A stretch of 64,000 nt of DNA from positions 1 through 64,000 of the forward strand of contig JAJDAH010000224.1 in NCBI GenBank assembly GCA_029261965.1. Reading direction: 5' to 3'. The translations under genes were made by a program, and so were the position numbers. This document shows positions 1 through 64,000 of this stretch, piece by piece. This stretch comes from Polyangiaceae bacterium. Its GTDB lineage: Bacteria; Myxococcota_A; Polyangia; Polyangiales; Polyangiaceae. The notes under the pieces were generated by a model. The model was not told the DNA's origin. It did no database searches and was given only the letters and a program-made list of their open reading frames with translations. Each line of letters begins with the position of its first letter. The first letter of the stretch is position 1.

Positions 1-769
1 GCGCGCGCGCGCGCGCACGGCGAGTCACTGAGACCACGGCGAACACATCGTTGCCGTCCACGCGCTCCGCGGTCATTCCGTACGCCACGGCCTTGTCGGC
101 GAACGTGCGAGAAGCCGTTTGACGCTCGGTAGGTACGCTGATCGCCCACCCGTTGTTCCTGCAGAAGAACACGACCGGCGCATCGAACACACCGGCGAAG
201 TTCAGCCCGGTGTGAAAATCGTTCGAGCTCGTCGCTCCGTCGCCGAAGTAGACGAGCACGCCTTGATCTTCTTTGCGCAGCTTCGCCGCCCATGCGAACC
301 CGACGGCCTGGCTGATCTGCGTCCCGACCGGCGAGCTGATCGAGCCCCAGTTGGCCGCGCGGCAGGTGTAGTGATCGGGCATCTGCCGACCCTTCGCCGG
401 ATCGTTGGCGTTGCCGTACATGTTGTCGAGGAAGCTCTGAAGCGTCATGCCCTTCATGAGCGCGGCGCCGAACTCGCGGTAGCACGGAAAAATGAAGTCC
501 CTCTTTCGCATCGCGTACGCCGCCCCGAGCACGGCCGCTTCTTCGCCGACCGAGCCGATGTGGAACCCGATGCGTCCCTGTCGTTGAAGCGCGACGAGCC
601 GTTCGTCGACGACACGCGTGAGCACCATCCACTTGTAGATGTCGACTGCCTCGTCGGTGGAGATCCGTGGATCGTGAGCGTCAGCAAGTGAACCGTCGTC
701 GCGCATGACACGAACGACGTCGGGCTCCGGCGGGAGTTGCTCTTGGTAGGTCTCGGCGAGGTTGGTCAT
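1..769 (-). CDS. TPP-dependent 2-oxoacid dehydrogenase E1 component, alpha subunit (partial, 3' end outside window)
   Basis: About 256 residues are visible; the C-terminal third lies beyond base 1. Reading from the ATG at 769, the protein shows the E1-alpha pattern: DEAVDIYKWMVLTRVVDE near residue 45, GRIGFHIGSVGEEA near 70, REFGAAL near 100, and the TPP motif GDGATSSNDFHTGLNFA ending in RNNGWAIS near 205. These fit the alpha subunit of heterotetrameric pyruvate or branched-chain 2-oxoacid dehydrogenases, which decarboxylate the 2-oxoacid and pass the acyl group to a lipoylated E2. Q/I-rich residues around SISSPVGTQISQA resemble branched-chain enzymes, but the substrate cannot be fixed here. 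lipA lies close upstream on the same strand, which fits a need for lipoate. The beta subunit would be expected just left of the window. There is no clear Shine-Dalgarno before the ATG. Confidence 0.9.
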   Translation of the reverse strand, partial: MTNLAETYQEQLPPEPDVVRVMRDDGSLADAHDPRISTDEAVDIYKWMVLTRVVDERLVALQRQGRIGFHIGSVGEEAAVLGAAYAMRKRDFIFPCYREFGAALMKGMTLQSFLDNMYGNANDPAKGRQMPDHYTCRAANWGSISSPVGTQISQAVGFAWAAKLRKEDQGVLVYFGDGATSSNDFHTGLNFAGVFDAPVVFFCRNNGWAISVPTERQTASRTFADKAVAYGMTAERVDGNDVFAVVSVTRRARARA

Positions 770-830
770 GACTGAAGGCGGGCGGAGGTTAGTCCGCGGG
801 CGCGCGGGCTTGTAGCCTCGCCCACGTGTT

Positions 831-863
831 TAGTTCATGCGGGCTCGGGGGTTCAATGAACTA
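831..863. promoter_or_regulatory. palindromic operator candidate upstream of the E1-alpha gene
   Basis: Perfect 8-base arms TAGTTCAT (831-838) and ATGAACTA (856-863) flank a 17-base spacer. A second, nested palindrome GTTCA-A-TGAAC occupies 851-861. The site sits 62-94 bases before the E1-alpha start, in the 186-base gap between that gene and the TerB-like gene. A dimeric repressor site is the simplest reading. No promoter boxes can be assigned confidently, and the regulator is unknown. Confidence 0.35.
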
Positions 864-955
864 CAGTGCAGTCCCGGCGCCGCGAACCGAACCCGCACGG
901 TCACTCCGCCGGGCCGCCCCGCAAAGCCGGCAAATGTCGGGCGATTTCTCGCCAA

Positions 956-1525
956 TCAATCGGCGAGAGCCTGAGTCACTTCGGCCAAAGCTTCCTCGAC
1001 GACGGAGCTCTCGAGGCCAAAATTTTTCGCTAGCTTTTCGAGCACTGAGCGCTCTTCGGCGCTGACGCCGTCGGAAACGTGCGCGAGGAGCCCAGCGATG
1101 AGCAGAACCTCGCGAGCGTGTTCGGGTTTCGTCACCGTCCGGGCCACCATCGCGATCCGCTTCTCCATCCCATCTTCGTCGAGCAAGTCGGACAAGTCGG
1201 CGAGAAGCGCTTCGACCTGGCGCTCGGCAACGCTGTCGCCGCAGGCACTCATCACGACGTGTTTGAACGCGGTCTGCTCGGTTTCGTCGAACTCTCCGTC
1301 TGCTTTTGCCACCAGAAACGAAGCTTCCACCACGGCCTCGAAGAGCGCTGCGGCGTGCGGGTCGAAACCCGTGGGGATGGTGCTTTCGTCGCCGACGGGC
1401 TTGTTGCCGTAGGAGGTCGCCGCCGCCGACAGGATCGAGCTCTTGATGTCGTCGTCGGCGTAGGACGGTGCCTTTCCGAGCTTGTTGGCGACCTTGTCGA
1501 GGATGCTCTGATCGGCGGCGCTCAT
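956..1525 (-). CDS. TerB-like (tellurite resistance TerB family) protein
   Basis: A 189-residue soluble protein with no signal peptide. The central part (about 60-180) is all helical. It carries the acidic pattern of TerB/DjlA-type domains: AKADGEFDETEQTAF near residue 72, and later SDGVSAEERSVLEKLAKNFG near 150, the second half of the TerB helical repeat. The family binds divalent metal through acidic residues and occurs in stress and surveillance gene sets, but no other ter genes are nearby. It lies 35 bases after lipA on the same strand and may be co-transcribed with gatB-mtnA-lipA. Its role here is unknown. Confidence 0.7.
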   Translation of the reverse strand: MSAADQSILDKVANKLGKAPSYADDDIKSSILSAAATSYGNKPVGDESTIPTGFDPHAAALFEAVVEASFLVAKADGEFDETEQTAFKHVVMSACGDSVAERQVEALLADLSDLLDEDGMEKRIAMVARTVTKPEHAREVLLIAGLLAHVSDGVSAEERSVLEKLAKNFGLESSVVEEALAEVTQALAD

Positions 1526-1560
1526 CGGTCCCGGCAGCCTAGCTGAACTGCGACGCCGAG

Positions 1561-2565
1561 TCAGCCGCTCTCAGCTGGTCGCCGGACGAGCAATTCGGCC
1601 GGCAAAAGCCCCGCCTCGACCGGAGCTCCGCGGCGCGGAACGTGTTCGGCTGGCCGAGGCGAGCGGTCCAGCCTCGACTCGATGAACGCCTCCGCCGCTC
1701 GATAGCTCGACCGCACCAAAGGCCCCGACGCCACGAACGCGAACCCCATCTTTCGGCCCAAATCCGCCCAGGAATCGAATTGCTCGGGGGTCACGTAGCG
1801 ATCCACCGGGGCGTGTTTCGCCGTCGGGCGAAGGTATTGGCCGAGGGTGACGACGTCGACCCGGGCGCGGCGAAGGTCTTCTAGGCTTTCGGCGACCTCG
1901 GCGTCGGTCTCGCCGATCCCCACCATCAGGGAGCTCTTGCTCAGGCGGTCCGGTGCGAGCTCCTTGGCTCGAGCGAGCACGGTGAGCGACTGGTCATAGC
2001 CCGAGCGGGCATCCCGAATCTTTGGCGTGAGGCGGCGAACTACCTCGAGGTTGTGCGCAAACACGTCGGGACCCGATTCCACCATCGTCGCCAAATCGTG
2101 GCGCCGACCGCCGAAGTCGCCGACGAGCGTCTCGACGAGCAGGTCCGGCTGGTAGCGGTGCAGCGCCCGAACCGCCTGGCCCATGTGCGCGGCTCCGCCG
2201 TCGAGCAGATCATCTCGGTCCACCATGGTGAGCACGACGTACTTCAAACCGAGCCGGCTAATCGCCCGAGCCACGTGCTCGGGTTCCCGAGGGTCGACGG
2301 CGCCGCGCGGATTTCCCGTGGTCACAGCGCAGAATCGGCATCCGCGGGTGCAGGTGTGCCCGAGCAACATCACGGTCGCGGTGCCCTCGGCCCAGCACTC
2401 GGCAACGTTCGGGCACCGCGCCTCCTCGCACACGGTGTAGAGGTCGAGCGAGCGCAAGAGCTTCTTGAGCTCGGCGTATTTCGGCCCGCCCGGCGCTTTG
2501 ACCTTGAGCCACGACGGCTTCGGATCGCGCCGTTTGACGACTTGGGCCTCGGGGATGACGCTCAC
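1561..2565 (-). CDS. lipA: lipoyl synthase
   Basis: Radical-SAM enzyme that inserts two sulfurs into octanoyl groups on E2 and H proteins to make lipoate. All landmarks are present in 334 residues: auxiliary cluster Cys46, Cys51 and Cys57 (CEEARCPNVAEC), radical-SAM Cys72, Cys76 and Cys79 (CTRGCRFC), and the C-terminal RSSY at 285-288 whose Ser ligates the auxiliary cluster. The start is a GTG. The gene lies 17 bases after mtnA and upstream of the 2-oxoacid dehydrogenase E1-alpha gene, an enzyme class that depends on lipoylated E2. Length and motifs are normal. Confidence 0.97.
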   Translation of the reverse strand: MSVIPEAQVVKRRDPKPSWLKVKAPGGPKYAELKKLLRSLDLYTVCEEARCPNVAECWAEGTATVMLLGHTCTRGCRFCAVTTGNPRGAVDPREPEHVARAISRLGLKYVVLTMVDRDDLLDGGAAHMGQAVRALHRYQPDLLVETLVGDFGGRRHDLATMVESGPDVFAHNLEVVRRLTPKIRDARSGYDQSLTVLARAKELAPDRLSKSSLMVGIGETDAEVAESLEDLRRARVDVVTLGQYLRPTAKHAPVDRYVTPEQFDSWADLGRKMGFAFVASGPLVRSSYRAAEAFIESRLDRSPRPAEHVPRRGAPVEAGLLPAELLVRRPAESG

Positions 2566-2582
2566 TGGAGAAACCTAGGGTC

Positions 2583-3656
2583 TCATTCGTTCGGTGACAA
2601 TCGTCGAACGGCGTCGGGGCCCACGGGCTCGATGACCCCTCGCTCGGTGAAGATTGCCGTCACGAGCTCGGCCGGCGTGACGTCGAACGCTGGATTTCGC
2701 ACCGTGACGCCCGTAGGGGCAAGCTGAGCGTCGCCCACGTGCGTGACTTCTCGGGCGTTGCGCTGCTCGATCGGGATCGACGGGCCGTCCGCACACGCTT
2801 CGTCCACCGTGCTCCACGGAGCAGCCACGTAGAATGGTTTCCCGTGAGCCTTGGCGAGGCAAGCGACCCCATAAGTGCCGATCTTGTTGGCGACATCGCC
2901 GTTCGCCTCGATGCGGTCGGAACCGACTACAGCCATCGCTACCTCGTCCCGACCAAAAAACGACGCGGCACTCGCGTCGGTGATGAGCTCGACGTCGATC
3001 CCGTCCTGGTGGAGCTCCCAGGCGGTGAGCCGTGAGCCCTGCAGGTAGGGGCGCGTTTCGTCGGCGAGCACTTTGATCTTTTTTCCCGCCTCGTGAGCCG
3101 CACGAATGACACCCAATGCGGTGCCATAGCCCCCGGTGGCCAGCGCGCCAGCGTTGCAGTGGGTGAGGATAGTCGCACCGTCCTCGATCCGTGCCGCTCC
3201 CAGCCTGCCCATCTCGTGATTCGCCGCCACGTCCTCGCGGTGGATCTGCCGAGCGGCTTCGGCCATGCGCTCCATTCTCTCGCCGGCCTTGAGCGATGCA
3301 TGGCTCTTCGCTTCGTCGATCATCTTGTCGACCGCCCAGGCGAGGTTCACCGCCGTCGGGCGCGCGGCCTTGAGCAACTTGCCAGCCTCGATCATTCCCT
3401 TGACGTAGTCCCCACGAATTTCATGCGACGCCAGGACCATGCCATACGCCGCGGAGATCCCGATGGCGGGCGCACCTCGTACGACCATGTCGGCGATCGC
3501 ATCGACCACGGCCTGAACCGTCTCGAGCTCCTCGTAGCGCTCGTCGGTCGGCAGCCTTCGCTGGTCCATCATGACCACGTGGTCGTTCGCCGGAGCCAGC
3601 TCGACCGCCGAGTAGCTCGCCCCACTGATGGGGTCGGGGTGCGGCAACTTCTTCAT
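2583..3656 (-). CDS. mtnA: S-methyl-5-thioribose-1-phosphate isomerase
   Basis: Methionine-salvage enzyme of the eIF2B-alpha/MtnA fold that converts 5-methylthioribose-1-phosphate to the ribulose form. In the 357 residues one sees RGAPAIG (60-66), the catalytic Cys167 in [12 protein letters not shown], and the catalytic Asp247 in [17 protein letters not shown]. Its start overlaps the gatB stop by four bases (ATGA), so translational coupling is likely. No other methionine-salvage genes are in the window. Confidence 0.96.
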
Positions 3657-5092
3657 GCGGGTTCACTGCCTCCGAGAATTCGCTGGAAGATCTGATTCAC
3701 GAGCTTCGGGTTCGCCGATCCGCCGGTCTTCTTCATCGCCTGGCCCACGAAGTATCCCAGAAGGCCCGTCTTGCCCGCTCGGTACATCGCCGCCTGCTTC
3801 TCATTCGCCCGGACGATGCCCGAGCACAGGGCCTCGAGCTCGCCTTCATCCGACACGACCCGCATGCCGCGTTCTTCGACGACGGCGCCCGGCGACTTGC
3901 TCGTGCCCTGGATGAGGGAAAAGACGACTTTGGCTTGTTTGCCACTGATTTCACCGCCACTCACCAGGCGAACGAGCTCCGCGACCTGCTCCGGCGACAC
4001 CGGGAACTCCGCACTCAATCCACGCACGTGAGTGTCGCGGAGGACCTCGGTGAGCACCCAGTTGGCGATCTTCACGGGCTCGGGGAAGAGCTGTCGCGCC
4101 TCGTCGAAGAACCGGACGTATTCGGGATGTTGAGTGAGCGTGACTGCAGCTTGCTCGCTCAACCCGAGTTCGGCGACGTATTCGGCCCGGAGTTCTTGGG
4201 GCAGCTTGGCAATCTTCGCTCGCTCGGACCGCACCAGGTCGTCGTCGATGACCAGTGGCGGGAGATCGGGCTCCGGAAAGTAGCGGTAGTCGTGCGCGTC
4301 TTCTTTCGAGCGTAGGGTGGCAGTCTTGTTGGTGTCGGGGTCGTAGCTGCGGGTTTGCTGGTCGATTTTTCCCCCGGCATCCAAGATCGCGCCCTGCCGA
4401 GCGATTTCGACGTCGATGGCCCGTTGAACGAAGCGAAACGAATTGATGTTCTTGAGCTCGGTGCGCGTACCGAGCTCTTCGGAACCTTTCGGTCGGATGG
4501 AAACGTTGGCATCGCAGCGAAAGCTGCCTTCTTCGAGGTTTCCGTCGTTGACACCAATGAAGATCAGGAGGTCACGGAGGGTCTTCAGGTATGCCGCGGC
4601 TTCGGCGCTCGACCGAAGATCGGGATCGCCGACGATCTCGATGAGCGGGACGCCGGCTCGGTTGAGATCCACCGAGGAGTCCCCGCCGACGCCGTGCACG
4701 TTCTTGCCAGCGTCTTCCTCCATGTGCACGCGCGTGATGCCGGCCGTTCTTTCGACGCCGTCCACCCGAATGTCGAGCTTGCCGCGGGTGCTGAAAGGTT
4801 CCTCGTACTGGCTGATCTGGTAGCCCTTCGGAAGGTCCGGATAGAAGTAGTTCTTCCGCGCGAAGATGCTCCTCGATTGGATCGTGCACCCGAGGGCGGT
4901 CGCAGCGCGAACCGCGAGCCTCAACGCTTTGGCGTTCAGTACCGGGAGAGAACCCGGCAGCCCCAAGCACACCGGGCACACGTTCGAATTCGGAGACTTT
5001 CCAAATTCGGTCGAGCAAGGACAGAAGAGCTTCGATCGAGTCAGAAGCTGCGCGTGGACTTCGAGTCCGATGACGGGTTCGTACTCGGGCAT
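3653..5092 (-). CDS. gatB: Asp-tRNA(Asn)/Glu-tRNA(Gln) amidotransferase subunit B
   Basis: Kinase/transamidation subunit of GatCAB, which makes Gln-tRNA(Gln) and/or Asn-tRNA(Asn) from mischarged tRNA. The 479-residue reading starts at the ATG giving [16 protein letters not shown], the usual GatB N-terminus; an upstream in-frame ATG would add six residues without family support. Visible motifs are CPCSTEFG and [11 protein letters not shown] (zinc site), the conserved [17 protein letters not shown], and [13 protein letters not shown]. The C-terminal tRNA-binding YqeY-like tail ends in [12 protein letters not shown]. gatA and gatC are not in the window. It is the first gene of the apparent gatB-mtnA-lipA run. 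About 215 bases separate it from the divergent vWA lipoprotein, where I see no clear promoter. Confidence 0.96.
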
Positions 5093-5307
5093 GGGATCAG
5101 GGCGGCGCATACCTTACTCGAACCGCCAGGCTGGAACTCGACAGCGAGAAGGTAATCGGCTCGCTGACCGGTGAAACAGAGGGTCTGCAAAAAGGCCGGG
5201 CCGCCGAAATTGCGGTTGGTGCCGGTGGTTTGTCCGCGGCCGCGTGCGGTCTCACGGGCTATCCTCGGAGAGGCTCGACTCGCCTCCTTTTGCGCTTTGG
5301 TGAACAC

Positions 5308-7095
5308 ATGAAGAACCACCCTTCCCCTCGTTTCATCGCCCTCGCCCTCGCGGGCACCCTGGCTTTTGCGTGCGGCGGCAGCAACGAACAGCCCAACGCC
5401 GCGTTCGGCGGCGCCTCCGGAATGAGCGCGGGTGGCACGGGCGCAACCGCCGGCGGCGGGGGCACGTCGGGGGGGGCCGCAGCGGGCGGCAGCGGGGGCA
5501 TCATCATGCCGCCGGTCGATCCCGGAGCAGACACCGACGGCGACCTCATCAGCGACGCGCAGGAGAACGCCAGCATGGCGGTCGACACCGACGGCGACGG
5601 CGATCCGGACTTCACGGACACCGACAGCGACAACGACGGCATCTTCGACCGCGACGAGGCCGGTGACACCGATCTCACGACGCCCCCGGTGGATACCGAC
5701 GGCGATCTCGCTCCCGACTTCCGCGACGCCGACAGCGACGACGACGGCCTGGGCGACTTCGACGAAGTGACCGCAGGGACCGATCCCAAAAACCCCGACA
5801 GCGACGGAGACGGCGTCACGGATCTGGTCGAGGTCGTATCCTGCGGTGGAGATCCGGCCTGCGCAGGTGATCCGACCGACCCGAGCTCGAGCCCGAAGAC
5901 GCGCGGCAACTTCGTTTTCCTCGAGCCATACCAAAAGCCCCCCACGCCGGAGCGTGACACGCTCGACTTCGCGACCGAAATCCAGAAGGCCGACGTCTAC
6001 CTGCTCGTGGACACGACCGGTTCGATGGGCGAAGCGATCGCGAGCCTCAAGCTCGGCCTGTCCACGCCGATGACAGGCCTCATCGACCGTGTGCGCGACA
6101 CGATCCCCGACGTGTGGATCGGCGTCGGAGACTACCGCGACTACCCCGCCGGCCCGTTCCTCATGAACTACGGCGATCCCGGGGACTACGCCTATCGCCA
6201 TTCGCTCGACGTGCAACCGTCGAGCGCCACCGCGCAGAGCACGGTGGATGCGCTGAGTCTCGGCAACGGCGCCGACGGGCCGGAGTCACTCGTACCCGCC
6301 CTTTTCTCCATCGCGACCGCCAGCGGCCTCGCCGGCCTCGCCGGCCCGGCCGGCGTAATCCCGCCGCAAACGGGCTGTCCGATGATGCACCGGGGTTATC
6401 CGTGTTTTCGCGGCGACGCCGTCGCGATCGCCGTCATCATGACCGACGCTCCAAGCCACAACGGCCCGCCGGTTTCCCCCAACAACTACAACGACGGCTT
6501 CATCGGCGGTCCGACGCCAACCTATCAGCAGCTCGTCAACGCCATGAGCACACATCCGCTCAAGATGATCGGCATCGCGGTCGGACCCAATGCCCAAGCC
6601 AAGGGCACTCTCGACGACCTCGCGCGGATCTCCGGTGCGGTAGACGCGATGGGCGCGCCGCTCACCTCGACTTGGACGCCGGGCGCGGAGATCAGCGACG
6701 CGGTAGTCACCCAGATCCAAAGCCTCGCCAACTCGACGCCCATCGACGTCTCGGTCCGATTCATCGACGACCCGTCTGATTCCGTCGACACCGAAGCGGC
6801 GTTCGTCGACCACCTCGAAGCGAACGAAACTGGCGATCCAACTCGCGGTTGTGACCCGCGCATGGCAACGGGCACGCCGTACCCCGACACGTTCCCGGCG
6901 GTGAGCCCGGGCGACCGCGTTTGCTTCGACGTCATCGTCAAGCAGAACGACACGGTGGCGCCGACGGCGGTGCCTCAGCTGTTCAAAGCTACCGTCGAGG
7001 TCGTCGGCGACGGAATTTCGGTTCTCGACTCTCGCGATGTGTTCTTCCTGGTCCCACCCGACGTCGAGATCCCACCGGTGACGCCACCCCGCTGA
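5308..7095 (+). CDS. lipoprotein with thrombospondin type-3 calcium repeats and von Willebrand factor A domain
   Basis: The 595-residue reading starts at the ATG at 5308, which gives a proper signal peptide with LAFAC (Cys22); the longer open frame has no secretion signal at its N-terminus. A Gly/Ser/Ala-rich linker follows (about 30-65). Next come Asp-rich calcium repeats (about 73-175) of the type DTDGDGDPDFTDTDSDNDG, and then a vWA domain from about 228 with the MIDAS motif DTTGSMG (235-241). The vWA part resembles the integrin-beta-like domains of bacterial surface proteins. Probably an outer-membrane-anchored adhesion or protein-binding lipoprotein. It stands alone, divergent from gatB and convergent with the sterol operon, with only seven bases between the stops. 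Confidence 0.85.
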   Translation: MKNHPSPRFIALALAGTLAFACGGSNEQPNAAFGGASGMSAGGTGATAGGGGTSGGAAAGGSGGIIMPPVDPGADTDGDLISDAQENASMAVDTDGDGDPDFTDTDSDNDGIFDRDEAGDTDLTTPPVDTDGDLAPDFRDADSDDDGLGDFDEVTAGTDPKNPDSDGDGVTDLVEVVSCGGDPACAGDPTDPSSSPKTRGNFVFLEPYQKPPTPERDTLDFATEIQKADVYLLVDTTGSMGEAIASLKLGLSTPMTGLIDRVRDTIPDVWIGVGDYRDYPAGPFLMNYGDPGDYAYRHSLDVQPSSATAQSTVDALSLGNGADGPESLVPALFSIATASGLAGLAGPAGVIPPQTGCPMMHRGYPCFRGDAVAIAVIMTDAPSHNGPPVSPNNYNDGFIGGPTPTYQQLVNAMSTHPLKMIGIAVGPNAQAKGTLDDLARISGAVDAMGAPLTSTWTPGAEISDAVVTQIQSLANSTPIDVSVRFIDDPSDSVDTEAAFVDHLEANETGDPTRGCDPRMATGTPYPDTFPAVSPGDRVCFDVIVKQNDTVAPTAVPQLFKATVEVVGDGISVLDSRDVFFLVPPDVEIPPVTPPR

Positions 7096-7102
7096 ATCGC
7101 GG

Positions 7103-8197
7103 TCAGTAGACGAACGGCAGCATTCGGAAGCGAACGCGTTCGCAGTATTCGCGCCAGAGCGCGCCGTACTTGTTGCGACACTTCTTGTCGTCGCGGGCGG
7201 CCCGCTGGACCAGAAGGATCACCAGGCTGAGCGGCAAGAGGTACGGAATGAAGCTGTCGAAACCCGTCGTGAGAGCGAACGCGAGATAAACGCCAATTTC
7301 GCCGGTGTAGTTGATCTTCCGTCCGAGGCCCCACCAGCCCGACACCAAGAGCCGTCCACCAACCGCTTCGGCCGGTTTGCCCCAGATGTGCGCTCTCTTG
7401 TCCTGTTTGTAGGCCTCCTTTTGCCAGTTGGCTTCGCGAAAAACCCACAGCGACACCAAGTAGAACGCGGAGAGCGAGAACCACTCGATGGTGCTGAACG
7501 GCTGCACTTGATCCACGAGCCACCAGCCCGGCAGGCTGTAAAAGAACGGCACATAGACCAGATCGCCCCAAACGAGCATCAACCCGAAGTTTTCGCTGAT
7601 CACGTCCCACGTGCTCAACATGAACTCCTCTTTGACGTAGTGGGTGAAGAGGTAGCCGAACCAAAAGGCCACGAAACACCACATCTGCGGCGTGATGAAC
7701 CCGTGGCGCTCGTACTGCGCGTAGGCGAATCCGACGACGATGAGATTCGCCCCGATGAGCGACGGGTGATACATGAACATCTTCACATCGACCCCAAAGA
7801 ACGTCGGGTTGAGCTCGGCACCGAACCACAGGTCCTTCAGCCAACGCGGCAACCGGGTGCCCTCTCCGGCCGGGGCCTTCAGCCGCCCCGGACGACGACC
7901 CGACACGAACAGCGCAGCACTGACGACGAACGCGACGACGTTGGCGGCCGCGAACAGGCCCCAGAAACGCTCGACGACCGGCGCGAGCGACCATCCAGCC
8001 GCAAACGTGCCCACGCCGACGGCGATGTGGGCCATGAAAAAAAGCGTCATGCCGCTCAGCTTGTACGGCTTCCGGCGCCCGTTCGGCTGCTTGTAACCGA
8101 GGCGTTCCAACCCCGGCAGCACTATCGAGCCGACGAAGAGAACCAGCACGAACCCGACGCACATCACGGCGCCGGCCCACAGCGTTTGTTCCGACAA
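7103..8197 (-). CDS. sterol reductase of the ERG24/TM7SF2/LBR family (probable delta-14-sterol reductase)
   Basis: A 364-residue polytopic membrane protein, last gene of the sterol operon. The C-terminal half matches the ERG4/ERG24 family closely: GAELNPTFFGVDVKMF (127-142), NFGLMLVWGDLVYVPFFYS (203-221), LLVSGWWGLGRKINYTGE (283-300), and the terminal CRNKYGALWREYCERV (340-355) ending in PFVY. The wording is nearer to human LBR/TM7SF2 (C-14 reductases) than to DHCR7, and the reaction follows CYP51, so NADPH-dependent reduction of the delta-14 bond is favoured. C-7 or C-24(28) reduction cannot be excluded. The start is a TTG placed directly after the ferredoxin stop, with GAGGG just upstream; an ATG 33 bases further in is an alternative. 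Ten or so hydrophobic segments are visible. Confidence 0.88.
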   Translation of the reverse strand: MSEQTLWAGAVMCVGFVLVLFVGSIVLPGLERLGYKQPNGRRKPYKLSGMTLFFMAHIAVGVGTFAAGWSLAPVVERFWGLFAAANVVAFVVSAALFVSGRRPGRLKAPAGEGTRLPRWLKDLWFGAELNPTFFGVDVKMFMYHPSLIGANLIVVGFAYAQYERHGFITPQMWCFVAFWFGYLFTHYVKEEFMLSTWDVISENFGLMLVWGDLVYVPFFYSLPGWWLVDQVQPFSTIEWFSLSAFYLVSLWVFREANWQKEAYKQDKRAHIWGKPAEAVGGRLLVSGWWGLGRKINYTGEIGVYLAFALTTGFDSFIPYLLPLSLVILLVQRAARDDKKCRNKYGALWREYCERVRFRMLPFVY

Positions 8198-8392
8198 CTA
8201 GCCCTCGACGATCTTGATGGCGCGAGTGGGACAGTACTTCACGGCAAGCTCGACTTTCCGACGAAGCTCCTCCGGTGGGTTCTCGAGAAGGATCTGCACG
8301 TTGCCATCGTCATCCAACTGGAAGACCTCGGGTGCGTCCCCTTCACAGTTTCCGTGTCCCTGGCACATGTCGTAGTCGATCACGATCTTCAC
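8198..8392 (-). CDS. [3Fe-4S] ferredoxin of the CYP51-partner type
   Basis: A 64-residue ferredoxin with Cys10, Cys16 and Cys54. His13 occupies the position of the fourth Cys (CQGHGNC, then YCP), the signature of 3Fe-4S ferredoxins that feed bacterial P450s. It resembles the ferredoxin encoded next to CYP51 in mycobacteria. Its job is presumably to pass electrons to the P450 encoded two genes upstream in this operon. The start is GTG at 8392, supported by an AGGAG Shine-Dalgarno that overlaps the preceding gene's stop; the next gene starts on the base after its stop codon. No ferredoxin reductase is in the window. Confidence 0.93.
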   Translation of the reverse strand: MKIVIDYDMCQGHGNCEGDAPEVFQLDDDGNVQILLENPPEELRRKVELAVKYCPTRAIKIVEG

Positions 8393-8403
8393 TGACTTCT
8401 CTC

Positions 8404-9300
8404 CTACTCGGGTAGCGGCTCTAGGCAGCTCTCGTCGAAATCACGAAACCCCTGGGCATCGTCCTCCACCGTGGTGAGATACGGCGCGACCGAGTATCGC
8501 AGCCCCTGCAAAACGAGGTCTTGCGCGTACACCGCGGCGAGAACCCACATGGCGATCGGCAAGAGCGCCGCGCTCTTTCCCGGGCGCTCGTCGATGGCGA
8601 GCCAAACCGGCAGCGCGAAACAAAACGCCGTCCCATACGCGACGGTTCCGAACGACAAAGCGAGCGTCGGGCTGTCGTAGCAGAACAGGTGCGTCATGAA
8701 CGGATTCGCGTTGAGCGCGGTCTCCAGAAACGCCACAGCGAAGGGTGCCGTCGCGATGGCGGGGTACTGGACCCATTTGGGCGAACCCGCAACGGCACTC
8801 CGGACGCCGCGAAAGGTCATGAGGCAGAGCACCGAATAGGTCGCGAAATACGCGATCGTGATGATGTAGAGCCCGATCGGCGTCTGGCGCACGTTGAGGG
8901 TCGTATTGAACCCGTAGTGCATGTGAAGCACGTCGAAGAAAAACCAATTGTGCTGGTAGTTGATGAGGATCGCGAAGAGGGTGACGGAGAACCCCAACTT
9001 GAACGCCGTGCTTCGCCACCACGGACGTGCTCGCTCCTCCGTCGACCGGAGGACTATCGGCAGCACAAGCGCCGCCGCGCCGACCACGACGCAGAAGATG
9101 GTGAGACCGAGATCCCGCCATTGATTGGCGAGCCCGCCCATCATCACCACCGCCGCGGCAATGCCCCAGACCGGCGTGTACCAGAGCCAAATTCTCTCGG
9201 TCGCCCGTTTGGCCGGATTCGCCGAGAAGAGATGGTCGAATCGACCAGCGCGGGGCTCTTGGGTCTCCGCCCCCACGGCTCCGGGGGCGCCCGCGCTCAT
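8404..9300 (-). CDS. cycloeucalenol cycloisomerase (CPI1)-like membrane protein
   Basis: The 298-residue reading starts at the ATG at 9300, which overlaps the CYP51 stop by four bases; a longer frame would run through CYP51. About eight hydrophobic segments. Several blocks align by eye with plant CPI1, the enzyme that opens the 9,19-cyclopropane ring of cycloeucalenol to give obtusifoliol: WLWYTPVWGI near residue 37, NYQHNWFFFDVLHMHYGF near 115, FATYSVLCLMTFRGVRSA near 155, and FLETALNANPF followed by LPVWLAIDE in the last third. The N-terminal SANPAKRATERIWLWYTP parallels the plant start. Position beside CYP51, a sterol reductase and an ERG2-type isomerase supports a sterol role. Activity and substrate are inferred. 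Confidence 0.85.
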   Translation of the reverse strand: MSAGAPGAVGAETQEPRAGRFDHLFSANPAKRATERIWLWYTPVWGIAAAVVMMGGLANQWRDLGLTIFCVVVGAAALVLPIVLRSTEERARPWWRSTAFKLGFSVTLFAILINYQHNWFFFDVLHMHYGFNTTLNVRQTPIGLYIITIAYFATYSVLCLMTFRGVRSAVAGSPKWVQYPAIATAPFAVAFLETALNANPFMTHLFCYDSPTLALSFGTVAYGTAFCFALPVWLAIDERPGKSAALLPIAMWVLAAVYAQDLVLQGLRYSVAPYLTTVEDDAQGFRDFDESCLEPLPE

Positions 9301-10679
9301 GGGTGATTCCGACGCCGACGGTAATTCACACGCACCGGACCCTTGGGACCGACGACCACCCCGGCGAAGTCCGTTTCGATGCGGTCGCCCGCAAGCCATA
9401 GCTCGTAGCGGCGAAGCAGCTTGGCGAAGATGACCTTGATCTGAAGAATCGCGAACGCGTTGCCGAGGCACTTGTGCCGCCCGCCACCGAACGAAATGTA
9501 GTTGAAGCGGTTCTTGTCCTCTTCGCGGTCCGGAGCGAAGCGGTCCGGATCGAACGCATCCGGATCCTCGAAGACGCTGGCGATACGGTGGGAAACAGCG
9601 GGGGAAACCACGAGGTTCGAACCCTTGGGCATCACGTACCCGTCGTACTCGAAGTCCTCCATCACCGTCCGGAGAAGCATGAAAAGTGGCGGATGCAACC
9701 GGAGCGCCTCTTTGATGGCGTACTCCAGCAAAGTGAGCTCGCGAAGCGAGACGTAGCTGATGTCGTCGCTGTCACCGTAGACGTCTTCGAGCTGCCGGAG
9801 GACCCGCGCGAGGTAGTACGGATGTTGGAGCAACTCGAACATCGTCCAGGCCGTCGTCATGCTGCTGGTGTGGTGACCGGCGAACATCGCCGCGAGCAGC
9901 ATCCCGGTGATCTCGTGATCCGAGAGGCCCTGCCCGTCCTCGTACTTCGCCTCCATCAGCGTCTGCAGAAAGTCCTCCCCCTCGCGACCGCTTTTCCGAC
10001 GCTCCCTGACGATGCCGCCGATGAGCTCCTCGAGCCGTACGCGCGCCTTGTCTCGCTTCTTGAACGCGGGGATGGGCAAGTACGGATTGAGGTACCCGAT
10101 GGGGTGAATCCCCTGTTCGAGGTCGTGATACAGCTCGGAAAATTCGACGGTCAGCCGTCCCCGAAACTCGGGACCGAGCAAGCAGTGGGCCGACGTGTAG
10201 TTCGTGAGCTTGGCGCAGTAGCCCACGAAGTCGGTCACGCCCGCGTCGCCGAGCTCGTCGATGCTCAAGTCGACTTCCTTGGCGACGATCTCGCCGTAAG
10301 TGCGCATGCGTTTGTCCCGCAGCGCCGGCATCAGCATCGCCATCTGTTCGCCGAGCTTCTTCGGCGTCGGCGCGTCGTAGACGACATCCTTGCCGAAAAC
10401 CGGCGTCATCATCTTGTACGCCTCTTTGGCGCTCAGCTGCTCGTCCGGCGCGCGAAAAAACGCCTCGCTCGCTTCTGGCCCGGTGAGCAGAAACATCTTC
10501 TTGTGGGCCAATCGGAACCCGGCGACGTCGCCGTGCTCGCGTCGCGCCCGGTGGAGCAACCCGAAAGCATCTCTTCCGAACTCGATCGCGTGTCCGAGCA
10601 GCGGCAAGCCGCCCGAGATCATCGGGGGCATTCTCGTTCCGGTCGAGCGAAACGGCGCGTCCGCAGCGTGCTGTGCCAT
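9297..10679 (-). CDS. cyp51: sterol 14-alpha-demethylase, cytochrome P450 CYP51
   Basis: P450 that oxidatively removes the 14-alpha-methyl group of sterols. In the 460-residue reading: the B'-region SAKEAYKMMTPVFGKDVVYDA (about 83-103), closely matching bacterial CYP51 such as the mycobacterial one; the I-helix AMFAGHHTSS (264-273) with the CYP51-typical His-Thr pair; ExxR as EALR (324-327); and the heme loop FGGGRHKCLG with Cys404. There is no N-terminal membrane anchor, so it is a soluble bacterial-type form. Of two nearby ATGs, the second (10679) is preferred because GAGGAG lies 8 bases before it but only 2 before the first (10685). It is 32 bases downstream of the ERG2-like gene and coupled to the CPI1-like gene by ATGA. 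Confidence 0.95.
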   Translation of the reverse strand: MAQHAADAPFRSTGTRMPPMISGGLPLLGHAIEFGRDAFGLLHRARREHGDVAGFRLAHKKMFLLTGPEASEAFFRAPDEQLSAKEAYKMMTPVFGKDVVYDAPTPKKLGEQMAMLMPALRDKRMRTYGEIVAKEVDLSIDELGDAGVTDFVGYCAKLTNYTSAHCLLGPEFRGRLTVEFSELYHDLEQGIHPIGYLNPYLPIPAFKKRDKARVRLEELIGGIVRERRKSGREGEDFLQTLMEAKYEDGQGLSDHEITGMLLAAMFAGHHTSSMTTAWTMFELLQHPYYLARVLRQLEDVYGDSDDISYVSLRELTLLEYAIKEALRLHPPLFMLLRTVMEDFEYDGYVMPKGSNLVVSPAVSHRIASVFEDPDAFDPDRFAPDREEDKNRFNYISFGGGRHKCLGNAFAILQIKVIFAKLLRRYELWLAGDRIETDFAGVVVGPKGPVRVNYRRRRNHP

Positions 10680-10711
10680 GTTCATTTCTCCTCGGCCAAG
10701 AGCCGACAGCG

Positions 10712-11269
10712 TCAGATCTTTCCCTGCATGAGCTCACGCGTGGCGGCGCCCGTGTAGACCTTTAGAGTGTCCCAAACCGACCGAACATCGAGCGTGCTCG
10801 AAAACGCGTCGGCCAATCCGAAGGGCAACATGCCCGGGATGTTGCCGCGCGCGTACTCTAGCGCCCAGCATCGTTCGGGGATCCGGTAGGCCTTGGCGCG
10901 CCCCTTGGGCAGATGGTGCAGGTCCCCCGGTCGGTAGACTTCGGGCTCGAGCGCGCCCGGTGCAAACGCGCGCTGCTCGCCGTCGAGAATGTAAAAGTAG
11001 TCGTCCGAGGAGAAGCGACCCGTGTGCCCCTCGGTACCAATCGGCGTACCGAAAATGATGACGTACTCGGTGATCGACGCGTGCAGCACGAGCATCGCCC
11101 CCATGGCGCCGCCCGCGTTGTTCAAGACCCAGCGCCCGGGATCACGAACGTGACCTGGGTAGCGTTCGCCGAGGTCTCGAATCAGCTTCTCGATCACCTC
11201 GTCGACGGGCGGTCCAATCGCGCCTTTGACGACTTCGTGTAGTTGTTGGGGGTCGAAGATGGTGGACAT
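10712..11269 (-). CDS. C-8 sterol isomerase of the ERG2/sigma-1 receptor family
   Basis: First gene of the sterol operon, 185 residues. The family core is unmistakable: WVLNNAGGAMGAMLVLHAS (47-65), IIFGTPIGTEGHTGRF (71-86), DDYF (89-92), EVYRPGDLHHLPKG (110-123), LEYARGNIPGMLPFGLADAF (137-156) and SSTLD. Glu138 matches the catalytic/ligand Glu of ERG2 and the sigma-1 receptor (Glu172 in the human protein); Asp89/90 lie near the second acidic position. ERG2 moves the delta-8 double bond to delta-7. Unlike the eukaryotic proteins there is no N-terminal membrane helix. The start at 11269 is fixed by GAAGGA six bases upstream (11277-11282); the longer open frame has no family support. The 213-base gap to the divergent gene must hold the operon promoter, but I see only weak boxes. 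Confidence 0.93.
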   Translation of the reverse strand: MSTIFDPQQLHEVVKGAIGPPVDEVIEKLIRDLGERYPGHVRDPGRWVLNNAGGAMGAMLVLHASITEYVIIFGTPIGTEGHTGRFSSDDYFYILDGEQRAFAPGALEPEVYRPGDLHHLPKGRAKAYRIPERCWALEYARGNIPGMLPFGLADAFSSTLDVRSVWDTLKVYTGAATRELMQGKI

Positions 11270-11482
11270 CGCAAAATCCTTCTTCCGCCGCCGCGGGCGG
11301 ACCATACCCCCGGCCGCCGCGTCGTTCCACGCCGCCAACCGGGGTGGAGCAAAGCGCCGATTTCCATCCAAGATTCGACGCTTTAGGTCCGATGGGCGCT
11401 CGGGTTGGCGTCGCCGAATTTGGCCCCCGGCGGCCGGTTCTGGTCTCTGTCGTGCACCGGAGTCGGCGAGAGGAGACGGACG

Positions 11483-11959
11483 ATGTCGAGAAATTTCTTG
11501 GTCGTGCTGGAGCGCGGTAGTCGCTGGCCCACTTGGCTCGAGCGCCCGGACGAGGAAAGCGCCGAGACGTGGCTCGTCGCCCAGCAGGCCGACGAATCCT
11601 GTCGCGAATTCGAGGCCCGAGGTTTCGACCTCGTCGCTGCTTCCGACGTGGTCGCCGAGCCGGACCACGCCGTACTCGTCTGTAACGGTGAGCATGGCTA
11701 CGACGACCTCGCCATGAGGGAAAACTTGCTCCGCGCGATGATCGGTCGCGTGGAGACGAGCCGGAACGGCCAGATCTCACTCGTGGTCGACGGCAGCAGT
11801 AGAACTCGCCAGCTCGGTGCCGAGATGGCGCTCTCGCTCAACCAAGAGCTAGAAGAAACTTCGAGTCTGGTGCGTCTCAGGTTTCGCGCCCAGCCTCAAA
11901 CGATCGCACCCCCGGCCATGTCCGGAAGCCACTCGGATCTCGACAGCAACGTCGCCTGA
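11483..11959 (+). CDS. hypothetical protein, 158 residues
   Basis: I do not recognise this protein. It starts at the ATG at 11483, preceded by GAGGAGA at a spacing of seven; earlier in-frame ATGs lack such a site. It is acidic and soluble with no signal or membrane segment. The N-terminal half (VLERGSRWPTWLERPDEES) leads to a Glu-rich middle, and there is a hydrophobic strand GQISLVVDG near residue 97. The tail is polar and low in complexity. It is divergent from the sterol operon and 23 bases before the HTTM-like gene, so it may share a transcript with the latter. Confidence 0.6.
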   Translation: MSRNFLVVLERGSRWPTWLERPDEESAETWLVAQQADESCREFEARGFDLVAASDVVAEPDHAVLVCNGEHGYDDLAMRENLLRAMIGRVETSRNGQISLVVDGSSRTRQLGAEMALSLNQELEETSSLVRLRFRAQPQTIAPPAMSGSHSDLDSNVA

Positions 11960-11982
11960 GGTCGAGCGCCACCTGCGGTTCG

Positions 11983-13320
11983 ATGGCGTGGGCCAGCTTT
12001 ATCTCGGCCGCCCTCGGGCGCTCCGAACCCGCGCTTTCGCTCGCCGCGCTGCGCGTCGTGGTGCCGGCGATGGTGCTCGTCTCGCCCGGATACTGGGAAG
12101 GCAAGAACATCGCGTCGTGGGATCCGGCTCGTTGGGTGGTCCCCGAGGGACTGGGTTTTCTTGTCGCTGCGCTTCCCATCAATGCCCACCTCGCTACGGC
12201 GGCGCAGATCTTGGTCGCCTTCTGCGCGCTGTCGGCCATCGTCGGGATCCGAGCTCGCCTCGCCCTCGCAGGGTTGACGCTTTCAGCGTTCTATCTGCTG
12301 TCGATCGCCCAGCTGAGCGGCTTCGTCTGGCACGACATGCATCTGCTTTGGATGTGCGCCCTGCTCTCGGCGAGTCCATGCGCCGACGTCTTGGCGGTCG
12401 ACGCGCGTCGCCCCCTTTCGGCCGAGGGGCCCGAATACCGTCCAGCGGTTCTCGGCGCGTCGCTACTGCTCGGGGCGATCTATTTTTTCCCCGGCTACCA
12501 CAAGCTGGCCACCTCGGGCTTGGACTGGGCGCTATCGGACAACCTACGAAACCAACTGTACTTCAAGTGGATGCAGCACGGTCGTGTCCCGGCGTTTCGA
12601 ATCGACCAGTTCCCGTGGCTTTTGAAAGGCGGTGGGCTGTTCGTGATGGCGTTCGAGCTCGCCTTTCCATTCTTGGTGCTGTTCCGACGCACCCGCGCGA
12701 TCGCCGCCGCCCTGGGTTTGCTCTTTCATCTCCTGTCGCAACTCATCTTCAAGATCCCGTTCATGAGTCTGTGGATCTGCTACGTGGCCCTCGTCGACCT
12801 GCGCCCCGGTGCACGCTGGGCCGTCGCTCGATCCGCATGGCTGAAGCGTGCCCTCGAGCCAGGCGCGCCGGGGAGCTCGGTTTCGCCCCGCTGGCCGACG
12901 TTCGCGTTGACACTCGTGCTGTTTCCGGCCGCCGTCGTGCAGGGGGCTCGCGGTCAGATGCAGAGCTATCCCTTCGCTTGCTACCCGACGTTTCAGTGGC
13001 GGGCGAGCAGTCAAATGCCGGATCTGAAGATCACCAGAGTCAGCGGCGAAGCCGAGTCCGAAGTGGCTCATGCCCGGTCGGCTCGCGGATACCGGAGCCA
13101 ACGCCAATGGGGGGAGGTGTGGAGGTTGGCCGGGGTCTGGGGAGACGTGAAACCGGAGCGCCTTCGCGCCTACTACTCGTCAGTGACCCGCCGAAATCCT
13201 GCTCATACGGCGTCGAAGATTCGGTTTTATCGGGTCTACCGGCGTGTCGCACCCGAGCACTGGGGGGAGCCGCCGGCGCGCAGCCGGCTCTTGCTCGAGG
13301 TCCCCGCCGCCGCCAACTAG
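11983..13320 (+). CDS. HTTM-like polytopic membrane protein
   Basis: A 445-residue protein with roughly eight to nine hydrophobic segments in the first 330 residues and a soluble C-terminal region. The arrangement resembles the HTTM domain (horizontally transferred transmembrane domain, related to vitamin-K gamma-carboxylase): early ALSLAALRVVVPAMVLVSPGYW, WHDMHLLWMCALLSASPCADV near residue 115, then AIYFFPGYHKLATSGLDW near 168, where carboxylase relatives have the YFNAGVHKL-type motif. A second HLLSQLIF block near 245 also fits. The substrate of these bacterial relatives is unknown. The gene ends 35 bases before the convergent ferritin-like gene. Confidence 0.65.
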   Translation: MAWASFISAALGRSEPALSLAALRVVVPAMVLVSPGYWEGKNIASWDPARWVVPEGLGFLVAALPINAHLATAAQILVAFCALSAIVGIRARLALAGLTLSAFYLLSIAQLSGFVWHDMHLLWMCALLSASPCADVLAVDARRPLSAEGPEYRPAVLGASLLLGAIYFFPGYHKLATSGLDWALSDNLRNQLYFKWMQHGRVPAFRIDQFPWLLKGGGLFVMAFELAFPFLVLFRRTRAIAAALGLLFHLLSQLIFKIPFMSLWICYVALVDLRPGARWAVARSAWLKRALEPGAPGSSVSPRWPTFALTLVLFPAAVVQGARGQMQSYPFACYPTFQWRASSQMPDLKITRVSGEAESEVAHARSARGYRSQRQWGEVWRLAGVWGDVKPERLRAYYSSVTRRNPAHTASKIRFYRVYRRVAPEHWGEPPARSRLLLEVPAAAN

Positions 13321-13355
13321 CGCCCGTCAACTCGATGGAGCTCGGCTCTATCCGA

Positions 13356-14162
13356 CTAGGCCGAGGGATGAATTCCGCGCTCCCTCAACGGACGGCGCAC
13401 GCGCTGCTCCATCGACTTCGCAGCGAGCGCGAGATAGTCGTCGGATTGCATCCAAGCCAGCGCGTCTCCCACGGACTGGTCGTACGCGGTGTTGCGGTTT
13501 TTTTCGATGCTGAGCCACTGCTTCTTGATGGCCCGGATGGTCCGGTCCGCTGCCCGCCCCAAGTGCGCCTTGTCCTCCGTGGTGAGGTCGGGGTCCGCCC
13601 AGTCGAGAAAGGCGAAACCGAAGGTCCCGTGTGCCGCTTCGTCTTTGACGATGCGCCCGAGCACGGCTTTGGGGAGCGGGTGACGGGCCGCGTGCCACGT
13701 CCCACGCAAGAGTGGAATGCTCAAGGCTTCGCCGACGCAAAAGAAACGAACGATCATGTCGGCCGCGCGCATCAGCGGAGAGAGCCCTTCTCCCGCCTCG
13801 ACGATGAGGTCATCGGGATCGTGCACGATCTCCGTTCCCCCCCCGAGCTCCATCGCCATGCGGGCACACAGCTCGACGTGCACGACCTCGTCGAGGGGGA
13901 ATCGCGACGCCATGGCGATCAAATCGAGCGGCGCTCGACATTCGAGCAGCGCTCGAAGCGCCGCGCAGCACGCGATGCCGGTCCGGTGCTCCTGAAAGGC
14001 CGCCCCGGTCCACTGCTTTCTAGCGAGGACGAGCACGTTCTCGGGGATGCCACTCACGTCGAGCGTCCCCCACGGCATCGCCTCGACCTCTGGGCGCATT
14101 TTTCGGTATCGGCGCTCGATGCCTTCGCCGAACAGCTCGAGCTCGAACAGCTCTTCCGGCAT
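13356..14162 (-). CDS. ferritin-like superfamily protein (putative diiron protein)
   Basis: A 268-residue, mostly helical soluble protein. Two E-x-x-H motifs of the kind that bind a diiron centre are spaced across a four-helix-bundle length: DEVVHVELC near residue 91 and KDEAAHGTFGFAFLDWAD near 173. Further acidic residues sit at FQEHRTG (about 57) and VGEALSIPLLRG (about 142). It is not a close match to ferritin, rubrerythrin or ribonucleotide reductase that I can name. The gene lies ten bases after a small repeat-bearing secreted protein on the same strand, suggesting a shared operon. Confidence 0.6.
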   Translation of the reverse strand: MPEELFELELFGEGIERRYRKMRPEVEAMPWGTLDVSGIPENVLVLARKQWTGAAFQEHRTGIACCAALRALLECRAPLDLIAMASRFPLDEVVHVELCARMAMELGGGTEIVHDPDDLIVEAGEGLSPLMRAADMIVRFFCVGEALSIPLLRGTWHAARHPLPKAVLGRIVKDEAAHGTFGFAFLDWADPDLTTEDKAHLGRAADRTIRAIKKQWLSIEKNRNTAYDQSVGDALAWMQSDDYLALAAKSMEQRVRRPLRERGIHPSA

Positions 14163-14171
14163 TTTGCTCGC

Positions 14172-14510
14172 TCAGTCCCCGGCGTCGTCGGGCGGGGCAA
14201 TGAGATTGGCCACCACATCGAGCGCGACGGCCACATCGCGTGCGGCATCGGCCGCGTCGCCGTCGGAGGCGTCTTCGATCGGGGCCATGAGATTGGCCAC
14301 GACGTCGAGCCCGGTCACTTGTCCATCGGTGGGTGGAGCAACGAGATTGGCGACGACATCGAAGCTCTGCGTGTCCGCCGCCGCGTCCGCCGGTGGCGCC
14401 ACCAGATTCGCCACGGTGTCCTTGTTGCTGCTGCCACACGCGACGTAGCTCACCGCAGCGACCCCGAGAGACGCGACTAGCAGCTTTCTGCCCCGACGTT
14501 TGCGCTCCAC
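14172..14510 (-). CDS. small secreted/lipoprotein-like protein with four VANLxAP repeats
   Basis: 112 residues by the GTG at 14510, chosen because it then begins VERKRRGRKLLVASLGVA, matching its neighbour at 14619-14909 (MDRKKRRRRRLLVASIGVA); a TTG at 14546 would add 12 residues. A basic N-terminus, a hydrophobic stretch and SYVAC suggest an exported, possibly lipidated protein, though the lipobox is non-canonical. The rest is Asp/Ala-rich and carries four copies of VANL(V/M/I)AP at roughly 20- to 30-residue intervals. I know of no function. It precedes the ferritin-like gene by ten bases. Confidence 0.6.
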   Translation of the reverse strand: MERKRRGRKLLVASLGVAAVSYVACGSSNKDTVANLVAPPADAAADTQSFDVVANLVAPPTDGQVTGLDVVANLMAPIEDASDGDAADAARDVAVALDVVANLIAPPDDAGD

Positions 14511-14618
14511 CACTTCCAGTTTCGCGGACCCGACGCCGATCTGCAAGCTGGAGGGGCTAGTTTGAGGGGCGAGGCCGCCGAGTTTTGCTGGCGAAAAGCG
14601 CAGCGCTTCAGCGGCCGC

Positions 14619-14909
14619 CTAGGGAGGCCCGCCATCGGTCTTGGGCAGCGGAGGGATCTCGTCTGGCGCGACCAGGTTGCCGATGGGCTCTGGCGGCGGC
14701 TCCGGAGGCGGTGGGGGCGGCTCCGGGGACCGAGCGTCGCCCTCGGCGATCGTCGCCGTTGGGGCGGCAGTGGCCGGCGGCATGGGGTCCGGTGCCATGA
14801 TGTTTCCTACCGGTTCGGCCGCTTTACGGTTGCATGCGACGTAGCTGATGCTCGCCACGCCAATTGATGCGACCAGCAATCGGCGGCGACGTCGTTTCTT
14901 CCGATCCAT
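14619..14909 (-). CDS. small secreted/lipoprotein-like protein with (V/I)GN(I/L)xAP repeats, paralogue of the next gene
   Basis: 96 residues. It has the same N-terminal pattern as the protein at 14172-14510: a run of Arg/Lys, LLVASIGVASISYVAC, then a Pro/Glu-rich low-complexity segment. Two motifs, VGNIMAP and IGNLVAP, correspond to the repeats of the paralogue. The two genes are 108 bases apart, same strand, and look like a local duplication followed by divergence of everything except the signal region and the repeat motif. Function unknown. Confidence 0.6.
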   Translation of the reverse strand: MDRKKRRRRRLLVASIGVASISYVACNRKAAEPVGNIMAPDPMPPATAAPTATIAEGDARSPEPPPPPPEPPPEPIGNLVAPDEIPPLPKTDGGPP

Positions 14910-14965
14910 CGACCGGCATCATCCCCGAGGCCGGCGGGCTCGCGCAAGGCGGAGCCGGGGCAACG

Positions 14966-15337
14966 TCAGAGCGAGGGGAATATGGCCACCATGAAAAACA
15001 CCAACCCGACCCCGAGGAAAACCGCGCAACCGCAACCGCAACCATACGGTGCGATCTTCCCGGGACCCGGTTTGTCCTTCATCGCAAACCGGCCGATGAG
15101 CGCCCCGAGGCCCGCGCCCCAGAAAAACCCAACGGGCCCGGCGACGACGTACGACGCCGTCATTCCCGCCGATTCGGAATCGTAGGCGGCGATGCCGACG
15201 ACCGCTCCGCCGACTAGCGTCGCGAGAACTCCGAGCACGTTCCAGACGATGACCGCGGTCTTTCCGACCGGCGCGTCCTTCGGCGGGCCGTCCGCGTTAG
15301 GTGGACCTAGCGGCGAGCCCTGGTGTTGTTGTTGCAT
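14966..15337 (-). CDS. hypothetical small membrane protein
   Basis: 123 residues with a Pro/Gly/Gln-rich N-terminal tail (1-24) and three hydrophobic segments: VIVWNVLGVLATLVGGAVVG near 30, SYVVAGPVGFFWGAGLGALIG near 63, and CAVFLGVGLVFFMVAIF at the C-terminus. A GCGCGC cluster precedes the last helix. It is probably in the inner membrane. I cannot assign a family. It lies 48 bases downstream of the RND pump on the same strand. Confidence 0.55.
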   Translation of the reverse strand: MQQQHQGSPLGPPNADGPPKDAPVGKTAVIVWNVLGVLATLVGGAVVGIAAYDSESAGMTASYVVAGPVGFFWGAGLGALIGRFAMKDKPGPGKIAPYGCGCGCAVFLGVGLVFFMVAIFPSL

Positions 15338-15385
15338 TCGCAGGCGTGCTTAGCACGAGCGGAGCGCGCCCGCGCGAAGAAGGCG

Positions 15386-18300
15386 TCACTCGCCGGGGGC
15401 GGGGGTCGGCGCCTCCCCGGCGAAAACAGCCAGCACTTTCCGCGCGACGGCTCGTGCGTCCTCGAGCACCAGGTAGAGGGCTGGCACGAGCAACAAGATG
15501 ATGAACGTGGCCGACAGAATGCCGAAACCGAGGCTCAACGCCATCGGGATGAGGAACCGAGCTTGCACGGACGTTTCGACGATCATCGGGGCGAGCCCCA
15601 GAAAGGTGGTGAGTGATGTCAACAGAATCGGCCGAAAGCGCCGGGCGCCGCCGGCTACGACGGCGTCGCGCGCTTCCATTCCTCGCGCCCGGAACTTGTT
15701 GGTGGCATCCACGAGCACGAGCGAGTCGTTCACGACCACGCCGGAGAGCGCGATGATCCCGAACATGCTGATGATGCTCATTTCGAACCCCATGAGCAGG
15801 TGCCCCGCAACCGCACCGACGATACCGAATGGGATCGCCGACATCACGATGGCTGGCTGCGCGTAGCTCTTGAACGGGATCGCGAGTAGCGCGAAAATCA
15901 TGAACAAGGCGACGATGTAGTTCCGCCCGAGGGACGCGAAGGTTTCCGCCTGAGCCCGCTGGGTGCCGACTTTTTCCGCGCTCAAGCCCGGGTACCGCCT
16001 CTCCAGATCCGGCAGAACGGTTTCGGCGATCGACGCCAACACCTCGCGCGGCGACTTTTGACCCGGGGCGAGATCCGCAGCCACGTTGACGACGCGTTTG
16101 CCATCCTCCCGGGTGATGACCGTTGGAGAGGTCGACCGCTCGAAACGCGCGACGTAGGCGAGCGGAACATCCCCACCCTCCGCCGTCCTGATCCGCAGCT
16201 TCTCCAGATCGTATTCCGACGACCGTTGCGATTCGGGAAGTCGCACGATGACTCGGACCTCGTTGCGCCCGCGTTGCTCCCGCAGCGCCTCTGCGCCAAA
16301 AAACGCGCCGCGAAGTTGACGAGCCACGTCGGCACCAGTCAATCCGAGCGTGCGCGCATGGGGTAGCAAGTGAAAATCGAGACGGGGTTTGCCCGACGAA
16401 TAGCTATTTTCGACGTTGGTCAGGGCGGTGTACTCGCGTAGCGTCGCGGTGAGCTCCTCCGAAGCCTTGCCGAGCACCTCGGTGTCGGTGTGACTCAGTT
16501 GAAGCGTGACGGCTGCGCCGGCCCCCGGACCCGTGGCGTGGTTGAACGCCAGAGCGTTGAGTCCGGGGATGGGCGGTGTCGCCGCCGCCCACTGTTTCGA
16601 GAACTCCTTCGAGGTGTAGCCGCGGTCGTCGCCCGGCACGAGGTTGACGGCGATGCCGACGACGTGGCTGCCGGCTTCCGGGGCGCCGGGGTTAGGGCCA
16701 CCGCCCCCGCGGGATTCCCCCATCGTGGTGACGACACCGCGGATCTTACTTCGTCCGCCCAATTTTTCGATCGCGACGTTGGCGGATTCTTCGAGCAGAC
16801 GTCGAACTTCCTCCGCCCTCGCCTGGGAGGCGCCGTAGGGCAACCTGGCCGAAGCACTCACGCGGTCCCCTTCGAGTTTCGGGAAGAAGCTGAACGGCAC
16901 GAGCCCGCTCGCCATGATGCCCGCGGTGACGATGATGAGACCGAGACCAACGGCGAGAGCGATGTACCGGAAATCCAGGACACGATTGAGCGCCGGTCGG
17001 TAGGTGTGCTCGATGATCCATTCGAGCCCTGCAGCGACTTTTTGCTGACCCCGGTCGATTCGTTCGAGGATCCGCGGCTGCTTCCGCCCGCTGTGCCCGA
17101 GGTGCGCCGGCAGGATGAAAAACGACTCGAACAGGCTGGCCACGAGGACCAAGCAAACGATCGAGGGAATGAGCATGAAGATCTTGCCGATGAAACCCGG
17201 CACGAAAAACAGCGGGCCGAACGCCACGACGGTCGTGAGGATCGCGAAGGTGATGGGCGTGGCCATTTCACGCGCGCCGGCGATCGCCGCGTCGAGAGGC
17301 GCAAGACCTTGCTGCTGCTTGGTGTATGTGTTCTCTCCCACGATGATCGCGTCGTCGACGACGATTCCCAAGGTCACGATGAACGCGAAGGACGTGATCA
17401 TGTTGATCGAAAGTCCGACCACCGGCATCATCGCCAATGCCGCGAGGAACGAAATCGGAATGCCGAGGGCGACCCAGGCGGCCAATCGCAGCCTCAAAAA
17501 GAGCGCCAGCGACACGAGCACCAGAACCAGGCCGAGCTGGGCGTTTCTCCGTAACAGATCGAGCCGTTCCGTCAGTCGCTCGGAGTCGTCGGACAGCACC
17601 GTCACGAACACGTTCTCCGGAAGCTCTTCGCGGAGCTCCACGAGATAGCTGCGCACGGCCTCGGACACCGACTTGGGAGTTTCGTCTCCTATGCGATAGG
17701 CGGTCAGCTCGATAGAGGGTTTGCCATCGAAGTAGGTGCTCTTGTCATCGTCAGCGTAGCCGTCGGTGATTTTTGCGATGTCCCCGACCCGGACTTCCGC
17801 GCCGTCCCTCGTGCCCTTGAGGATGACGTTGGCGAACTCGGTGACCGATCGCCGCCGGTCCGCGAGTCGAATGAGCACCTCACCCCCGCTAGTTTCGATT
17901 TCACCGCCGGGCAGCTCGAGCGAGGCGGCGCGGATCTCGGCGGCTACCTGTGCCAGAGTCAAGCCGTACGCCTCGAGGGACTCGCGGCTCACTTCGACGG
18001 CGACCTCCACCGGTGGCACACCGCTGATTTCGACTTGCGTGACGTCGGGTTTGGCCAAGAGTCCCGCACGGGCCCTCTCTGCAATTTCGTGCAGCGTTCT
18101 CAGATCGTGCTCACCCGCAATCGCGAGCGAGATGACCTCGCGGCGACGGCTGAGCAAGCTGACGATGGGTTTCTCGGCGTCTTCGGGAAACGTCGTGATG
18201 CGATCCACGGCGGACTTCACGTCGTCCAGGGCCTTGTCGGCGTCGGCGCCGGCGAGCAACTCGATGACGACACTGCCGGAACCCTCGTTGCCCGAAGCCG

Positions 18301-18586
18301 TGACGTGTTTGACGCCGTCGACACCGCGCACGTTTTCTTCGATGGCGAGCACGATGCCCTGCTCGACCTCCGGTGGGCTGGCGCCGGGATACGGAACCGT
18401 GACGCGAATCAGGTCGAGCGCGAACTCGGGAAAAACCTCCTGCTTGACACTCGTGGCGGCGAGTAGACCCGCCACCAGCACCATGACCATCACCAGGTTC
18501 GCCGTGACGGAGTTCTTCGCCATCCACGCGATCGGCCCCGGAGCTCGTGCCAGCTCTTCGTCGGTCGGTGGCGCGGAGTGACTCAT
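15386..18586 (-). CDS. RND-family efflux transporter permease (HAE1/AcrB-like)
   Basis: Proton-driven inner-membrane pump of a tripartite efflux system, 1066 residues from the ATG at 18586 that overlaps the adaptor stop by four bases. Features: first helix near 25-45 (NLVMVMVLVAGLLAATSV); then FPEFALDLIRVTVPYPGASPPEVE, the usual RND porter start; two repeats of helices with periplasmic loops; the helix-4 region LGIVVDDAIIVGENTY near 405 with the paired Asp that relay protons; and a second-half mirror ending VVNDSLVLVDATN near 980. It resembles HAE1 hydrophobe/drug exporters rather than heavy-metal CusA. No TolC-like outer-membrane factor is in the window, so it must use one encoded elsewhere. 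Substrate unknown. Confidence 0.93.
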   Translation of the reverse strand: MSHSAPPTDEELARAPGPIAWMAKNSVTANLVMVMVLVAGLLAATSVKQEVFPEFALDLIRVTVPYPGASPPEVEQGIVLAIEENVRGVDGVKHVTASGNEGSGSVVIELLAGADADKALDDVKSAVDRITTFPEDAEKPIVSLLSRRREVISLAIAGEHDLRTLHEIAERARAGLLAKPDVTQVEISGVPPVEVAVEVSRESLEAYGLTLAQVAAEIRAASLELPGGEIETSGGEVLIRLADRRRSVTEFANVILKGTRDGAEVRVGDIAKITDGYADDDKSTYFDGKPSIELTAYRIGDETPKSVSEAVRSYLVELREELPENVFVTVLSDDSERLTERLDLLRRNAQLGLVLVLVSLALFLRLRLAAWVALGIPISFLAALAMMPVVGLSINMITSFAFIVTLGIVVDDAIIVGENTYTKQQQGLAPLDAAIAGAREMATPITFAILTTVVAFGPLFFVPGFIGKIFMLIPSIVCLVLVASLFESFFILPAHLGHSGRKQPRILERIDRGQQKVAAGLEWIIEHTYRPALNRVLDFRYIALAVGLGLIIVTAGIMASGLVPFSFFPKLEGDRVSASARLPYGASQARAEEVRRLLEESANVAIEKLGGRSKIRGVVTTMGESRGGGGPNPGAPEAGSHVVGIAVNLVPGDDRGYTSKEFSKQWAAATPPIPGLNALAFNHATGPGAGAAVTLQLSHTDTEVLGKASEELTATLREYTALTNVENSYSSGKPRLDFHLLPHARTLGLTGADVARQLRGAFFGAEALREQRGRNEVRVIVRLPESQRSSEYDLEKLRIRTAEGGDVPLAYVARFERSTSPTVITREDGKRVVNVAADLAPGQKSPREVLASIAETVLPDLERRYPGLSAEKVGTQRAQAETFASLGRNYIVALFMIFALLAIPFKSYAQPAIVMSAIPFGIVGAVAGHLLMGFEMSIISMFGIIALSGVVVNDSLVLVDATNKFRARGMEARDAVVAGGARRFRPILLTSLTTFLGLAPMIVETSVQARFLIPMALSLGFGILSATFIILLLVPALYLVLEDARAVARKVLAVFAGEAPTPAPGE

Positions 18587-19812
18587 CCCTTTGTCGGCGC
18601 GGGGCCGGAAATGTCGGTCGCGGCCGGGGGTTTCGACTTCGAGTCGCGTTTGTCGACCTTCATGCCTTCGATGGGCAATGAAAGCGGACTCGTCACCACG
18701 TGGTCTCCAGAGTCGAGGCCAGTGACGTACAGCTGAGTTCGATCGGCCCAACGAACGTGCACGGCTTTGCGCGCCAGCGTGCCTTCGTCGGTCACGATCC
18801 AAACCCGCTCTCCGTCCTCGAGAGCGTCGCGGGGAATCATGAAGACATCGGAGATCTCGTTGCCGATGAGCTCGACGTTGACGAAAGAGCCTGGAAGCAG
18901 CGGCACGCCCCCGTCACGGACGGCCAGGGGATTGTCGATGCCAACGAGGAGCTGGGCCGTCCGCGTCTGCGGGTCGAGCCGGCTGACGAGTCGAAGGATG
19001 CGCCCCTCGTACTCGAATCCACCCGCTTGCCCCGTTTCTTGAAGAACGATGGCCCGCGACCCCTGCTTGGCGTTGACCTCGGGAATGCTCAGCTCTGCGA
19101 GCCGTGAAGGCGACACGGCGACCTTCACCCAAAACCGGTCGGTGCCGATTAGCGTGGCGAGGCGGGAGCTCGGTCCGACGACCTGGCCCACGTCGACAGC
19201 TTCTTCGACCACGGTAGCGTTGAACGGTGCCCGAAGAACGGTGCGGCCGAGACTGAGCTTGGCCCGGTTCAACCCTGCCCGGGCGCCCAAGAGCTCGGAC
19301 TTGCTCGATGCCAAGTGCGGCTTGCGGAGCCCGAGCTCCTTTTCCTGCTCGTCGGCACCGGGGCCGATCAGCGCCCACTCTTTCTCGGCGATGCGCTGAC
19401 GACCGCGCTCGATCTTCAGGTCGAGCTCGGCTCGATTGACTCGGGTTTTCTCCTGCTTGACCAGCAGGCCGTACTCGCTGGCCTCGAGCCGCAGCAGCGT
19501 CTCGCCCTTCTTGAAGCGACCACCAGGCTCGAACGACTCGTTCAACCAAATGACGCGGCCGGTGACCTCGGGCACGACCACGACCTCGAGAGCCGCTTCG
19601 ACGATGCCCGTCGCTTGGAGCTTCGCTGGGACGCGCGCTGACTCGACCTCGATGGTCTCGACCAAGGCGACTCGCGGAGGCGGTTTGTCCCGCTTCGCGG
19701 TCGGCGCAACGAGGAAGAGCGCTCGGGCGCCGCCCGCAGCACCGAGCAGGATCAACACCGGCAACAATAGCCGAGTCAGGATCTTGAACTTGAGGCTGCG
19801 TCCGTCGTTCAC
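18583..19812 (-). CDS. RND efflux periplasmic adaptor (membrane fusion protein)
   Basis: A 409-residue HlyD/AcrA-type adaptor that links the RND pump to an outer-membrane channel. An N-terminal signal/anchor (about 9-34) is followed by the lipoyl-like domain (VVVPEVTGRVIWLNESFEPGGRFKKGETLLRLEASEY, about 80-115), an alpha-helical hairpin (115-200) and the second half-lipoyl strand GRTVLRAPFNATVVEEAVDVGQ near 200. Beta-barrel and membrane-proximal domains come after that. A Lys/Pro-rich tail ends the protein. It is translated just ahead of the pump and coupled by ATGA. Confidence 0.93.
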   Translation of the reverse strand: MNDGRSLKFKILTRLLLPVLILLGAAGGARALFLVAPTAKRDKPPPRVALVETIEVESARVPAKLQATGIVEAALEVVVVPEVTGRVIWLNESFEPGGRFKKGETLLRLEASEYGLLVKQEKTRVNRAELDLKIERGRQRIAEKEWALIGPGADEQEKELGLRKPHLASSKSELLGARAGLNRAKLSLGRTVLRAPFNATVVEEAVDVGQVVGPSSRLATLIGTDRFWVKVAVSPSRLAELSIPEVNAKQGSRAIVLQETGQAGGFEYEGRILRLVSRLDPQTRTAQLLVGIDNPLAVRDGGVPLLPGSFVNVELIGNEISDVFMIPRDALEDGERVWIVTDEGTLARKAVHVRWADRTQLYVTGLDSGDHVVTSPLSLPIEGMKVDKRDSKSKPPAATDISGPAPTKG

Positions 19813-19915
19813 CGGACGCTTCTTCTAGCAGCCGGGATGGGTCCCGACATGCCGTATTTTTCCCGCCTGTTAGAGCTTAGACTGAACTTGCGGAAGCACT
19901 TCTGCCTCGGTTGGC

Positions 19916-21202
19916 TCAGCCCCCGCCGCCTTCGGGCTTTCGGCGGGAAAACGGTGACGGAAACGACTCGAGCCGGACCGTGCGGATGCGACCATCCTCC
20001 ATCGGCATCGTCGCGTCGTCGAGCCGCATCGACTGCACCTGCGCGAGGCGCCAGAGGAACTTCACCCCGACGAGGGGATGCTTCTGGACGAGCTCGTAGA
20101 GCTTTTCGCGGCGCAGCACCAACAGCAGTGACGGACTGGCCGCTCGCACGGTCGCCGACCTCGGGGAATTGGTCAAAAGGGCCATCTCGCCGAAGTGGCT
20201 CCCGCTGTCGAGGAACGCCAACGGCTTGCCGGCCCGGCGAACCTCGAGGCTACCGCTGACGATGACGTACATGGCCGCGCTCGTCGCTCCCTCTTCCACG
20301 ATCACGGTGCCGGCCGCGTGGACCTCGGTCGTCAACGCTTCGGCGACCAGCATGACCTCAGCGATGCTCAAGTCCGCCATCAGCGCGATGTGCCGCAGCG
20401 CATCGAAGCTCTTGTGAGCATTGCTCGTTCGAAGCAGCTCCGCCTTGCCGGAAGGACTCTGAGCTCGGAGAGCCACCGCCGTGATGTTGTCCTCGCCTCC
20501 ACGCTCGTTGGCCATGTCGACGAGGCGATCCGTCAGACCGTCGATCGGACCGTCGAGCAACCCCCGGAGCTCGTCCGGGTCCTCGCAGTAGTTGTGCAGG
20601 CCGTCGGAACAGAGAAGCAGCGTGTCGCCCGGCAAGACGTCGAAGACCAACGTGTCGACGTGGACCTCCGGCTGCGGTCCGACGGCGCGGGTGAGCATGT
20701 GTCCGGCGCTGTGGTCGGCGGCTTCTGCTTCGGAGAGCATACCGCGGCGAACGGCCTCGGCGACGAACGTGTGATCGTTCGAAAGCTGACTCAACGTGCC
20801 AGCCCGAGAGAGGTAGACCCGGCTGTCCCCAACGTGAGCTAGGGCGGCCCCATCGGCCTGAATTAGGAGCGCGCTACAGGTCGTGCCGGCTCCGTAGTGC
20901 TGCTTCTTGCTCTTGCCGAGGCCGTGCACGGCGCTGTTGGCCATCTCGACGGCGTGGCGCATCACTCTGGCCAGCTCGTCGCGCTTCGCATGCTCCGGCG
21001 CCGCCTGAAGCGCCGAAGATTTCGCACGGACGACGCCGGCGATCGTTTCTACCGCGAGCTTCGACGCCACCTCGCCCGCGGCGTGCCCTCCCATGCCATC
21101 GCAGACGATGTAGAGCCCCAGTCCCTCATCACAGAGGAAATCGTCTTCGTTGTGGTCGCGCTTCTTGCCCACATCCGTGCGTGCGTTGGTCGTCAGAGTC
21201 AT
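19916..21202 (-). CDS. PP2C-type Ser/Thr phosphatase fused to a cyclic-nucleotide-binding domain
   Basis: 428 residues, no membrane segment. The first 245 residues are a complete PPM/PP2C phosphatase with its metal-binding motifs: TDVGKKRDHNEDDFL (8-22), VCDGMGGHAAGEVA (about 33-46), ALAHVGDSRVYLSRAG (about 113), LLCSDGLHNY (about 187) and GGEDNITAVAL near 236. Residues about 275-395 form a cNMP-binding fold: hydrophobic LMLVAEALTTEVHAAGTVIVEEG, SGSLEVRRAGKPLAFLDSGSHFGEMALLTNSPRSATVRA. The FGEMALL-x5-RSATV segment is the phosphate-binding cassette with its Arg. Presumably a cyclic-nucleotide-tuned protein phosphatase; its target is unknown. Divergent from the cyclophilin gene. Confidence 0.9.
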   Translation of the reverse strand: MTLTTNARTDVGKKRDHNEDDFLCDEGLGLYIVCDGMGGHAAGEVASKLAVETIAGVVRAKSSALQAAPEHAKRDELARVMRHAVEMANSAVHGLGKSKKQHYGAGTTCSALLIQADGAALAHVGDSRVYLSRAGTLSQLSNDHTFVAEAVRRGMLSEAEAADHSAGHMLTRAVGPQPEVHVDTLVFDVLPGDTLLLCSDGLHNYCEDPDELRGLLDGPIDGLTDRLVDMANERGGEDNITAVALRAQSPSGKAELLRTSNAHKSFDALRHIALMADLSIAEVMLVAEALTTEVHAAGTVIVEEGATSAAMYVIVSGSLEVRRAGKPLAFLDSGSHFGEMALLTNSPRSATVRAASPSLLLVLRREKLYELVQKHPLVGVKFLWRLAQVQSMRLDDATMPMEDGRIRTVRLESFPSPFSRRKPEGGGG

Positions 21203-21278
21203 CGATCGGTGGCCTCGCTAGCGGAATCGCGAGCCTAGATCCAAAGCTGCAAAGGAGGAAGAATGCCCAGCGGCCATC

Positions 21279-22097
21279 GTGTTTCTACCAAGCAAACCCG
21301 CGCACCTACTCGTTGGAGCTTCGGCTTGCGTGCTGAGCGGCGCATGCGCTCCTAGCAAACCGGTCGAACGACTACCCAGCGTCGTCGAAGTTCCGCCACC
21401 GGCGAAGGACATCGAGCCGAGCGAAGATTTCGTGCCCGAACCCGTTTGCCAACCGACCCGCGTACCGTGGACGGGCAAGAAGCTCGCCGAGGTTCCGATC
21501 TCCGAAGGCGACCCGCTGGCGGGGCGCTTCACGCTGGCGCAGGCCCTCGACGGCCTCGGCGGCCGCGGCGGGCTCGTCGCTAGCATCGACACGTCGATGG
21601 GCATCATCGACTGCGAGCTCTGGCCCCACCTCGCCCCGCTCACCGTCGCCAACTTCGTCGGGCTCGCGCGAGGATTGCGCCCTTGGAAACGCGGTGAAGA
21701 TTGGGTGAAGGAACCGGCGTACGAAGGCTCGTCGTTTCACCGAGTCGTGCCGGGGTTCATGATTCAAGGCGGTGATCCGGCCGGCACCGGCAAGGGCGAC
21801 GCTGGCTACGTGATCCCCGACGAGGTGTGGGAGGGCGCCGAGCACGATCGGCCGGGGCTATTGTGCATGGCCAATCGGGCGCCCAACACTGGTAGCGTTC
21901 AGTTTTTCATCCTCGATGGTCCCGCTAAGCATCTCTCGGACTCCTTCACCATCTTCGGCGAGTGTGTTCCGCAGAAGCTCGTGACCGCCATTGCTTCAGC
22001 GGAGATGATCGCCGGAAAACCGACGAGCCCCGTCACCATGAGCGTGCGCATCGCGCGCGACGCCGACGTGCCGACACCGCCCGGACTCTGCGACTAG
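21279..22097 (+). CDS. cyclophilin-type peptidyl-prolyl isomerase, lipoprotein-like
   Basis: 272 residues from a GTG at 21279. The N-terminus looks like an export signal ending LSGAC. A proline-rich linker follows. The cyclophilin domain (about 95-265) has SIDTSMGIIDCELWPHLAPLTVANFVGLARG, the active-site SSFHRVVPGFMIQGGDP (Arg and Phe catalytic positions) and GSVQFFILDG. It is likely a periplasmic or outer-membrane-associated foldase. Oddity: the only strong Shine-Dalgarno (GGAGGA, 21254-21259) serves an ATG at 21263 that is out of frame and meets a stop after 31 codons, so the true N-terminus may differ or a small indel may be present. The stop codon overlaps that of the convergent transporter gene. 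Confidence 0.85.
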   Translation: MFLPSKPAHLLVGASACVLSGACAPSKPVERLPSVVEVPPPAKDIEPSEDFVPEPVCQPTRVPWTGKKLAEVPISEGDPLAGRFTLAQALDGLGGRGGLVASIDTSMGIIDCELWPHLAPLTVANFVGLARGLRPWKRGEDWVKEPAYEGSSFHRVVPGFMIQGGDPAGTGKGDAGYVIPDEVWEGAEHDRPGLLCMANRAPNTGSVQFFILDGPAKHLSDSFTIFGECVPQKLVTAIASAEMIAGKPTSPVTMSVRIARDADVPTPPGLCD

Positions 22098-24382
22098 CGG
22101 GCGCCGCCGCGACTCACCATGATGACCGCGCACGGGGCTTCGCGGGCAACACGAAGCGCGAACTCGCCGAAGACTCTTCGCCCGTCCGGCTGTCGTTGCA
22201 GACCGATGACGAGAAGGTCGTGTTTGCCGGCATGCTCGACGATGGTTCGAACCGGGTCCAGGCTCCGTTCTACGGCCACTACGGGCAGTCCGAAGGTGTG
22301 ATCCGCAGCGAGTTTCGTCAGCTTGGCTTTCGTCTCTCGCTCGACGGCGTCCGTGGCATCCGGCGAGATGACCTGTAGCCACGTGCTCTCACGAGGGAAA
22401 TCGCGGTCGAGACTGCCCAGCAAACGCGCACGAAGCTCGACGTGTCCGCCTCTGCCGCCCACCGGCACGAGGACCCGGCGAACGTCTGACAGGTTCCACC
22501 CGTCCGGACTCTTGAGGAAGGTGAAGTCGCCGGGCACCGCATTGAGCAACTCTTCGAGGTGGCCTCCGGAGATCTTCTCGAGAGCCTGCGTGAGGCCGAG
22601 CAGGAGCCCCTCGCAGCGATGCTCTTGCGCCACGCGGCCGATCTCGGGCCACGGGGCATGGGCGATCGTGATGAGCGCCTCGGGTTTGTGCCCGGCCTCG
22701 AGCGACTTGCGTAGCGCCTCGCCGACGACCAACTGGCTCGACTGAATACTCTCGGGCGGGTCGTCGTCACCTCGCGGCTGCGGCGGACGCATCACATTCA
22801 GCAACATGACGCGGCCGACCTTCGGCGGCGCGATCGCGGCGGCGACGGAAACCATGGCACCAGCGCTCTGAGGATTGGCGACGGGGACGAGCACGAGGGG
22901 GCTGTGACCGCGAAGACGGACCAGGGCGGGGTCCATCGCCTGGGTGAACGCATCGAACGTCTGGGCCCGACCAGAAAAGAGAGCGAAGTAGAGCAGAACG
23001 CCCAAACCCAGCCACACGACAGCGATGCCGCCAGCCGCCGGAACGGTCACTCCTTGGAAAATCGCCATTCCCATGCACGCCAGGCCGCCGACGACCGGCA
23101 CCGCAGGAAACCACGGGGTCTGGAAGCTCGGCGCCGGAACATCGCGATCCGCATCCGTCACGGCGACGGGATCGAGCACGACGCTGGTGCGGTCGCGAGA
23201 GCGTCTCCGCGCGAGAATGCTCGTCAGGTGAGCGAGAGCAAACGCGACGAGAAAAATCAGGCTCGCCGCAGCACCGGCCGCAGCGACGTCCGGCACCATC
23301 AAGAGAATCGTCGTGAGGGCGAGGGCGCTGGCGTAAATGGCCATCACCGGTGTGCCTAGCGTTTTATGGCGCTGACCGAGCACGACGGGCAATGTGCGAT
23401 CGCCGGCCATCGAGAGCGCAATGCGTGATGCAGCCAGGAGGTTCGCGGAAAGCGCCGACAACGTCGACAGCATCGCCGCGACCATCACGAGCCAGAAGCC
23501 CACCGGCCCCATGTAGTTGCGCACGGCGGTGGCCATGACGGTGTCCGGCTCTGCTTCGCTCATGGCCACGATCGAGCCACCGCTCTCGACGCCCACGGTC
23601 GACACGATGAACAAGAGCGGAATGTAGATGACGAGTGCCGCGCCGAGGGAGAGCAACATCGCCCGGGGAATGACTCGCGCCGGGGACTTCACCTCCCCTG
23701 CAATCGCCGCGATGAGGTCGAAACCTTGTAGAGCGATGAACGTGAAACCCATGGCCTGGACGAGGCCGCCGAAGCCCTTGGCGAAAAACGGGCTGAGCGA
23801 TTGCGTCGCCTCGCCGCCCCGCCCGATGAAAGCCCACGCTCCGGCAAGGATGAGCACGACGAACACGACGACCTTGCCCCAAGTAGCCCATTCACCACCA
23901 CCTGTAGCCTTGCGAATCAGCGAGAGCGTGTAGACGCCGGTCGGGGCCAAAGCCACAGCAACGACGGTCGTTCGCTGGTCTAGCCAGGCTGGCGCCGTCT
24001 CCCACAGCGCGCGAACCGTGGCTAGGGCAAAAGACGCGAACCCGAGAGCGTAGAGCACGCCGGCCACGATGTAGGCGAACCAGAGGATCCACCCGACGCC
24101 GAACGCGGAGCGAACGTCGAGCACCTTCTTCGCGAAGGTATAGGCCCCGCCGGACTCGGGAAACGCCGCAGACATCTCGGCGAAGCTGAGTGCGGTCAGC
24201 ACGGCGATGAAGCCATTCAACGCAAAAGCCAGGATCGCGCTCGGGCCGGTCGAGCGGAGCGCGACTCCGGCAAGAACCAAAATGCCGCCACCAACGATGG
24301 CGCCGACTCCGACGCCGGTGGCACCGACCAGGCCGATGGTGCGCTCGTTCGCCGGAGGTGTCGTGCTCGGCTTCGCCGTCAT
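22094..24382 (-). CDS. APC-family amino acid permease with C-terminal universal-stress-protein domains
   Basis: 762 residues. The first 470 form an APC transporter with about 12 helices: VGATGVGVGAIVGGGILVLAG in helix 1 with the glycine-rich unwinding motif, ALSFAEMSAAFPESGGAY in helix 2, and GFTFIALQGFDLIAAIAGEVKSP near helix 6. The cytoplasmic tail holds two UspA-like regions, about 495-640 (LVLVPVANPQSAGAMVSVAA) and about 643-755 (VRRVLVPVGGRGGH, then HDLLVIGLQ). Such APC-Usp fusions are known in many bacteria; the Usp parts are thought to sense nucleotides or stress. The substrate is probably an amino acid but unassigned. The start overlaps the upstream hotdog gene by ATGA. Confidence 0.9.
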   Translation of the reverse strand: MTAKPSTTPPANERTIGLVGATGVGVGAIVGGGILVLAGVALRSTGPSAILAFALNGFIAVLTALSFAEMSAAFPESGGAYTFAKKVLDVRSAFGVGWILWFAYIVAGVLYALGFASFALATVRALWETAPAWLDQRTTVVAVALAPTGVYTLSLIRKATGGGEWATWGKVVVFVVLILAGAWAFIGRGGEATQSLSPFFAKGFGGLVQAMGFTFIALQGFDLIAAIAGEVKSPARVIPRAMLLSLGAALVIYIPLLFIVSTVGVESGGSIVAMSEAEPDTVMATAVRNYMGPVGFWLVMVAAMLSTLSALSANLLAASRIALSMAGDRTLPVVLGQRHKTLGTPVMAIYASALALTTILLMVPDVAAAGAAASLIFLVAFALAHLTSILARRRSRDRTSVVLDPVAVTDADRDVPAPSFQTPWFPAVPVVGGLACMGMAIFQGVTVPAAGGIAVVWLGLGVLLYFALFSGRAQTFDAFTQAMDPALVRLRGHSPLVLVPVANPQSAGAMVSVAAAIAPPKVGRVMLLNVMRPPQPRGDDDPPESIQSSQLVVGEALRKSLEAGHKPEALITIAHAPWPEIGRVAQEHRCEGLLLGLTQALEKISGGHLEELLNAVPGDFTFLKSPDGWNLSDVRRVLVPVGGRGGHVELRARLLGSLDRDFPRESTWLQVISPDATDAVERETKAKLTKLAADHTFGLPVVAVERSLDPVRTIVEHAGKHDLLVIGLQRQPDGRRVFGEFALRVAREAPCAVIMVSRGGAR

Positions 24383-24867
24383 GGCGCCCGAGCGGCTTCG
24401 GCGGGCTCGCTCCGCGTCCAAGCCGCTGTTTGCTTGGATTCGTAGATCACCGAGTCACCCTGACGGAACTCGAACTCGTAGGTGCCAAACACCGTGCCCT
24501 CGAGCTTTCTGATGCGAGTGGCGTGCAGGGTCGAACGCAACGGGGGACCGATCCGCCCGATGTTCTTGAACCGCGCCTGGTGGATGTTCGTGCCGAAACC
24601 GACCCAGCCCTCGCTCATGCGAAGGCCGAGGGCGTAGACCGCGTGAAGGTTTCCGAGGGTGCCCGTGATTTGGATCATCACCATTCCCGGTACGTGCTTC
24701 GGGTGCCCGGCCCACGCCTTCTGAGCGTCGACGATCGCACCGAGTCGAGTGGTATCCGTTTCGGTGACTACACGATTGTTTTCGGCGTCCACCTCGAGGA
24801 CGTCGTGCACGTACCATTGGTCCTCGGCGTAGAGGCATTCAGCTGCGAAGTCGTCGGGGATTCCCAT
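24379..24867 (-). CDS. hotdog-fold protein, FabZ/FabA-like, with altered active site
   Basis: 162 residues by the ATG at 24867 (MGIPDDFAAE); a farther ATG at 24957 would prepend a poorly conserved segment. The pattern of strands plus the block AWAGHPKHVPGMVMIQITGTLGNLHAVYALG near 60-90 resembles the central helix region of 3-hydroxyacyl-ACP dehydratases (H-x-P...PGVLQIEA). In those the QIEA glutamate is catalytic; here the equivalent reads QITG, so normal dehydratase activity is doubtful. It could bind an acyl thioester in another role. Translationally coupled to the APC transporter downstream. The 150-base divergent gap to the response regulator has an AT-rich patch (24959-24977) likely to hold promoters. 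Confidence 0.55.
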   Translation of the reverse strand: MGIPDDFAAECLYAEDQWYVHDVLEVDAENNRVVTETDTTRLGAIVDAQKAWAGHPKHVPGMVMIQITGTLGNLHAVYALGLRMSEGWVGFGTNIHQARFKNIGRIGPPLRSTLHATRIRKLEGTVFGTYEFEFRQGDSVIYESKQTAAWTRSEPAEAARAP

Positions 24868-25017
24868 GGGCCGTCGGAGGATGGCACGAGCGAGCTGGGA
24901 CTCGCTTCGCGGTCGGGCAGGATTAGAGCATATCGTGCAAACGACTCCCCTCGACACGCGTTACTGACCATAATAGCCCCAGATGCGCGACCCCGGGACC
25001 CGCAGGAGAGAACGAGA

Positions 25018-25686
25018 GTGAGCCCGCCGCCGATTCGGGTGCTGCTCGCCGACGACCACGCCGTGCTTCGATCGGGCCTCCGAATGATGATCGATGCCCA
25101 GAGCGACATGGAGGTCGTCGCGGAAGCCGATGTGGCAGAGCGCGCCGTCTCGTCATGTCTCGAGGAGAAGCCGGACGTCGTCGTGCTGGACATGGCGATG
25201 CCGGGGGGTGGCACGCTCGAGGCGATCCGCACCATCCGAGAAAAGTGCGAGTCGACGAAGGTCGTCGTGCTCACCATGTACGACGACCGCGGATGCTTGA
25301 GCTCGGTGCTCGACGCGGGCGGGTCGGGTTTCGTCGCCAAACGGGCCGCAGACACGGCGCTGCTCAGCGCCATCCGGACGGTGCACGAGGGGCGGTCTTA
25401 CGTCGATGTGTCGCTCGATGATCGGCAGGCCCCCAAGCCGCCACTGCCTCCGGCGAGCTCCGCGGACCTTTCCCTGCTGAGCACCCGTGAACAGGAGGTC
25501 CTGCGGCTCGTCGCTCACGGGCACACCAACCGAGAAATCGCCGAGAAGCTCGAGATTGGCGCAAAAAGCGTCGACACGTACAGAAGCCGGCTCTCGGATA
25601 AGCTCGGGCTCAAGACTCGTGCGGAGTTGGTTCGATTCGCGCTGGAACGAGGGCTCTTGGAAACTCCCACGGCCGAGCCCCGATAG
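25018..25686 (+). CDS. NarL/FixJ-type response regulator
   Basis: 222 residues from a GTG at 25018 with AGGAG nine bases upstream. Receiver domain 5-125: acidic pair Asp12/Asp13, phosphoacceptor Asp58 in VVVLDMAMPGGG, Thr near VVVLTMYDD and Lys in GFVAKRAA. A Pro-rich linker leads to a LuxR-type helix-turn-helix (about 155-215: LSTREQEVLRLVAHGHTNREIAEKL, then KSVDTYRSRLSDKLG). It is followed after 11 bases by its probable cognate kinase. Target genes unknown. Confidence 0.93.
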   Translation: MSPPPIRVLLADDHAVLRSGLRMMIDAQSDMEVVAEADVAERAVSSCLEEKPDVVVLDMAMPGGGTLEAIRTIREKCESTKVVVLTMYDDRGCLSSVLDAGGSGFVAKRAADTALLSAIRTVHEGRSYVDVSLDDRQAPKPPLPPASSADLSLLSTREQEVLRLVAHGHTNREIAEKLEIGAKSVDTYRSRLSDKLGLKTRAELVRFALERGLLETPTAEPR

Positions 25687-25697
25687 AGCCGCGGGCG

Positions 25698-27161
25698 ATG
25701 GCGGTCGACGACGGACTCCGCACTCGATTCATCGAGCAAGTCATCGTCGCCCAGGAGGACGAGCGGAGGCGCATCGCGCGCGAGCTTCACGACGGCATCG
25801 GGCAGGCCCTCACGTCGATGCTCGTTCGCCTTAGGTCGCTCGACACTCAGCTACCGAGCGACGGTAGCGCACAGCACGTGGTGCGCGAGCTCCGGGAGAC
25901 GTGTGGCACGACGTTGGACGAAATCGGTCGTCTCGCCCGAGGGCTGCGACCTGCGGTGCTCGACGAGCTCGGCGTTCAGGCGGCGGTTCAACGTCAAGCA
26001 GCGGACTTCGAATCTTCCCACGGGATAACGACCGACGTCGGGCTAGTCGGTTTCGAGCCGGAGGAACGTCTCCCCGCCAACACCGAAATCACCATTTATC
26101 GCATCGTGCAGGAAGCGCTGACGAACATCGCCAAGCACGCCGAGGCGAGCTCTGCGTCGGTGATCGTCGAGCGCCGGCCTGGCGACATCCGCGTCATCGT
26201 CGAAGACGACGGACGTGGCATTTCGCCATCCGCACCGAGCGCTTCGACCGGGGGCCTCGGACTGCAAGGGATCCGGGAGCGCGTGGCGCTCGTGAAAGGC
26301 TCATTGACACTGGAGTCGGTCCCGGGCTCGGGCACGACGCTCTACGTTCAGATCCCCCTCAACACCGAAGTCACCGAATACTTCATCTGTCGGGGCGCTC
26401 AGTCGTTTCGGGTGCCGTTTGGCGTCAGCACCATCGGCCGCAGCCCCGAGTGCGAATACGTGCTCGACGACGCACGCGTGAGTCGGCGCCACGCCCGACT
26501 CGATCTCGACGAGAACGGCATCACCATCGAAGACCTCGGCAGCGCAAACGGTGTCATCGTCAACGGGCTCCGAATCGATGCACCGACGCGGCTGGCCGGG
26601 GGCGACGCCATCTCCCTCGGCGGCGATCTGCTGAGCATCGACGAGCGTGTCGACGAAGAGCCCTCCTCCGAAAAACGGCGCTCGACCCTCCCCGGCCAGG
26701 TGACGCTGCGCCCGCCCCCGAATGATTCGAGCGAGGGGTCGACCTCGCGCATCGACGCCATCGAGGTCGCCGGCAGGCTCGCAGAACGGCTGCTCGCTCG
26801 AGGACGCGTCGAGGCGGCCGAACGCCTTCTGCGTGGGAGGCTTGCGGCGGTTCTCGACGCGGCGAACCGAGGTCAGCTCGTGCAACCCGGGATCGCCCAG
26901 AACGCGGCACGCTACGCGCTGATCTTGTCCCAGCAGGCACGCAGCCAGCGGTGGGCTGACTTCAGCCTCGAGCTGTACAATGCGCTCGGGACCCTGCTGC
27001 CCGACCGCATCGTCGAATGGCTCGAGCAGGCGTCCGAGCTACCCCAGCGGCGGCTCTTGGATCGGCAAATCGCGTTGGCCCGCGCCCGCGGTTCGAGCGC
27101 CGCCGTCGCGCGGCTCGAAGCGCTCAAGGAGCGAGCCCCCAAGGAGCGAGCCTCGGAGTGA
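25698..27161 (+). CDS. soluble NarL-partner histidine kinase with C-terminal FHA domain
   Basis: 487 residues, with no membrane segment and no sensor domain before the kinase core. HisKA_3 dimerisation segment with phospho-His31 (RIARELHDGIGQAL), ATPase domain with Asn143 (LTNIAKHAEA), DDGRGI (170-175) and GLGLQGIRERV (186-195). It continues into an FHA domain at about 235-315 with the usual GRSP, SRRHARL and NG positions. Such domains bind phosphothreonine, so the kinase may be recruited by, or respond to, Ser/Thr kinases such as those encoded nearby. The last 130 residues are helical and unassigned. It pairs with the upstream response regulator. Confidence 0.92.
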   Translation: MAVDDGLRTRFIEQVIVAQEDERRRIARELHDGIGQALTSMLVRLRSLDTQLPSDGSAQHVVRELRETCGTTLDEIGRLARGLRPAVLDELGVQAAVQRQAADFESSHGITTDVGLVGFEPEERLPANTEITIYRIVQEALTNIAKHAEASSASVIVERRPGDIRVIVEDDGRGISPSAPSASTGGLGLQGIRERVALVKGSLTLESVPGSGTTLYVQIPLNTEVTEYFICRGAQSFRVPFGVSTIGRSPECEYVLDDARVSRRHARLDLDENGITIEDLGSANGVIVNGLRIDAPTRLAGGDAISLGGDLLSIDERVDEEPSSEKRRSTLPGQVTLRPPPNDSSEGSTSRIDAIEVAGRLAERLLARGRVEAAERLLRGRLAAVLDAANRGQLVQPGIAQNAARYALILSQQARSQRWADFSLELYNALGTLLPDRIVEWLEQASELPQRRLLDRQIALARARGSSAAVARLEALKERAPKERASE

Positions 27162-27242
27162 GCGAGGGCGCGGCGGGAGCGGCGTCCGGCCCGAGCGGGG
27201 CCTGCAGCTGGGGGCCATCTTCGGGTAGGATGCTCGACCATC

Positions 27243-28562
27243 ATGCTTTGCACGAAGCGCCTTGGACTCGCCGGGATTCTGGCCACGGCCGCGCTCGGCT
27301 GCAGTGACAACCAGCTCGGCAGCCTCGTCGACGGCGTGTTCACCGAAGCGGAGTGGGAGAAAATCCAAACCCTGTCGCCGCTACCGGAAATCCCCGCCGA
27401 TCCGACGAACGCAGTCGCCGACGATCCCGACGCGGCCACGCTCGGCCAAATGCTCTACTTCGACAAGGCATTCTCCCAAGCGCTGAAGATCGACAGCGAC
27501 CTCGGCAGCGTGGGCGAGGAGGGGAAGATCAACTGCGCCGACTGCCATGGGCCGACCTGGTACGACGACAAGCGCTCGACACCAAACGCCACGTCGATCG
27601 GCGTCGACCGCGGCTCGCGCAACAGTCCTACGGTGGTCAACGTCGTGTTCTACGAGTGGTTCTACTGGGATGGCCGCGCAGATACGATGTGGGGACAAGC
27701 TCTCGCTGCTGCGGAGTCCGGCGTGCAACAACAGACGACGCGCTTGCACACGGCGCACGTGCTCTACGCGAAGTACAAAGACGAATACAATGCCGTTTTC
27801 GATCCGGATCTCGACGACGCGCTCGACCCCACCAGCCCCGACGCCGCACGTTTTCCACTGCAGGGCCGGCCCAAAGCCGCCGGGGCGCCCGACGGAGCCT
27901 GGGAAGGCATGACCCCGGAGGACCAAGATCACGTCAATCGCATCATGGCGAACTTCGGCAAGCTACTCGCCGCCTACGAACGGCTGCTCGTCAGCCGAAA
28001 CGCCCCGTTCGACCAATACGTCGCGGGCGATACGGACGCCATGAGCGCGAGTGCCAAACGCGGGCTCAAGAGCTTCGTGAGCAAGGCTGGGTGTGTCGAG
28101 TGCCACGCCTCACCCATCTTTACTGACCAGGGATTTCACAACATCGGTGTCCCGCAGGTCGGGGAGTTCGTGAGAGAAGAGGAGCTGGGACGCTTCATGG
28201 CGGTCGAACAGGCGCTGAACAACCCGTTCAACAGCAACGGGGTCTACAGTGATGACACGAGCACCGGCAAGCTCGACGGGCTCGAGCAGACCGAAGAGCT
28301 GCGAGGGGCATTCCGCACCAAACACCTCAGACAAATCGCAGCCACCGGCCCGTACATGCACACCGGTCACCTCGATTCCCTCCGCGCCGTCGTCGAGTTT
28401 TACAACGACGGTGGGGTGGACTCCGGGTTCGTCGGAACGAAGGACGAGCGCATCCTCCCGCTCAACTTGAGCTCGGCGGAAATCGACGACCTCGTGGCGT
28501 TCCTCGAAGCGCTGACGGGTGACGAAGTCCCGTCGGGCTTACAGCAGGACACATCGCGATAG
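27243..28562 (+). CDS. diheme cytochrome c peroxidase/MauG-family lipoprotein
   Basis: 439 residues; signal peptide ending ALGC (Cys20) suggests a lipoprotein facing the periplasm. Two heme sites: Cys98-Ala-Asp-Cys101-His102 (INCADCHGP) and Cys284-Val-Glu-Cys287-His288 (GCVECHASPIFTDQGFHNIG), with SRNSPTVVNVVFYEWFYWDGR between them, all typical of bacterial CcpA/MauG proteins. The family reduces hydrogen peroxide or carries out long-range oxidation. First gene of a plus-strand run reaching 37463, in which a cupredoxin and a multiheme cytochrome could be its electron donors. It begins 81 bases after the kinase gene. Confidence 0.9.
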   Translation: MLCTKRLGLAGILATAALGCSDNQLGSLVDGVFTEAEWEKIQTLSPLPEIPADPTNAVADDPDAATLGQMLYFDKAFSQALKIDSDLGSVGEEGKINCADCHGPTWYDDKRSTPNATSIGVDRGSRNSPTVVNVVFYEWFYWDGRADTMWGQALAAAESGVQQQTTRLHTAHVLYAKYKDEYNAVFDPDLDDALDPTSPDAARFPLQGRPKAAGAPDGAWEGMTPEDQDHVNRIMANFGKLLAAYERLLVSRNAPFDQYVAGDTDAMSASAKRGLKSFVSKAGCVECHASPIFTDQGFHNIGVPQVGEFVREEELGRFMAVEQALNNPFNSNGVYSDDTSTGKLDGLEQTEELRGAFRTKHLRQIAATGPYMHTGHLDSLRAVVEFYNDGGVDSGFVGTKDERILPLNLSSAEIDDLVAFLEALTGDEVPSGLQQDTSR

Positions 28563-28581
28563 CCCCGGCACCCGGCGCGGC

Positions 28582-30147
28582 ATGAGAACGAAACGGGTCC
28601 TGTTGGCGGCCGGTGCCATCTGGGCAACGGCTGGAAGTGCGTATGCGCAGCCGCCCGTGCCGCCGCCCCCGGCCGAGGGGGAGGAGGGACCGGCCACCGA
28701 AGCACCGACCCCCGAGGTTGACAGGACACCGACCACGAAGGCTGCTCAGCCCCAACCCGGCGCAGCGTCCGGGCCGGAAGCGCCGCCCGAGCCCGAGGCG
28801 CCGAAGGTCGCCGTTCAGTCCGGCGACGACGACACGTTGAAGCGACTCGCGGAGCTCGAAGCTCGCACTGAAGATCTCGCAGAACGCAACGTCGAGCTCG
28901 AGGAAGAGCTCGAGATCCTGCGCGAAGACCAGGAGTGGACCGCGGAGCGAGTCGACAAGATTCTCCCCCTCACCGCGAAGGTGAGCGGCTACATCGACAT
29001 GGGTTTTTTCTACGTCGAGGGCGACGGCCGAGGCATCCGCTCGGACACGGGGTTTGTCTTCTTTCCCGAATTCAACGGAGTCGTGCCCGACTCTTGGGTG
29101 TTCATGGGCGACCCACTGTCGACCGCAATCAACTCCCGCGGAGATCCGGCGGATGTGAGCGAGTCCCGAGCCATCACGTCGAACCCCATCGACAGCAATG
29201 GCAACGCGACCGCCATTCTGAACAACATCAATCTGCAGCTGTTTGCCGGAATTGGCGAGCACGTGACGGTCAACGGGATGATCGACTTCATTCCACGAAG
29301 TCGCGACGCATCTGATCCCGATGGGCTGACGACGGGTGATTTCATCGACGTTCGCTTGGGCTACCTCGAGTACCGCGCGCCGACCGAAAACATCGGCATC
29401 ACGCTGAGTGTCGGCAAGTTCGACTCGGTGCTCGGTTTCGAGTACCGGTCACAGGAAGCGGTGGACCGGCTGACAGTCACCCCGTCACTCATCTGCCGCT
29501 ACACGTGCGGGCACCCCATCGGCATCAAGTCCCGCCTGAAGTTTTTCGACGACGCGCTCGTGCTCAATGTCTCCGCGACGAACGGGAGCCATTTCACGGA
29601 GGGCTTCCCTTTCAGCAACGAGACCGACGACAACGACTTCAAGACCGGCGCCGGTAGACTCTCGTATCGATTCGACGTCGGCTCGGGGTTGGAGATCGGC
29701 GCCTCCGGCGCCTACGGGGCGCAGGATTTTCAGGCAGCCGACGATGTGCCGCAGTGGCACGCCGGCGCCGATGTGCGCCTCGAGGCCGCTGGGCTGGAAA
29801 TCACTGGGGAATATGTCAAGGGCGAGGCCGAGGGCGTGAGCACGCCGGGCGAGCCGCGCTGCGGCGACGCGCCGTGTCTCGAGTACCAAGGCGCCTACGG
29901 GCTGTTCGGCTACCGGGTCAACAACTGGCTCATCCCCTACGCCCGCGTGGACTGGCGCGATGCATTGCATACGAGCGGGGCGAGCTTCGTCTACATTTCC
30001 GAGCTCGTTCGCGTGACGGCGGGCGTGCGCCTCGAAGTGGATCCTGCCATCATCATCAAAGCAGAATACACGGTGAACCGCGAGCTCGGCCGGCTCCCGC
30101 AATTCCCCAACGACATTTTCACCAGCTCGGTGACCGCGCGATTCTAA
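28582..30147 (+). CDS. outer-membrane beta-barrel (porin-like) protein with N-terminal coiled coil
   Basis: 521 residues from the ATG at 28582, where a signal peptide ending SAYA-Q appears; the longer frame overlaps the previous gene. A Pro/Glu-rich stretch (25-75) is followed by a coiled coil (about 84-125, LKRLAELEARTEDLAERNVELEEELEIL). The remainder alternates polar and hydrophobic residues as in a beta barrel. The last residues TSSVTARF end in Phe, the usual signal for the BAM insertion machinery. Similar to OprP/putative porin proteins. Gene spacing (19 and 17 bases to its neighbours) places it in the redox operon. Probably the outer-membrane component; what passes through it is unknown. 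Confidence 0.8.
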   Translation: MRTKRVLLAAGAIWATAGSAYAQPPVPPPPAEGEEGPATEAPTPEVDRTPTTKAAQPQPGAASGPEAPPEPEAPKVAVQSGDDDTLKRLAELEARTEDLAERNVELEEELEILREDQEWTAERVDKILPLTAKVSGYIDMGFFYVEGDGRGIRSDTGFVFFPEFNGVVPDSWVFMGDPLSTAINSRGDPADVSESRAITSNPIDSNGNATAILNNINLQLFAGIGEHVTVNGMIDFIPRSRDASDPDGLTTGDFIDVRLGYLEYRAPTENIGITLSVGKFDSVLGFEYRSQEAVDRLTVTPSLICRYTCGHPIGIKSRLKFFDDALVLNVSATNGSHFTEGFPFSNETDDNDFKTGAGRLSYRFDVGSGLEIGASGAYGAQDFQAADDVPQWHAGADVRLEAAGLEITGEYVKGEAEGVSTPGEPRCGDAPCLEYQGAYGLFGYRVNNWLIPYARVDWRDALHTSGASFVYISELVRVTAGVRLEVDPAIIIKAEYTVNRELGRLPQFPNDIFTSSVTARF

Positions 30148-30164
30148 ACTCGGAGGACTAGACG

Positions 30165-30845
30165 ATGCTCAGACGAACCGCGATTGCCAGCCTGCTCGCC
30201 CTGGGGCTCACCACGGTTCTGAGCGTCGACGCCCAGGCCGCCAAGACTGGCAGCGTCAGTGGACTCGTCGTCGTCAAGAACAAGCAGGACAAAGCGCTGA
30301 AGGACCACTCGAATGTCGTTGTCTTCCTCGAAGGCGTGGCCGACGCCCTGCCTGACCAGTCGAAGGTCGTGCACAAGATCCGCCAGAAGGACAAGCAGTT
30401 CCGCCCACCTCTCACCGTCGTTTTGAAGGGCAGCACACTCGAGTTCCCCAACGAAGACAAGATTGACCACAACGTGTTCTCGCTCTCGAGAGCGGCTCGC
30501 TTCGATCTCGGGCTCTACCGCAGCGGAAAAAGCAAGAGCGTCAAGGTCAAGCGCACGGGCGTGATCGACGTCTATTGCAACATCCACCCGCAAATGGCGG
30601 CAAAGATCGTCGTGCTGGACACGAAGTTCCATTCGATCAGCGACAAGCGCGGGCGCTTTCGAATCGACAAGGTTCCACCGGGCAAGTACAAGATGGTCGC
30701 GTGGCATGCGCGGGGCCGAGCTTGGAAGGGACAAGTCGAAATCTCCGCGGGTGGCAACACCGAGCAGAACCTTTCGGTGACGCAGAAGAAGAAGAAGAAG
30801 CGTCATCTTCGAAAAGACGGCACGCCCTACGGCCGCTACAAATAG
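30165..30845 (+). CDS. periplasmic cupredoxin (plastocyanin/methylamine-utilisation-like) protein
   Basis: 226 residues with a signal peptide ending AQA-A and a strong GGAGG ribosome site eight bases before the ATG. The cupredoxin fold carries a full type-1 copper ligand set: His102 (KIDHNVFS), Cys138 and His141 (VYCNIHPQM) and Met144. A second beta domain (about 155-205, DKRGRFRIDKVPPGKYKMVAWH) looks like a carboxypeptidase-regulatory-like module. The C-terminal tail is Lys-rich. It likely shuttles electrons between the multiheme cytochrome and the peroxidase encoded beside it. Confidence 0.88.
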   Translation: MLRRTAIASLLALGLTTVLSVDAQAAKTGSVSGLVVVKNKQDKALKDHSNVVVFLEGVADALPDQSKVVHKIRQKDKQFRPPLTVVLKGSTLEFPNEDKIDHNVFSLSRAARFDLGLYRSGKSKSVKVKRTGVIDVYCNIHPQMAAKIVVLDTKFHSISDKRGRFRIDKVPPGKYKMVAWHARGRAWKGQVEISAGGNTEQNLSVTQKKKKKRHLRKDGTPYGRYK

Positions 30846-30859
30846 CGCTTCTCGGCGGG

Positions 30860-32074
30860 TTGCCGCTTCTGTTCGCCTGCGATCGAGAGCAAGCCCAACC
30901 CGCGAAACCTCTGGCTTCCGCGGCGTCTGCCAGCGCGGCCTCGGTGGCGAGCACGGCCCCGGCCGGGTCCACCGCGCCCACGCACGAGTTGGACGGCGGG
31001 CCCGCGGCGAGCGTGTACCCCGCGATTCGCTGCGGCGAGTGCCACGTGAAGATGTACGACGAGTGGGAGCTCTCCCGTCACGCCCAGGCAAATCGCACGG
31101 CTCTGTTTCGGCGAATGCGAAAGCAAGCCAACAGCCCGACGTGCAATCGATGTCATTCGCCGCTCGAAGCGCTCGTGGGCGCCGACGACCTCGCAGCGCG
31201 CGAGGGAGTCAGCTGCGAGACCTGTCATCGCATGCACGAAGTTCGCGCTGACCCAGCCGGCGCGGGTTTCGAGCTCCGCCGGGAGCACGACGTGAAGTTC
31301 GGTCCGCTGTGCGACGCCAAAGCGCCGTACTTCCACAAGACCGAATGCAAGCCGTTCTTCGAGCAGGCTGAGCTCTGTGGGAGCTGCCACCTCTGGGAAA
31401 TGCCGACCGCCAACGGAACGATCCCCGTGTACACCGAGTACGCGGACTGGAAAGCGAGTGGCTACAAGTCCCGACCGTGCCAACAATGCCACATGCCCGG
31501 GGACACGGCGAAAGTCGCCGAGTCGGAAGAAGAACGACCGAACGTCCCAAACCACAGCTTCTTGGGGCGCGAGCGCAGCCTGGCCGGCACCGGCATCGAG
31601 ATCAGCGCCCGCGTTCAGGGCACCGGGGCGACCATCACCGTCGACGCTACGCTGACGAACAAAAAGGCGGGACACCATCTGCCCGCCGGTATGTCCGGAC
31701 GACAGCTCATTTTGCGAGTACGCGCGATCGACGACGACGGTAAGGAAATCGCTCGCAAAGAACGAATTTTCGAGCGCCGCCTCGTCGACGACCGTGGCCG
31801 CCCTGTTCCTTTCTACGAAGCAACGCGTCTCGACACCGACACGCGCATCGGGCCGAAAGCCAAGCGTGAGGAGAAGCTGGAGTTGAAGGTACCAACCGCC
31901 GCGAAGCTCCTCATCGCGCTCTACCGACGTGCGATGGGCCCGGAAGTCGCCCGTCGAGTCGGCGGCCCGGCGCCGGAGGAAGTGTTGGTGCTCGAATCCG
32001 AAACGGCCCTCCGCGAGCCGGCGGCCAAAGGGGCTCGACCCGGGCTGCCGCGTGTGGTCAGGATCAAGCCTTGA
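30860..32074 (+). CDS. multiheme c-type cytochrome (five CxxCH motifs)
   Basis: About 404 residues. Five heme-binding motifs are seen in the first half: CGECH, CNRCH, CETCH, CGSCH and CQQCH. The layout resembles cytochrome c554/NapC-like families. The second half is a beta-rich domain (ITVDATLTNKKAGHHLPAG). The start is uncertain. The TTG at 30860 is the nearest legal start, but the same frame reads KRRHALRPLQIALLGGLPLLFAC before it, an obvious lipoprotein signal that overlaps the end of the cupredoxin gene. That stretch has no ATG, GTG or TTG closer than 30701. Initiation at a rare codon such as the ATA at 30842, or coupling to the upstream stop, is possible. The last codons overlap the next start. 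Confidence 0.82.
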   Translation: MPLLFACDREQAQPAKPLASAASASAASVASTAPAGSTAPTHELDGGPAASVYPAIRCGECHVKMYDEWELSRHAQANRTALFRRMRKQANSPTCNRCHSPLEALVGADDLAAREGVSCETCHRMHEVRADPAGAGFELRREHDVKFGPLCDAKAPYFHKTECKPFFEQAELCGSCHLWEMPTANGTIPVYTEYADWKASGYKSRPCQQCHMPGDTAKVAESEEERPNVPNHSFLGRERSLAGTGIEISARVQGTGATITVDATLTNKKAGHHLPAGMSGRQLILRVRAIDDDGKEIARKERIFERRLVDDRGRPVPFYEATRLDTDTRIGPKAKREEKLELKVPTAAKLLIALYRRAMGPEVARRVGGPAPEEVLVLESETALREPAAKGARPGLPRVVRIKP

Positions 32075-33870
32075 AGTTTCGTTCGACGATACTCTTGGCG
32101 ACGTTGGCGCTGATCGCCGCCATCCTCGCCGCGTCGCTCGGCGCAGTGGTCACCGTGCTCGAGAACGCCGCGCGAGATCGACTCACCGCGGAGCTCGCTC
32201 GGAGCCAGACGATCTTGAAAGAGGTCCAGAGCAACCGTCAAAAATCACTCCGGTCGGAGGCTCGAGTGGTCGCCGAGGAGCCTCGCCTCAAGGCAGCAAC
32301 CGGCGCGGAAGAAATCAGCCAAGCGACGATCGTCGGGGTCGCGTTCGAAATGCGCAAAGCGCTTGGTAGCGACATCTTCATCCTGACGGACGACGAGGGC
32401 ACCCTGCTGGCGGACGCCAAAGATTCCGAAGCCTCCGGCGAGCTCGGTGAACGACCGGTCGTCAAGACGGCGCTCGAGAAGGGTCAAGCCCACGCTATCT
32501 GGACGGAAGAGAGCAGGGCCTATCAGGTCCAAGCCCAACAGCTCGCGTTTGGCGCCGACGTCGTGGGCGTGCTCATCGTCGGCCTCGCCATGAACGACGA
32601 GTTCATGAGGACCGTACAGCGTCAAACCGGCGGAATAGTCGCCATCGATCTCGGGGGCCAAATCGTGGCCAGCGCGTCCGGCGAAGGGGACGAGGCCGTC
32701 GACTCCGCAAACATCACCTCGGCCCTCGTCAACGTCCCCCCAGAAGCCACCGCCATCGAGGTCTCCATCGACGGAGTTCGATACGTGGTGAGCTCTTCGC
32801 CGATGGAAGGCCACTCCGGCGAGCGCGCCTTACGGTCGGTGGTGTTGAAGTCCCTCGATCGCGCCCTCGCTCCAGCCGTGCGGCTCCAGCGGCTGATGTA
32901 CGGCATTTCCGGCGGAGGGCTCGTCGTCGCCATCGCGCTCGCCTTCCTCGTGGCCGGGAGACTCTCCCGACCCATCGACGCCCTCGTCGGATTCACGAAA
33001 AAAGTATCCGACGGAAACCTCGATGCGCGCGCGGACGCTTCCGGTCCCATCGAAATGAAATCGCTCGCCGTCGCCATGAATCAGATGGTCGGCGAGATCC
33101 GAGAATCGCGGGACCAGCTCGCTGCCAAAGAGCGCCTCGAGGGTGAAATGGAAATCGCTCGGCGGGTGCAAACGTCGATTCTCCCCAAGAATCTCGAAGT
33201 ACCTGGGCTCGAGATCGCCGCGCGCATGGTCACCGCAAGTGAAGTCGGCGGCGACTACTACGACGTGATTCGCACCGAAGGCGGAGCGTGGATCGGCATC
33301 GGCGACGTCGCGGGGCACGGCCTTCCAGCCGGGCTGGTCATGTTGATGCTGCAGAGCGGTGTCTCGGGCCTCGTCCAGTCGCGACCGGATGCCTCACCGG
33401 CCAAGCTCGTCGGCATTCTGAACCGCATCGTGCACGACAACGTGCGACACCGCATGGACCAGGACGAGCACGCGACTTTTTGCCTCATCCGATACACCAC
33501 CGACGGCGGCCTCACCTACGCCGGTGCCCACGAAGAAATACTCATCTACCGGGCCGAGACCCGCGCGTGCGAGATCCTCGACACGCCGGGGACCTGGCTC
33601 GGAGCCATCGACGAAATCGAGCACGTGACCCACGATTCGACGGCGAAGCTCGAGCCCGGTGACGTCATGCTTCTCTATACCGACGGCGTAATCGAAGCCA
33701 CCACGGAAGACGGAGACATGTTCGGCAATGAGCGAATGCAGGATGCCCTCATCGAAGCGATCGACCGGCCGGTCGACGGAATCGCCGACCACATCCTGGC
33801 GAGTGTTCGAAAGTTCACCAGCCAACAAGACGACGATGTCTCGCTGTTGGTGGCGAGGTTCTCGGGCTGA
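32071..33870 (+). CDS. membrane sensor SpoIIE-type PP2C phosphatase with HAMP domain
   Basis: 599 residues from a TTG that overlaps the cytochrome stop (TTGA). Transmembrane helix at about 8-30, a periplasmic sensor region (31-272, dCache/sCache-like, ending before the second helix), helix at about 276-298, HAMP linker (RLSRPIDALVGFTKKVSDGNLDAR), then a PP2C_SIG/SpoIIE domain from about 360: EMEIARRVQTSILPK, EVGGDYYDV, GIGDVAGHGLPAGLVML, and the late LLYTDGVIEA and DDVSLLVARF. In partner-switching systems such phosphatases dephosphorylate a STAS-domain protein; a STAS-like gene is two genes downstream. Its periplasmic sensor sits where it could monitor the redox proteins encoded just upstream. 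Confidence 0.92.
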   Translation: MKFRSTILLATLALIAAILAASLGAVVTVLENAARDRLTAELARSQTILKEVQSNRQKSLRSEARVVAEEPRLKAATGAEEISQATIVGVAFEMRKALGSDIFILTDDEGTLLADAKDSEASGELGERPVVKTALEKGQAHAIWTEESRAYQVQAQQLAFGADVVGVLIVGLAMNDEFMRTVQRQTGGIVAIDLGGQIVASASGEGDEAVDSANITSALVNVPPEATAIEVSIDGVRYVVSSSPMEGHSGERALRSVVLKSLDRALAPAVRLQRLMYGISGGGLVVAIALAFLVAGRLSRPIDALVGFTKKVSDGNLDARADASGPIEMKSLAVAMNQMVGEIRESRDQLAAKERLEGEMEIARRVQTSILPKNLEVPGLEIAARMVTASEVGGDYYDVIRTEGGAWIGIGDVAGHGLPAGLVMLMLQSGVSGLVQSRPDASPAKLVGILNRIVHDNVRHRMDQDEHATFCLIRYTTDGGLTYAGAHEEILIYRAETRACEILDTPGTWLGAIDEIEHVTHDSTAKLEPGDVMLLYTDGVIEATTEDGDMFGNERMQDALIEAIDRPVDGIADHILASVRKFTSQQDDDVSLLVARFSG

Positions 33871-33885
33871 TATGTTTCCGTCCCG

Positions 33886-36537
33886 GTGAGCTTCGAGAGC
33901 CACATTCGGATCGCCCAGCGAGCGCTGCGCGGCGGGCTGATCGACGTCGCGACCGTGGCGGAGGTCGTCACGGCGTTGGCTGACCACCATGTTGCGCCAT
34001 CCGTCAATCGTGTTTGGGTGGAGACTGGGCGACTGACCGAGGACGAACTCTCGTCGATCATCATGGAGCCGAACCTCCCGACCAAACTCGCCGCGGATTT
34101 CGACATCGTTGCTCCTGGATCGACCGTGGTGCTCGAAGGCGGAACGGAGGATCCGACAAAAGCCGTCGTTCCGATCCACTCGCTCGACAGCATCCAGGCG
34201 ACGGTTCCGTCGTCTTCGAACCGGCACATGGCGCAGTCGACCTTACCGCCGGTATCGGTCTCCGAGCGATACGCGATGCGTGGCGTGCTCGGCGAAGGTG
34301 GCCTCGGCGAGGTCACTCGCCGGTTCGACAGCGTGCTCTTGCGGACTGTCGCGGTGAAGGCGACGCGTCGCGAGCTGGTCGACGACGACCTCACCAACAC
34401 CGTGCTCGAACGAGAGGCCCTCATTGTCGCCGGCCTCGAGCACCCGAACATCATCCCGATCTACGACGCGGGGACCGACCCGAGTCACGGCCCGTATTAC
34501 GTGATGCGGGAAATCAATGAAGCCCCGCTCGACGTCATCCTGAAGAAGCTGCGCGACGGCGACGAGAAGACGACGCGCGAGTTCTCGCTCAAGCGGATGC
34601 TACGATTTTTCGTGCAGATCTGCCGAGCGGTGGACTACGCGAACCAGAGCGGTGTCATCCACTGCGACCTCAAGCCGGCAAACATCTTGCTCGGTGAATT
34701 CGGTGAGGTTCTGGTGGTCGACTGGGGGCTGGCGCACAGCCAAGAGCAGGGCGACGGCCCTCGCGGGGGCACGCCCGGATACATGGCCCCCGAGCAAATG
34801 CGCATCGACACCGAGTTCAGCGCGACCACGGATGTTTTTGCCTTAGGCAGCATCCTCTACCGCATGATGACGCTCAAGAATGCGTTCGCCGTCGGCGACC
34901 GCCGCACCTTCGCGAGCGACGATCCCCAGCCGGCTTTGTCTCTCGAGTACAGCCGGCCAGTCCCGCCGCGCGAGCGCGCGCCCGAACGCGACATCTCCCA
35001 AGATTTGGAGGACATCTGCCTCAAGGCGCTCGAGTTCGAGCAGAAGAACCGCCACGAGTCGGCTGGCGAGCTCGCTGATGCGATCGAGGAATTTCTCGAG
35101 GGCACGAAGGAGCGGGAGCGGCGACGAGCCGAAGCCAAACGACTCACAGCCGGCGGGGAAGAGCTCGCCGAGCGCTACCACGAGTTCGACGAAGCGCGCC
35201 CCGAGGAGATAGCGAGACTCGCGGAGCTCCGCGCCGATCTGAAACCGTGGGCTCGGATCGAAGAAAAGCAGGAGCTCTGGGACGCCGAAGACATGCTCGC
35301 GGTCACGGACTCGCTCAAGATTCGCACGTTGCACGCCGCGGTTTCGTCGTTCGAACAGGCACTCGAAGCTGTCCCGCATCACGAAGAAGCACGGCGCAGC
35401 CTCGCCCGACTCTATTGGGCGGAGTACGAACGAGCTCGTCGGCGGCACGACGACCTCGACCGCATTCATTTCGAACGTCTAGTCGAGCAGTACGACGACG
35501 GCGCGCTGCTCAACGCCGAGGACCGAAACGGCCGGCTCGTGGTGACCTGTGACGAGCCTGGCGCTTCGTTGACACTCTTCTCCTTCCGGGAAGACCAACG
35601 TCGGCTCGTGCGGGATACGGCAACCTCGCTCGACTCGGGAAAAGGCGAGTCCACCCCGCTGGCCCCGGGGAGCTATGTCGTCGAAGCCACGTGCGCCGAG
35701 CGGAGCGCGTGCTTCGCGATCAATGTGCGCGCGAGCGCCGAAACGAAACTCGACGTGACGGCCGAGCTGGTGCTTACCCTAGCCGAGGGAGAAGCTCTGA
35801 TTCATGGCGGTCTGGCGCTCCTTGGCGGAACGGAATCGGCCGACGCCGGCGAGCCACGCGAAGCGCTCGTCGAGACGTTCGCGATCCAGAAACGCCCCGT
35901 GACCTTCGCCGAGTACACCCAGTTTCTCGACGCCCTCGCGGTCCGAGATCCCGGCAGCATCGACTTGCACGTGCCACGCACGGACTTGGGGGATCCGCTC
36001 GTCGTCCCCGGCGAGGGTTGGCGGCCGAGCGAGGCCCTACTCCGCATCACCAATCACTACGGCGAGTTGCCGGCATTCGGCGTGTCGGCCCGCAGCGCCG
36101 ACACCTTCGCCGCCTGGTGGTCACTCAAAACCGGACGCAACTACCGCCTGCCAACCGACGACGAATGGGAGAAAGCAGCCCGGGGGGTCGACGGGCGCAT
36201 CTACACTTGGGGCAACCAGTTCGACGAGACGTTCTGCCGGATGCGCACCTCGCGCCCGGGGGCGAGCACCCCCGAACCGAGCGGCACATTCGAGGCCGAC
36301 GTGTCGCCCTACGGGGTCATGGATCTGTCCGGCGGATTGGCCGATTGGACCCTTCCAGCCGCTGGCGCGGCGGGTGGAACGCTTAGCGAAGAGGGCACCG
36401 AGCAGCGCGTCGTGTACTCGCGCGGCGGCGCCTGGTGCGACGCGGCGTTCGATTGTCGACTGCCGGCTCGTCAAACCTACGTCGCGAATGCCTGCAGCCA
36501 GCGCGTGGGTTTTCGATTGGCACGTTCGTTTGCTTGA
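33886..36537 (+). CDS. Ser/Thr protein kinase fused to a formylglycine-generating-enzyme-like domain
   Basis: 883 residues from a GTG at 33886. An N-terminal helical segment (1-65) precedes a kinase domain with all key elements: glycine loop LGEGGLGEV near 131, VAVK with Lys near 158, HCDLKPANILL near 258 in place of HRD, DWG near 279 in place of DFG, and GTPGYMAPEQ. A helical middle follows (400-510), then a beta-rich region (540-620) and a C-terminal FGE-sulfatase-type domain (about 630-883) with KRPVTFAEYTQFL, YRLPTDDEWEKAARG and SRGGAWC...RVGFRLARS. Two Cys lie near the expected catalytic site but with different spacing from true FGE, so enzyme activity is uncertain. No membrane helix is evident. 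Likely a cytoplasmic arm of the adjacent switch module. Confidence 0.9.
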   Translation: MSFESHIRIAQRALRGGLIDVATVAEVVTALADHHVAPSVNRVWVETGRLTEDELSSIIMEPNLPTKLAADFDIVAPGSTVVLEGGTEDPTKAVVPIHSLDSIQATVPSSSNRHMAQSTLPPVSVSERYAMRGVLGEGGLGEVTRRFDSVLLRTVAVKATRRELVDDDLTNTVLEREALIVAGLEHPNIIPIYDAGTDPSHGPYYVMREINEAPLDVILKKLRDGDEKTTREFSLKRMLRFFVQICRAVDYANQSGVIHCDLKPANILLGEFGEVLVVDWGLAHSQEQGDGPRGGTPGYMAPEQMRIDTEFSATTDVFALGSILYRMMTLKNAFAVGDRRTFASDDPQPALSLEYSRPVPPRERAPERDISQDLEDICLKALEFEQKNRHESAGELADAIEEFLEGTKERERRRAEAKRLTAGGEELAERYHEFDEARPEEIARLAELRADLKPWARIEEKQELWDAEDMLAVTDSLKIRTLHAAVSSFEQALEAVPHHEEARRSLARLYWAEYERARRRHDDLDRIHFERLVEQYDDGALLNAEDRNGRLVVTCDEPGASLTLFSFREDQRRLVRDTATSLDSGKGESTPLAPGSYVVEATCAERSACFAINVRASAETKLDVTAELVLTLAEGEALIHGGLALLGGTESADAGEPREALVETFAIQKRPVTFAEYTQFLDALAVRDPGSIDLHVPRTDLGDPLVVPGEGWRPSEALLRITNHYGELPAFGVSARSADTFAAWWSLKTGRNYRLPTDDEWEKAARGVDGRIYTWGNQFDETFCRMRTSRPGASTPEPSGTFEADVSPYGVMDLSGGLADWTLPAAGAAGGTLSEEGTEQRVVYSRGGAWCDAAFDCRLPARQTYVANACSQRVGFRLARSFA

Positions 36538-36576
36538 CGGCGTCGGACGCGCTGCGCGATCCTGAGCACTCGAGAT

Positions 36577-36951
36577 ATGAGCGTCGAAAACCTGAGTGAC
36601 GGTGACCTGACCATCGAGGTCGGCAGCGACGACGAAAAAGCCATCGTCTGCATGTGGAAGGGGCGCAGCACCCAACGCAGCCCAGGCGGTGTGCTCAACC
36701 CCTACTTCGAGCAACTGCTGACCGATGCTGCAGCGAAAGAGCTGCCGCTCGAGATGCATTTCGAAACCCTCGAGCACTTCAATTCGTCGACGATCTCCAC
36801 CCTGATTCGTCTGATCCAGAACGCCCGCGCGAAGAACGTTCCGTTGGTGATGATCTACGACGCTCGGCTCAAGTGGCAGCGCCTGAGCTTCGAAGCGCTT
36901 CGAGTTTTCGACAAGAACGACAAGAAGTTCGAGCTCCGCACCACCGAGTGA
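36577..36951 (+). CDS. STAS-like partner-switch protein (anti-sigma-antagonist type)
   Basis: 124 residues, soluble. Alternating strands and helices with HFETLEHFNSSTISTLIRLIQNA near residues 62-85: the NSST sits where STAS antagonists carry the phosphorylated Ser in a D-S-S-G loop. It is also reminiscent of the SiaC/DUF1987 and slr1659-type regulators. Flanked by a SpoIIE phosphatase and a kinase upstream and an HATPase protein six bases downstream, it is the natural phospho-substrate of the module. No sigma factor is encoded here, so the output is unknown. Confidence 0.7.
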   Translation: MSVENLSDGDLTIEVGSDDEKAIVCMWKGRSTQRSPGGVLNPYFEQLLTDAAAKELPLEMHFETLEHFNSSTISTLIRLIQNARAKNVPLVMIYDARLKWQRLSFEALRVFDKNDKKFELRTTE

Positions 36952-36956
36952 GCAAG

Positions 36957-37463
36957 ATGTCCGAACGCGACGACAGCTACAGTTTTTCGATTGATCTTCC
37001 CGTGCGCAACGAGTGGAAGAACATCGACCTCTTGCGGACCAGCGTGCAGAACTGCTTCGCCGCAGTTTTCAGCGACATCGACGGCTGCCACACCGTATCG
37101 ATCGTCACCGGCGAGCTCCTCGAAAACGCGATGAAGTACGGGTCGTGGAAAAATACCGACAAGCCCGTGTCTTTCCGCCTCTTGGTGGAGGGTGACAAGA
37201 AGACGACGACCGTCAGCGTCGATAACCCCATCACGCCCGGCGACGAGTCCGTAGACGCGCTCCAAACCACCATCGCGTGGATCAACCAACACGACAGTGC
37301 GGAGGAGGCGTACCGTGCTCGCCTCCTCGAAATCGCTTCAGCCGAAGACGACCCTGGCGCCAGCAAGCTCGGCCTCGTGCGCGTCGCCTACGAGGGCAAC
37401 TGCACGCTACAAGCCGAAGTCATTGGCTCGACGCTTCGGGTCACCGCGCGACTCGCGCTCTAG
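36957..37463 (+). CDS. HATPase-type (anti-sigma/SiaB-like) regulatory protein
   Basis: 168 residues from the ATG at 36957. The motif IVTGELLENAMKYGSW near residue 57 is the N-box of GHKL ATPases (E-x-x-x-N), as in RsbW/SpoIIAB kinases and in the SiaB/slr1658-type regulators that accompany STAS-like proteins. Later G-rich boxes are weak, as in slr1658-type proteins. Together with the STAS-like partner and the SpoIIE phosphatase it completes a partner-switch set. Its stop codon TAG forms the first bases of a perfect hairpin, marking the end of the operon. Confidence 0.72.
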   Translation: MSERDDSYSFSIDLPVRNEWKNIDLLRTSVQNCFAAVFSDIDGCHTVSIVTGELLENAMKYGSWKNTDKPVSFRLLVEGDKKTTTVSVDNPITPGDESVDALQTTIAWINQHDSAEEAYRARLLEIASAEDDPGASKLGLVRVAYEGNCTLQAEVIGSTLRVTARLAL

Positions 37464-37487
37464 CAGGCCGTTGAAAACGGCCTGCTA
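37461..37487. terminator. perfect 12-bp inverted repeat at the end of the redox/partner-switch operon
   Basis: Arms 37461-37472 and 37476-37487 are exact reverse complements around a GAA loop; the left arm begins with the TAG stop of the preceding gene. No T-run follows directly, but the next 100 bases are unusually AT-rich for this genome (37515-37565). It would fold strongly in RNA from either strand, so a terminator or a 3'-end stabiliser is likely. It also resembles the end of a transposon-type or REP-like element. Confidence 0.6.
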
Positions 37488-37658
37488 CATGCTCGACGGC
37501 GCCAGACTTGCGAAGCGATATTTCTGCGCCTGCATGATCTTTTTCTGAGCAAGTTATTTTTGACACCCCGCCAGTGACGCTCGCCGTCCGAAAGGGCGCG
37601 GCGCAGAGGGTCGACGACCGAACGAGCGTCGATCGTGGTTTCCAGCTATCATCGGCGA
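37488..37658. other. AT-richer intergenic segment between operon end and fibro-slime lipoprotein gene
   Basis: About 170 bases without a convincing reading frame. The stretch ATATTTCTGC through TTATTTTTGACA (37518-37565) stands out in base composition. A TTGACA at 37560-37565 has no good -10 box at the right distance. It may be a remnant of a mobile element or simply the promoter region of the next gene. Confidence 0.35.
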
Positions 37659-39260
37659 ATGAAGCTTGATTCGCCCGCGACCCGAGTTGCTTGTCTCGCC
37701 GCCGCCTACGCCGTCTTTGCCACCTCGTGCGGAGGTAGCAAGACATCGAGCGACGACGGGCTGTTCAACGCGTCAGGCGGCAGCGATGCTGGCGCCCAGG
37801 GCGGAACCGGCGGAACGAGCGGCTCCGGCGGTGGAATCATCGGGACCGGCGGCGGCGGAGTCGGCGGCGACGCGATGGTGGGACCCATGCCGAGATGCGG
37901 CGACGGCGCACTCGACGAGGGCGAAGATTGCGACGACGGCAATACGGGGTCGGCCGACGGCTGTGACAGCTGCCAACTCAGCGACGGCTGGTTCTGCCCG
38001 ACTCCCGGGGCCCCGTGCGAAGCGGCCGAATGCGGGGATGGCATCATCGCCGGGCTAGAGGAGTGCGAGGACTTCATGCCGGCAGTAGCCGGCGACGGTT
38101 GCGACACGAATTGTCGTCGAGAGCCGGGGTTTGCTTGCCCTAATCCAGGTGCCGTGTGTCACGTGACCACCTGCGGCGATTCGTTCCCCGAGGGGGACGA
38201 GCAGTGTGACGACGGCAACAACGACCTTGGCGACGGATGCACTCCGGCGTGCGTGCGGGAGCCCGACTGTAGCCTGGGCGCGTGCACGTCCGTGTGCGGC
38301 GACGGGATCAAGCTGCCCGGCGACACCGAGCAGTGTGAGGACGGCAACACCGTCGGGGGCGATGGATGCTCACCGACGTGCGAAATCGAAACGGGGTTCA
38401 GCTGCACGGACGTGACGATGACTCAAACCGAGCTGATCTTGCCGATCGTTCTCCGGGACTTCTTGCGAGCGCACCCGGACATGGAAGCGTTCCTCGGCTC
38501 GGAAACCGGCATCGTCGACCCGGTCCTCGGCTCGGATGGCAAACCCGTCTACGCGAACCCTGCCGGCACGACGGCGACCACCACCGGACAGACGAACTTC
38601 GACCAGTGGTACCGGGACGTGCCCGAGAACCAGACGGTTCTGCAAAGCATCACGTTGACCCAGCTACCCACTGGCGAATTCCAGTTCTCGAACAACAACT
38701 TTTTCCCCCTCGACAACCTGGCTTTCGGAAACGAGGGCAACGTGCACAACTTCCATTTCACGAGCGAAGTTCGCCATTGGTTCGAATACAAGGGCACCGA
38801 GCAGTTCGACTTCACTGGGGACGACGACGTCTGGGTATTCGTCAACCGCCGGCTGGCGGTGGACCTCGGCGGGGTGCACGGCGCGCAAAGCGGCGGCGTC
38901 GCCCTCAACACCATCGAAACGAGCCACGGCCTCGTCGTCGGCAATGTCTACGAGATCGTCGTGTTTCAGGCGGAGCGGCACACGACGCAATCGAACTACC
39001 GACTGACCCTCTCGAACTTCGAGAACACGACGAGTGAATGCTCGAGCCAATGCGGAGACGGTGTCGTCGCACCGAACGAAGAGTGCGACGACGGCGCCAA
39101 CAACGGCAGCTCCGAGTACGGGGGTTGCACCGCCGACTGTCGCAAGGGGCCGAGCTGTGGTGACGGGACCGTGCAACCGGAGCACGAAGCGTGCGACGAC
39201 GGAGATTTCACCGCTGGCGATGGCTGCGAGCCGGACTGCACGTTCACCGTGCCGGCTTGA
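37659..39260 (+). CDS. Cys-rich (DUF4215) lipoprotein with fibro-slime/PA14-like domain
   Basis: 533 residues from the ATG at 37659; signal peptide with ATSC (Cys24), then a Gly/Ser-rich linker. Repeats of the type CGDG...E.CDDGN...DGC...C are DUF4215 units, common in myxobacterial surface proteins; five lie before and two after a central domain. The central part (about 250-465) matches fibro-slime domains, which relate to PA14: FDQWYRDVPENQ, FPLDNLAFG, FDFTGDDDVWVFVNRRLAVDLGGVHG. Such proteins are exported and thought to be adhesive or matrix components. A GC hairpin follows the stop. Confidence 0.88.
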   Translation: MKLDSPATRVACLAAAYAVFATSCGGSKTSSDDGLFNASGGSDAGAQGGTGGTSGSGGGIIGTGGGGVGGDAMVGPMPRCGDGALDEGEDCDDGNTGSADGCDSCQLSDGWFCPTPGAPCEAAECGDGIIAGLEECEDFMPAVAGDGCDTNCRREPGFACPNPGAVCHVTTCGDSFPEGDEQCDDGNNDLGDGCTPACVREPDCSLGACTSVCGDGIKLPGDTEQCEDGNTVGGDGCSPTCEIETGFSCTDVTMTQTELILPIVLRDFLRAHPDMEAFLGSETGIVDPVLGSDGKPVYANPAGTTATTTGQTNFDQWYRDVPENQTVLQSITLTQLPTGEFQFSNNNFFPLDNLAFGNEGNVHNFHFTSEVRHWFEYKGTEQFDFTGDDDVWVFVNRRLAVDLGGVHGAQSGGVALNTIETSHGLVVGNVYEIVVFQAERHTTQSNYRLTLSNFENTTSECSSQCGDGVVAPNEECDDGANNGSSEYGGCTADCRKGPSCGDGTVQPEHEACDDGDFTAGDGCEPDCTFTVPA

Positions 39261-39264
39261 GCGC

Positions 39265-39281
39265 CGGCGGCGCGGCCGCCG
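39265..39281. terminator. GC-rich hairpin after the fibro-slime lipoprotein gene
   Basis: CGGCGGC (39265-39271) and GCCGCCG (39275-39281) pair around GCG, four bases after the TGA stop. No T-run follows. It could end transcription from either of the two convergent genes. Confidence 0.4.
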
Positions 39282-39359
39282 ACTGCGGCTCGGTCGACGA
39301 ACCACCGCGGCTCAGTCGAACCACTGCGACTCAGTCGACGCCGCCGCGGCTCAGCCGAA
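39279..39359. repeat. four imperfect tandem repeats of about 19-23 bases
   Basis: Units beginning at 39279, 39302, 39321 and 39341 share a core like CCRCYGCGRCTCRGYCGA. They fill the gap between two convergent genes and run into the 3' end of the zinc-ribbon protein gene, whose stop lies in the last unit. A short local expansion. Confidence 0.5.
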
Positions 39360-40433
39360 ATCGTCGACGTCGCCGCCACCACTCGTGTCGCCGATGTCAC
39401 TGAAGTCGAGTGAGCCGGAAGAAAGAACCAGCGCCGTGCCCCCGGCAGCGACGGCGACACTTGCGGCTGCCCCGGACGAAACCGCCTCGGTCGCCGGCGC
39501 TCCTCCGCCGCTCGATTCCACGTACCGCCGCATCGCCCGGCTGATACCCGCGCTCACCTCGCTGAACGACAGCGAATCGACGTGCGCCGCGTACGCTTCC
39601 TTCCACGTCAAGCCGGCGAGCCACGTCCCTCGCACCTGCTCGCGGCTCAAACCCACGTCGACCACCGGGTGCTCGGCGATCGGCAAGCGCGTGGACCGAC
39701 GCACGCGCTCGAGCATCCCGACGCCTTCTGGGGTCGAATCATGCAGCAGAAAAACGGGGAGAGCGCTTCGATCCGAGAGCGCCCGTCGCGCGACGGGTTC
39801 GAGGTAGCTCGGATAGCCGGATTCGCTCACGAGCAACGCGCGCTCGGCAGCGTGAAAACCGTTTCGAACGAGCCAATCCACCAAAATCGGGCGCTGGACG
39901 ATGAGCAATCGCTCGACGCCGTAGTCGTAGACGTCGCGCTCGCGGTACGGACCCGGACTGCGGTCGAGAGACGGAGAGTCGATCAGCTTTTCGATCGGCC
40001 CCTTTTTCGCCACCCAAGCCTCGACCCACGAATCCACGAGCTCGGGGTTCGGAGGATCCGTCGTGTTGAGCCAGCGCAGGACGAGGAACACGATGGCGGA
40101 AACGACGATTCCACCCACTGCCACGGGCCACGCCCCGGTAGCGATGAGAGCGAGAAGTCCGATGGCGGTAGGGACGGCGACCCACACGTATTCGCCGAAA
40201 TCGAACTCGTATCGACCGGTCGGGAACAAGAGGCCCCAGCTCCGTGCATGTGCGCCGACGAGACCGAGTCGAGTGAAACAATGCGTGTCGTTCGCGCTCG
40301 CCCGTCGCAGGAGGGCCAAAAATCGACGGTCGGTGGTGGTATCCGACTTACCGAAAGCGAACGTGTAGCCGCACTTGGCGCACGCCGGGCCTTCTTTGAG
40401 GCGATGGCTGTGGCCGCAATCGACGCACTTCAT
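39351..40433 (-). CDS. zinc-ribbon membrane protein of unknown function
   Basis: 360 residues. The N-terminus has two CxxC knuckles (MKCVDCGHSH and CAKCGYTF, residues 3-22) forming a zinc ribbon. Two hydrophobic segments lie at about 81-118 (YVWVAVPTAIGLLALIATGAWPVAVGGIVVSAIVFLVL). The soluble part has a Rossmann-like look with alternating strands (ERLLIVQRPILVDWLVRNGF, ALLVSESGYPSYLEPVARRAL). The C-terminus is Gly/Ser/Asp-rich low complexity. No recognisable enzyme motif. It lies 44 bases beyond the end of the nuo operon on the same strand. Confidence 0.6.
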   Translation of the reverse strand: MKCVDCGHSHRLKEGPACAKCGYTFAFGKSDTTTDRRFLALLRRASANDTHCFTRLGLVGAHARSWGLLFPTGRYEFDFGEYVWVAVPTAIGLLALIATGAWPVAVGGIVVSAIVFLVLRWLNTTDPPNPELVDSWVEAWVAKKGPIEKLIDSPSLDRSPGPYRERDVYDYGVERLLIVQRPILVDWLVRNGFHAAERALLVSESGYPSYLEPVARRALSDRSALPVFLLHDSTPEGVGMLERVRRSTRLPIAEHPVVDVGLSREQVRGTWLAGLTWKEAYAAHVDSLSFSEVSAGISRAMRRYVESSGGGAPATEAVSSGAAASVAVAAGGTALVLSSGSLDFSDIGDTSGGGDVDDFG

Positions 40434-40477
40434 GCGCGGGGCGAGTGGAGTGTTTGGTGGAGCTCTGCTCCACCAAC

Positions 40478-41146
40478 CTAGTGTCCGTGGCGTTCGCGAT
40501 CGACTCCGGGGTGAGTCGATTCGCCGGGCTCGTGCCTGGCGTTCTCGGTCACCTGGTCGCCTTCACGCCCGCAGAAGCTCATGAGCAGATCCTTCTCGTA
40601 AATGAACTGCTCGCGCGAGTCGTAGGGGGCCGCATGAATTCCCGTGTCCATGCGAATGGCATCGCAGGGGCACGCTTCGACGCAGAAGCCGCAGAAGACG
40701 CACCGAAGCTCGTCGATCACGAACGTGGCGGGATAGCGCTCGTAACCTCGCCGTTCGTCGCCTTCCGGATATTCCGCGGGCTCGATGTGGATGCACTGGG
40801 CGGGGCACGCCGTAGAGCAACACAGACACGCCACGCACCTCGGCGAGCCGTCATCACGATGAGTCAACCGGTGCATGCCCCGGAACCGCTCCGGATAAGG
40901 CCGGCGCTGCTCCGGGTAGGAGATCGTGTTGACGCCGTCGGTGGTCGACTCGAGCACGGGGTCAGGTCGCTGGCCGAGCATGTACTCCTTCGTATTTTTG
41001 AAGAAGTGCTTCATCGTGATGCCCAGCCCCTTGGAAAGCTCGGGGATGTACGCTTGCACGCCGGCCGTTCGATTGGGGCGCCGTACCACGACTCCCCTCA
41101 CCTTCTGAGGTCCCAGGCCTTGGTAGTCCGAAGCTTGCTGTGTCAT
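40478..41146 (-). CDS. nuoI: NADH-quinone oxidoreductase subunit I
   Basis: 222 residues from the ATG at 41146 (MTQQASDYQG). Two ferredoxin-type CxxCxxCxxxCP motifs (CVACLCCSTACP near 107 and CVFCGFCVEACP near 150) bind clusters N6a and N6b of complex I. The N-terminal part has the family's HFFKNTKEYMLG and PYPERFRGMHRL. Last gene of the nuo run, 23 bases after nuoH. The C-terminus extends about 25 polar residues past the usual end. Confidence 0.97.
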   Translation of the reverse strand: MTQQASDYQGLGPQKVRGVVVRRPNRTAGVQAYIPELSKGLGITMKHFFKNTKEYMLGQRPDPVLESTTDGVNTISYPEQRRPYPERFRGMHRLTHRDDGSPRCVACLCCSTACPAQCIHIEPAEYPEGDERRGYERYPATFVIDELRCVFCGFCVEACPCDAIRMDTGIHAAPYDSREQFIYEKDLLMSFCGREGDQVTENARHEPGESTHPGVDRERHGH

Positions 41147-41169
41147 ATCGGTTCGCCTCAGGGTGGGAA

Positions 41170-42942
41170 TTAGGGCGTCATCCGCGCGCTGCGTGTGCCG
41201 CCACGAAGCGACGCGAACTGTGCGGAAGTGGCTGCCAGGCCTTGGCGATGGCTCGCCGGCTTGAGGAACAGAGCGAACAGCGAGCCCACTGCAGCGATGA
41301 TCAGCACCACCGTCACGAGATCCGTGACCTGGCCGGCAGTCCGAAGCCCGCTGACCAGCTGGGCGCTCCCTCCCTGGACGAGGAGGATGACGAGGCCGGT
41401 CGCCAAGATGTTGATCAGCGAGGCGGGAAGCAGCTTTCGCCAGCCGAGCTGCATGAGCTGGTCGTAGCGGAACCGCGGCAGCGTCCACCGAATCGTGATC
41501 TGCAGCCAGCAGAGGAAGAAGACCTTGAGCACGAAGGCGAGCACCCCGAGCACGATGACCGAGCCGTGGCTCAGCGCCACTTCCCAGATCACGTTGTCGC
41601 CGAGCACGACGTGGAAACCGTCGCGATCGAGGAACGGGACGCTCCAGCCTCCGAGAAACAGCGCGGTCATGAGCGCGCTGGCGCTGACGACGGCGATGTA
41701 CTCGCTGAAGAAGAACATGGCGAACTTCATTCCCGCGTATTCGGTGAAGTATCCCGCCACGAGTTCGCTCTCCCCTTCGGGCAGATCGAACGGAATGCGC
41801 TTCGACTCCGCGACGGCCGCGGCGAAGAACAGGAAGAACGCGAACGGCTGAACGAAGATCCCCCAAGCGTTCTCCGCCTGCCATCGCACCATGTCGTCGA
41901 CCTGTAGCGTGCCGTAGATCATGACAGCGCCGATGATGGTGAGACCGAGAGTGACTTCGTAGCTGACCATCTGGCTGGCCGCCCGAACGCCCCCGAACAA
42001 GCTGTACTTGTTGTCACTCGCCCAACCGGCGAGCGCGGCGCCGACGATGCCCGTGCCGGCCATCGCGAAGAAGTAGAGCACGCCGACGTTGAGGTCGATG
42101 ACCTGGAGATTGACGGCGCCGGCGGTGCACACCCCCTCTCGAGGCACGGTCTCGAGCAGCTGAGTCAGTTGCAGCTCGCCGTTTTCCGTTCCGAAGCAGA
42201 GCGTGTCCCCGAAGGGAACCACCGCCAACACGACGAGGGCAGGAAAAAACGAAATGAACGGCGCGATGCTATGCAGGAGCCGATCAGAGTTCGGTGGAAT
42301 GAAGTCCTCTTTGAGAAGCGTCTTGAGGCCGTCCGCCGCCGGGTGAAGGAGCCCCGCAAGGCGAAGGCGGACCCGCTCGTGGCGAATTCGATACGCGGCA
42401 TACGCGCCGCCAAGCACGATCGCCCCGGCAAGAAGGCCCGCGCCCCCGCCGTAGCCGATCTGCTTGAGGGTCGGCGCGAGCGGCGTGCCGCGGAAGAGAC
42501 CGGCGACGAAAAAGCAGGCCAGATGTGCTCCGAACCCGGCGTAGAAAAATCGCCGAGGGTCGCCGAGGGTCGCGATGAAGGCGTCGAACGGATTCTTGAC
42601 CCCGCGGCGTCGAATACGCCCGGCGATGACGAGGAAAGTGAGCCAGGTGAAAAGAATCGCGAGCTGCGAGAAAAGCATCGCGCGACCGGTGTACGCCGCT
42701 CCCTCGAGGTCGCGCCCGGCCCAGGCGAGATAAAAGACGATGGCGGCCGTACCGATGGCGGGGCCCAAAAGCGCTCCCTGAGCCATGCGCTTCGGAAGGT
42801 AGACCCCCGCGCGCTCTGGTCCGACTCGGTCCTGCATCATGGCGCCCTGACGGCGGTCGACCCAGGTCAAGATCACGCCCACGTTCATGCCGAACATGAC
42901 GACGGCAAACGCCTTGAGCCCGTCGAGGATGTACTCGGTCAC
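41170..42942 (-). CDS. nuoH: NADH-quinone oxidoreductase subunit H with a large N-terminal insertion
   Basis: Membrane subunit that shapes the quinone site of complex I. At 590 residues it is much longer than the usual 330-420. The start (LDGLKAFAVVMFGMNVGVILTWVDRRQGAMMQDRVGPERAG, to residue 46) and the part from LLHPAADGLKTLLKEDFIPP (198 onward) are normal NuoH and would ordinarily be joined by only a few residues. Residues about 47-195 are extra and hold three or four hydrophobic segments. Later landmarks are present: GWASDNKYSLFGGVRAASQMVSYE, IPFDLPEGESELVAGYFTEYAGMKFA and RFRYDQLMQLGWRKLLP. Overlaps nuoG by ATGA. Confidence 0.95.
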   Translation of the reverse strand: MTEYILDGLKAFAVVMFGMNVGVILTWVDRRQGAMMQDRVGPERAGVYLPKRMAQGALLGPAIGTAAIVFYLAWAGRDLEGAAYTGRAMLFSQLAILFTWLTFLVIAGRIRRRGVKNPFDAFIATLGDPRRFFYAGFGAHLACFFVAGLFRGTPLAPTLKQIGYGGGAGLLAGAIVLGGAYAAYRIRHERVRLRLAGLLHPAADGLKTLLKEDFIPPNSDRLLHSIAPFISFFPALVVLAVVPFGDTLCFGTENGELQLTQLLETVPREGVCTAGAVNLQVIDLNVGVLYFFAMAGTGIVGAALAGWASDNKYSLFGGVRAASQMVSYEVTLGLTIIGAVMIYGTLQVDDMVRWQAENAWGIFVQPFAFFLFFAAAVAESKRIPFDLPEGESELVAGYFTEYAGMKFAMFFFSEYIAVVSASALMTALFLGGWSVPFLDRDGFHVVLGDNVIWEVALSHGSVIVLGVLAFVLKVFFLCWLQITIRWTLPRFRYDQLMQLGWRKLLPASLINILATGLVILLVQGGSAQLVSGLRTAGQVTDLVTVVLIIAAVGSLFALFLKPASHRQGLAATSAQFASLRGGTRSARMTP

Positions 42943-44549
42943 GCCGGCGCTCCTGATTGTGCTTCGGCGTCAGCCGCGACCTCCGCGCCTGGATCCGGCG
43001 CCATGGCCGCGCGGACATGCCTGAGCTTCGTCCAACCGAAGCTGTGACCGAGCGCGCGCCCGAAGGCGGCGATGAGCTTCCACGCCGGGAGACTGTCGCC
43101 GTGCGGAAAGATCGCGCGCTCGCTCTCCTGGGCGATTCCAGTGCGATTGACGAATGTGCCGTCGGCTTCGGCCCACGTGCAGGCAGGCAAAAGGGCGTCA
43201 GCGTGCGCCGCCAGCGGGCCGCGGTGGCTCGTGAGCAATACGAGATTCTCGCAGTCCTCGAACGCCGCGACTTCGTCGGGGTCGCTAGCGTCGGAGCCGA
43301 GAGCGAGCACGTGGGTGAACTTGCCCGCAGCCAGCGCCGTGGCGAGCTCTTTGAACGGCGCCGGAGGCGCGCTCGTGCAGAGCCCAACCACACCGCGGGC
43401 GTTCGGGTTCTTGTCGGCGTCGCGAAGGATCTCGTCCGAGTCCCCGCCCGGTCGCCCGTTGACGAAGACGTTTCCGCTTCCGATGTAGTCGCGCGCCAGG
43501 ACGAGCATGGCGAAGTTGTCTTCGTTCGAGTGCTGCGCGCTGAGCACGATCGCCGTCCGGTCGGGATCTGCACTCTTGAAAAGCTTCGCCGCCTTCTTCA
43601 AGCCGCGCTCGAACTCGATCGTCTGGCCATCGATTTCCGCCCGGAGCACGCGATTTTCGTGAACGCGCGAGTAGCTGAGCATTCCTTCGTCGCACATCCA
43701 GTACTTGTTGACGTCGGGGTTCTCTCGCGGCCGATGGCGGTAGACCTTCTGGTCCCTCGGGTCGAAGTCGAGGAACGCGTTGCAGCCGGTGGCGCAACCA
43801 ACGCACACGGTGCGAGCGCTTCTCAAAAACCAAACTCGCGCCTTGAACCTGAAGTCGACGGCGGTGAGGGCGCCAACCGGGCACACGTACTCCGTCATCA
43901 ACGTGTAGTCGTGATCGAGCTCCCGTCCCGGGGCGAGCACCACCTCGTTCAGGTTGCCCCGCTCGCGCAAGTCGAGCACGGAGTCACCGGCCACCTCGTC
44001 GCAAAAACGGATGCAACGCGTGCAGACGATGCAACGCTCGGCGTCGTAGACGATGGTGGGACCGAACACCACGGCCTTCGGCTTGTGGACGGGCTCGTCC
44101 TTCATCCGCTTCTTGCTGCCCTGGTGCTCGAGCCAGTAGTCCTGGAGCCGACACTCACCCGCCTGGTCGCAGATCGGACAATCGACGGGGTGATTGAGCA
44201 GCAGCATTTCTTGCACGGCGCGCCGCGCTTCCTTGACGTTCTTGCTGCCTTCGCTGTGCACGACCATGCCCTCGCCGGCCTGGAACTGACACGCGGGCTG
44301 GAGCTTGGGTTTCTTCTGAGGGACGTAATCCTGGGCATCGGCGTCCCATTCGAGCACGTCCAGCATCATGGCCGGCCGACCCGGCGGCGGCTCGATTTCG
44401 ACCAAGCACATGCGGCAGTTCGCCGCGACGCTCAAGCCGGGATGCCAGCAATAGTGAGGGATGTCGATGCCCGCTCGGTGAGCGGCCTGAATGATCGTCT
44501 CCCCTTTCTCGAAGGGGATCTCGCGTTCATCTAGCTTGAATGTGGGCAT
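42939..44549 (-). CDS. nuoG: NADH-quinone oxidoreductase subunit G (short form)
   Basis: 536 residues from the ATG at 44549 (MPTFKLDEREIPFEKG). [2Fe-2S] motif CWHPGLSVAANCRMC near 34-48; HPVDCPICDQAGECRLQD near 117; the CIVCTRCIRFC cluster near 156; and CVGCATGC near 228 with a later Cys near 265, which would keep the N7-type cluster. The molybdopterin-oxidoreductase-like C-terminal region is much shorter than in E. coli NuoG (about 900 residues). It follows nuoD directly; the usual intervening nuoE and nuoF are missing. Confidence 0.96.
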   Translation of the reverse strand: MPTFKLDEREIPFEKGETIIQAAHRAGIDIPHYCWHPGLSVAANCRMCLVEIEPPPGRPAMMLDVLEWDADAQDYVPQKKPKLQPACQFQAGEGMVVHSEGSKNVKEARRAVQEMLLLNHPVDCPICDQAGECRLQDYWLEHQGSKKRMKDEPVHKPKAVVFGPTIVYDAERCIVCTRCIRFCDEVAGDSVLDLRERGNLNEVVLAPGRELDHDYTLMTEYVCPVGALTAVDFRFKARVWFLRSARTVCVGCATGCNAFLDFDPRDQKVYRHRPRENPDVNKYWMCDEGMLSYSRVHENRVLRAEIDGQTIEFERGLKKAAKLFKSADPDRTAIVLSAQHSNEDNFAMLVLARDYIGSGNVFVNGRPGGDSDEILRDADKNPNARGVVGLCTSAPPAPFKELATALAAGKFTHVLALGSDASDPDEVAAFEDCENLVLLTSHRGPLAAHADALLPACTWAEADGTFVNRTGIAQESERAIFPHGDSLPAWKLIAAFGRALGHSFGWTKLRHVRAAMAPDPGAEVAADAEAQSGAPA

Positions 44550-44551
44550 GG

Positions 44552-45769
44552 CTACCGGTCGCACTCCCCGCCAATCATGTTGAGCGAGCCGAAACACGGA
44601 ACGACGTCCGCGATCATCTGGCCGGTGATGATCCGTTCGAGCCCCGACGTGACCAGGAAACACGGCGGGCGAATCCGAACGCGGTACGGAGTGCCGCTCC
44701 CGTCGCTCACCAAATAGAAGCCGAGTTCGCCGTTGCCCGCTTCGGTGTACGCGTAGACCTCACCTGCGGGAACTTTGATGCCCTCCATCACGATCTTGAA
44801 GTGCTGAATCGTGCCTTCGATCGAGTTGTAGACATCCTCTTTTTCGGGCAACACCACCCGCGGGTCCTCGACGTTGATCGGCCCGTCGTCAGGCAGCTGG
44901 TCGAGTGACTGATCGATGATGCGAGCACTCTGTCGAATCTCGTCGAGCCGGACCATGAAGCGATCCCAACAGTCGCCGTGCTCCCCGACGGGCACGTCGA
45001 AGTCAACGTCCCCATACTTGAGGTACGGGTGCGCCTTGCGCACGTCGTAGGGCACCCCGCTCGCACGCAAGCACGGTCCGGTCCACCCCAGGCTGACGGC
45101 GTCCTCCGCGCTGATGAAGCCGACGCCCTGAAGTCGGTCGATGAAGATCCGGTTCGTCAGCAAGAGGTTCTCGACTTCGTCGATGATGGTGAGGATCTGT
45201 GTGACGGCCGCGCGTGCTTGCTCCGCGAAACCTTCGGTGGGGGGTTTGGCCATGCCGCCCACCCGGCCGAAGCTGTGGGTGAGCCGTGCGCCGGACTCCT
45301 CCTCCATGATGTCCCAGACCATCTCTCGGCCCTTGATCATCCACAGAAACGGAGTGAACGCGCCGAGCTCCATGGCCATGGCGCCGGTACACGTCAGGTG
45401 GTCCGAGATGCGCGCCAGCTCGCCGAGCGCCATCCGGTACCACTGGCATCGTTCAGTCGTTTCGATGCCCAGCATTTTTTCGACCGCCATCGCGAAACCA
45501 ACGTTGTTGAGCATCGGCGAGACGTAGTTGCAGCGGTCGACATAGGGGAACACCTGATTCCAAGTGCCGCGCTCGCACATTTTTTCGAAGCCGCGGTGCA
45601 GGTATCCGACCTGGACGTCGGCCTTGACGATGTTTTCCCCGCTGAGCTCCATCATGCAGCGCACGGTGCCGTGCATCGCCGGGTGAGCGGGTCCGACGTT
45701 GAGCGTCATCGTGGGATCCGCCGGTAGCTCCAGCTCGGCGTCGTCGAGATCGCGGTCGAGCGGTTCCAT
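44552..45769 (-). CDS. nuoD: NADH-quinone oxidoreductase subunit D
   Basis: 49-kDa-type subunit that lines the quinone-binding cavity, 405 residues from the ATG at 45769, which shares one base with the nuoC stop (TGATG). Key stretches: LNVGPAHPAMHGTVR near 23, with the His-x-x-x-His lining the quinone pocket; VGYLHRGFEKMCE; RCNYVSPMLNN; SFGRVGGMAKPP; and the C-terminal GQMIADVVPCFGSLNMIGGECDR. Standard length; separate nuoC and nuoD rather than a fusion. Confidence 0.97.
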   Translation of the reverse strand: MEPLDRDLDDAELELPADPTMTLNVGPAHPAMHGTVRCMMELSGENIVKADVQVGYLHRGFEKMCERGTWNQVFPYVDRCNYVSPMLNNVGFAMAVEKMLGIETTERCQWYRMALGELARISDHLTCTGAMAMELGAFTPFLWMIKGREMVWDIMEEESGARLTHSFGRVGGMAKPPTEGFAEQARAAVTQILTIIDEVENLLLTNRIFIDRLQGVGFISAEDAVSLGWTGPCLRASGVPYDVRKAHPYLKYGDVDFDVPVGEHGDCWDRFMVRLDEIRQSARIIDQSLDQLPDDGPINVEDPRVVLPEKEDVYNSIEGTIQHFKIVMEGIKVPAGEVYAYTEAGNGELGFYLVSDGSGTPYRVRIRPPCFLVTSGLERIITGQMIADVVPCFGSLNMIGGECDR

Positions 45770-46347
45770 CAGTCTTCTTCCCCGGACTGGATGTGCGTTT
45801 GCCGACCGAAGCTCATGCCCTCTTCCGCTCCGAAGGGCGGGAGCTTTTCGATGTTGTCCACCTCGCGATACGGCACGAGCGGTTGGATCTTGTCCGCCGG
45901 ATAGTCGCGACGCAGGGGATGCCCCTCGAACTCCGGGTACATGAGGATTCGCCGCAGATCCGGGTGTCCGAGGAAGTTGATCCCGAACATGTCCCACGCT
46001 TCCCGTTCCATCCAGTTGGCCGAGCCCCACAGATCGGCCAGCGAGTCGATCTCGGCGTCATCCCCGTCGGCATCGCCGATGCGGGCCTTCACGCGCAATC
46101 GGTGCCCCTTTTGCAGCGAGAGGTAGTGCGCCACGACTTCGAATCTGGGCTCGCGCTCCGGATAGTCGACCGCGGTGAGATCGACCAACATGTTCATCTG
46201 AGCTCTAGGCTCGTCGCGCAGGAACCGCGCGACCTCTTTCCAGTTGGCGGGGTGGACGACGATTGTCTCGTCCCCATGCTGCGCGTGGGATTCCAAAACG
46301 GCGCTTCCGAACCGCTCGCGGACGACATCGACGAGTAACTGCGACAT
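45769..46347 (-). CDS. nuoC: NADH-quinone oxidoreductase subunit C
   Basis: 192 residues from the ATG at 46347 (MSQLLVDVVRERFG); a longer frame would extend into nuoB. Family motif W-x-E-R-E-x-x-D-M-F-G present as WMEREAWDMFGINFLGHPDLRRILM (about 112-136), followed by HPLRRDYP. It is a hydrophilic subunit of the peripheral arm. It lies between nuoB (10 bases upstream) and nuoD (overlapping stop/start). Confidence 0.96.
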   Translation of the reverse strand: MSQLLVDVVRERFGSAVLESHAQHGDETIVVHPANWKEVARFLRDEPRAQMNMLVDLTAVDYPEREPRFEVVAHYLSLQKGHRLRVKARIGDADGDDAEIDSLADLWGSANWMEREAWDMFGINFLGHPDLRRILMYPEFEGHPLRRDYPADKIQPLVPYREVDNIEKLPPFGAEEGMSFGRQTHIQSGEED

Positions 46348-46357
46348 GACGGGCTCC

Positions 46358-46945
46358 TCAGACCATCGAGTCGCGGCCGCGACGCAGCTTGATGAGGCCA
46401 TGACTCTGACTCGTCACCGGGTCGGTTCGCGGCTTGACGATGGCTGGGTCCTTCGACCCGCTCTGAATCTTGTCCATGAGCAGGAGCAGGCCATCGAGCA
46501 CCGCCTCTGGCCGTGGTGGGCAGCCGGGAATGTACACGTCGCACGGCACTATCTTGTCGATGCCCGCGACAGTCGTGTAGTTGTCGTAGAACCCGCCGCA
46601 AGACGCGCAGGTCCCGAACGCGATGACCCATTTCGGGGGAGCCATCTGCTCGTAGATGCGCTTGAGCACCGGCGCTTGGCGTTGGCTGATGGTGCCGACC
46701 ACCCACAAGAGATCGGACTGCCTAGGCGAAAATCGGGGCGCCTCGGCTCCGAACCGCGAGAGATCGTATCTCGGGCTCGTGACGGACATGAACTCCATCC
46801 CGCAGCACGCGGTCACGAACGGGTACATGAAGAGCGAGTACTTCTGGGCCCAGTGGGTGAGCGCGGTGACCTGAGTCGTCGCGAATCCACCGGCCCCCTC
46901 ACCGACTTCGAGCGTCGTCTGGGTCGTGGCCTTCACTTCTCCCAT
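46358..46945 (-). CDS. nuoB: NADH-quinone oxidoreductase subunit B
   Basis: 195 residues from the ATG at 46945, inside the last 13 bases of nuoA. Holds cluster N2, the last before quinone: Cys47-Cys48 (TACCGMEFM), Cys113 (GTCASCGG) and Cys142 (IPGCPPRPE) are the expected ligands. Sequence DLLWVVGTISQRQAP also fits the family. A C-terminal tail of about 30 polar residues is slightly longer than usual. Confidence 0.97.
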   Translation of the reverse strand: MGEVKATTQTTLEVGEGAGGFATTQVTALTHWAQKYSLFMYPFVTACCGMEFMSVTSPRYDLSRFGAEAPRFSPRQSDLLWVVGTISQRQAPVLKRIYEQMAPPKWVIAFGTCASCGGFYDNYTTVAGIDKIVPCDVYIPGCPPRPEAVLDGLLLLMDKIQSGSKDPAIVKPRTDPVTSQSHGLIKLRRGRDSMV

Positions 46946-47292
46946 TCGAGCGCACCCTTTTTCCAGCAGTAGACGAGCGCCACCAACAGCGCGACGACGA
47001 ACATCAGCATCGACGCGAACCCGACCCAGCCGAGGCCCTTGAAGAGCGCCGCCCACGGGTAGATGAACACGACTTCGATGTCGAAAACGACGAACAGTAT
47101 CGCCGTCAGGTAGAACTTCACGCTCAACCGAACGTTGCCAGCGCCTTCGGTGTCGTTTCCACACTCGAACGGCGTGAGCTTTTCCGCCGACTGGGGGTTT
47201 TTGCCGACGAACTGGCCTAGCGAAAACATACCGGCCGCGACGCCCGCCGCGATAGCGAACATCAGGAACATCGGAAGATAAAGATCGAACAT
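46933..47292 (-). CDS. nuoA: NADH-quinone oxidoreductase subunit A
   Basis: 119-residue membrane subunit with three helices. Contains the family stretch KLTPFECGNDTEGAGNVRLSVKFYLTAILFVVFDIEVVFIYPWA (about 39-82). First gene of the run nuoA-B-C-D-G-H-I on the minus strand; its end overlaps nuoB by 13 bases. A sigma-70-like promoter lies 58-87 bases upstream. Confidence 0.96.
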   Translation of the reverse strand: MFDLYLPMFLMFAIAAGVAAGMFSLGQFVGKNPQSAEKLTPFECGNDTEGAGNVRLSVKFYLTAILFVVFDIEVVFIYPWAALFKGLGWVGFASMLMFVVALLVALVYCWKKGALEWEK

Positions 47293-47349
47293 CTTTCGGG
47301 GCCCGAGGGCGCGCTCAAACCGTGCAACCTCGCGAACTTACGCCGATGG

Positions 47350-47379
47350 TATGTAGTGCTCAGGCTGGGGCGCTGTCAA
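47350..47379 (-). promoter_or_regulatory. sigma-70-like promoter candidate for the nuo operon
   Basis: On the minus strand a perfect TTGACA (47374-47379) is followed after 18 bases by TACATA (47350-47355). This places the start of transcription about 50 bases before nuoA. The -35 is exact; the -10 is a modest match. The rest of the 217-base gap between nuoA and the next gene shows nothing else I can name. Confidence 0.45.
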
Positions 47380-47509
47380 TGTGAGCAGCGATGAGCGCCG
47401 ACGCCGCTCCGGGAGCTCTCGCTAGCAGCCCAACATGCTGAGATCGTGGAGTTTTTCCGGGGTCGATCCGAGGCGCGACGATGTGCGTGTCGCCTCCGTG
47501 AGCTCGGGC

Positions 47510-48613
47510 CTACGCGGTCGCCCGCTTCCAACGCCCCAGAGCGTCGCCGAGCTCGGCCTCGATGGCCGCCACGATCTCGTCGAGCTTGCCGTCTTCGGCC
47601 CCGGCGTCGCGAGCCTCGAGCACGGCGCTGTACGCCGCCAAGAGCCGCCCGCGGTTGGCGAAGGCCTCGGCCAAGAGGGGCCAAATCTGCGCGCCATCTC
47701 CTCCGAGATTCATCGCCCGGCGGAGCGGCGCCACGGCTTCGCCGGGCCGGCTGTCGCTCAGCATGGCCTGACCGAGCCGTCCGTAGATGTCGGGCGCGCT
47801 CGCCCCCTCACCGGCGTACTGCACCGCGAGGCGCAGCACCTCCTCGCCTTTGGCGGTTTCGTCGAGGGCGATGCACGCGCTTCCGAGGAGCCCGAGCCCG
47901 TGCGCGATCCGCGCTCGGGCCTCCGCGTTGAGCAACTGACCCTCCGGAGTACGAAGAAAAATGGCGAGCGGCGCCGGCCACGCGCCAAGAAGCTCGAGCA
48001 CTTTGACGTGATCGCCTTCATCGGCGGCGGCGTCCGCCTCGGTGACCCGTGCGAGATCGATGGCACTTCTCGCTCCGCGCTGGGCGCGGTCGAGCTCCTC
48101 GAGCACGTGCGCCCGCATCCGGGTACGGAAGGTGTCCAGATCGAACGCTTCCTCCACCCCGTCGTGGAGCATCGAGATCTGTCCGCCCTGCTCGTCGATG
48201 GCGAGCTCTTGCAGGCTGTAGCCGTACAGCGGCGCCAAGAGCAGGAACCGGACACCGATGTGCAGCTGCAGCGCCTCGGTATCGGTGGCTCGGGTGGGAA
48301 CCGGTCCTGGCGGTTCTTCGGCGACGAGAGCGCTCACCAGGCGGCGTCGAAAGTCGGCGAGCGTCAGACGCTGCGTGTCGGCGTCGGTCGCCTCCCCGTC
48401 TCCGCCACCGACGGCGAAATCCACCAGCGTGTTGTCCGGATTCCTGCGATCCACCGTGAGCGCGGTGATCCGCGCGCCGGTGATCATGGAGAACGCAAAA
48501 AATCGCTCGCCGACGATGTCGCAGAGCGCCTGAAAGCTACCGATACCCTCCCCGATGCGCTCGAACCATCCATCGGTTCGGATCGCGTCCAGAGGAAAAA
48601 TACGTGCGGCCAT
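47510..48613 (-). CDS. hypothetical protein with TPR-like C-terminal half
   Basis: 367 residues, soluble. The N-terminal 150 residues form an unassigned alpha/beta domain (MAARIFPLDAIRTDGWFERIGEGIGSF). From about 190 the protein is all helical with TPR-like pairs (RIAHGLGLLGSACIALDETAKGEEVLRLAVQYAG, PDIYGRLGQAMLSDSRPGEAVAPLRRAMNLGG, AEAFANRGRLLAAYSAVLEARDAG). It is probably a protein-interaction module. Divergent neighbour of nothing obvious; it lies 43 bases after the TIGR02757 stop-to-start gap on the same strand. Confidence 0.55.
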   Translation of the reverse strand: MAARIFPLDAIRTDGWFERIGEGIGSFQALCDIVGERFFAFSMITGARITALTVDRRNPDNTLVDFAVGGGDGEATDADTQRLTLADFRRRLVSALVAEEPPGPVPTRATDTEALQLHIGVRFLLLAPLYGYSLQELAIDEQGGQISMLHDGVEEAFDLDTFRTRMRAHVLEELDRAQRGARSAIDLARVTEADAAADEGDHVKVLELLGAWPAPLAIFLRTPEGQLLNAEARARIAHGLGLLGSACIALDETAKGEEVLRLAVQYAGEGASAPDIYGRLGQAMLSDSRPGEAVAPLRRAMNLGGDGAQIWPLLAEAFANRGRLLAAYSAVLEARDAGAEDGKLDEIVAAIEAELGDALGRWKRATA

Positions 48614-48656
48614 GGGGAGCTTCGAAGGATATCAGATGAAAGCGAGGATCGAGGGG

Positions 48657-49571
48657 CTAACGCTTGGCCGCGCCCTGCCAGTGGCGGCAGACGTCGATGA
48701 CGCCGCAACCCTCGCAGCGCGCTGAATCGCGTCGGGATGGGCAACGCTGGAGCATGCCGAGGTGACAGAGCGGGAAGTCGAATCGGGCCGGATCACAGGA
48801 GTCGTATTCCCGAAGTACCGAGGTGATCTCCTCCGCAGCCGCCCAGGTCATCGTGCGGCGATTGGTGAAGCCGAGATTATGAGCCAACTTGTGTATGTGG
48901 GTGTCGACGGGAACGATTAGCAGGCTCGCCGGAACCGATTTCCACAAACCGAGGTCGACACCGTCTTCCGGCCGCACCATCCACCGCAGATAGAGGAGCA
49001 GGCGCTTGCATCCGCTCGTTTTGCCCGGGTCCGGGAGGATGTGTGCGGCGCCCCGACGCTCTCGGGCAGCCACGTGCAAGCCCCCGGCTTCGCGAATCGA
49101 ATCCGCGAACCGCGTCAAAGCACCCTTCAGGGTGCCGCCCACGTCCAAATCTGCGCGAAACTTGTGGCCGAGGGTCCTGTGGGCGCGCTGCACCCGGCGG
49201 GCGCCGATGAGCAGACGCCCCAAATCTTCCCCAATGTAGACGCGGTGACGCCAGCCGCCGAGTCTCGCAAACACGTCGAGCTCGTCGTCGGCCACGGCGG
49301 TCAGATTGGGACCGAGCCGATCGAAGGCGTCTTCGACCTTGGCGCGCAGCGTCTTGACGTTGCCAAAGGCGACGCACGCTCCCACCAGCCCGGCAAGCTC
49401 GAGGTCCCGAGGGGCGCGGTACCGCCCACGAACGGCACCAATGGGATCGATGTGCACGCGGGCCGTGCGGTCGCACGCGGCATCCACCTCGCGAAGAGCC
49501 TTGCCGATCGCTCGCTTCCGCGCGGGCGGAACGTCCTCCCAGGCTGTTCTTCGGCTCGAGCCTCGGCTCAC
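48657..49571 (-). CDS. TIGR02757/DUF2400 family protein (putative HhH-type iron-sulfur protein)
   Basis: 304 residues from a GTG that overlaps the antiporter stop by four bases (GTGA). Typical features: DPIGAVRGRYRAPRDLELAGLVGACVAFGNVKTL near 30-65, RWMVRPEDGVDLGLWKSV near 205, VPVDTHIHKLAHNLGFTNRRT near 232, and a C-terminal Cys cluster (CHLGMLQRCPSRRDSARCEGCGVIDVC) like the [4Fe-4S] loop of HhH-GPD DNA glycosylases. The role of the family is not established; a nucleic-acid function is suggested by the fold resemblance. Confidence 0.85.
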   Translation of the reverse strand: MSRGSSRRTAWEDVPPARKRAIGKALREVDAACDRTARVHIDPIGAVRGRYRAPRDLELAGLVGACVAFGNVKTLRAKVEDAFDRLGPNLTAVADDELDVFARLGGWRHRVYIGEDLGRLLIGARRVQRAHRTLGHKFRADLDVGGTLKGALTRFADSIREAGGLHVAARERRGAAHILPDPGKTSGCKRLLLYLRWMVRPEDGVDLGLWKSVPASLLIVPVDTHIHKLAHNLGFTNRRTMTWAAAEEITSVLREYDSCDPARFDFPLCHLGMLQRCPSRRDSARCEGCGVIDVCRHWQGAAKR

Positions 49572-52366
49572 GCGTCGAGCGCGCCCTTCACCGCCGCCGA
49601 CGACAGGCTGTCGCCAAGCACCATGCCGCGTCCGCAGACGACGTCGGGATCGGGCAGGAGCACGATCCTCGATTCCTCGACGGCTTCGAGCTCGGTCGGG
49701 CAATCGATGTCGACGAGATCCACCGCCGAGTGTTGGGCGCGACCGGCGCGAATCATTCCGGTCAACACGAGCACCTGCGTGGTCGAGTCGGTGGTGCGGG
49801 TCATTTCTCCGGCGCGCATCAACGTTGGAGTCCCGGCAGCGCACCACATGAGCCGATCTTCGTGGTCGAGATGCCGAAACCTCGGGAGCTTCCGCACGTG
49901 ATTGTCGAAGTTTCGTGTTCCGAAGGCTTGCCACACGCACTCACCGAGCTGAGGGGCCGCTTCGATGAGGTGCGCAAAGTCGTCCCTACCGATTTTTCCG
50001 AGGGTGACTGACGTGGCCGCCTTGATGGATGCGGTCCGCGGAGCACCGGTAAGCAGCGAAATTTCGCCGATGATGTCGCCTCCACCGAGCACGTCGACGA
50101 CCACTTCCTCGCCGTCGATTTCCTTGATCACGTGCACGGCGCCTCGGGCGATGACGAAGAGGGCGTCCCCCTTGTCCCCCTCCTTGAACAAGTAGTCGCC
50201 GACCGGAACGACCATCTCATCGGTGATGTCCGCCAGCTTGGCCAGTGCGGCTTCGTCCAGGGACTCGAAGAGAGGTGTCTTGGCGACCAGATCGGCGGTT
50301 TCCGGGATCTCGACCTGAGTGGCCATTCGCTTGAGCTCGCTCATGCGTTTTTCCACCGAGTGCAACTCCTGGTGGACTGCCGTGTGATCGAGAACCCCAT
50401 GCTCTTCGAGCCGCTCGAACGCTTCGCGCTCGAAGTTGAGCTGGATCCGTGTCGCCAATCTCGTTTCGATGGCGCACGCCATTTCGGGCAAATTCGTCCG
50501 CATGTCCTCGATGCGCTCCTTGCCCTGTCGCAGATACGACTGGTAGGTCGAGCGAATCTCGTCGACGACGTCGGCGTCCGCCCCCTTGATCGTGTCGAGA
50601 CTGCCGAGCACGTAGTCCGCAGCAACGCTCTCTGCCCTCGACAGGTCGTAAATGAGCGCGAGGTGATCGAAGTCGCTCTGACGCTTGCCGAAGAAACCGC
50701 CACCGATCTTCGGGAGCCGGGTCTTCGGCGGGCTCAGTTGACCTCGATCCATCCAGTCGAGCTGCCGATCGATCTCTGCGCTGAGGAGATTCACCGCTAC
50801 GGCGCCGAGGGTGCCGTTGGCGAACGCCTCCCAAAAGGCCTGGCGCTCGACGCTGAGAACCTGCCGCCAATATCCTGCGATCCGCTCGTCGGCGGGGGCT
50901 TCGGCTAGGCGTTTCCTGGTTTCAGCGATCTGCTTTTCCAGCACGGCGCAACGTTCCGCCAGGCGCTCTTCGACTTCGCTCCACACGACGGTGCGTAGAT
51001 CCCGTGATTGACCCACCTTCTCGATGTTCTCTCGAACGCGATCGAGCACGATCGCCCGGGCGCCCAGCGTCTGCAGCTGCTCGCTCAACGGCGGATCGCT
51101 GTAGCCGAGCTTGGCGAGTAACCGACCAATCGTCGTGCCATTGACGAGGATCGTGAGCAACACGACGCCGGCGGTCACCAGCAGGACCTGGTGCCGCAGA
51201 TCCGCGTCGATTTTGGGGTTCTGAGAGACGATTAGTGCCAGCGCGAGGGAAACCGCGCCGCGCAACCCGCCCCAGGCCATGACTGCGGAGTCCTTGCTGG
51301 ACACGCCCTCGCTCAGCTTGTTGGCGAGCGGTTGGAACAAGTAGGTCAACGCAAAACGAATCACCATCACCCCGACGTAGGCCGCCGCGATGAGGAAGAA
51401 GTCACTCAAGTGGGCGGACTGGAACTCCTTGGCGATCACCAATCCGACGAGGAAAAAGATGAGCGTGTTGGCGATGTATCCGAGCACCTCCCAGAAGCGG
51501 TGCAGGAAGTGCTGGATTTCGGGGCTGATTTTCGTCTTGCCGGTGCCGCTCATCCAAAGGCCAGCCACCACCACCGCCATCACCCCGGAGACGTGCAGCA
51601 TGCCCTCGGCGATGACCATCGCCGAGTAGGCGAGCAGGAGGGTCAGAGTGATCTCGCTCAGTGGGTCGTTGAAGAGCTGCTCGATCCACTTCGACAAGAC
51701 CCAGGCGAGCACGAGGCCGACGCCGATGCCGCCCGCTACGACCACGGCGAAGCTCGACAGCGCGCCGGTGGTGCTGAATTCGGTGACGTCGCCGCTGAGC
51801 ATCTTGACCAACAGCGTGAACACGACGATCGACGTGCCGTCGTTCAGCAGGCTCTCGCCCTCGACGAGCACGCCGAGCCGCTTCGACACACCGAGCTCGC
51901 GAAAAATCGCGACGACCGCCACCGGGTCCGTCGCGCTGATCAGCGCCCCGAACACGAGCGCGACGTGCCATCCCCACCCCCAGGTGGAGCCGGTCAGCGC
52001 GATCATGAGCGCTGCCACTGCCACGGTGCTCATGACCAGAGCTGGGACGGCGAGCAGCAGCACCGCGCCGACGTTCTTACGGAACTCGTTGACCTCGATG
52101 GCGTAGGCCGATTCGAAAACCAGCGCCGGCAGGAACACAAAAATGATCAGATCCGGACTGATGAGCGCGCCCTGGTTGATGAGCTGCAGAAAGCCTTGCC
52201 CGGATTCCCCGCCGGCTTCGCGCACCGCCACGCCGACACCGATGCCGAGCAGCAGCATGGCGATGGTGAACGGAAAGTGGGTTCGGGCGGAAAACAAGCG
52301 GGTCGCGGCGCCTACCAAGAGCGCCAACCCCGCGATGAGGACGACCGTGAATTCCGGCCCGTGCAT
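49568..52366 (-). CDS. Na+/H+ antiporter (CPA1/NHE type) with C-terminal cyclic-nucleotide-binding domain
   Basis: 932 residues from the ATG at 52366. The first 410 hold about 12-13 helices with the CPA1 ion-binding motif: ATDPVAVVAIFRELG near 143 and EGESLLNDGTSIVVF near 167, plus AWGGLRGAVSLALAL near 363. The long soluble tail has a helical region (430-690) and a cNMP-binding fold (about 715-830: VPVGDYLFKEGDKGDALFVIARGAVHV, GGGDIIGEISLLTGAPRTASIKA with the phosphate-cassette Arg). This layout recalls plant SOS1 and sperm-type NHEs. Predicted role: sodium extrusion and pH control gated by a cyclic nucleotide. Confidence 0.9.
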   Translation of the reverse strand: MHGPEFTVVLIAGLALLVGAATRLFSARTHFPFTIAMLLLGIGVGVAVREAGGESGQGFLQLINQGALISPDLIIFVFLPALVFESAYAIEVNEFRKNVGAVLLLAVPALVMSTVAVAALMIALTGSTWGWGWHVALVFGALISATDPVAVVAIFRELGVSKRLGVLVEGESLLNDGTSIVVFTLLVKMLSGDVTEFSTTGALSSFAVVVAGGIGVGLVLAWVLSKWIEQLFNDPLSEITLTLLLAYSAMVIAEGMLHVSGVMAVVVAGLWMSGTGKTKISPEIQHFLHRFWEVLGYIANTLIFFLVGLVIAKEFQSAHLSDFFLIAAAYVGVMVIRFALTYLFQPLANKLSEGVSSKDSAVMAWGGLRGAVSLALALIVSQNPKIDADLRHQVLLVTAGVVLLTILVNGTTIGRLLAKLGYSDPPLSEQLQTLGARAIVLDRVRENIEKVGQSRDLRTVVWSEVEERLAERCAVLEKQIAETRKRLAEAPADERIAGYWRQVLSVERQAFWEAFANGTLGAVAVNLLSAEIDRQLDWMDRGQLSPPKTRLPKIGGGFFGKRQSDFDHLALIYDLSRAESVAADYVLGSLDTIKGADADVVDEIRSTYQSYLRQGKERIEDMRTNLPEMACAIETRLATRIQLNFEREAFERLEEHGVLDHTAVHQELHSVEKRMSELKRMATQVEIPETADLVAKTPLFESLDEAALAKLADITDEMVVPVGDYLFKEGDKGDALFVIARGAVHVIKEIDGEEVVVDVLGGGDIIGEISLLTGAPRTASIKAATSVTLGKIGRDDFAHLIEAAPQLGECVWQAFGTRNFDNHVRKLPRFRHLDHEDRLMWCAAGTPTLMRAGEMTRTTDSTTQVLVLTGMIRAGRAQHSAVDLVDIDCPTELEAVEESRIVLLPDPDVVCGRGMVLGDSLSSAAVKGALDA

Positions 52367-52374
52367 GTCTCTAG

Positions 52375-53685
52375 CTAGATGTACTCGTTGATGAGGTTCT
52401 CGAGCAGCTCTTGGCGCCCGCTTGGAGAGCGCGCCGGATTGCCACGCTCGATCATGTAGCTCTCGAGCTCGGCAAATGTCGTTTTGCGCTCGTCGATCTT
52501 CTTCCCGATCCCCGAATCGTAGGACGAGTAGCGATCGCGAACGATCTTCTCGAGCGCACCGTCTGTCTTGATCGCCGCGGCAATCTTCAGGCCTCGGGCG
52601 AGGGCGTCCATCGCGCCGATGTGCGCGTGAAAGATGTCGATCACGTCGTAGCTCTCCCGCCTGACCTTGGCGTCGAAGTTGAGCCCGCCAGGTGAAATGC
52701 CGCCGTACCGGAGCAGCACCATCATGATCTGCGTCGTCAGATAGATGTTCGTCGGGAACTGATCCGTGTCCCAACCGAGCATGGGGTCGCCGACGTTGGC
52801 ATCCACCGATCCGAGGGCATCCTGGCTCGCCGCAAGCTCGATCTCGTGGATCATGTCGTGTCCGGCGAGCGTCGCGTGGTTCGTCTCGACGTTGAGCTTC
52901 ACCGGACCGAGCAGGTCGTGGGCTCGAAGAAACGCGATGACGTTGCCGACGTCGTAGTCGTACTGGTGTTTCATCGGCTCTCGCGGCTTCGGCTCGACGA
53001 GCAACTGCCCGGAAAAACCGATGTTGCGACAGTGCTCATGCGCCATACGGAGAAAGCTGCCCATGTGGTCCAGCTCTCGGCGCATGTCGGTGTTGTAGAC
53101 CGACTGATAACCTTCGCGACCGCCCCAGAAGACGTAGTTCTCGCCGCCAAGCTCGTGGGTGACCTCGATGGCCTTTTTGACTTGAGCCGCAGCGTAGGCG
53201 AACACGTCGGCGTTCGGGCTCGTGGCTGCCCCGTGCGCGAATCGAGGGTTCGAAAACAAGTTCGCCGTTCCCCAAAGCAAACGGACACCGCTCCGCTCCT
53301 GCTCCTCCTTCAGCACCGCGACGACTTCGTCGAGCTTTCGGTTGCTCTCGCGCAGGTTGTCACCCTCTGGCGCCACGTCCCGATCGTGGAAGCAATAAAA
53401 CGGAACGCCGAGCTTCTCGAACACCTCGAAGGCGACCCGGGCGCGCGTCTTGGCGTTCTCCACGCTTTCGGTGCCGTCGTCCCAGGGTCGCGAGATGGTG
53501 CCGGGGCCGAAGGGATCCGACCCGTCGCCCCTAAACGTGTGCCAGTACGCGACCGAGAATCGCAGATGCTCCGCCATCGATTTTCCGTCGACGACTTCGG
53601 CGGCGTCGTAGTGCTTGAACGCCAGGGGGTTCTTGCTCTTCGGGCCTTCGAACTCGATTTTCTGCACGTCGGGGATGAACGCCAT
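52375..53685 (-). CDS. xylA: xylose isomerase
   Basis: 436 residues of the group II (long) type: start [56 protein letters not shown] with the ring-opening His near 103, [14 protein letters not shown], and [18 protein letters not shown] with metal-binding Glu near 233. Converts xylose to xylulose using two divalent metals. No xylulokinase or xylose transporter is nearby. It starts only 25 bases from the divergent GFA gene, so its promoter must overlap coding sequence. Confidence 0.96.
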
Positions 53686-53710
53686 CGGGACGCCATCGTA
53701 GACTGCCGGC

Positions 53711-54082
53711 GTGGAACACGTCTACGTCGGGGGCTGCCACTGCGGAGCCGTGCGGTTTCGGGTTCGTCTGGAAGAGAAGAAGGCCCTCGCGTGCAACTGC
53801 TCGGTGTGCACCAAAAAGGGATTCCTGCACCTCATCGTTCCGCCAGAACGTTTCGAGCTACTCGACGGGGAGAGCGCGCTTTGCACCTACGAGTTCAACA
53901 CGCGCGTCGCGAAGCACCGATTCTGCAAATTTTGCGGCATTCACCCGTACTATCGCCCCCGTTCCCACCCTGACCAGCTCTCCGTCAACCTCCGTTGCCT
54001 CGACGGGGTCGAGCTCGACACCTTCACCCTCGTGCCTTTCGATGGTCAGAACTGGGAAACGAACGTCGACAGCATCCGCTGA
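53711..54082 (+). CDS. GFA (glutathione-dependent formaldehyde-activating/CENP-V-like) family protein
   Basis: 123 residues from a GTG at 53711. Zinc-binding pattern [10 protein letters not shown] (Cys9, Cys11), [10 protein letters not shown] (Cys28, Cys30, Cys33) and [13 protein letters not shown], as in GFA domains. Named for formaldehyde handling in one member; most are uncharacterised zinc proteins. Its 3' end overlaps the mutY frame by 41 bases. Confidence 0.9.
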
Positions 54083-55172
54083 GCACGCCACTCGACTCGC
54101 GCGAGGCGGGCCGTGGTTGTCGGCGGCGCTTTTGCGCTGGTACCGCCAGCACCGCCGCGATTTGCCATGGCGGAGAACCCGAGACCCCTACGCCATCTGG
54201 GTGAGCGAGATCATGCTGCAACAGACGGGAGTCTCGACCGTGGCTCCCTACTTCGAGCGTTGGATGGATCGCTTCGGTGACGTGGCCGCACTCGCCGACG
54301 CCACCGAAGACGAGGTGCTGCACGCTTGGCAGGGCCTCGGCTACTATTCACGCGCGCGGAGCCTGCACAAAGCGGCGCAGGTGGTAGCGACCGAGCACGG
54401 AGGCCGGGTTCCCAACACCGTCGATGGCCTGCTCGCGCTGCCGGGTATCGGGCGCTATTCCGCCGGGGCGATCGCCAGCATCGCCTATGGGGCTCGAGCT
54501 GCCGTGGTCGACGGCAACGTGGTGCGCGTGCTCTGTCGCGTTTTCGGCCTGCGGGGCGATCCCGCGAAGTCTCCGCTCTCGAACACGCTGTGGGAGGCCG
54601 CCGAGCGACTGCTCCCCAAGGGCGAGGTTTCGGACTTCAACCAAGCCTTGATGGAGCTCGGTGCGACGGTGTGCCACCCGAAAGCTGCGCCGGAGTGTGT
54701 GAGGTGCCCTCTGCGAAAGCGGTGCGCCGCGCACCTCGAAGGAACCACTGCCCTCCTGCCCGAGCTCGCCAAGAAGAAAAAACCACAAGCGGTGCACATG
54801 GTCGCGGCGATTGTGTGGCGCTCGGGGAAAGTCCTGGTCGGCAAGGTCCCCGAAACGGCCGGGCGGTGGCGCGGCATGTGGAGGTTTCCTTCGGTGGAAG
54901 TCGCCGCCCGGGAGTCGAGCGAAGCCGCGGTTCGCCGCGCCACTCGGCAGTGGGTGGGCCGAGAAGCCGCGCCTCGGGATCTCTTCCACGTCGTGAAGCT
55001 CCACGTGACGCGTTACCGGATAACGCTCGACGCCTACCGGTGTGGGCCGACAAACGGCCGCTTGAGAGCGGTTGCCTGCGCTGAATTTGCCTGGAAGCGA
55101 CCCGATGAGCTCGCGGACCTCGCCATGCCGAAGGGCGACCGCGCCATAGCGAACCGCGTTGCCGACGTCTGA
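54042..55172 (+). CDS. mutY: A/G-specific adenine glycosylase
   Basis: Removes adenine paired with 8-oxoguanine. 376 residues by the ATG at 54042; that start overlaps the GFA gene by 41 bases, and a TTG near 54117 is an alternative. Present are LLRWYRQHRRDLPWR, SEIMLQQTGV with catalytic Glu, the helix-hairpin-helix ALPGIGRYSAGAIASIAYG, and VVDGNVVRV with catalytic Asp. The iron-sulfur loop reads C-x7-C-x2-C-x5-C, one residue longer in the first interval than the common C-x6-C. The C-terminal NUDIX-like domain (about 245-370) that recognises 8-oxoG is complete. Confidence 0.96.
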   Translation: MVRTGKRTSTASAEHATRLARGGPWLSAALLRWYRQHRRDLPWRRTRDPYAIWVSEIMLQQTGVSTVAPYFERWMDRFGDVAALADATEDEVLHAWQGLGYYSRARSLHKAAQVVATEHGGRVPNTVDGLLALPGIGRYSAGAIASIAYGARAAVVDGNVVRVLCRVFGLRGDPAKSPLSNTLWEAAERLLPKGEVSDFNQALMELGATVCHPKAAPECVRCPLRKRCAAHLEGTTALLPELAKKKKPQAVHMVAAIVWRSGKVLVGKVPETAGRWRGMWRFPSVEVAARESSEAAVRRATRQWVGREAAPRDLFHVVKLHVTRYRITLDAYRCGPTNGRLRAVACAEFAWKRPDELADLAMPKGDRAIANRVADV

Positions 55173-55304
55173 ATCTCTCTGGAACCCGATGGCAGATTTC
55201 GAGGGTTGCCATTGCAGACACCTCCCTCGCGCCACAGAGTCAATCGGCGCCGGTTCACCCGAGCCGGTAGAATCCCGACGAGAAGAGAAGGGACGACGAG
55301 CGTC

Positions 55305-55901
55305 ATGACCACGATAGGAATGCTGTTGTTCGACGACCTCGAAGAGCTCGACCTCGTCGGTCCGTGGGAAGTGTTCACGATGGCGGCGAAAGGCCGCGAA
55401 GACGGTAGCCGCGTCGTTTCGATCGCGGAAAAAACGGCGCCCATCAAGTGCGCCAAAGGACTGGAGATCGTCCCGGGATACGACCTCGAAAACGCCCCGG
55501 AGCTGGACGTCGTCCTGGTCCCTGGAGGCGAAGGCACGCGGCGCGAGCTCGAAAACCAGAGATTGCTCGCGTGGCTCCGGAAAACGGGGGCGGAGTGCGA
55601 CTGGGTGACGAGCGTCTGCACGGGCGCCCTTCTGCTGCATGCCGCGGGCTTCACCAGCGGCAAGCGCATCACGACTCATTGGGCGTTCGTCGAAACCCTC
55701 CGCGGGCTCGCGAAGGACGCCACCGTGCTCTCGAACGTCCGTTACGTGCGGGACGGGAACGTCGTCACCGCCGCCGGAGTGAGCGCGGGCATCGACATGG
55801 CCCTGTGGCTCACCGGGCAACTCTGGGGCGTGGACCACGCTCGAACCACGCAGCGGATGATGCAATACGACCCCGCACCACCGTACGCCGCCGACGTTTG
55901 A
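55305..55901 (+). CDS. DJ-1/PfpI-family protein
   Basis: 198 residues from the ATG at 55305. Glutamine-amidotransferase-like fold with EELDLVGPWEVF near 12 (conserved Glu), LDVVLVPGGEGTRRE near 68 and the nucleophile-elbow TSVCTGALLLHAAG with Cys near 106, plus RITTHWAFVETL with the His. It resembles the GATase1 domain of isonitrile hydratase and related PfpI proteins, here without an AraC-type regulator domain. Substrate unknown. Its terminal codons GACGTTTGA form an inverted repeat with the end of the convergent aceE. Confidence 0.9.
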   Translation: MTTIGMLLFDDLEELDLVGPWEVFTMAAKGREDGSRVVSIAEKTAPIKCAKGLEIVPGYDLENAPELDVVLVPGGEGTRRELENQRLLAWLRKTGAECDWVTSVCTGALLLHAAGFTSGKRITTHWAFVETLRGLAKDATVLSNVRYVRDGNVVTAAGVSAGIDMALWLTGQLWGVDHARTTQRMMQYDPAPPYAADV

Positions 55902-55967
55902 ATCTCGCTAGACCATGTCGACCGCAGGAATCTGGCGTCGACTCCACCAGGGACGCATTGATGCTGA

Positions 55968-58634
55968 TCAAACGTCGATGGGCACGCGCTTTTCCGCGTC
56001 GATGCCCAACACGGATCGCGCGCTGACGACGTCGTCGACACCGAGCTTGCCGTCGACTCGCAGCGCGTCGATGGCGGCAAACGCGATCGATTCGGCGTCC
56101 ACTTCGAAGTGGCGCCTCAGCGCCTCTCGGGTGTCGCTCATTCCGAACCCATCGGTGCCGAGTGGCACGAAGGTGCCTGGCACGAAGCGCGCGATCTGGT
56201 CTGGCACCAGCTTCATGAAGTCGGTAGCGGCGACGAACGGCCCGTCGACTCCCGAAAGAACCTCACGGAGGTAGGGCACCCGGCGCTCGCCGGGGTTGAG
56301 CCGATTGTGGCGCTCGCACGCCAGCGCGTCCGCGCGCAACTGCTGGTAGCTCGTCGCGCTCCAGACGTCGGCGGCGATGTCGAACTTCTCCGCCAACAGC
56401 TCTTGAGCGCGAAGGGCTTCTCTCAAGATCGAGCCGCTGCCAAAGAGCTGCACCCGGTGCTGGCCGTCGATCTGGGCGACGCGGTAGCGGTACAACCCGG
56501 CGATGATGCCGTTCTTGACGCCATCTTCCATCGGCGGCTGGCTGTACGCCTCGTTCTGAAGCGTGATGTAGTAAAATACATTTTCGTCGTCGGCGAACAT
56601 TCGTTGCATGCCCTCGCGCACGATCGTGGCCAGCTCGTAGGCCCACGCCACGTCGTATCCGAGACAATTCGGCACGCAGCCAGCCAGAACGTGGCTGTGA
56701 CCGTCTTCGTGCTGGAGACCTTCGCCGTTCAATGTGGTGCGGCCGGCGGTCGCGCCGAGCAGGAACCCCCGCCCCATCGAGTCTCCGAACGCCCACATTT
56801 GATCGCCGGTGCGCTGGAACCCGAACATCGAGTAAAAAATGTAGAACGGGATCATCGGCTGACCGTGAGTCGCGTAGGCGGTTCCCGCGGCCGTGAAAGA
56901 CGCCATCGAGCCCGCCTCGGTGATGCCTTCTTCCAGCACTTGGCCGTCCTTGCTTTCGCGGTAATAGAGCAGCCGACCCTTGTCGACTGGCTCGTACAGC
57001 TGACCGTGGGCGGCGTAGATACCGACCTGGCTGAAGAGCGCGTCCATGCCGAATGTGCGGGCCTCGTCGGGAATGATCGGGACGATGCGATTGCCGACCT
57101 TCTTGTCACGCAGAAGTTTCGACAGCAGGCGTGCGAACACCATCGTCGTCGACGCCTCCCCTTTTTTCATCCCCTGGAAGAACTCGCCGTAAGCGTCCTC
57201 GCCGGGTAGCTCGAGGGGCACCTGCACGGTCGAGCGGCGGCGTGGGACACACCCTCCGAGCGCTTGCCGTCGCTCGAGCATGTATTGGACCTCCGGGCTG
57301 CTCTCGCCCGGATGGTAAAACGGCGCCTCCTTGATCTGCTCGTCCGGCACCGGCAGCTCTAGCGTGTCGCGGAAGTGGCGAAGCTCCTCGAGCTCCATCT
57401 TCTTCTTCTGGTGGGTGACGTTGCTGCCCTCGAAACCTTCGCCGAGAGTCCACCCCTTGACCGTGTGGGCCAGAATGGCCGTGGGTCGACCGGGGTGGTC
57501 CACGGCCGCGCGAATCCCCGCGTTGATCTTTCGCATGCTGTGACCGCCGCGCCGCAAGCGGCTGATGTCCCCGTCGCTCAATTCGGCGACCATTTGCAGC
57601 AGCCGTGGATCCGTTCCGAAAAAGTGACTCCGAATGAAGTCCCCGGGCGCCGTCGTGTAGCGCTGCCACTGCCCATCGACGACTTCACCCATTCGGCGTC
57701 GCAACACTCCGTCGGTATCCTGGGCGAGGATCGGGTCCCAGTCCTCGCTCCACACGATTTTCACGACGTTCCAGCCGGCGCCGCGGAACACCGCCTCGAG
57801 CTCCTGCACGATCTTGCCGTTTCCGCGCACGGGCCCATCGAGCCGCTGGAGGTTGCAGTTGACCACGAAAGTCAGGTTGTCGAGGCCCTCGCGCGCGGCG
57901 ATGCTCAGACTGCCGAGGGACTCGGGCTCGTCGCTCTCGCCGTCTCCCATGAAGCACCAAACCCGCGAGCCGGATGTGTCGACGAGACCGCGCGCGTGCA
58001 AATAGCGGTTGAACCGCGCCTGGTAGATCGCCGCGATTGGTCCAAGGCCCATGCTGACCGTGGGAAACTCCCAGAAAGAGGGCATCAGGCGTGGGTGCGG
58101 GTACGACGGCAGCCCGTACTCCACCTCCCGACGAAAGCACTCCATCATGTCGAGTGGGATCCGCCCCTCGAGGAACGCGCGGGCGTACACGCCCGGGGCG
58201 GCGTGCCCCTGGAAGTAAATCTGATCACCGCTCGTACCGTCGTCTTTGCCACGGAAGAAGTGATTGAAGCCGACTTCGTACAAGCTGGCGGACGAAGCGT
58301 AGCTCGACAGGTGTCCGCCGATGCCTTCGTTGCGGATGTTGGCGCGATGCACCATCGCCACGGCGTTCCACCGGACGATTCGTCGGATGCGTTTCTCGAG
58401 CTCTTCGTCCCCCGGATATGCCGGTTCTTGTTCCACCGGGACGGTGTTCACGAAATCCGTAGTCAAGGGTCCCTCGGGGGTGACGCCCCGACGGCGGGCG
58501 ACTTCGAGAACACGCTTGAGGAGGAAACGCGCTCTGTCGGTTCCACCGGCTTCGATGACGGAGTCGAGCGAGTCGATCCACTCCCGAGTTTCGGTGGGAT
58601 CGCGATCAGCCCCTTCGGGCCTGAAGGTGTGCAT
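55968..58634 (-). CDS. aceE: pyruvate dehydrogenase E1 component, homodimeric type
   Basis: 888 residues, the size and order of AceE. TPP-binding GDGESDEPESLGSLSIAAREGLDNLTFVVNCN near 233, HSMRKINAG near 370, KGWTLGEGFEGSNVTHQKKKM near 395, and the second-half ARTFGMDALFSQVGIY near 535 and GEGLQHEDGHSH near 640. It decarboxylates pyruvate and acetylates lipoyl-E2. No aceF or lpd follows in the window. The window therefore carries two unrelated types of E1, this one and the alpha subunit at its left edge. Confidence 0.97.
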   Translation of the reverse strand: MHTFRPEGADRDPTETREWIDSLDSVIEAGGTDRARFLLKRVLEVARRRGVTPEGPLTTDFVNTVPVEQEPAYPGDEELEKRIRRIVRWNAVAMVHRANIRNEGIGGHLSSYASSASLYEVGFNHFFRGKDDGTSGDQIYFQGHAAPGVYARAFLEGRIPLDMMECFRREVEYGLPSYPHPRLMPSFWEFPTVSMGLGPIAAIYQARFNRYLHARGLVDTSGSRVWCFMGDGESDEPESLGSLSIAAREGLDNLTFVVNCNLQRLDGPVRGNGKIVQELEAVFRGAGWNVVKIVWSEDWDPILAQDTDGVLRRRMGEVVDGQWQRYTTAPGDFIRSHFFGTDPRLLQMVAELSDGDISRLRRGGHSMRKINAGIRAAVDHPGRPTAILAHTVKGWTLGEGFEGSNVTHQKKKMELEELRHFRDTLELPVPDEQIKEAPFYHPGESSPEVQYMLERRQALGGCVPRRRSTVQVPLELPGEDAYGEFFQGMKKGEASTTMVFARLLSKLLRDKKVGNRIVPIIPDEARTFGMDALFSQVGIYAAHGQLYEPVDKGRLLYYRESKDGQVLEEGITEAGSMASFTAAGTAYATHGQPMIPFYIFYSMFGFQRTGDQMWAFGDSMGRGFLLGATAGRTTLNGEGLQHEDGHSHVLAGCVPNCLGYDVAWAYELATIVREGMQRMFADDENVFYYITLQNEAYSQPPMEDGVKNGIIAGLYRYRVAQIDGQHRVQLFGSGSILREALRAQELLAEKFDIAADVWSATSYQQLRADALACERHNRLNPGERRVPYLREVLSGVDGPFVAATDFMKLVPDQIARFVPGTFVPLGTDGFGMSDTREALRRHFEVDAESIAFAAIDALRVDGKLGVDDVVSARSVLGIDAEKRVPIDV

Positions 58635-58664
58635 GGCCCCGGGAGTGTACAGGTTCTGGGGCCG

Positions 58665-59786
58665 CTACTGGCAGGTGGTCGCGGGCATGCTCGCGATCCA
58701 CTCACGCATCAACTGGACGCCTTCGTCGTCGGCGATCTTGCTCGCCAAAGGAGGCATCTGGATCGCGATGTCGCGGGACTCCATTCGGCAGACGATGATC
58801 GATTGCGCGGGATCTCCGGGGAGCACGTCCCAGCTCAGCCCACAGGCACCCGGGCCCGCGCTCGCCGGCACCTTGCAGACCCCCCAGTTCGTCGGGTCGT
58901 CTTCGACCGGATCGGTGCTCGCATAGTCGAGCAGGAACCCGACACTACCAGCGAAGCTTTCGGGACTGTGGCAATGAGCGCAGTTGGCGTCGAGGTAGGC
59001 TCGGGCGCGGTCGCTGACCGGCGCCGTGCCGAACGGATCGACGAGGGTCTCTCGCTGGTCAGCCGGTGGGGGCTCGCGGTCGAACATCCCGAGAGCTGCG
59101 AGGTGATCGATCTGATTCTCGGGCCCGTCGCCATAATCGAACGGGCCGTTGAGCTGCCGGGTCCGTCCTCCGAGGGTATCGAGCTTTTCCGCCGCCCCGT
59201 GGCACTTCTCGCAAAGGTTGTTTTCGGGCACGCCGTAGTCGTTGTTGCGGGTCTCTCCGTTGGTGTGAACCCAGGACGACGCGATGGTGTCACCAGCGGA
59301 GGTGCGCAACGCCTCGGTCTGCTCCTCGTTCCAAACGTAGGTATGCGCCTTCCATTGCTGCTCGGTTTCTCGAACGAGCAGGCGGGTTTCGAGCAAGCGC
59401 CAATTGTCGTCCGGAGCGCGCAAGTCCTCTGGATAGGCAAACGTCTTGACGAGGATCGTACCGACGGGCATGCGCCACTTGTTTTCGTCCTCGTAGCCGA
59501 TGGTCGTGCCTTCTGGCACCCAAACGAAACGTGCCTTGACCGCGTAGTCGGAGAAAAGTCGGGCGTTCACGGTGTAGGGGACGACGCGGCTCGCTGGCTC
59601 TTGATTGGGGCCATCCGCGAAGAGATTCCACTCCGCCAGGTTCTGCAGCCGCTCGCCCGGCGCCGGCGGAGTCACGACCACCTCGCCAGATCCGGATCCA
59701 CCACTACCGTCGGAATCGCCGGAACCCCCGCCGCCACATCCGACCACGCTACCTAGAATCAGAACAGCAAGAGAGCTCCGGTACAT
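58665..59786 (-). CDS. SO2930-type diheme c-type cytochrome lipoprotein
   Basis: 373 residues from the ATG at 59786, chosen because GAGGAG lies seven bases before it; an ATG 15 bases earlier lacks this. Signal peptide with VVGC, Gly/Ser linker, then a beta-rich region (LFSDYAVKARFVWVPEGTTIGY) and two heme motifs: CEKCHGAAEKL and CAHCHSPESF. The combination of an N-terminal beta domain and two CxxCH sites matches the SO2930/HNE_0200 family, typically encoded beside a parallel-beta-helix protein as it is here. Function unproven. Confidence 0.85.
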   Translation of the reverse strand: MYRSSLAVLILGSVVGCGGGGSGDSDGSGGSGSGEVVVTPPAPGERLQNLAEWNLFADGPNQEPASRVVPYTVNARLFSDYAVKARFVWVPEGTTIGYEDENKWRMPVGTILVKTFAYPEDLRAPDDNWRLLETRLLVRETEQQWKAHTYVWNEEQTEALRTSAGDTIASSWVHTNGETRNNDYGVPENNLCEKCHGAAEKLDTLGGRTRQLNGPFDYGDGPENQIDHLAALGMFDREPPPADQRETLVDPFGTAPVSDRARAYLDANCAHCHSPESFAGSVGFLLDYASTDPVEDDPTNWGVCKVPASAGPGACGLSWDVLPGDPAQSIIVCRMESRDIAIQMPPLASKIADDEGVQLMREWIASMPATTCQ

Positions 59787-59810
59787 TTCGTGACTCCTCA
59801 AGGGCTGTCT

Positions 59811-60917
59811 CTAACGAGGGATCCGGAAGCCGTCGAGCGGCACTTGGAGGCCGCTCGGAACCGCCAGTGGGCGGACGGGCTTTTTCGTTTCGTCGTTGAG
59901 TCCGGCGACGATGAACTTGGCGATCGCCCGAACCTCGTCCTCGGTCAGAGTGCGGCCGTCGACGCCGGCTTCGTGCGCGATGGCTTCTTCGAGTGTTTCG
60001 ACCGTACCGGTGTGAAAGTACGGCGCGCTCTCGCGAAGATTACGAAGCGAGGGGACTCGGAACCGCGTCCGGTCCTCGTCGATGGAGGTCGCTTCGAAAC
60101 GGCCGAGATCGTCGGGCACGTCGGGGTGGGCCGGAACTCGTCGATCTTCGTAGAGCGGGCTGTCGAAAAGCGGCGGCACGTGGCACGAAACGCAGCCGAG
60201 CTCGTCGAGCAGGTACATGCCTCGAACGGCCTCCTCGCCGAGCGCGCCCTCGTCGCCTCGCACGTAGTTGTCGTACGCAGCACGGTTGCTGACGAGCGTT
60301 CGCTCGAAGGTGGCCACTGCCTTTTGAAGGTTGATGACCGTCACCGGCTCCGCGTCGTCAGGGAAGGCCGCGGAGAACAAGTCCCGGTACTCCGGGATCC
60401 CCGCCAGGTCGGCGACCACCTCGTCGACGTTTCGACCGAGTTCCTCAGGCGTCTCGAAGGGTCCGAGAACCTGCTCCTCGAGCGTCTCTGCCCGGCCGTC
60501 CCAGAACACCGGCCCCCGCCAAGCGGAATTCCAGAGCGTGGGAGAGTTCCGCCGCGTCTTGTTTGGCCCCTCTCGCCCCGTGCCCACCGGACCGACCCCG
60601 TCGACGCCCACCGAAAGAGGCAGGCCGTCGGACATGCCCCAGAGTTCGCTGTGGCACGTCACGCACGCCACCTCGCGGTCGGTGGAAACTATGGGGTCGT
60701 AGAAGAGCAGAAGCCCGAGCTCGGTTTTGGCCTTGGTGATCGGATTGTCCGCCGGGACCGGCATCTCGGGAAACGGAACGAAAGCCCAAGGTAAGGGCGG
60801 CGTCGCCGCCGATCCGGTCCCGTCATCGACGGAACGGTCGCCGGACCCTCCGCACCCAGTCACGGCGCCCGAGAGCAACCAGAGCGCGGAGGCGAACAGA
60901 GCCCGCGATCGTTGCAC
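59811..60917 (-). CDS. diheme cytochrome c peroxidase/MauG-family lipoprotein
   Basis: 368 residues with a lipoprotein signal (VTGC). Heme motifs CVTCHSELWGMSDG near 80 and CVSCHVPPLFDSP near 238; NSPTLWNSAWRGPVFWDGRAETLEEQ between them fits the family. The C-terminal VPSLRNLRESAPYFHTGTVETLEEAI is the usual CcpA/MauG end. It begins one base before the beta-helix stop, so the two are co-transcribed, and it precedes the SO2930-type cytochrome by 24 bases. Second such peroxidase in the window. Confidence 0.9.
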   Translation of the reverse strand: MQRSRALFASALWLLSGAVTGCGGSGDRSVDDGTGSAATPPLPWAFVPFPEMPVPADNPITKAKTELGLLLFYDPIVSTDREVACVTCHSELWGMSDGLPLSVGVDGVGPVGTGREGPNKTRRNSPTLWNSAWRGPVFWDGRAETLEEQVLGPFETPEELGRNVDEVVADLAGIPEYRDLFSAAFPDDAEPVTVINLQKAVATFERTLVSNRAAYDNYVRGDEGALGEEAVRGMYLLDELGCVSCHVPPLFDSPLYEDRRVPAHPDVPDDLGRFEATSIDEDRTRFRVPSLRNLRESAPYFHTGTVETLEEAIAHEAGVDGRTLTEDEVRAIAKFIVAGLNDETKKPVRPLAVPSGLQVPLDGFRIPR

Positions 60918-62189
60918 TCAGCGAGTGATCCCGGGAAGGCTCACGCCGTCGCATTCGTGCGGCGTCGTGTCCGTCGGGTCCATGGCGGCGAGGTTTCGGA
61001 ACGTGGCAGGCGCGGAGCCGAGGCAAAGCTCGGCGCCCGAGCCCATCGCGTTCTCGATTCCGTCCCAGAGCACGTTTTCGAACGTGGTCGCGCCCGCGGG
61101 CAAGATGATCGAATACGCATCCTGCGGGTCGGTCCCATTGTTCTCGAACGTGTTGTCGTGCACGTAGGTCTTTTCGGGGAATCCATCGGTCTCCGGCTCG
61201 CCGTACCCGTCGGGGTTCACGGCATTCACGAGCTCGTGGGAGATGATGAATACGGCCCCTCCGGAGTTGCCCCGGACCGTGTTGTTTCGGATCTCGTTCT
61301 CGTCGGTCCCGAGCACGATGATCCCGGTGCCACGCGGTAGGATCTCGATGATTGCTCCGGGGGGCGCGAAGTTCTCGCGATTGTTGTTCTCGACGATATT
61401 GTCGCGAACGAGGGTGCCCGTACCGACTTTTTGCGCGAGCCCCGTCAGGACGAACAGAGCGATGCCGGTGGTGTTGTCGTGGGCGTGGTTGTCGTAGACC
61501 TCGGCGCCACGCGTGTTCTCGATTTCGATCCCGAGAACGTTATCGTAGACCTCGTTGTTCCTCACGATGGCGCGGTCGCCCTGACCGACGTAGATCGCGG
61601 CGTCCGAGGCGTCCGAGGCCTCGCAGTCCTCCACGAGGATGTCGTCGACGCTCACGGGGTAAATGGCGTAGGCACCGTTCTCCACCGAAGGTCCGCGATC
61701 CCAACTGACACGGATGTTTCGAAACGTGGGTCGATTCGACCTAATCTCCACGCCGTCGCCAGGCGTGTTCTTCACCCACAGGTTCTCGATGGTGAAGTTC
61801 TCGCCGGCATCCATGAAGACGCCGTTGTCGCCCTCGGTCTGGTTCGCAAAATCGAGAATCGTGTCGTCGCGACTCGCACCCATGCCTCGCATGGTCAGGT
61901 CCGGCAGGTTCGGCAGATTGAGCTGCTCGGTCAGGTCGTAGGTTCCCGTCTCGAAGCAGATCGTATCGCCGCTCGAGATGTCGTCATTGAGCGCGGTCTT
62001 GATCGTCGCCAAGTCGTCGGTGGGGCTGAAGGTGACGTCGCACCCCGCCGTGCTCGTCGAGCCACCAGATCCGCCAGCGCCACCGGCACCGTTACCATCG
62101 GAGCTCGAGCTGTCGCTGCATCCGACGCCGCCGAACGCCAAACTGAGAGCAAAAAGAGTTCCGAGCCTATTTCGGTTAATCAATTCCAC
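60918..62189 (-). CDS. parallel beta-helix repeat lipoprotein
   Basis: 423 residues from a GTG at 62189 with GGAGG upstream. Signal peptide ending GVGC, Ser/Gly linker, then the fold-defining pattern of a right-handed beta helix: repeated N-x-V/I-x-x-N-x-G/T units such as VRNNEVYDNVLGIEIENTRGAEVYDNHAHDN. The family (TIGR03805-like) is commonly found beside SO2930-type cytochromes. Probably binds or cleaves a polysaccharide, or acts as a surface scaffold. Its start overlaps the DUF4387 gene by 10 bases. Confidence 0.85.
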   Translation of the reverse strand: MELINRNRLGTLFALSLAFGGVGCSDSSSSDGNGAGGAGGSGGSTSTAGCDVTFSPTDDLATIKTALNDDISSGDTICFETGTYDLTEQLNLPNLPDLTMRGMGASRDDTILDFANQTEGDNGVFMDAGENFTIENLWVKNTPGDGVEIRSNRPTFRNIRVSWDRGPSVENGAYAIYPVSVDDILVEDCEASDASDAAIYVGQGDRAIVRNNEVYDNVLGIEIENTRGAEVYDNHAHDNTTGIALFVLTGLAQKVGTGTLVRDNIVENNNRENFAPPGAIIEILPRGTGIIVLGTDENEIRNNTVRGNSGGAVFIISHELVNAVNPDGYGEPETDGFPEKTYVHDNTFENNGTDPQDAYSIILPAGATTFENVLWDGIENAMGSGAELCLGSAPATFRNLAAMDPTDTTPHECDGVSLPGITR

Positions 62190-62503
62190 GGGACCTCCAC
62201 GTCAAGCAATGGCGCGTGCTGTTGAGCGCCGAAAACATCCGAGTCGCCCGCCGTACCGGAGCTAATCGAACGAGCGATCGTCGCTTTGAAGCTCAGAGCG
62301 GGATCGAAGCAGTGCACCGACAACACACGATGCGGCTCGACCCGATAGAGCCTCTGGAAGAGCTCACTGGTGAACACCCCCGATGACTTCACCTTCTCGT
62401 AGATTTCGACGTCATCGAACATGACGTCGAACGTGAGCTCGAAGGGGCCCGCGTTCTTACTGCGAACGACGCTCGCAATGTCCCGGAGCTTTCGAGTGGT
62501 CAC
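62180..62503 (-). CDS. DUF4387 family protein
   Basis: 107 residues, soluble, starting MTTRKLRDIASVVRSKNAGPFELTFDVMFDDVEIYEKV, the characteristic opening of DUF4387. Proteins of this family are routinely encoded next to AtuA-family proteins, as here (gap 95 bases), and probably work with them. Ten-base overlap with the downstream beta-helix gene suggests the two gene sets share a transcript. Confidence 0.88.
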   Translation of the reverse strand: MTTRKLRDIASVVRSKNAGPFELTFDVMFDDVEIYEKVKSSGVFTSELFQRLYRVEPHRVLSVHCFDPALSFKATIARSISSGTAGDSDVFGAQQHAPLLDVEVPWN

Positions 62504-62598
62504 TGGCGCAAAACCTGGCTGAAGGAGCGCCCCAAATCAAGGTCTACCCGGCTATGGCCGAGAATACTGCCGGCCGATTGGCCGGACGTTTGGCTGAT

Positions 62599-63975
62599 TC
62601 AAACATCAGCGAAATCGATCGGAAACAGGGCGTGCGGATCTTCCTCCGCCACCAAGTGGTAGACGTTGAACTCGAACACGGGACCCGCGGGGATATCGAG
62701 GGGCGAAAACGGGGCCGCGATGTTCCCCGCCGTCGAAATCCGTCCGTCGAAACCGTGGTGGAGGATCAGGCTCCTCGCGAAACCGCACACCGTTGTCGCA
62801 ATTCCCTCGTTCGGGGCGACGACCTCGAGCAGGAGGCAGATCTCGTGCGGCACGTGGGTCGACGGCTCGAGGGCACCCATCACGCCGTTGCGACCGTAGA
62901 CATGAAAAAACAATCGGTGAGTCTCGGGATCGAGGTCGGGATATTGGCGAGCGACCGCCTCTCGTGCCGACGCGATGAGCTCGTCGACGTGGGCTATCGC
63001 CGCGGGATCTCGAATGCCGCACACGGCGATCGTCCGGTAGCCAATCTTTTTCGAGCCCTCGATCTTGAGCTCGTACTTCGGCGCTTTTTCGTAGCGACTG
63101 CCGCTCACCTTGACCGTTCGTTCGTCGGATTGCTCGAAACGCACGTCGCTCAGATCCACCCATCCGCCCGGGCCGAACAACTTCGTGGGATCCGACTTCT
63201 CGTAGAGGCTGTGCGCGGCCACCGACAGGGTCGTGCATCGCCGCTCTTTTGCCATCGGCTCGAGTAGAAAATGATCATTGCGCAAGGTGCCAAGCATCGC
63301 GTCACTGCCGCTGCCGGGCGACGCGGCGATGGCACCGCATTCGAGGATCTTTGCCATGTGCATCGCTAGCCCCTGGTCGAACCCCCGCATCAGCGGAAGG
63401 GCACTGAACATGCTGGGGTCGTTCGCTCGCCCGGCGATGACGACTTGTGCCCCCCCTTCGAGCGCGCGCACGAACGGCTCTACCCCCATCTGCGCGACGA
63501 TTCGTGTCGTCTTGTCGACCTCGGCCTCGGTCAGCTCCGGGACGGGGCCGAGGGGCTCGACTTGGCCGGCGCGGATCTTCTTTTTGACGTATTCCTTGTC
63601 GACTTCGGCGTGAATGGTAGCGAGCTTGAAGTTCAGCTTCTTTTCGGCCGCGTGCCGGTAGAGCACGGACAAAGCGCCCATCAAGTGCAAGTCCGCACCC
63701 GCAAACCCTGCAGACCCGACGACGAGCGGCACGTCCGCCCGAACGGCCGCTTCGAGCAACGGGCCCATGTCGCGGGCGAGAAATTCGAGAAACGCGGAGG
63801 CCTGTCCTCCGCCGCCGCCCCCAGGTTCGATACCCAGGTAGTAAGGCCCGCCATCGGTCGATCCCCCGTCGACGGCGATGACGTCGGGTTTGCGGCTCAT
63901 GCCCTCCTCGAGTGATTCGGCGGGGTAACCGTAGCCGAGGATGGCGGTGGGAGAGAGCACGCGCACTTCGTCCAT
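62599..63975 (-). CDS. AtuA (acyclic terpene utilisation)/DUF1446-family protein
   Basis: 458 residues, soluble. Family hallmarks: PDVIAVDGGSTDGGPYYLG near 30, LPLVVGSAGFAGAD near 88, VVIAGRANDPSMFSALPL near 190, GCIEC-like AKILECGAIAASPGSG near 222 and NVYHLVAEEDP at the end. AtuA is named from the Pseudomonas citronellol/geraniol catabolic cluster; the biochemical step is not settled. No other atu genes are in view. The last 25 bases of the window upstream of the ATG hold nothing I can assign. Confidence 0.88.
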   Translation of the reverse strand: MDEVRVLSPTAILGYGYPAESLEEGMSRKPDVIAVDGGSTDGGPYYLGIEPGGGGGGQASAFLEFLARDMGPLLEAAVRADVPLVVGSAGFAGADLHLMGALSVLYRHAAEKKLNFKLATIHAEVDKEYVKKKIRAGQVEPLGPVPELTEAEVDKTTRIVAQMGVEPFVRALEGGAQVVIAGRANDPSMFSALPLMRGFDQGLAMHMAKILECGAIAASPGSGSDAMLGTLRNDHFLLEPMAKERRCTTLSVAAHSLYEKSDPTKLFGPGGWVDLSDVRFEQSDERTVKVSGSRYEKAPKYELKIEGSKKIGYRTIAVCGIRDPAAIAHVDELIASAREAVARQYPDLDPETHRLFFHVYGRNGVMGALEPSTHVPHEICLLLEVVAPNEGIATTVCGFARSLILHHGFDGRISTAGNIAAPFSPLDIPAGPVFEFNVYHLVAEEDPHALFPIDFADV

Positions 63976-64000
63976 CGTGACGACGGTTGTACCAGGGTCG

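Follow-up and report, generated by a model that had tools for sequence, protein, structure and literature searches.

A predicted plant-style sterol-tailoring operon and a cycloartenol-type cyclase in an uncultured myxobacterium

Sterol biosynthesis has been described in several bacteria. In Sandaracinus amylolyticus a single sterol gene cluster has been published (PMC12004948), and co-localised or fused ferredoxins, together with CYP51/ferredoxin/8,14-Bsr clusters, have been described for the type of CYP51 found in Methylococcus capsulatus (PMC13277303). Other myxobacteria, such as Stigmatella and Cystobacter, produce cycloartenol but are reported not to modify it further (PMC4919349, PMC12004948). 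In plants, cycloartenol synthase (CAS), the cyclopropylsterol isomerase CPI1, CYP51, a C14 reductase (C14R) and an 8,7-isomerase form the cycloartenol route (summarised in PMC8172173), which is otherwise known in full from plants, algae and some protists. Here we analysed a 64,000-nucleotide stretch of contig JAJDAH010000224.1 (hereafter the window) from an uncultured Polyangiaceae bacterium (Myxococcota; GCA_029261965.1, a 9.6-Mb MAG). An earlier note, made from the sequence alone, had proposed that positions 7103-11269 encode a compact five-gene sterol-tailoring operon.

Our analysis confirmed this observation. All five minus-strand genes are present, and each was correctly named at the family level. 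The first gene (10712..11269, ATG at 11269) encodes a predicted 185-aa ERG2-type sterol C-8(7) isomerase matching ERG2_Sigma1R (PF04622) with 252.6 bits over residues 3-184, and it is the only ERG2 in the genome. Its only solved relatives are sigma-1 receptors, however, genomic context favors an isomerase over a ligand-binding sigma-1-type protein. The second gene (9297..10685) encodes a 462-aa CYP51 sterol 14-alpha-demethylase (p450, PF00067, 237 bits). Its best PDB hits were all CYP51s, led by the M. capsulatus enzyme (7jj1/6mi0/6mcw, E 4e-147), and it carries the motifs YKMMTPVFG, AGHHTSS (I-helix) and FGGGRHKCLG (heme). NCBIfam albaflavenone and pentalenene models scored far below their cut-offs, and the PDB hits led us to reject a non-sterol P450. 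A 64-aa ferredoxin with a GTG start (8198..8392) matched Fer4_15/Fer4_13 (PF13459/PF13370); its best PDB hit was the ferredoxin domain of the M. capsulatus CYP51-ferredoxin fusion (6mcw, E 6e-15), followed by 8amp (E 1e-13). Its cysteine pattern (CxxHxxC...CP) suggests a 3Fe-4S cluster, although the cluster type is inferred. The last gene (7103..8197), with a TTG start directly after the ferredoxin stop, encodes a 364-aa ERG24-type sterol Delta14-reductase (ERG4_ERG24, PF01222, 232.5 bits) present in single copy in the genome. Its only PDB hits were Delta14-sterol reductases (4quv, E 1e-54, and 9l5r).

Between CYP51 and the ferredoxin lies the gene for a 298-aa CPI1-like membrane protein (8404..9300), whose ATG overlaps the CYP51 stop (ATGA). 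This protein matched no Pfam model and had no solved relative, but it aligns end to end with a broad CPI family that was found in 36 of 379 sampled Myxococcota genomes. Against an approximate plant CPI1 sequence it showed 25% identity over 251 aa (E 2e-14), and overall identity to plant CPI1 was about 22-25%. It was 20% identical to a eukaryote-type contig sequence (L065) that groups with plant CPI1 with 100/99 support. Thirteen residues, among them E35, R164 and E193, were invariant over 35 aligned rows that included the eukaryote-type sequence and the approximate plant CPI1. Nevertheless, the protein does not fall in the same clade as eukaryotic CPI1. In an unrooted tree it belongs to a bacterial clade (support 100/100) that is separate from the bacterial sequences nearest to plant CPI1. 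The structural model contains seven long helices (pLDDT 84). Foldseek returned no match with E below 0.001, and VIA-align gave a best Z of 4.5 at 8 A rmsd to a complex I subunit, which we take as a common helical arrangement, although a relative is not excluded. Apparent long fusions of CPI in some genomes proved to be over-extended ORFs only.

The junctions, read from the sequence, were 26 bp from ERG2 to CYP51, a 4-bp overlap between CYP51 and CPI, 11 bp from CPI to the ferredoxin and 0 bp from the ferredoxin to C14R. The note's claim of overlaps or gaps of at most about 32 bases therefore holds. The stretch upstream of ERG2 (11270..11478, minus strand) is likely to hold the operon promoter, an inference from sequence only. 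Chance ORFs were rejected, as five full-length family members in one operon, together with a colinear CYP51-CPI-Fdx-C14R block in another Myxococcota genome (MAG JAAYBZ01), are far beyond chance. CYP51-CPI-Fdx is likewise colinear in a second sampled genome (G132), and CYP51-CPI in RFIY01. The CYP51 tree did not group the window with G132 or with another CPI-bearing genome (G361), so recent co-transfer of the CYP51-CPI module from either lineage was rejected.

The note also stated that the oxidosqualene cyclase (OSC) and squalene epoxidase (SE) are not in the window. This is correct, but both are in the genome, where they lie side by side on another contig (C316), the epoxidase being fused to squalene synthase. 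Absence of a cyclase from the genome had been named beforehand as grounds for refutation, and one OSC and one SE were found. Alignment with the human enzyme (1w6k) showed that the C316 cyclase has the catalytic Asp and the complete cycloartenol-synthase triad (Tyr381/His449/Ile453, human numbering). In bacteria tested chemically, Ile453 always went with cycloartenol and Val453 with lanosterol (PMC4919349). Among the 379 genomes, 15 have this triad, and only the present one also has CYP51 or a CPI homologue.

The interpretation given in the note was only partly supported. Every enzyme family, the operon layout and the sterol role were supported, and the plant-type signature of the cyclase adds to them. 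In contrast, the "CPI1-like" protein is not close to plant CPI1, so its exact reaction is inferred. The note regarded a contiguous set with its own redox partner as unusual, but this is not itself so. The genome taken as S. amylolyticus has ERG2-Fdx-CYP51-SQE/SQS-C14R-OSC together. The SQE and SQS domains of its fusion are 51-55% identical to those on C316, however, its cyclase is of the lanosterol type (Val453), is fused to a second epoxidase-like domain and lies in the same cluster rather than on another contig, and no CPI was found. The description of the set as plant-plus-fungal is a naming effect, since the closest solved relatives of the CYP51, ferredoxin and C14R are bacterial. Compared with the M. 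capsulatus system and the CYP51/ferredoxin/8,14-Bsr clusters, the ferredoxin is likewise beside CYP51 but is a separate gene, CPI lies between the two, and a canonical C14 reductase replaces 8,14-Bsr in the operon. Compared with the plant route, the cyclase triad, a CPI-family protein, CYP51, C14R and the logical steps are shared, whereas the isomerase is of the ERG2 type and the CYP51 has Met at the position (approximately assigned) where plant enzymes have Phe. No clear eukaryotic-type C-4 methyl oxidase was recognized by reading among 10 FA_hydroxylase proteins, a search that did not cover bacterial SdmAB. In contrast to the cycloartenol producers Stigmatella and Cystobacter, a predicted ring-opening and full C-14 branch is encoded here. 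What is new is thus the combination of CPI with a cycloartenol-type cyclase feeding a complete predicted C-14 branch. No report of a bacterial CPI was found in the literature searched, although work outside it (Hoshino and Gaucher 2021, PNAS) could discuss one.

Based on these observations, we predict that the operon encodes the post-cyclization nucleus-tailoring branch of a de novo sterol pathway that starts from cycloartenol, and we give this reading a probability of roughly 0.62. In this view, the squalene synthase-squalene epoxidase fusion and the cyclase on C316 make cycloartenol, and the CPI homologue protonates and opens the 9beta,19-cyclopropane to a Delta8 sterol. From cycloartenol itself the product would be lanosterol, so cycloartenol synthase plus CPI would act as a two-step lanosterol synthase. 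CYP51, fed by the adjacent ferredoxin, would then remove the 14-alpha-methyl to give a Delta8,14-diene, the ERG24-type reductase would saturate Delta14, and the ERG2-type enzyme would move Delta8 to Delta7. Gene content, family membership, the cyclase signature and co-occurrence were demonstrated by our analyses. On the other hand, the production of cycloartenol, the opening of a cyclopropane by CPI, its acceptance of 4,4-dimethyl (or 4-demethylated) substrates unlike cycloeucalenol, the known substrate of the plant enzyme, demethylation by CYP51, the reaction order and the end product are inferred from sequence. In the phylum, CPI homologues co-occur with CYP51 in 32 of 36 genomes (p 5e-17, not corrected for phylogeny), and all 13 genomes found with the window's CPI clade in the named collection have CYP51. 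In addition, a same-family relative with a Val453 cyclase (G375) has CYP51-Fdx-C14R without CPI.

Some observations weigh against this reading and favor alternatives. CPI as a marker of cycloartenol synthase across the phylum was tested and rejected: within 63 OSC genomes, only 1 of 15 with the triad has CPI, against 19 of 48 others. The window's CPI clade also occurs in genomes with Val453 cyclases, including Minicystis rosea, and in genomes where no OSC was found (G361, G132), so its usual substrate may not be home-made cycloartenol. The identity to plant CPI1 of only 22-25% and the lack of a clear eukaryotic-type C-4 methyl oxidase among the 10 FA_hydroxylase proteins also weigh against the cycloartenol reading. 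It is possible, although we consider it doubtful, that the CPI homologue, which sits in a separate clade, is a sterol isomerase of another specificity, for example shifting Delta8, Delta8(14) or Delta7 double bonds after CYP51, and that the cycloartenol route is a coincidence or leads to derivatives with the ring intact. M. rosea makes mainly saturated intermediates whose spectra are nearly identical to lathosterol or 7-dehydrocholesterol (PMC12004948), which would fit this view. However, S. amylolyticus also makes those sterols at a lower level (PMC12004948), and the genome taken as that species has no CPI hit. Further, the thirteen invariant residues are shared between the window's clade and eukaryote-type CPI, and since CYP51 needs a sterol with the ring opened, a cycloartenol producer with CYP51 needs a ring-opening step.

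Two other explanations appear very unlikely. The operon could act mainly on sterols taken from prey, algae or plants, as a salvage or degradation entry module independent of the cell's own cyclase. One sampled genus (g23) and G361 have CYP51-CPI modules with ferredoxin and mostly no detectable OSC, and a gene near the module in L055 resembles extradiol ring-cleavage dioxygenases by reading. Nevertheless, the present genome has squalene synthase, SE and OSC, and an ERG2 and C14R that fit biosynthesis. Alternatively, the MAG could be chimeric and the cyclase could belong to another organism, since the assembly has 480 contigs with 3.5% estimated contamination and the closest OSC in the sample is from another family (G091, 58%). 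In contrast, C316 matches the window in composition (GC 0.64-0.65; tetranucleotide correlation 0.76-0.82 for its two long stretches against at most 0.70 for stretches of other genomes), and a gene on C316 about 6 kb from the epoxidase has its 24 best matches all in the window's family. It also carries the only OSC and only SE in a 96% complete MAG.

In a broader reading, which we consider about as likely as not, a bacterium runs the complete cycloartenol route, with cycloartenol synthase and a divergent bacterial cyclopropylsterol isomerase acting on 4,4-dimethyl substrates together replacing lanosterol synthase, followed by C-14 demethylation, reduction and isomerization. This would be the first bacterial ring-opening of a cyclosterol known to us, and it would mean that the CPI family is widespread in Myxococcota and may predate, or have been shared with, eukaryotes. 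Cycloartenol producers among myxobacteria are reported to stop at cycloartenol, and the sterol-tailoring ones studied start from lanosterol; this genome joins the two. As the CPI family had no Pfam match and no solved relative here, a bacterial member is a useful structural target in itself. If the CPI works as predicted, it gives a bacterial enzyme for a step regarded as a plant, algal and protist hallmark, bears on how the cycloartenol and lanosterol routes arose, and matters for reading sterane biomarkers.

The minus strand of 7103-11269 was found to hold five genes in the order (5′ to 3′) ERG2-type isomerase (11269-10712), CYP51 (10685-9297), a CPI1-like protein (9300-8404), a ferredoxin (8392-8198) and a Delta14-sterol reductase (8197-7103). 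The junctions between them are 26 bp, a 4-bp ATGA overlap, 11 bp and 0 bp. Pfam searches gave matches over the length of the proteins for ERG2_Sigma1R (252.6 bits), p450, Fer4_15/Fer4_13 and ERG4_ERG24 (232.5 bits); however, the CPI protein matched no Pfam or NCBIfam model. The closest solved structures are CYP51 of M. capsulatus (E 4e-147), the ferredoxin domain of the same bacterium’s CYP51-ferredoxin fusion, the Delta14-sterol reductase 4quv (E 1e-54) and, for ERG2, sigma-1 receptors. This confirms the observation of the earlier note, which had described five closely packed sterol-tailoring genes at this location. An HTTM-domain membrane protein (PF05090; 11983-13320, plus strand) lies upstream of the operon and is divergent from it. 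Further along the window (27243-32074, plus strand), a di-haem cytochrome c peroxidase, a porin-like protein and a multihaem cytochrome are encoded in a row and could form an extracellular electron-transfer set.

The window lies in a 9.59-Mb MAG of 480 contigs (96% complete, 3.5% contamination), which has one OSC and one squalene epoxidase, adjacent on a separate contig (C316). The epoxidase is the N-terminal part of a 1141-aa protein whose C-terminal part is a squalene/phytoene synthase (11523-14948 of L003, our extract of C316), and a TetR-family regulator is found directly downstream of the cyclase (L003:8754-9401). ERG2 and ERG4/ERG24 are single copy and both are in the window. Ten FA_hydroxylase proteins exist in the genome and, by reading, none of these is a clear C-4 sterol methyl oxidase, a result that does not extend to the bacterial C-4 enzymes SdmAB. 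Aligned with human lanosterol synthase 1w6k, the OSC has Tyr, His and Ile at positions 381, 449 and 453. Y381/H449/I453 has been stated to suggest a cycloartenol synthase and, in all bacteria tested in that study, I453 went with cycloartenol and V453 with lanosterol (PMC4919349). The organism is therefore predicted to make cycloartenol. Among the other OSC loci compared, the large Val453 clade has Ala or a gap where Tyr/Thr381 is expected (RVAG-ARS), a variation of the product-determining site.

We asked whether C316 was correctly binned. C316 and the window have the same GC (0.64-0.65), and the tetranucleotide correlation of the two long C316 stretches with the window (0.76-0.82) exceeds that of stretches from other genomes (at most 0.70). 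Further, a kinase-like gene on C316, about 6 kb from the epoxidase, has its 24 best matches all in the window’s own family, at 55-68% identity. A chimera is unlikely but not excluded.

In a sample of 379 Myxococcota genomes, the CPI family was found in 36, OSC in 63, ERG2 in 34 and CYP51 in 98. CPI occurs with CYP51 in 32 of 36 genomes (odds ratio 34). Of the 15 genomes with the cycloartenol triad, only the window’s genome has CYP51, and only it has CPI. Although these counts are not corrected for relatedness, they indicate that this genome is exceptional in joining a cycloartenol-type cyclase to the C-14 branch, but that the CPI family as a whole follows CYP51 rather than the cycloartenol triad. 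That is the main evidence against reading every CPI homologue as a cyclopropane opener. In one genus (g23; loci L053-L062), CPI homologues lie beside CYP51 and often ferredoxin in genomes that mostly lack a detectable OSC, which suggests sterol salvage or degradation. At one of these loci (L055), a 200-aa protein between them may be the NTF2-like 8,14-Bsr, although it gave no Pfam hit.

Analysis of gene order showed that CYP51-CPI-Fdx-C14R is colinear in MAG JAAYBZ010000121 (G361), CYP51-CPI-Fdx in a further genome (G132) and CYP51-CPI in RFIY01000092. In contrast, a same-family relative with a Val453 cyclase (G375) has CYP51-Fdx-C14R without CPI. A 10,327,335-bp genome, inferred to be that of Sandaracinus amylolyticus, has ERG2-Fdx-CYP51-SQE/SQS-C14R-OSC together. 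The sterol genes of this species are reported to be largely in one cluster, and it is reported to make cholesterol (PMC12004948). The operon described here is thus that kind of cluster with a CPI added and a different cyclase elsewhere. The squalene epoxidase-squalene/phytoene synthase fusion seen on C316 is also present in the Sandaracinus-type cluster (1146 aa; 11993-15433 of locus L253). In the same cluster, the oxidosqualene cyclase is fused to an N-terminal squalene-epoxidase-like domain (L253:16649-19996); a similar fusion is only suspected for other Val453 OSC hits with open frames of about 1150 aa.

The CPI protein shares 13 invariant residues with all 34 other family rows, including a eukaryote-type sequence (L065) and an Arabidopsis CPI1 sequence that is not a database record and serves as a lead only, although its grouping with L065 at 100/99 supports it. 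L065 comes from contig C121 of a 72% complete MAG (G280); this contig has a GC of 0.48 and low-complexity flanks, and it looks like a contaminating algal contig. The identity of the window’s CPI to these two sequences is 20-25%, against 32-39% for the bacterial homologue L057. The window’s clade is supported 100/100 and includes Minicystis rosea (CP016211), a cultured cholesterol-producing myxobacterium whose CPI homologue (8001-8627 of locus L196) is located away from its OSC-CYP51-ferredoxin cluster and which would be a tractable strain for testing CPI function. The predicted fold (13-row alignment, pLDDT 84, pTM 0.81) has seven long helices, and no convincing relative was found in the PDB.

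Opening the 9beta,19-cyclopropane of cycloartenol to a Delta8 sterol gives lanosterol, so cycloartenol synthase plus CPI would equal a two-step lanosterol synthase. CYP51 with its ferredoxin, the Delta14 reductase and ERG2 would then give Delta8,14, Delta8 and Delta7 sterols in turn. The known substrate of the plant enzyme is cycloeucalenol (PMC7794993), which has lost one C-4 methyl; either the bacterial enzyme accepts 4,4-dimethyl sterols or C-4 demethylation comes first. While the presence and arrangement of the five genes are confirmed by our analyses, these reaction steps, ring opening by the CPI protein included, are inferred.

It is reported that cycloartenol-type Myxococcaceae probably do not modify cycloartenol further, and Labilithrix luteola has been named as a cycloartenol-type exception in its family (PMC12004948). 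CYP51s that co-occur with the NTF2-family reductase 8,14-Bsr are reported to be fused to or beside their ferredoxin (PMC13277303). No description of a bacterial cyclopropylsterol isomerase was found in the literature that we searched, which did not take in every relevant paper. We therefore regard the finding as a bacterial sterol operon of an already known type that differs in having a predicted cycloartenol entry and a putative ring-opening enzyme.
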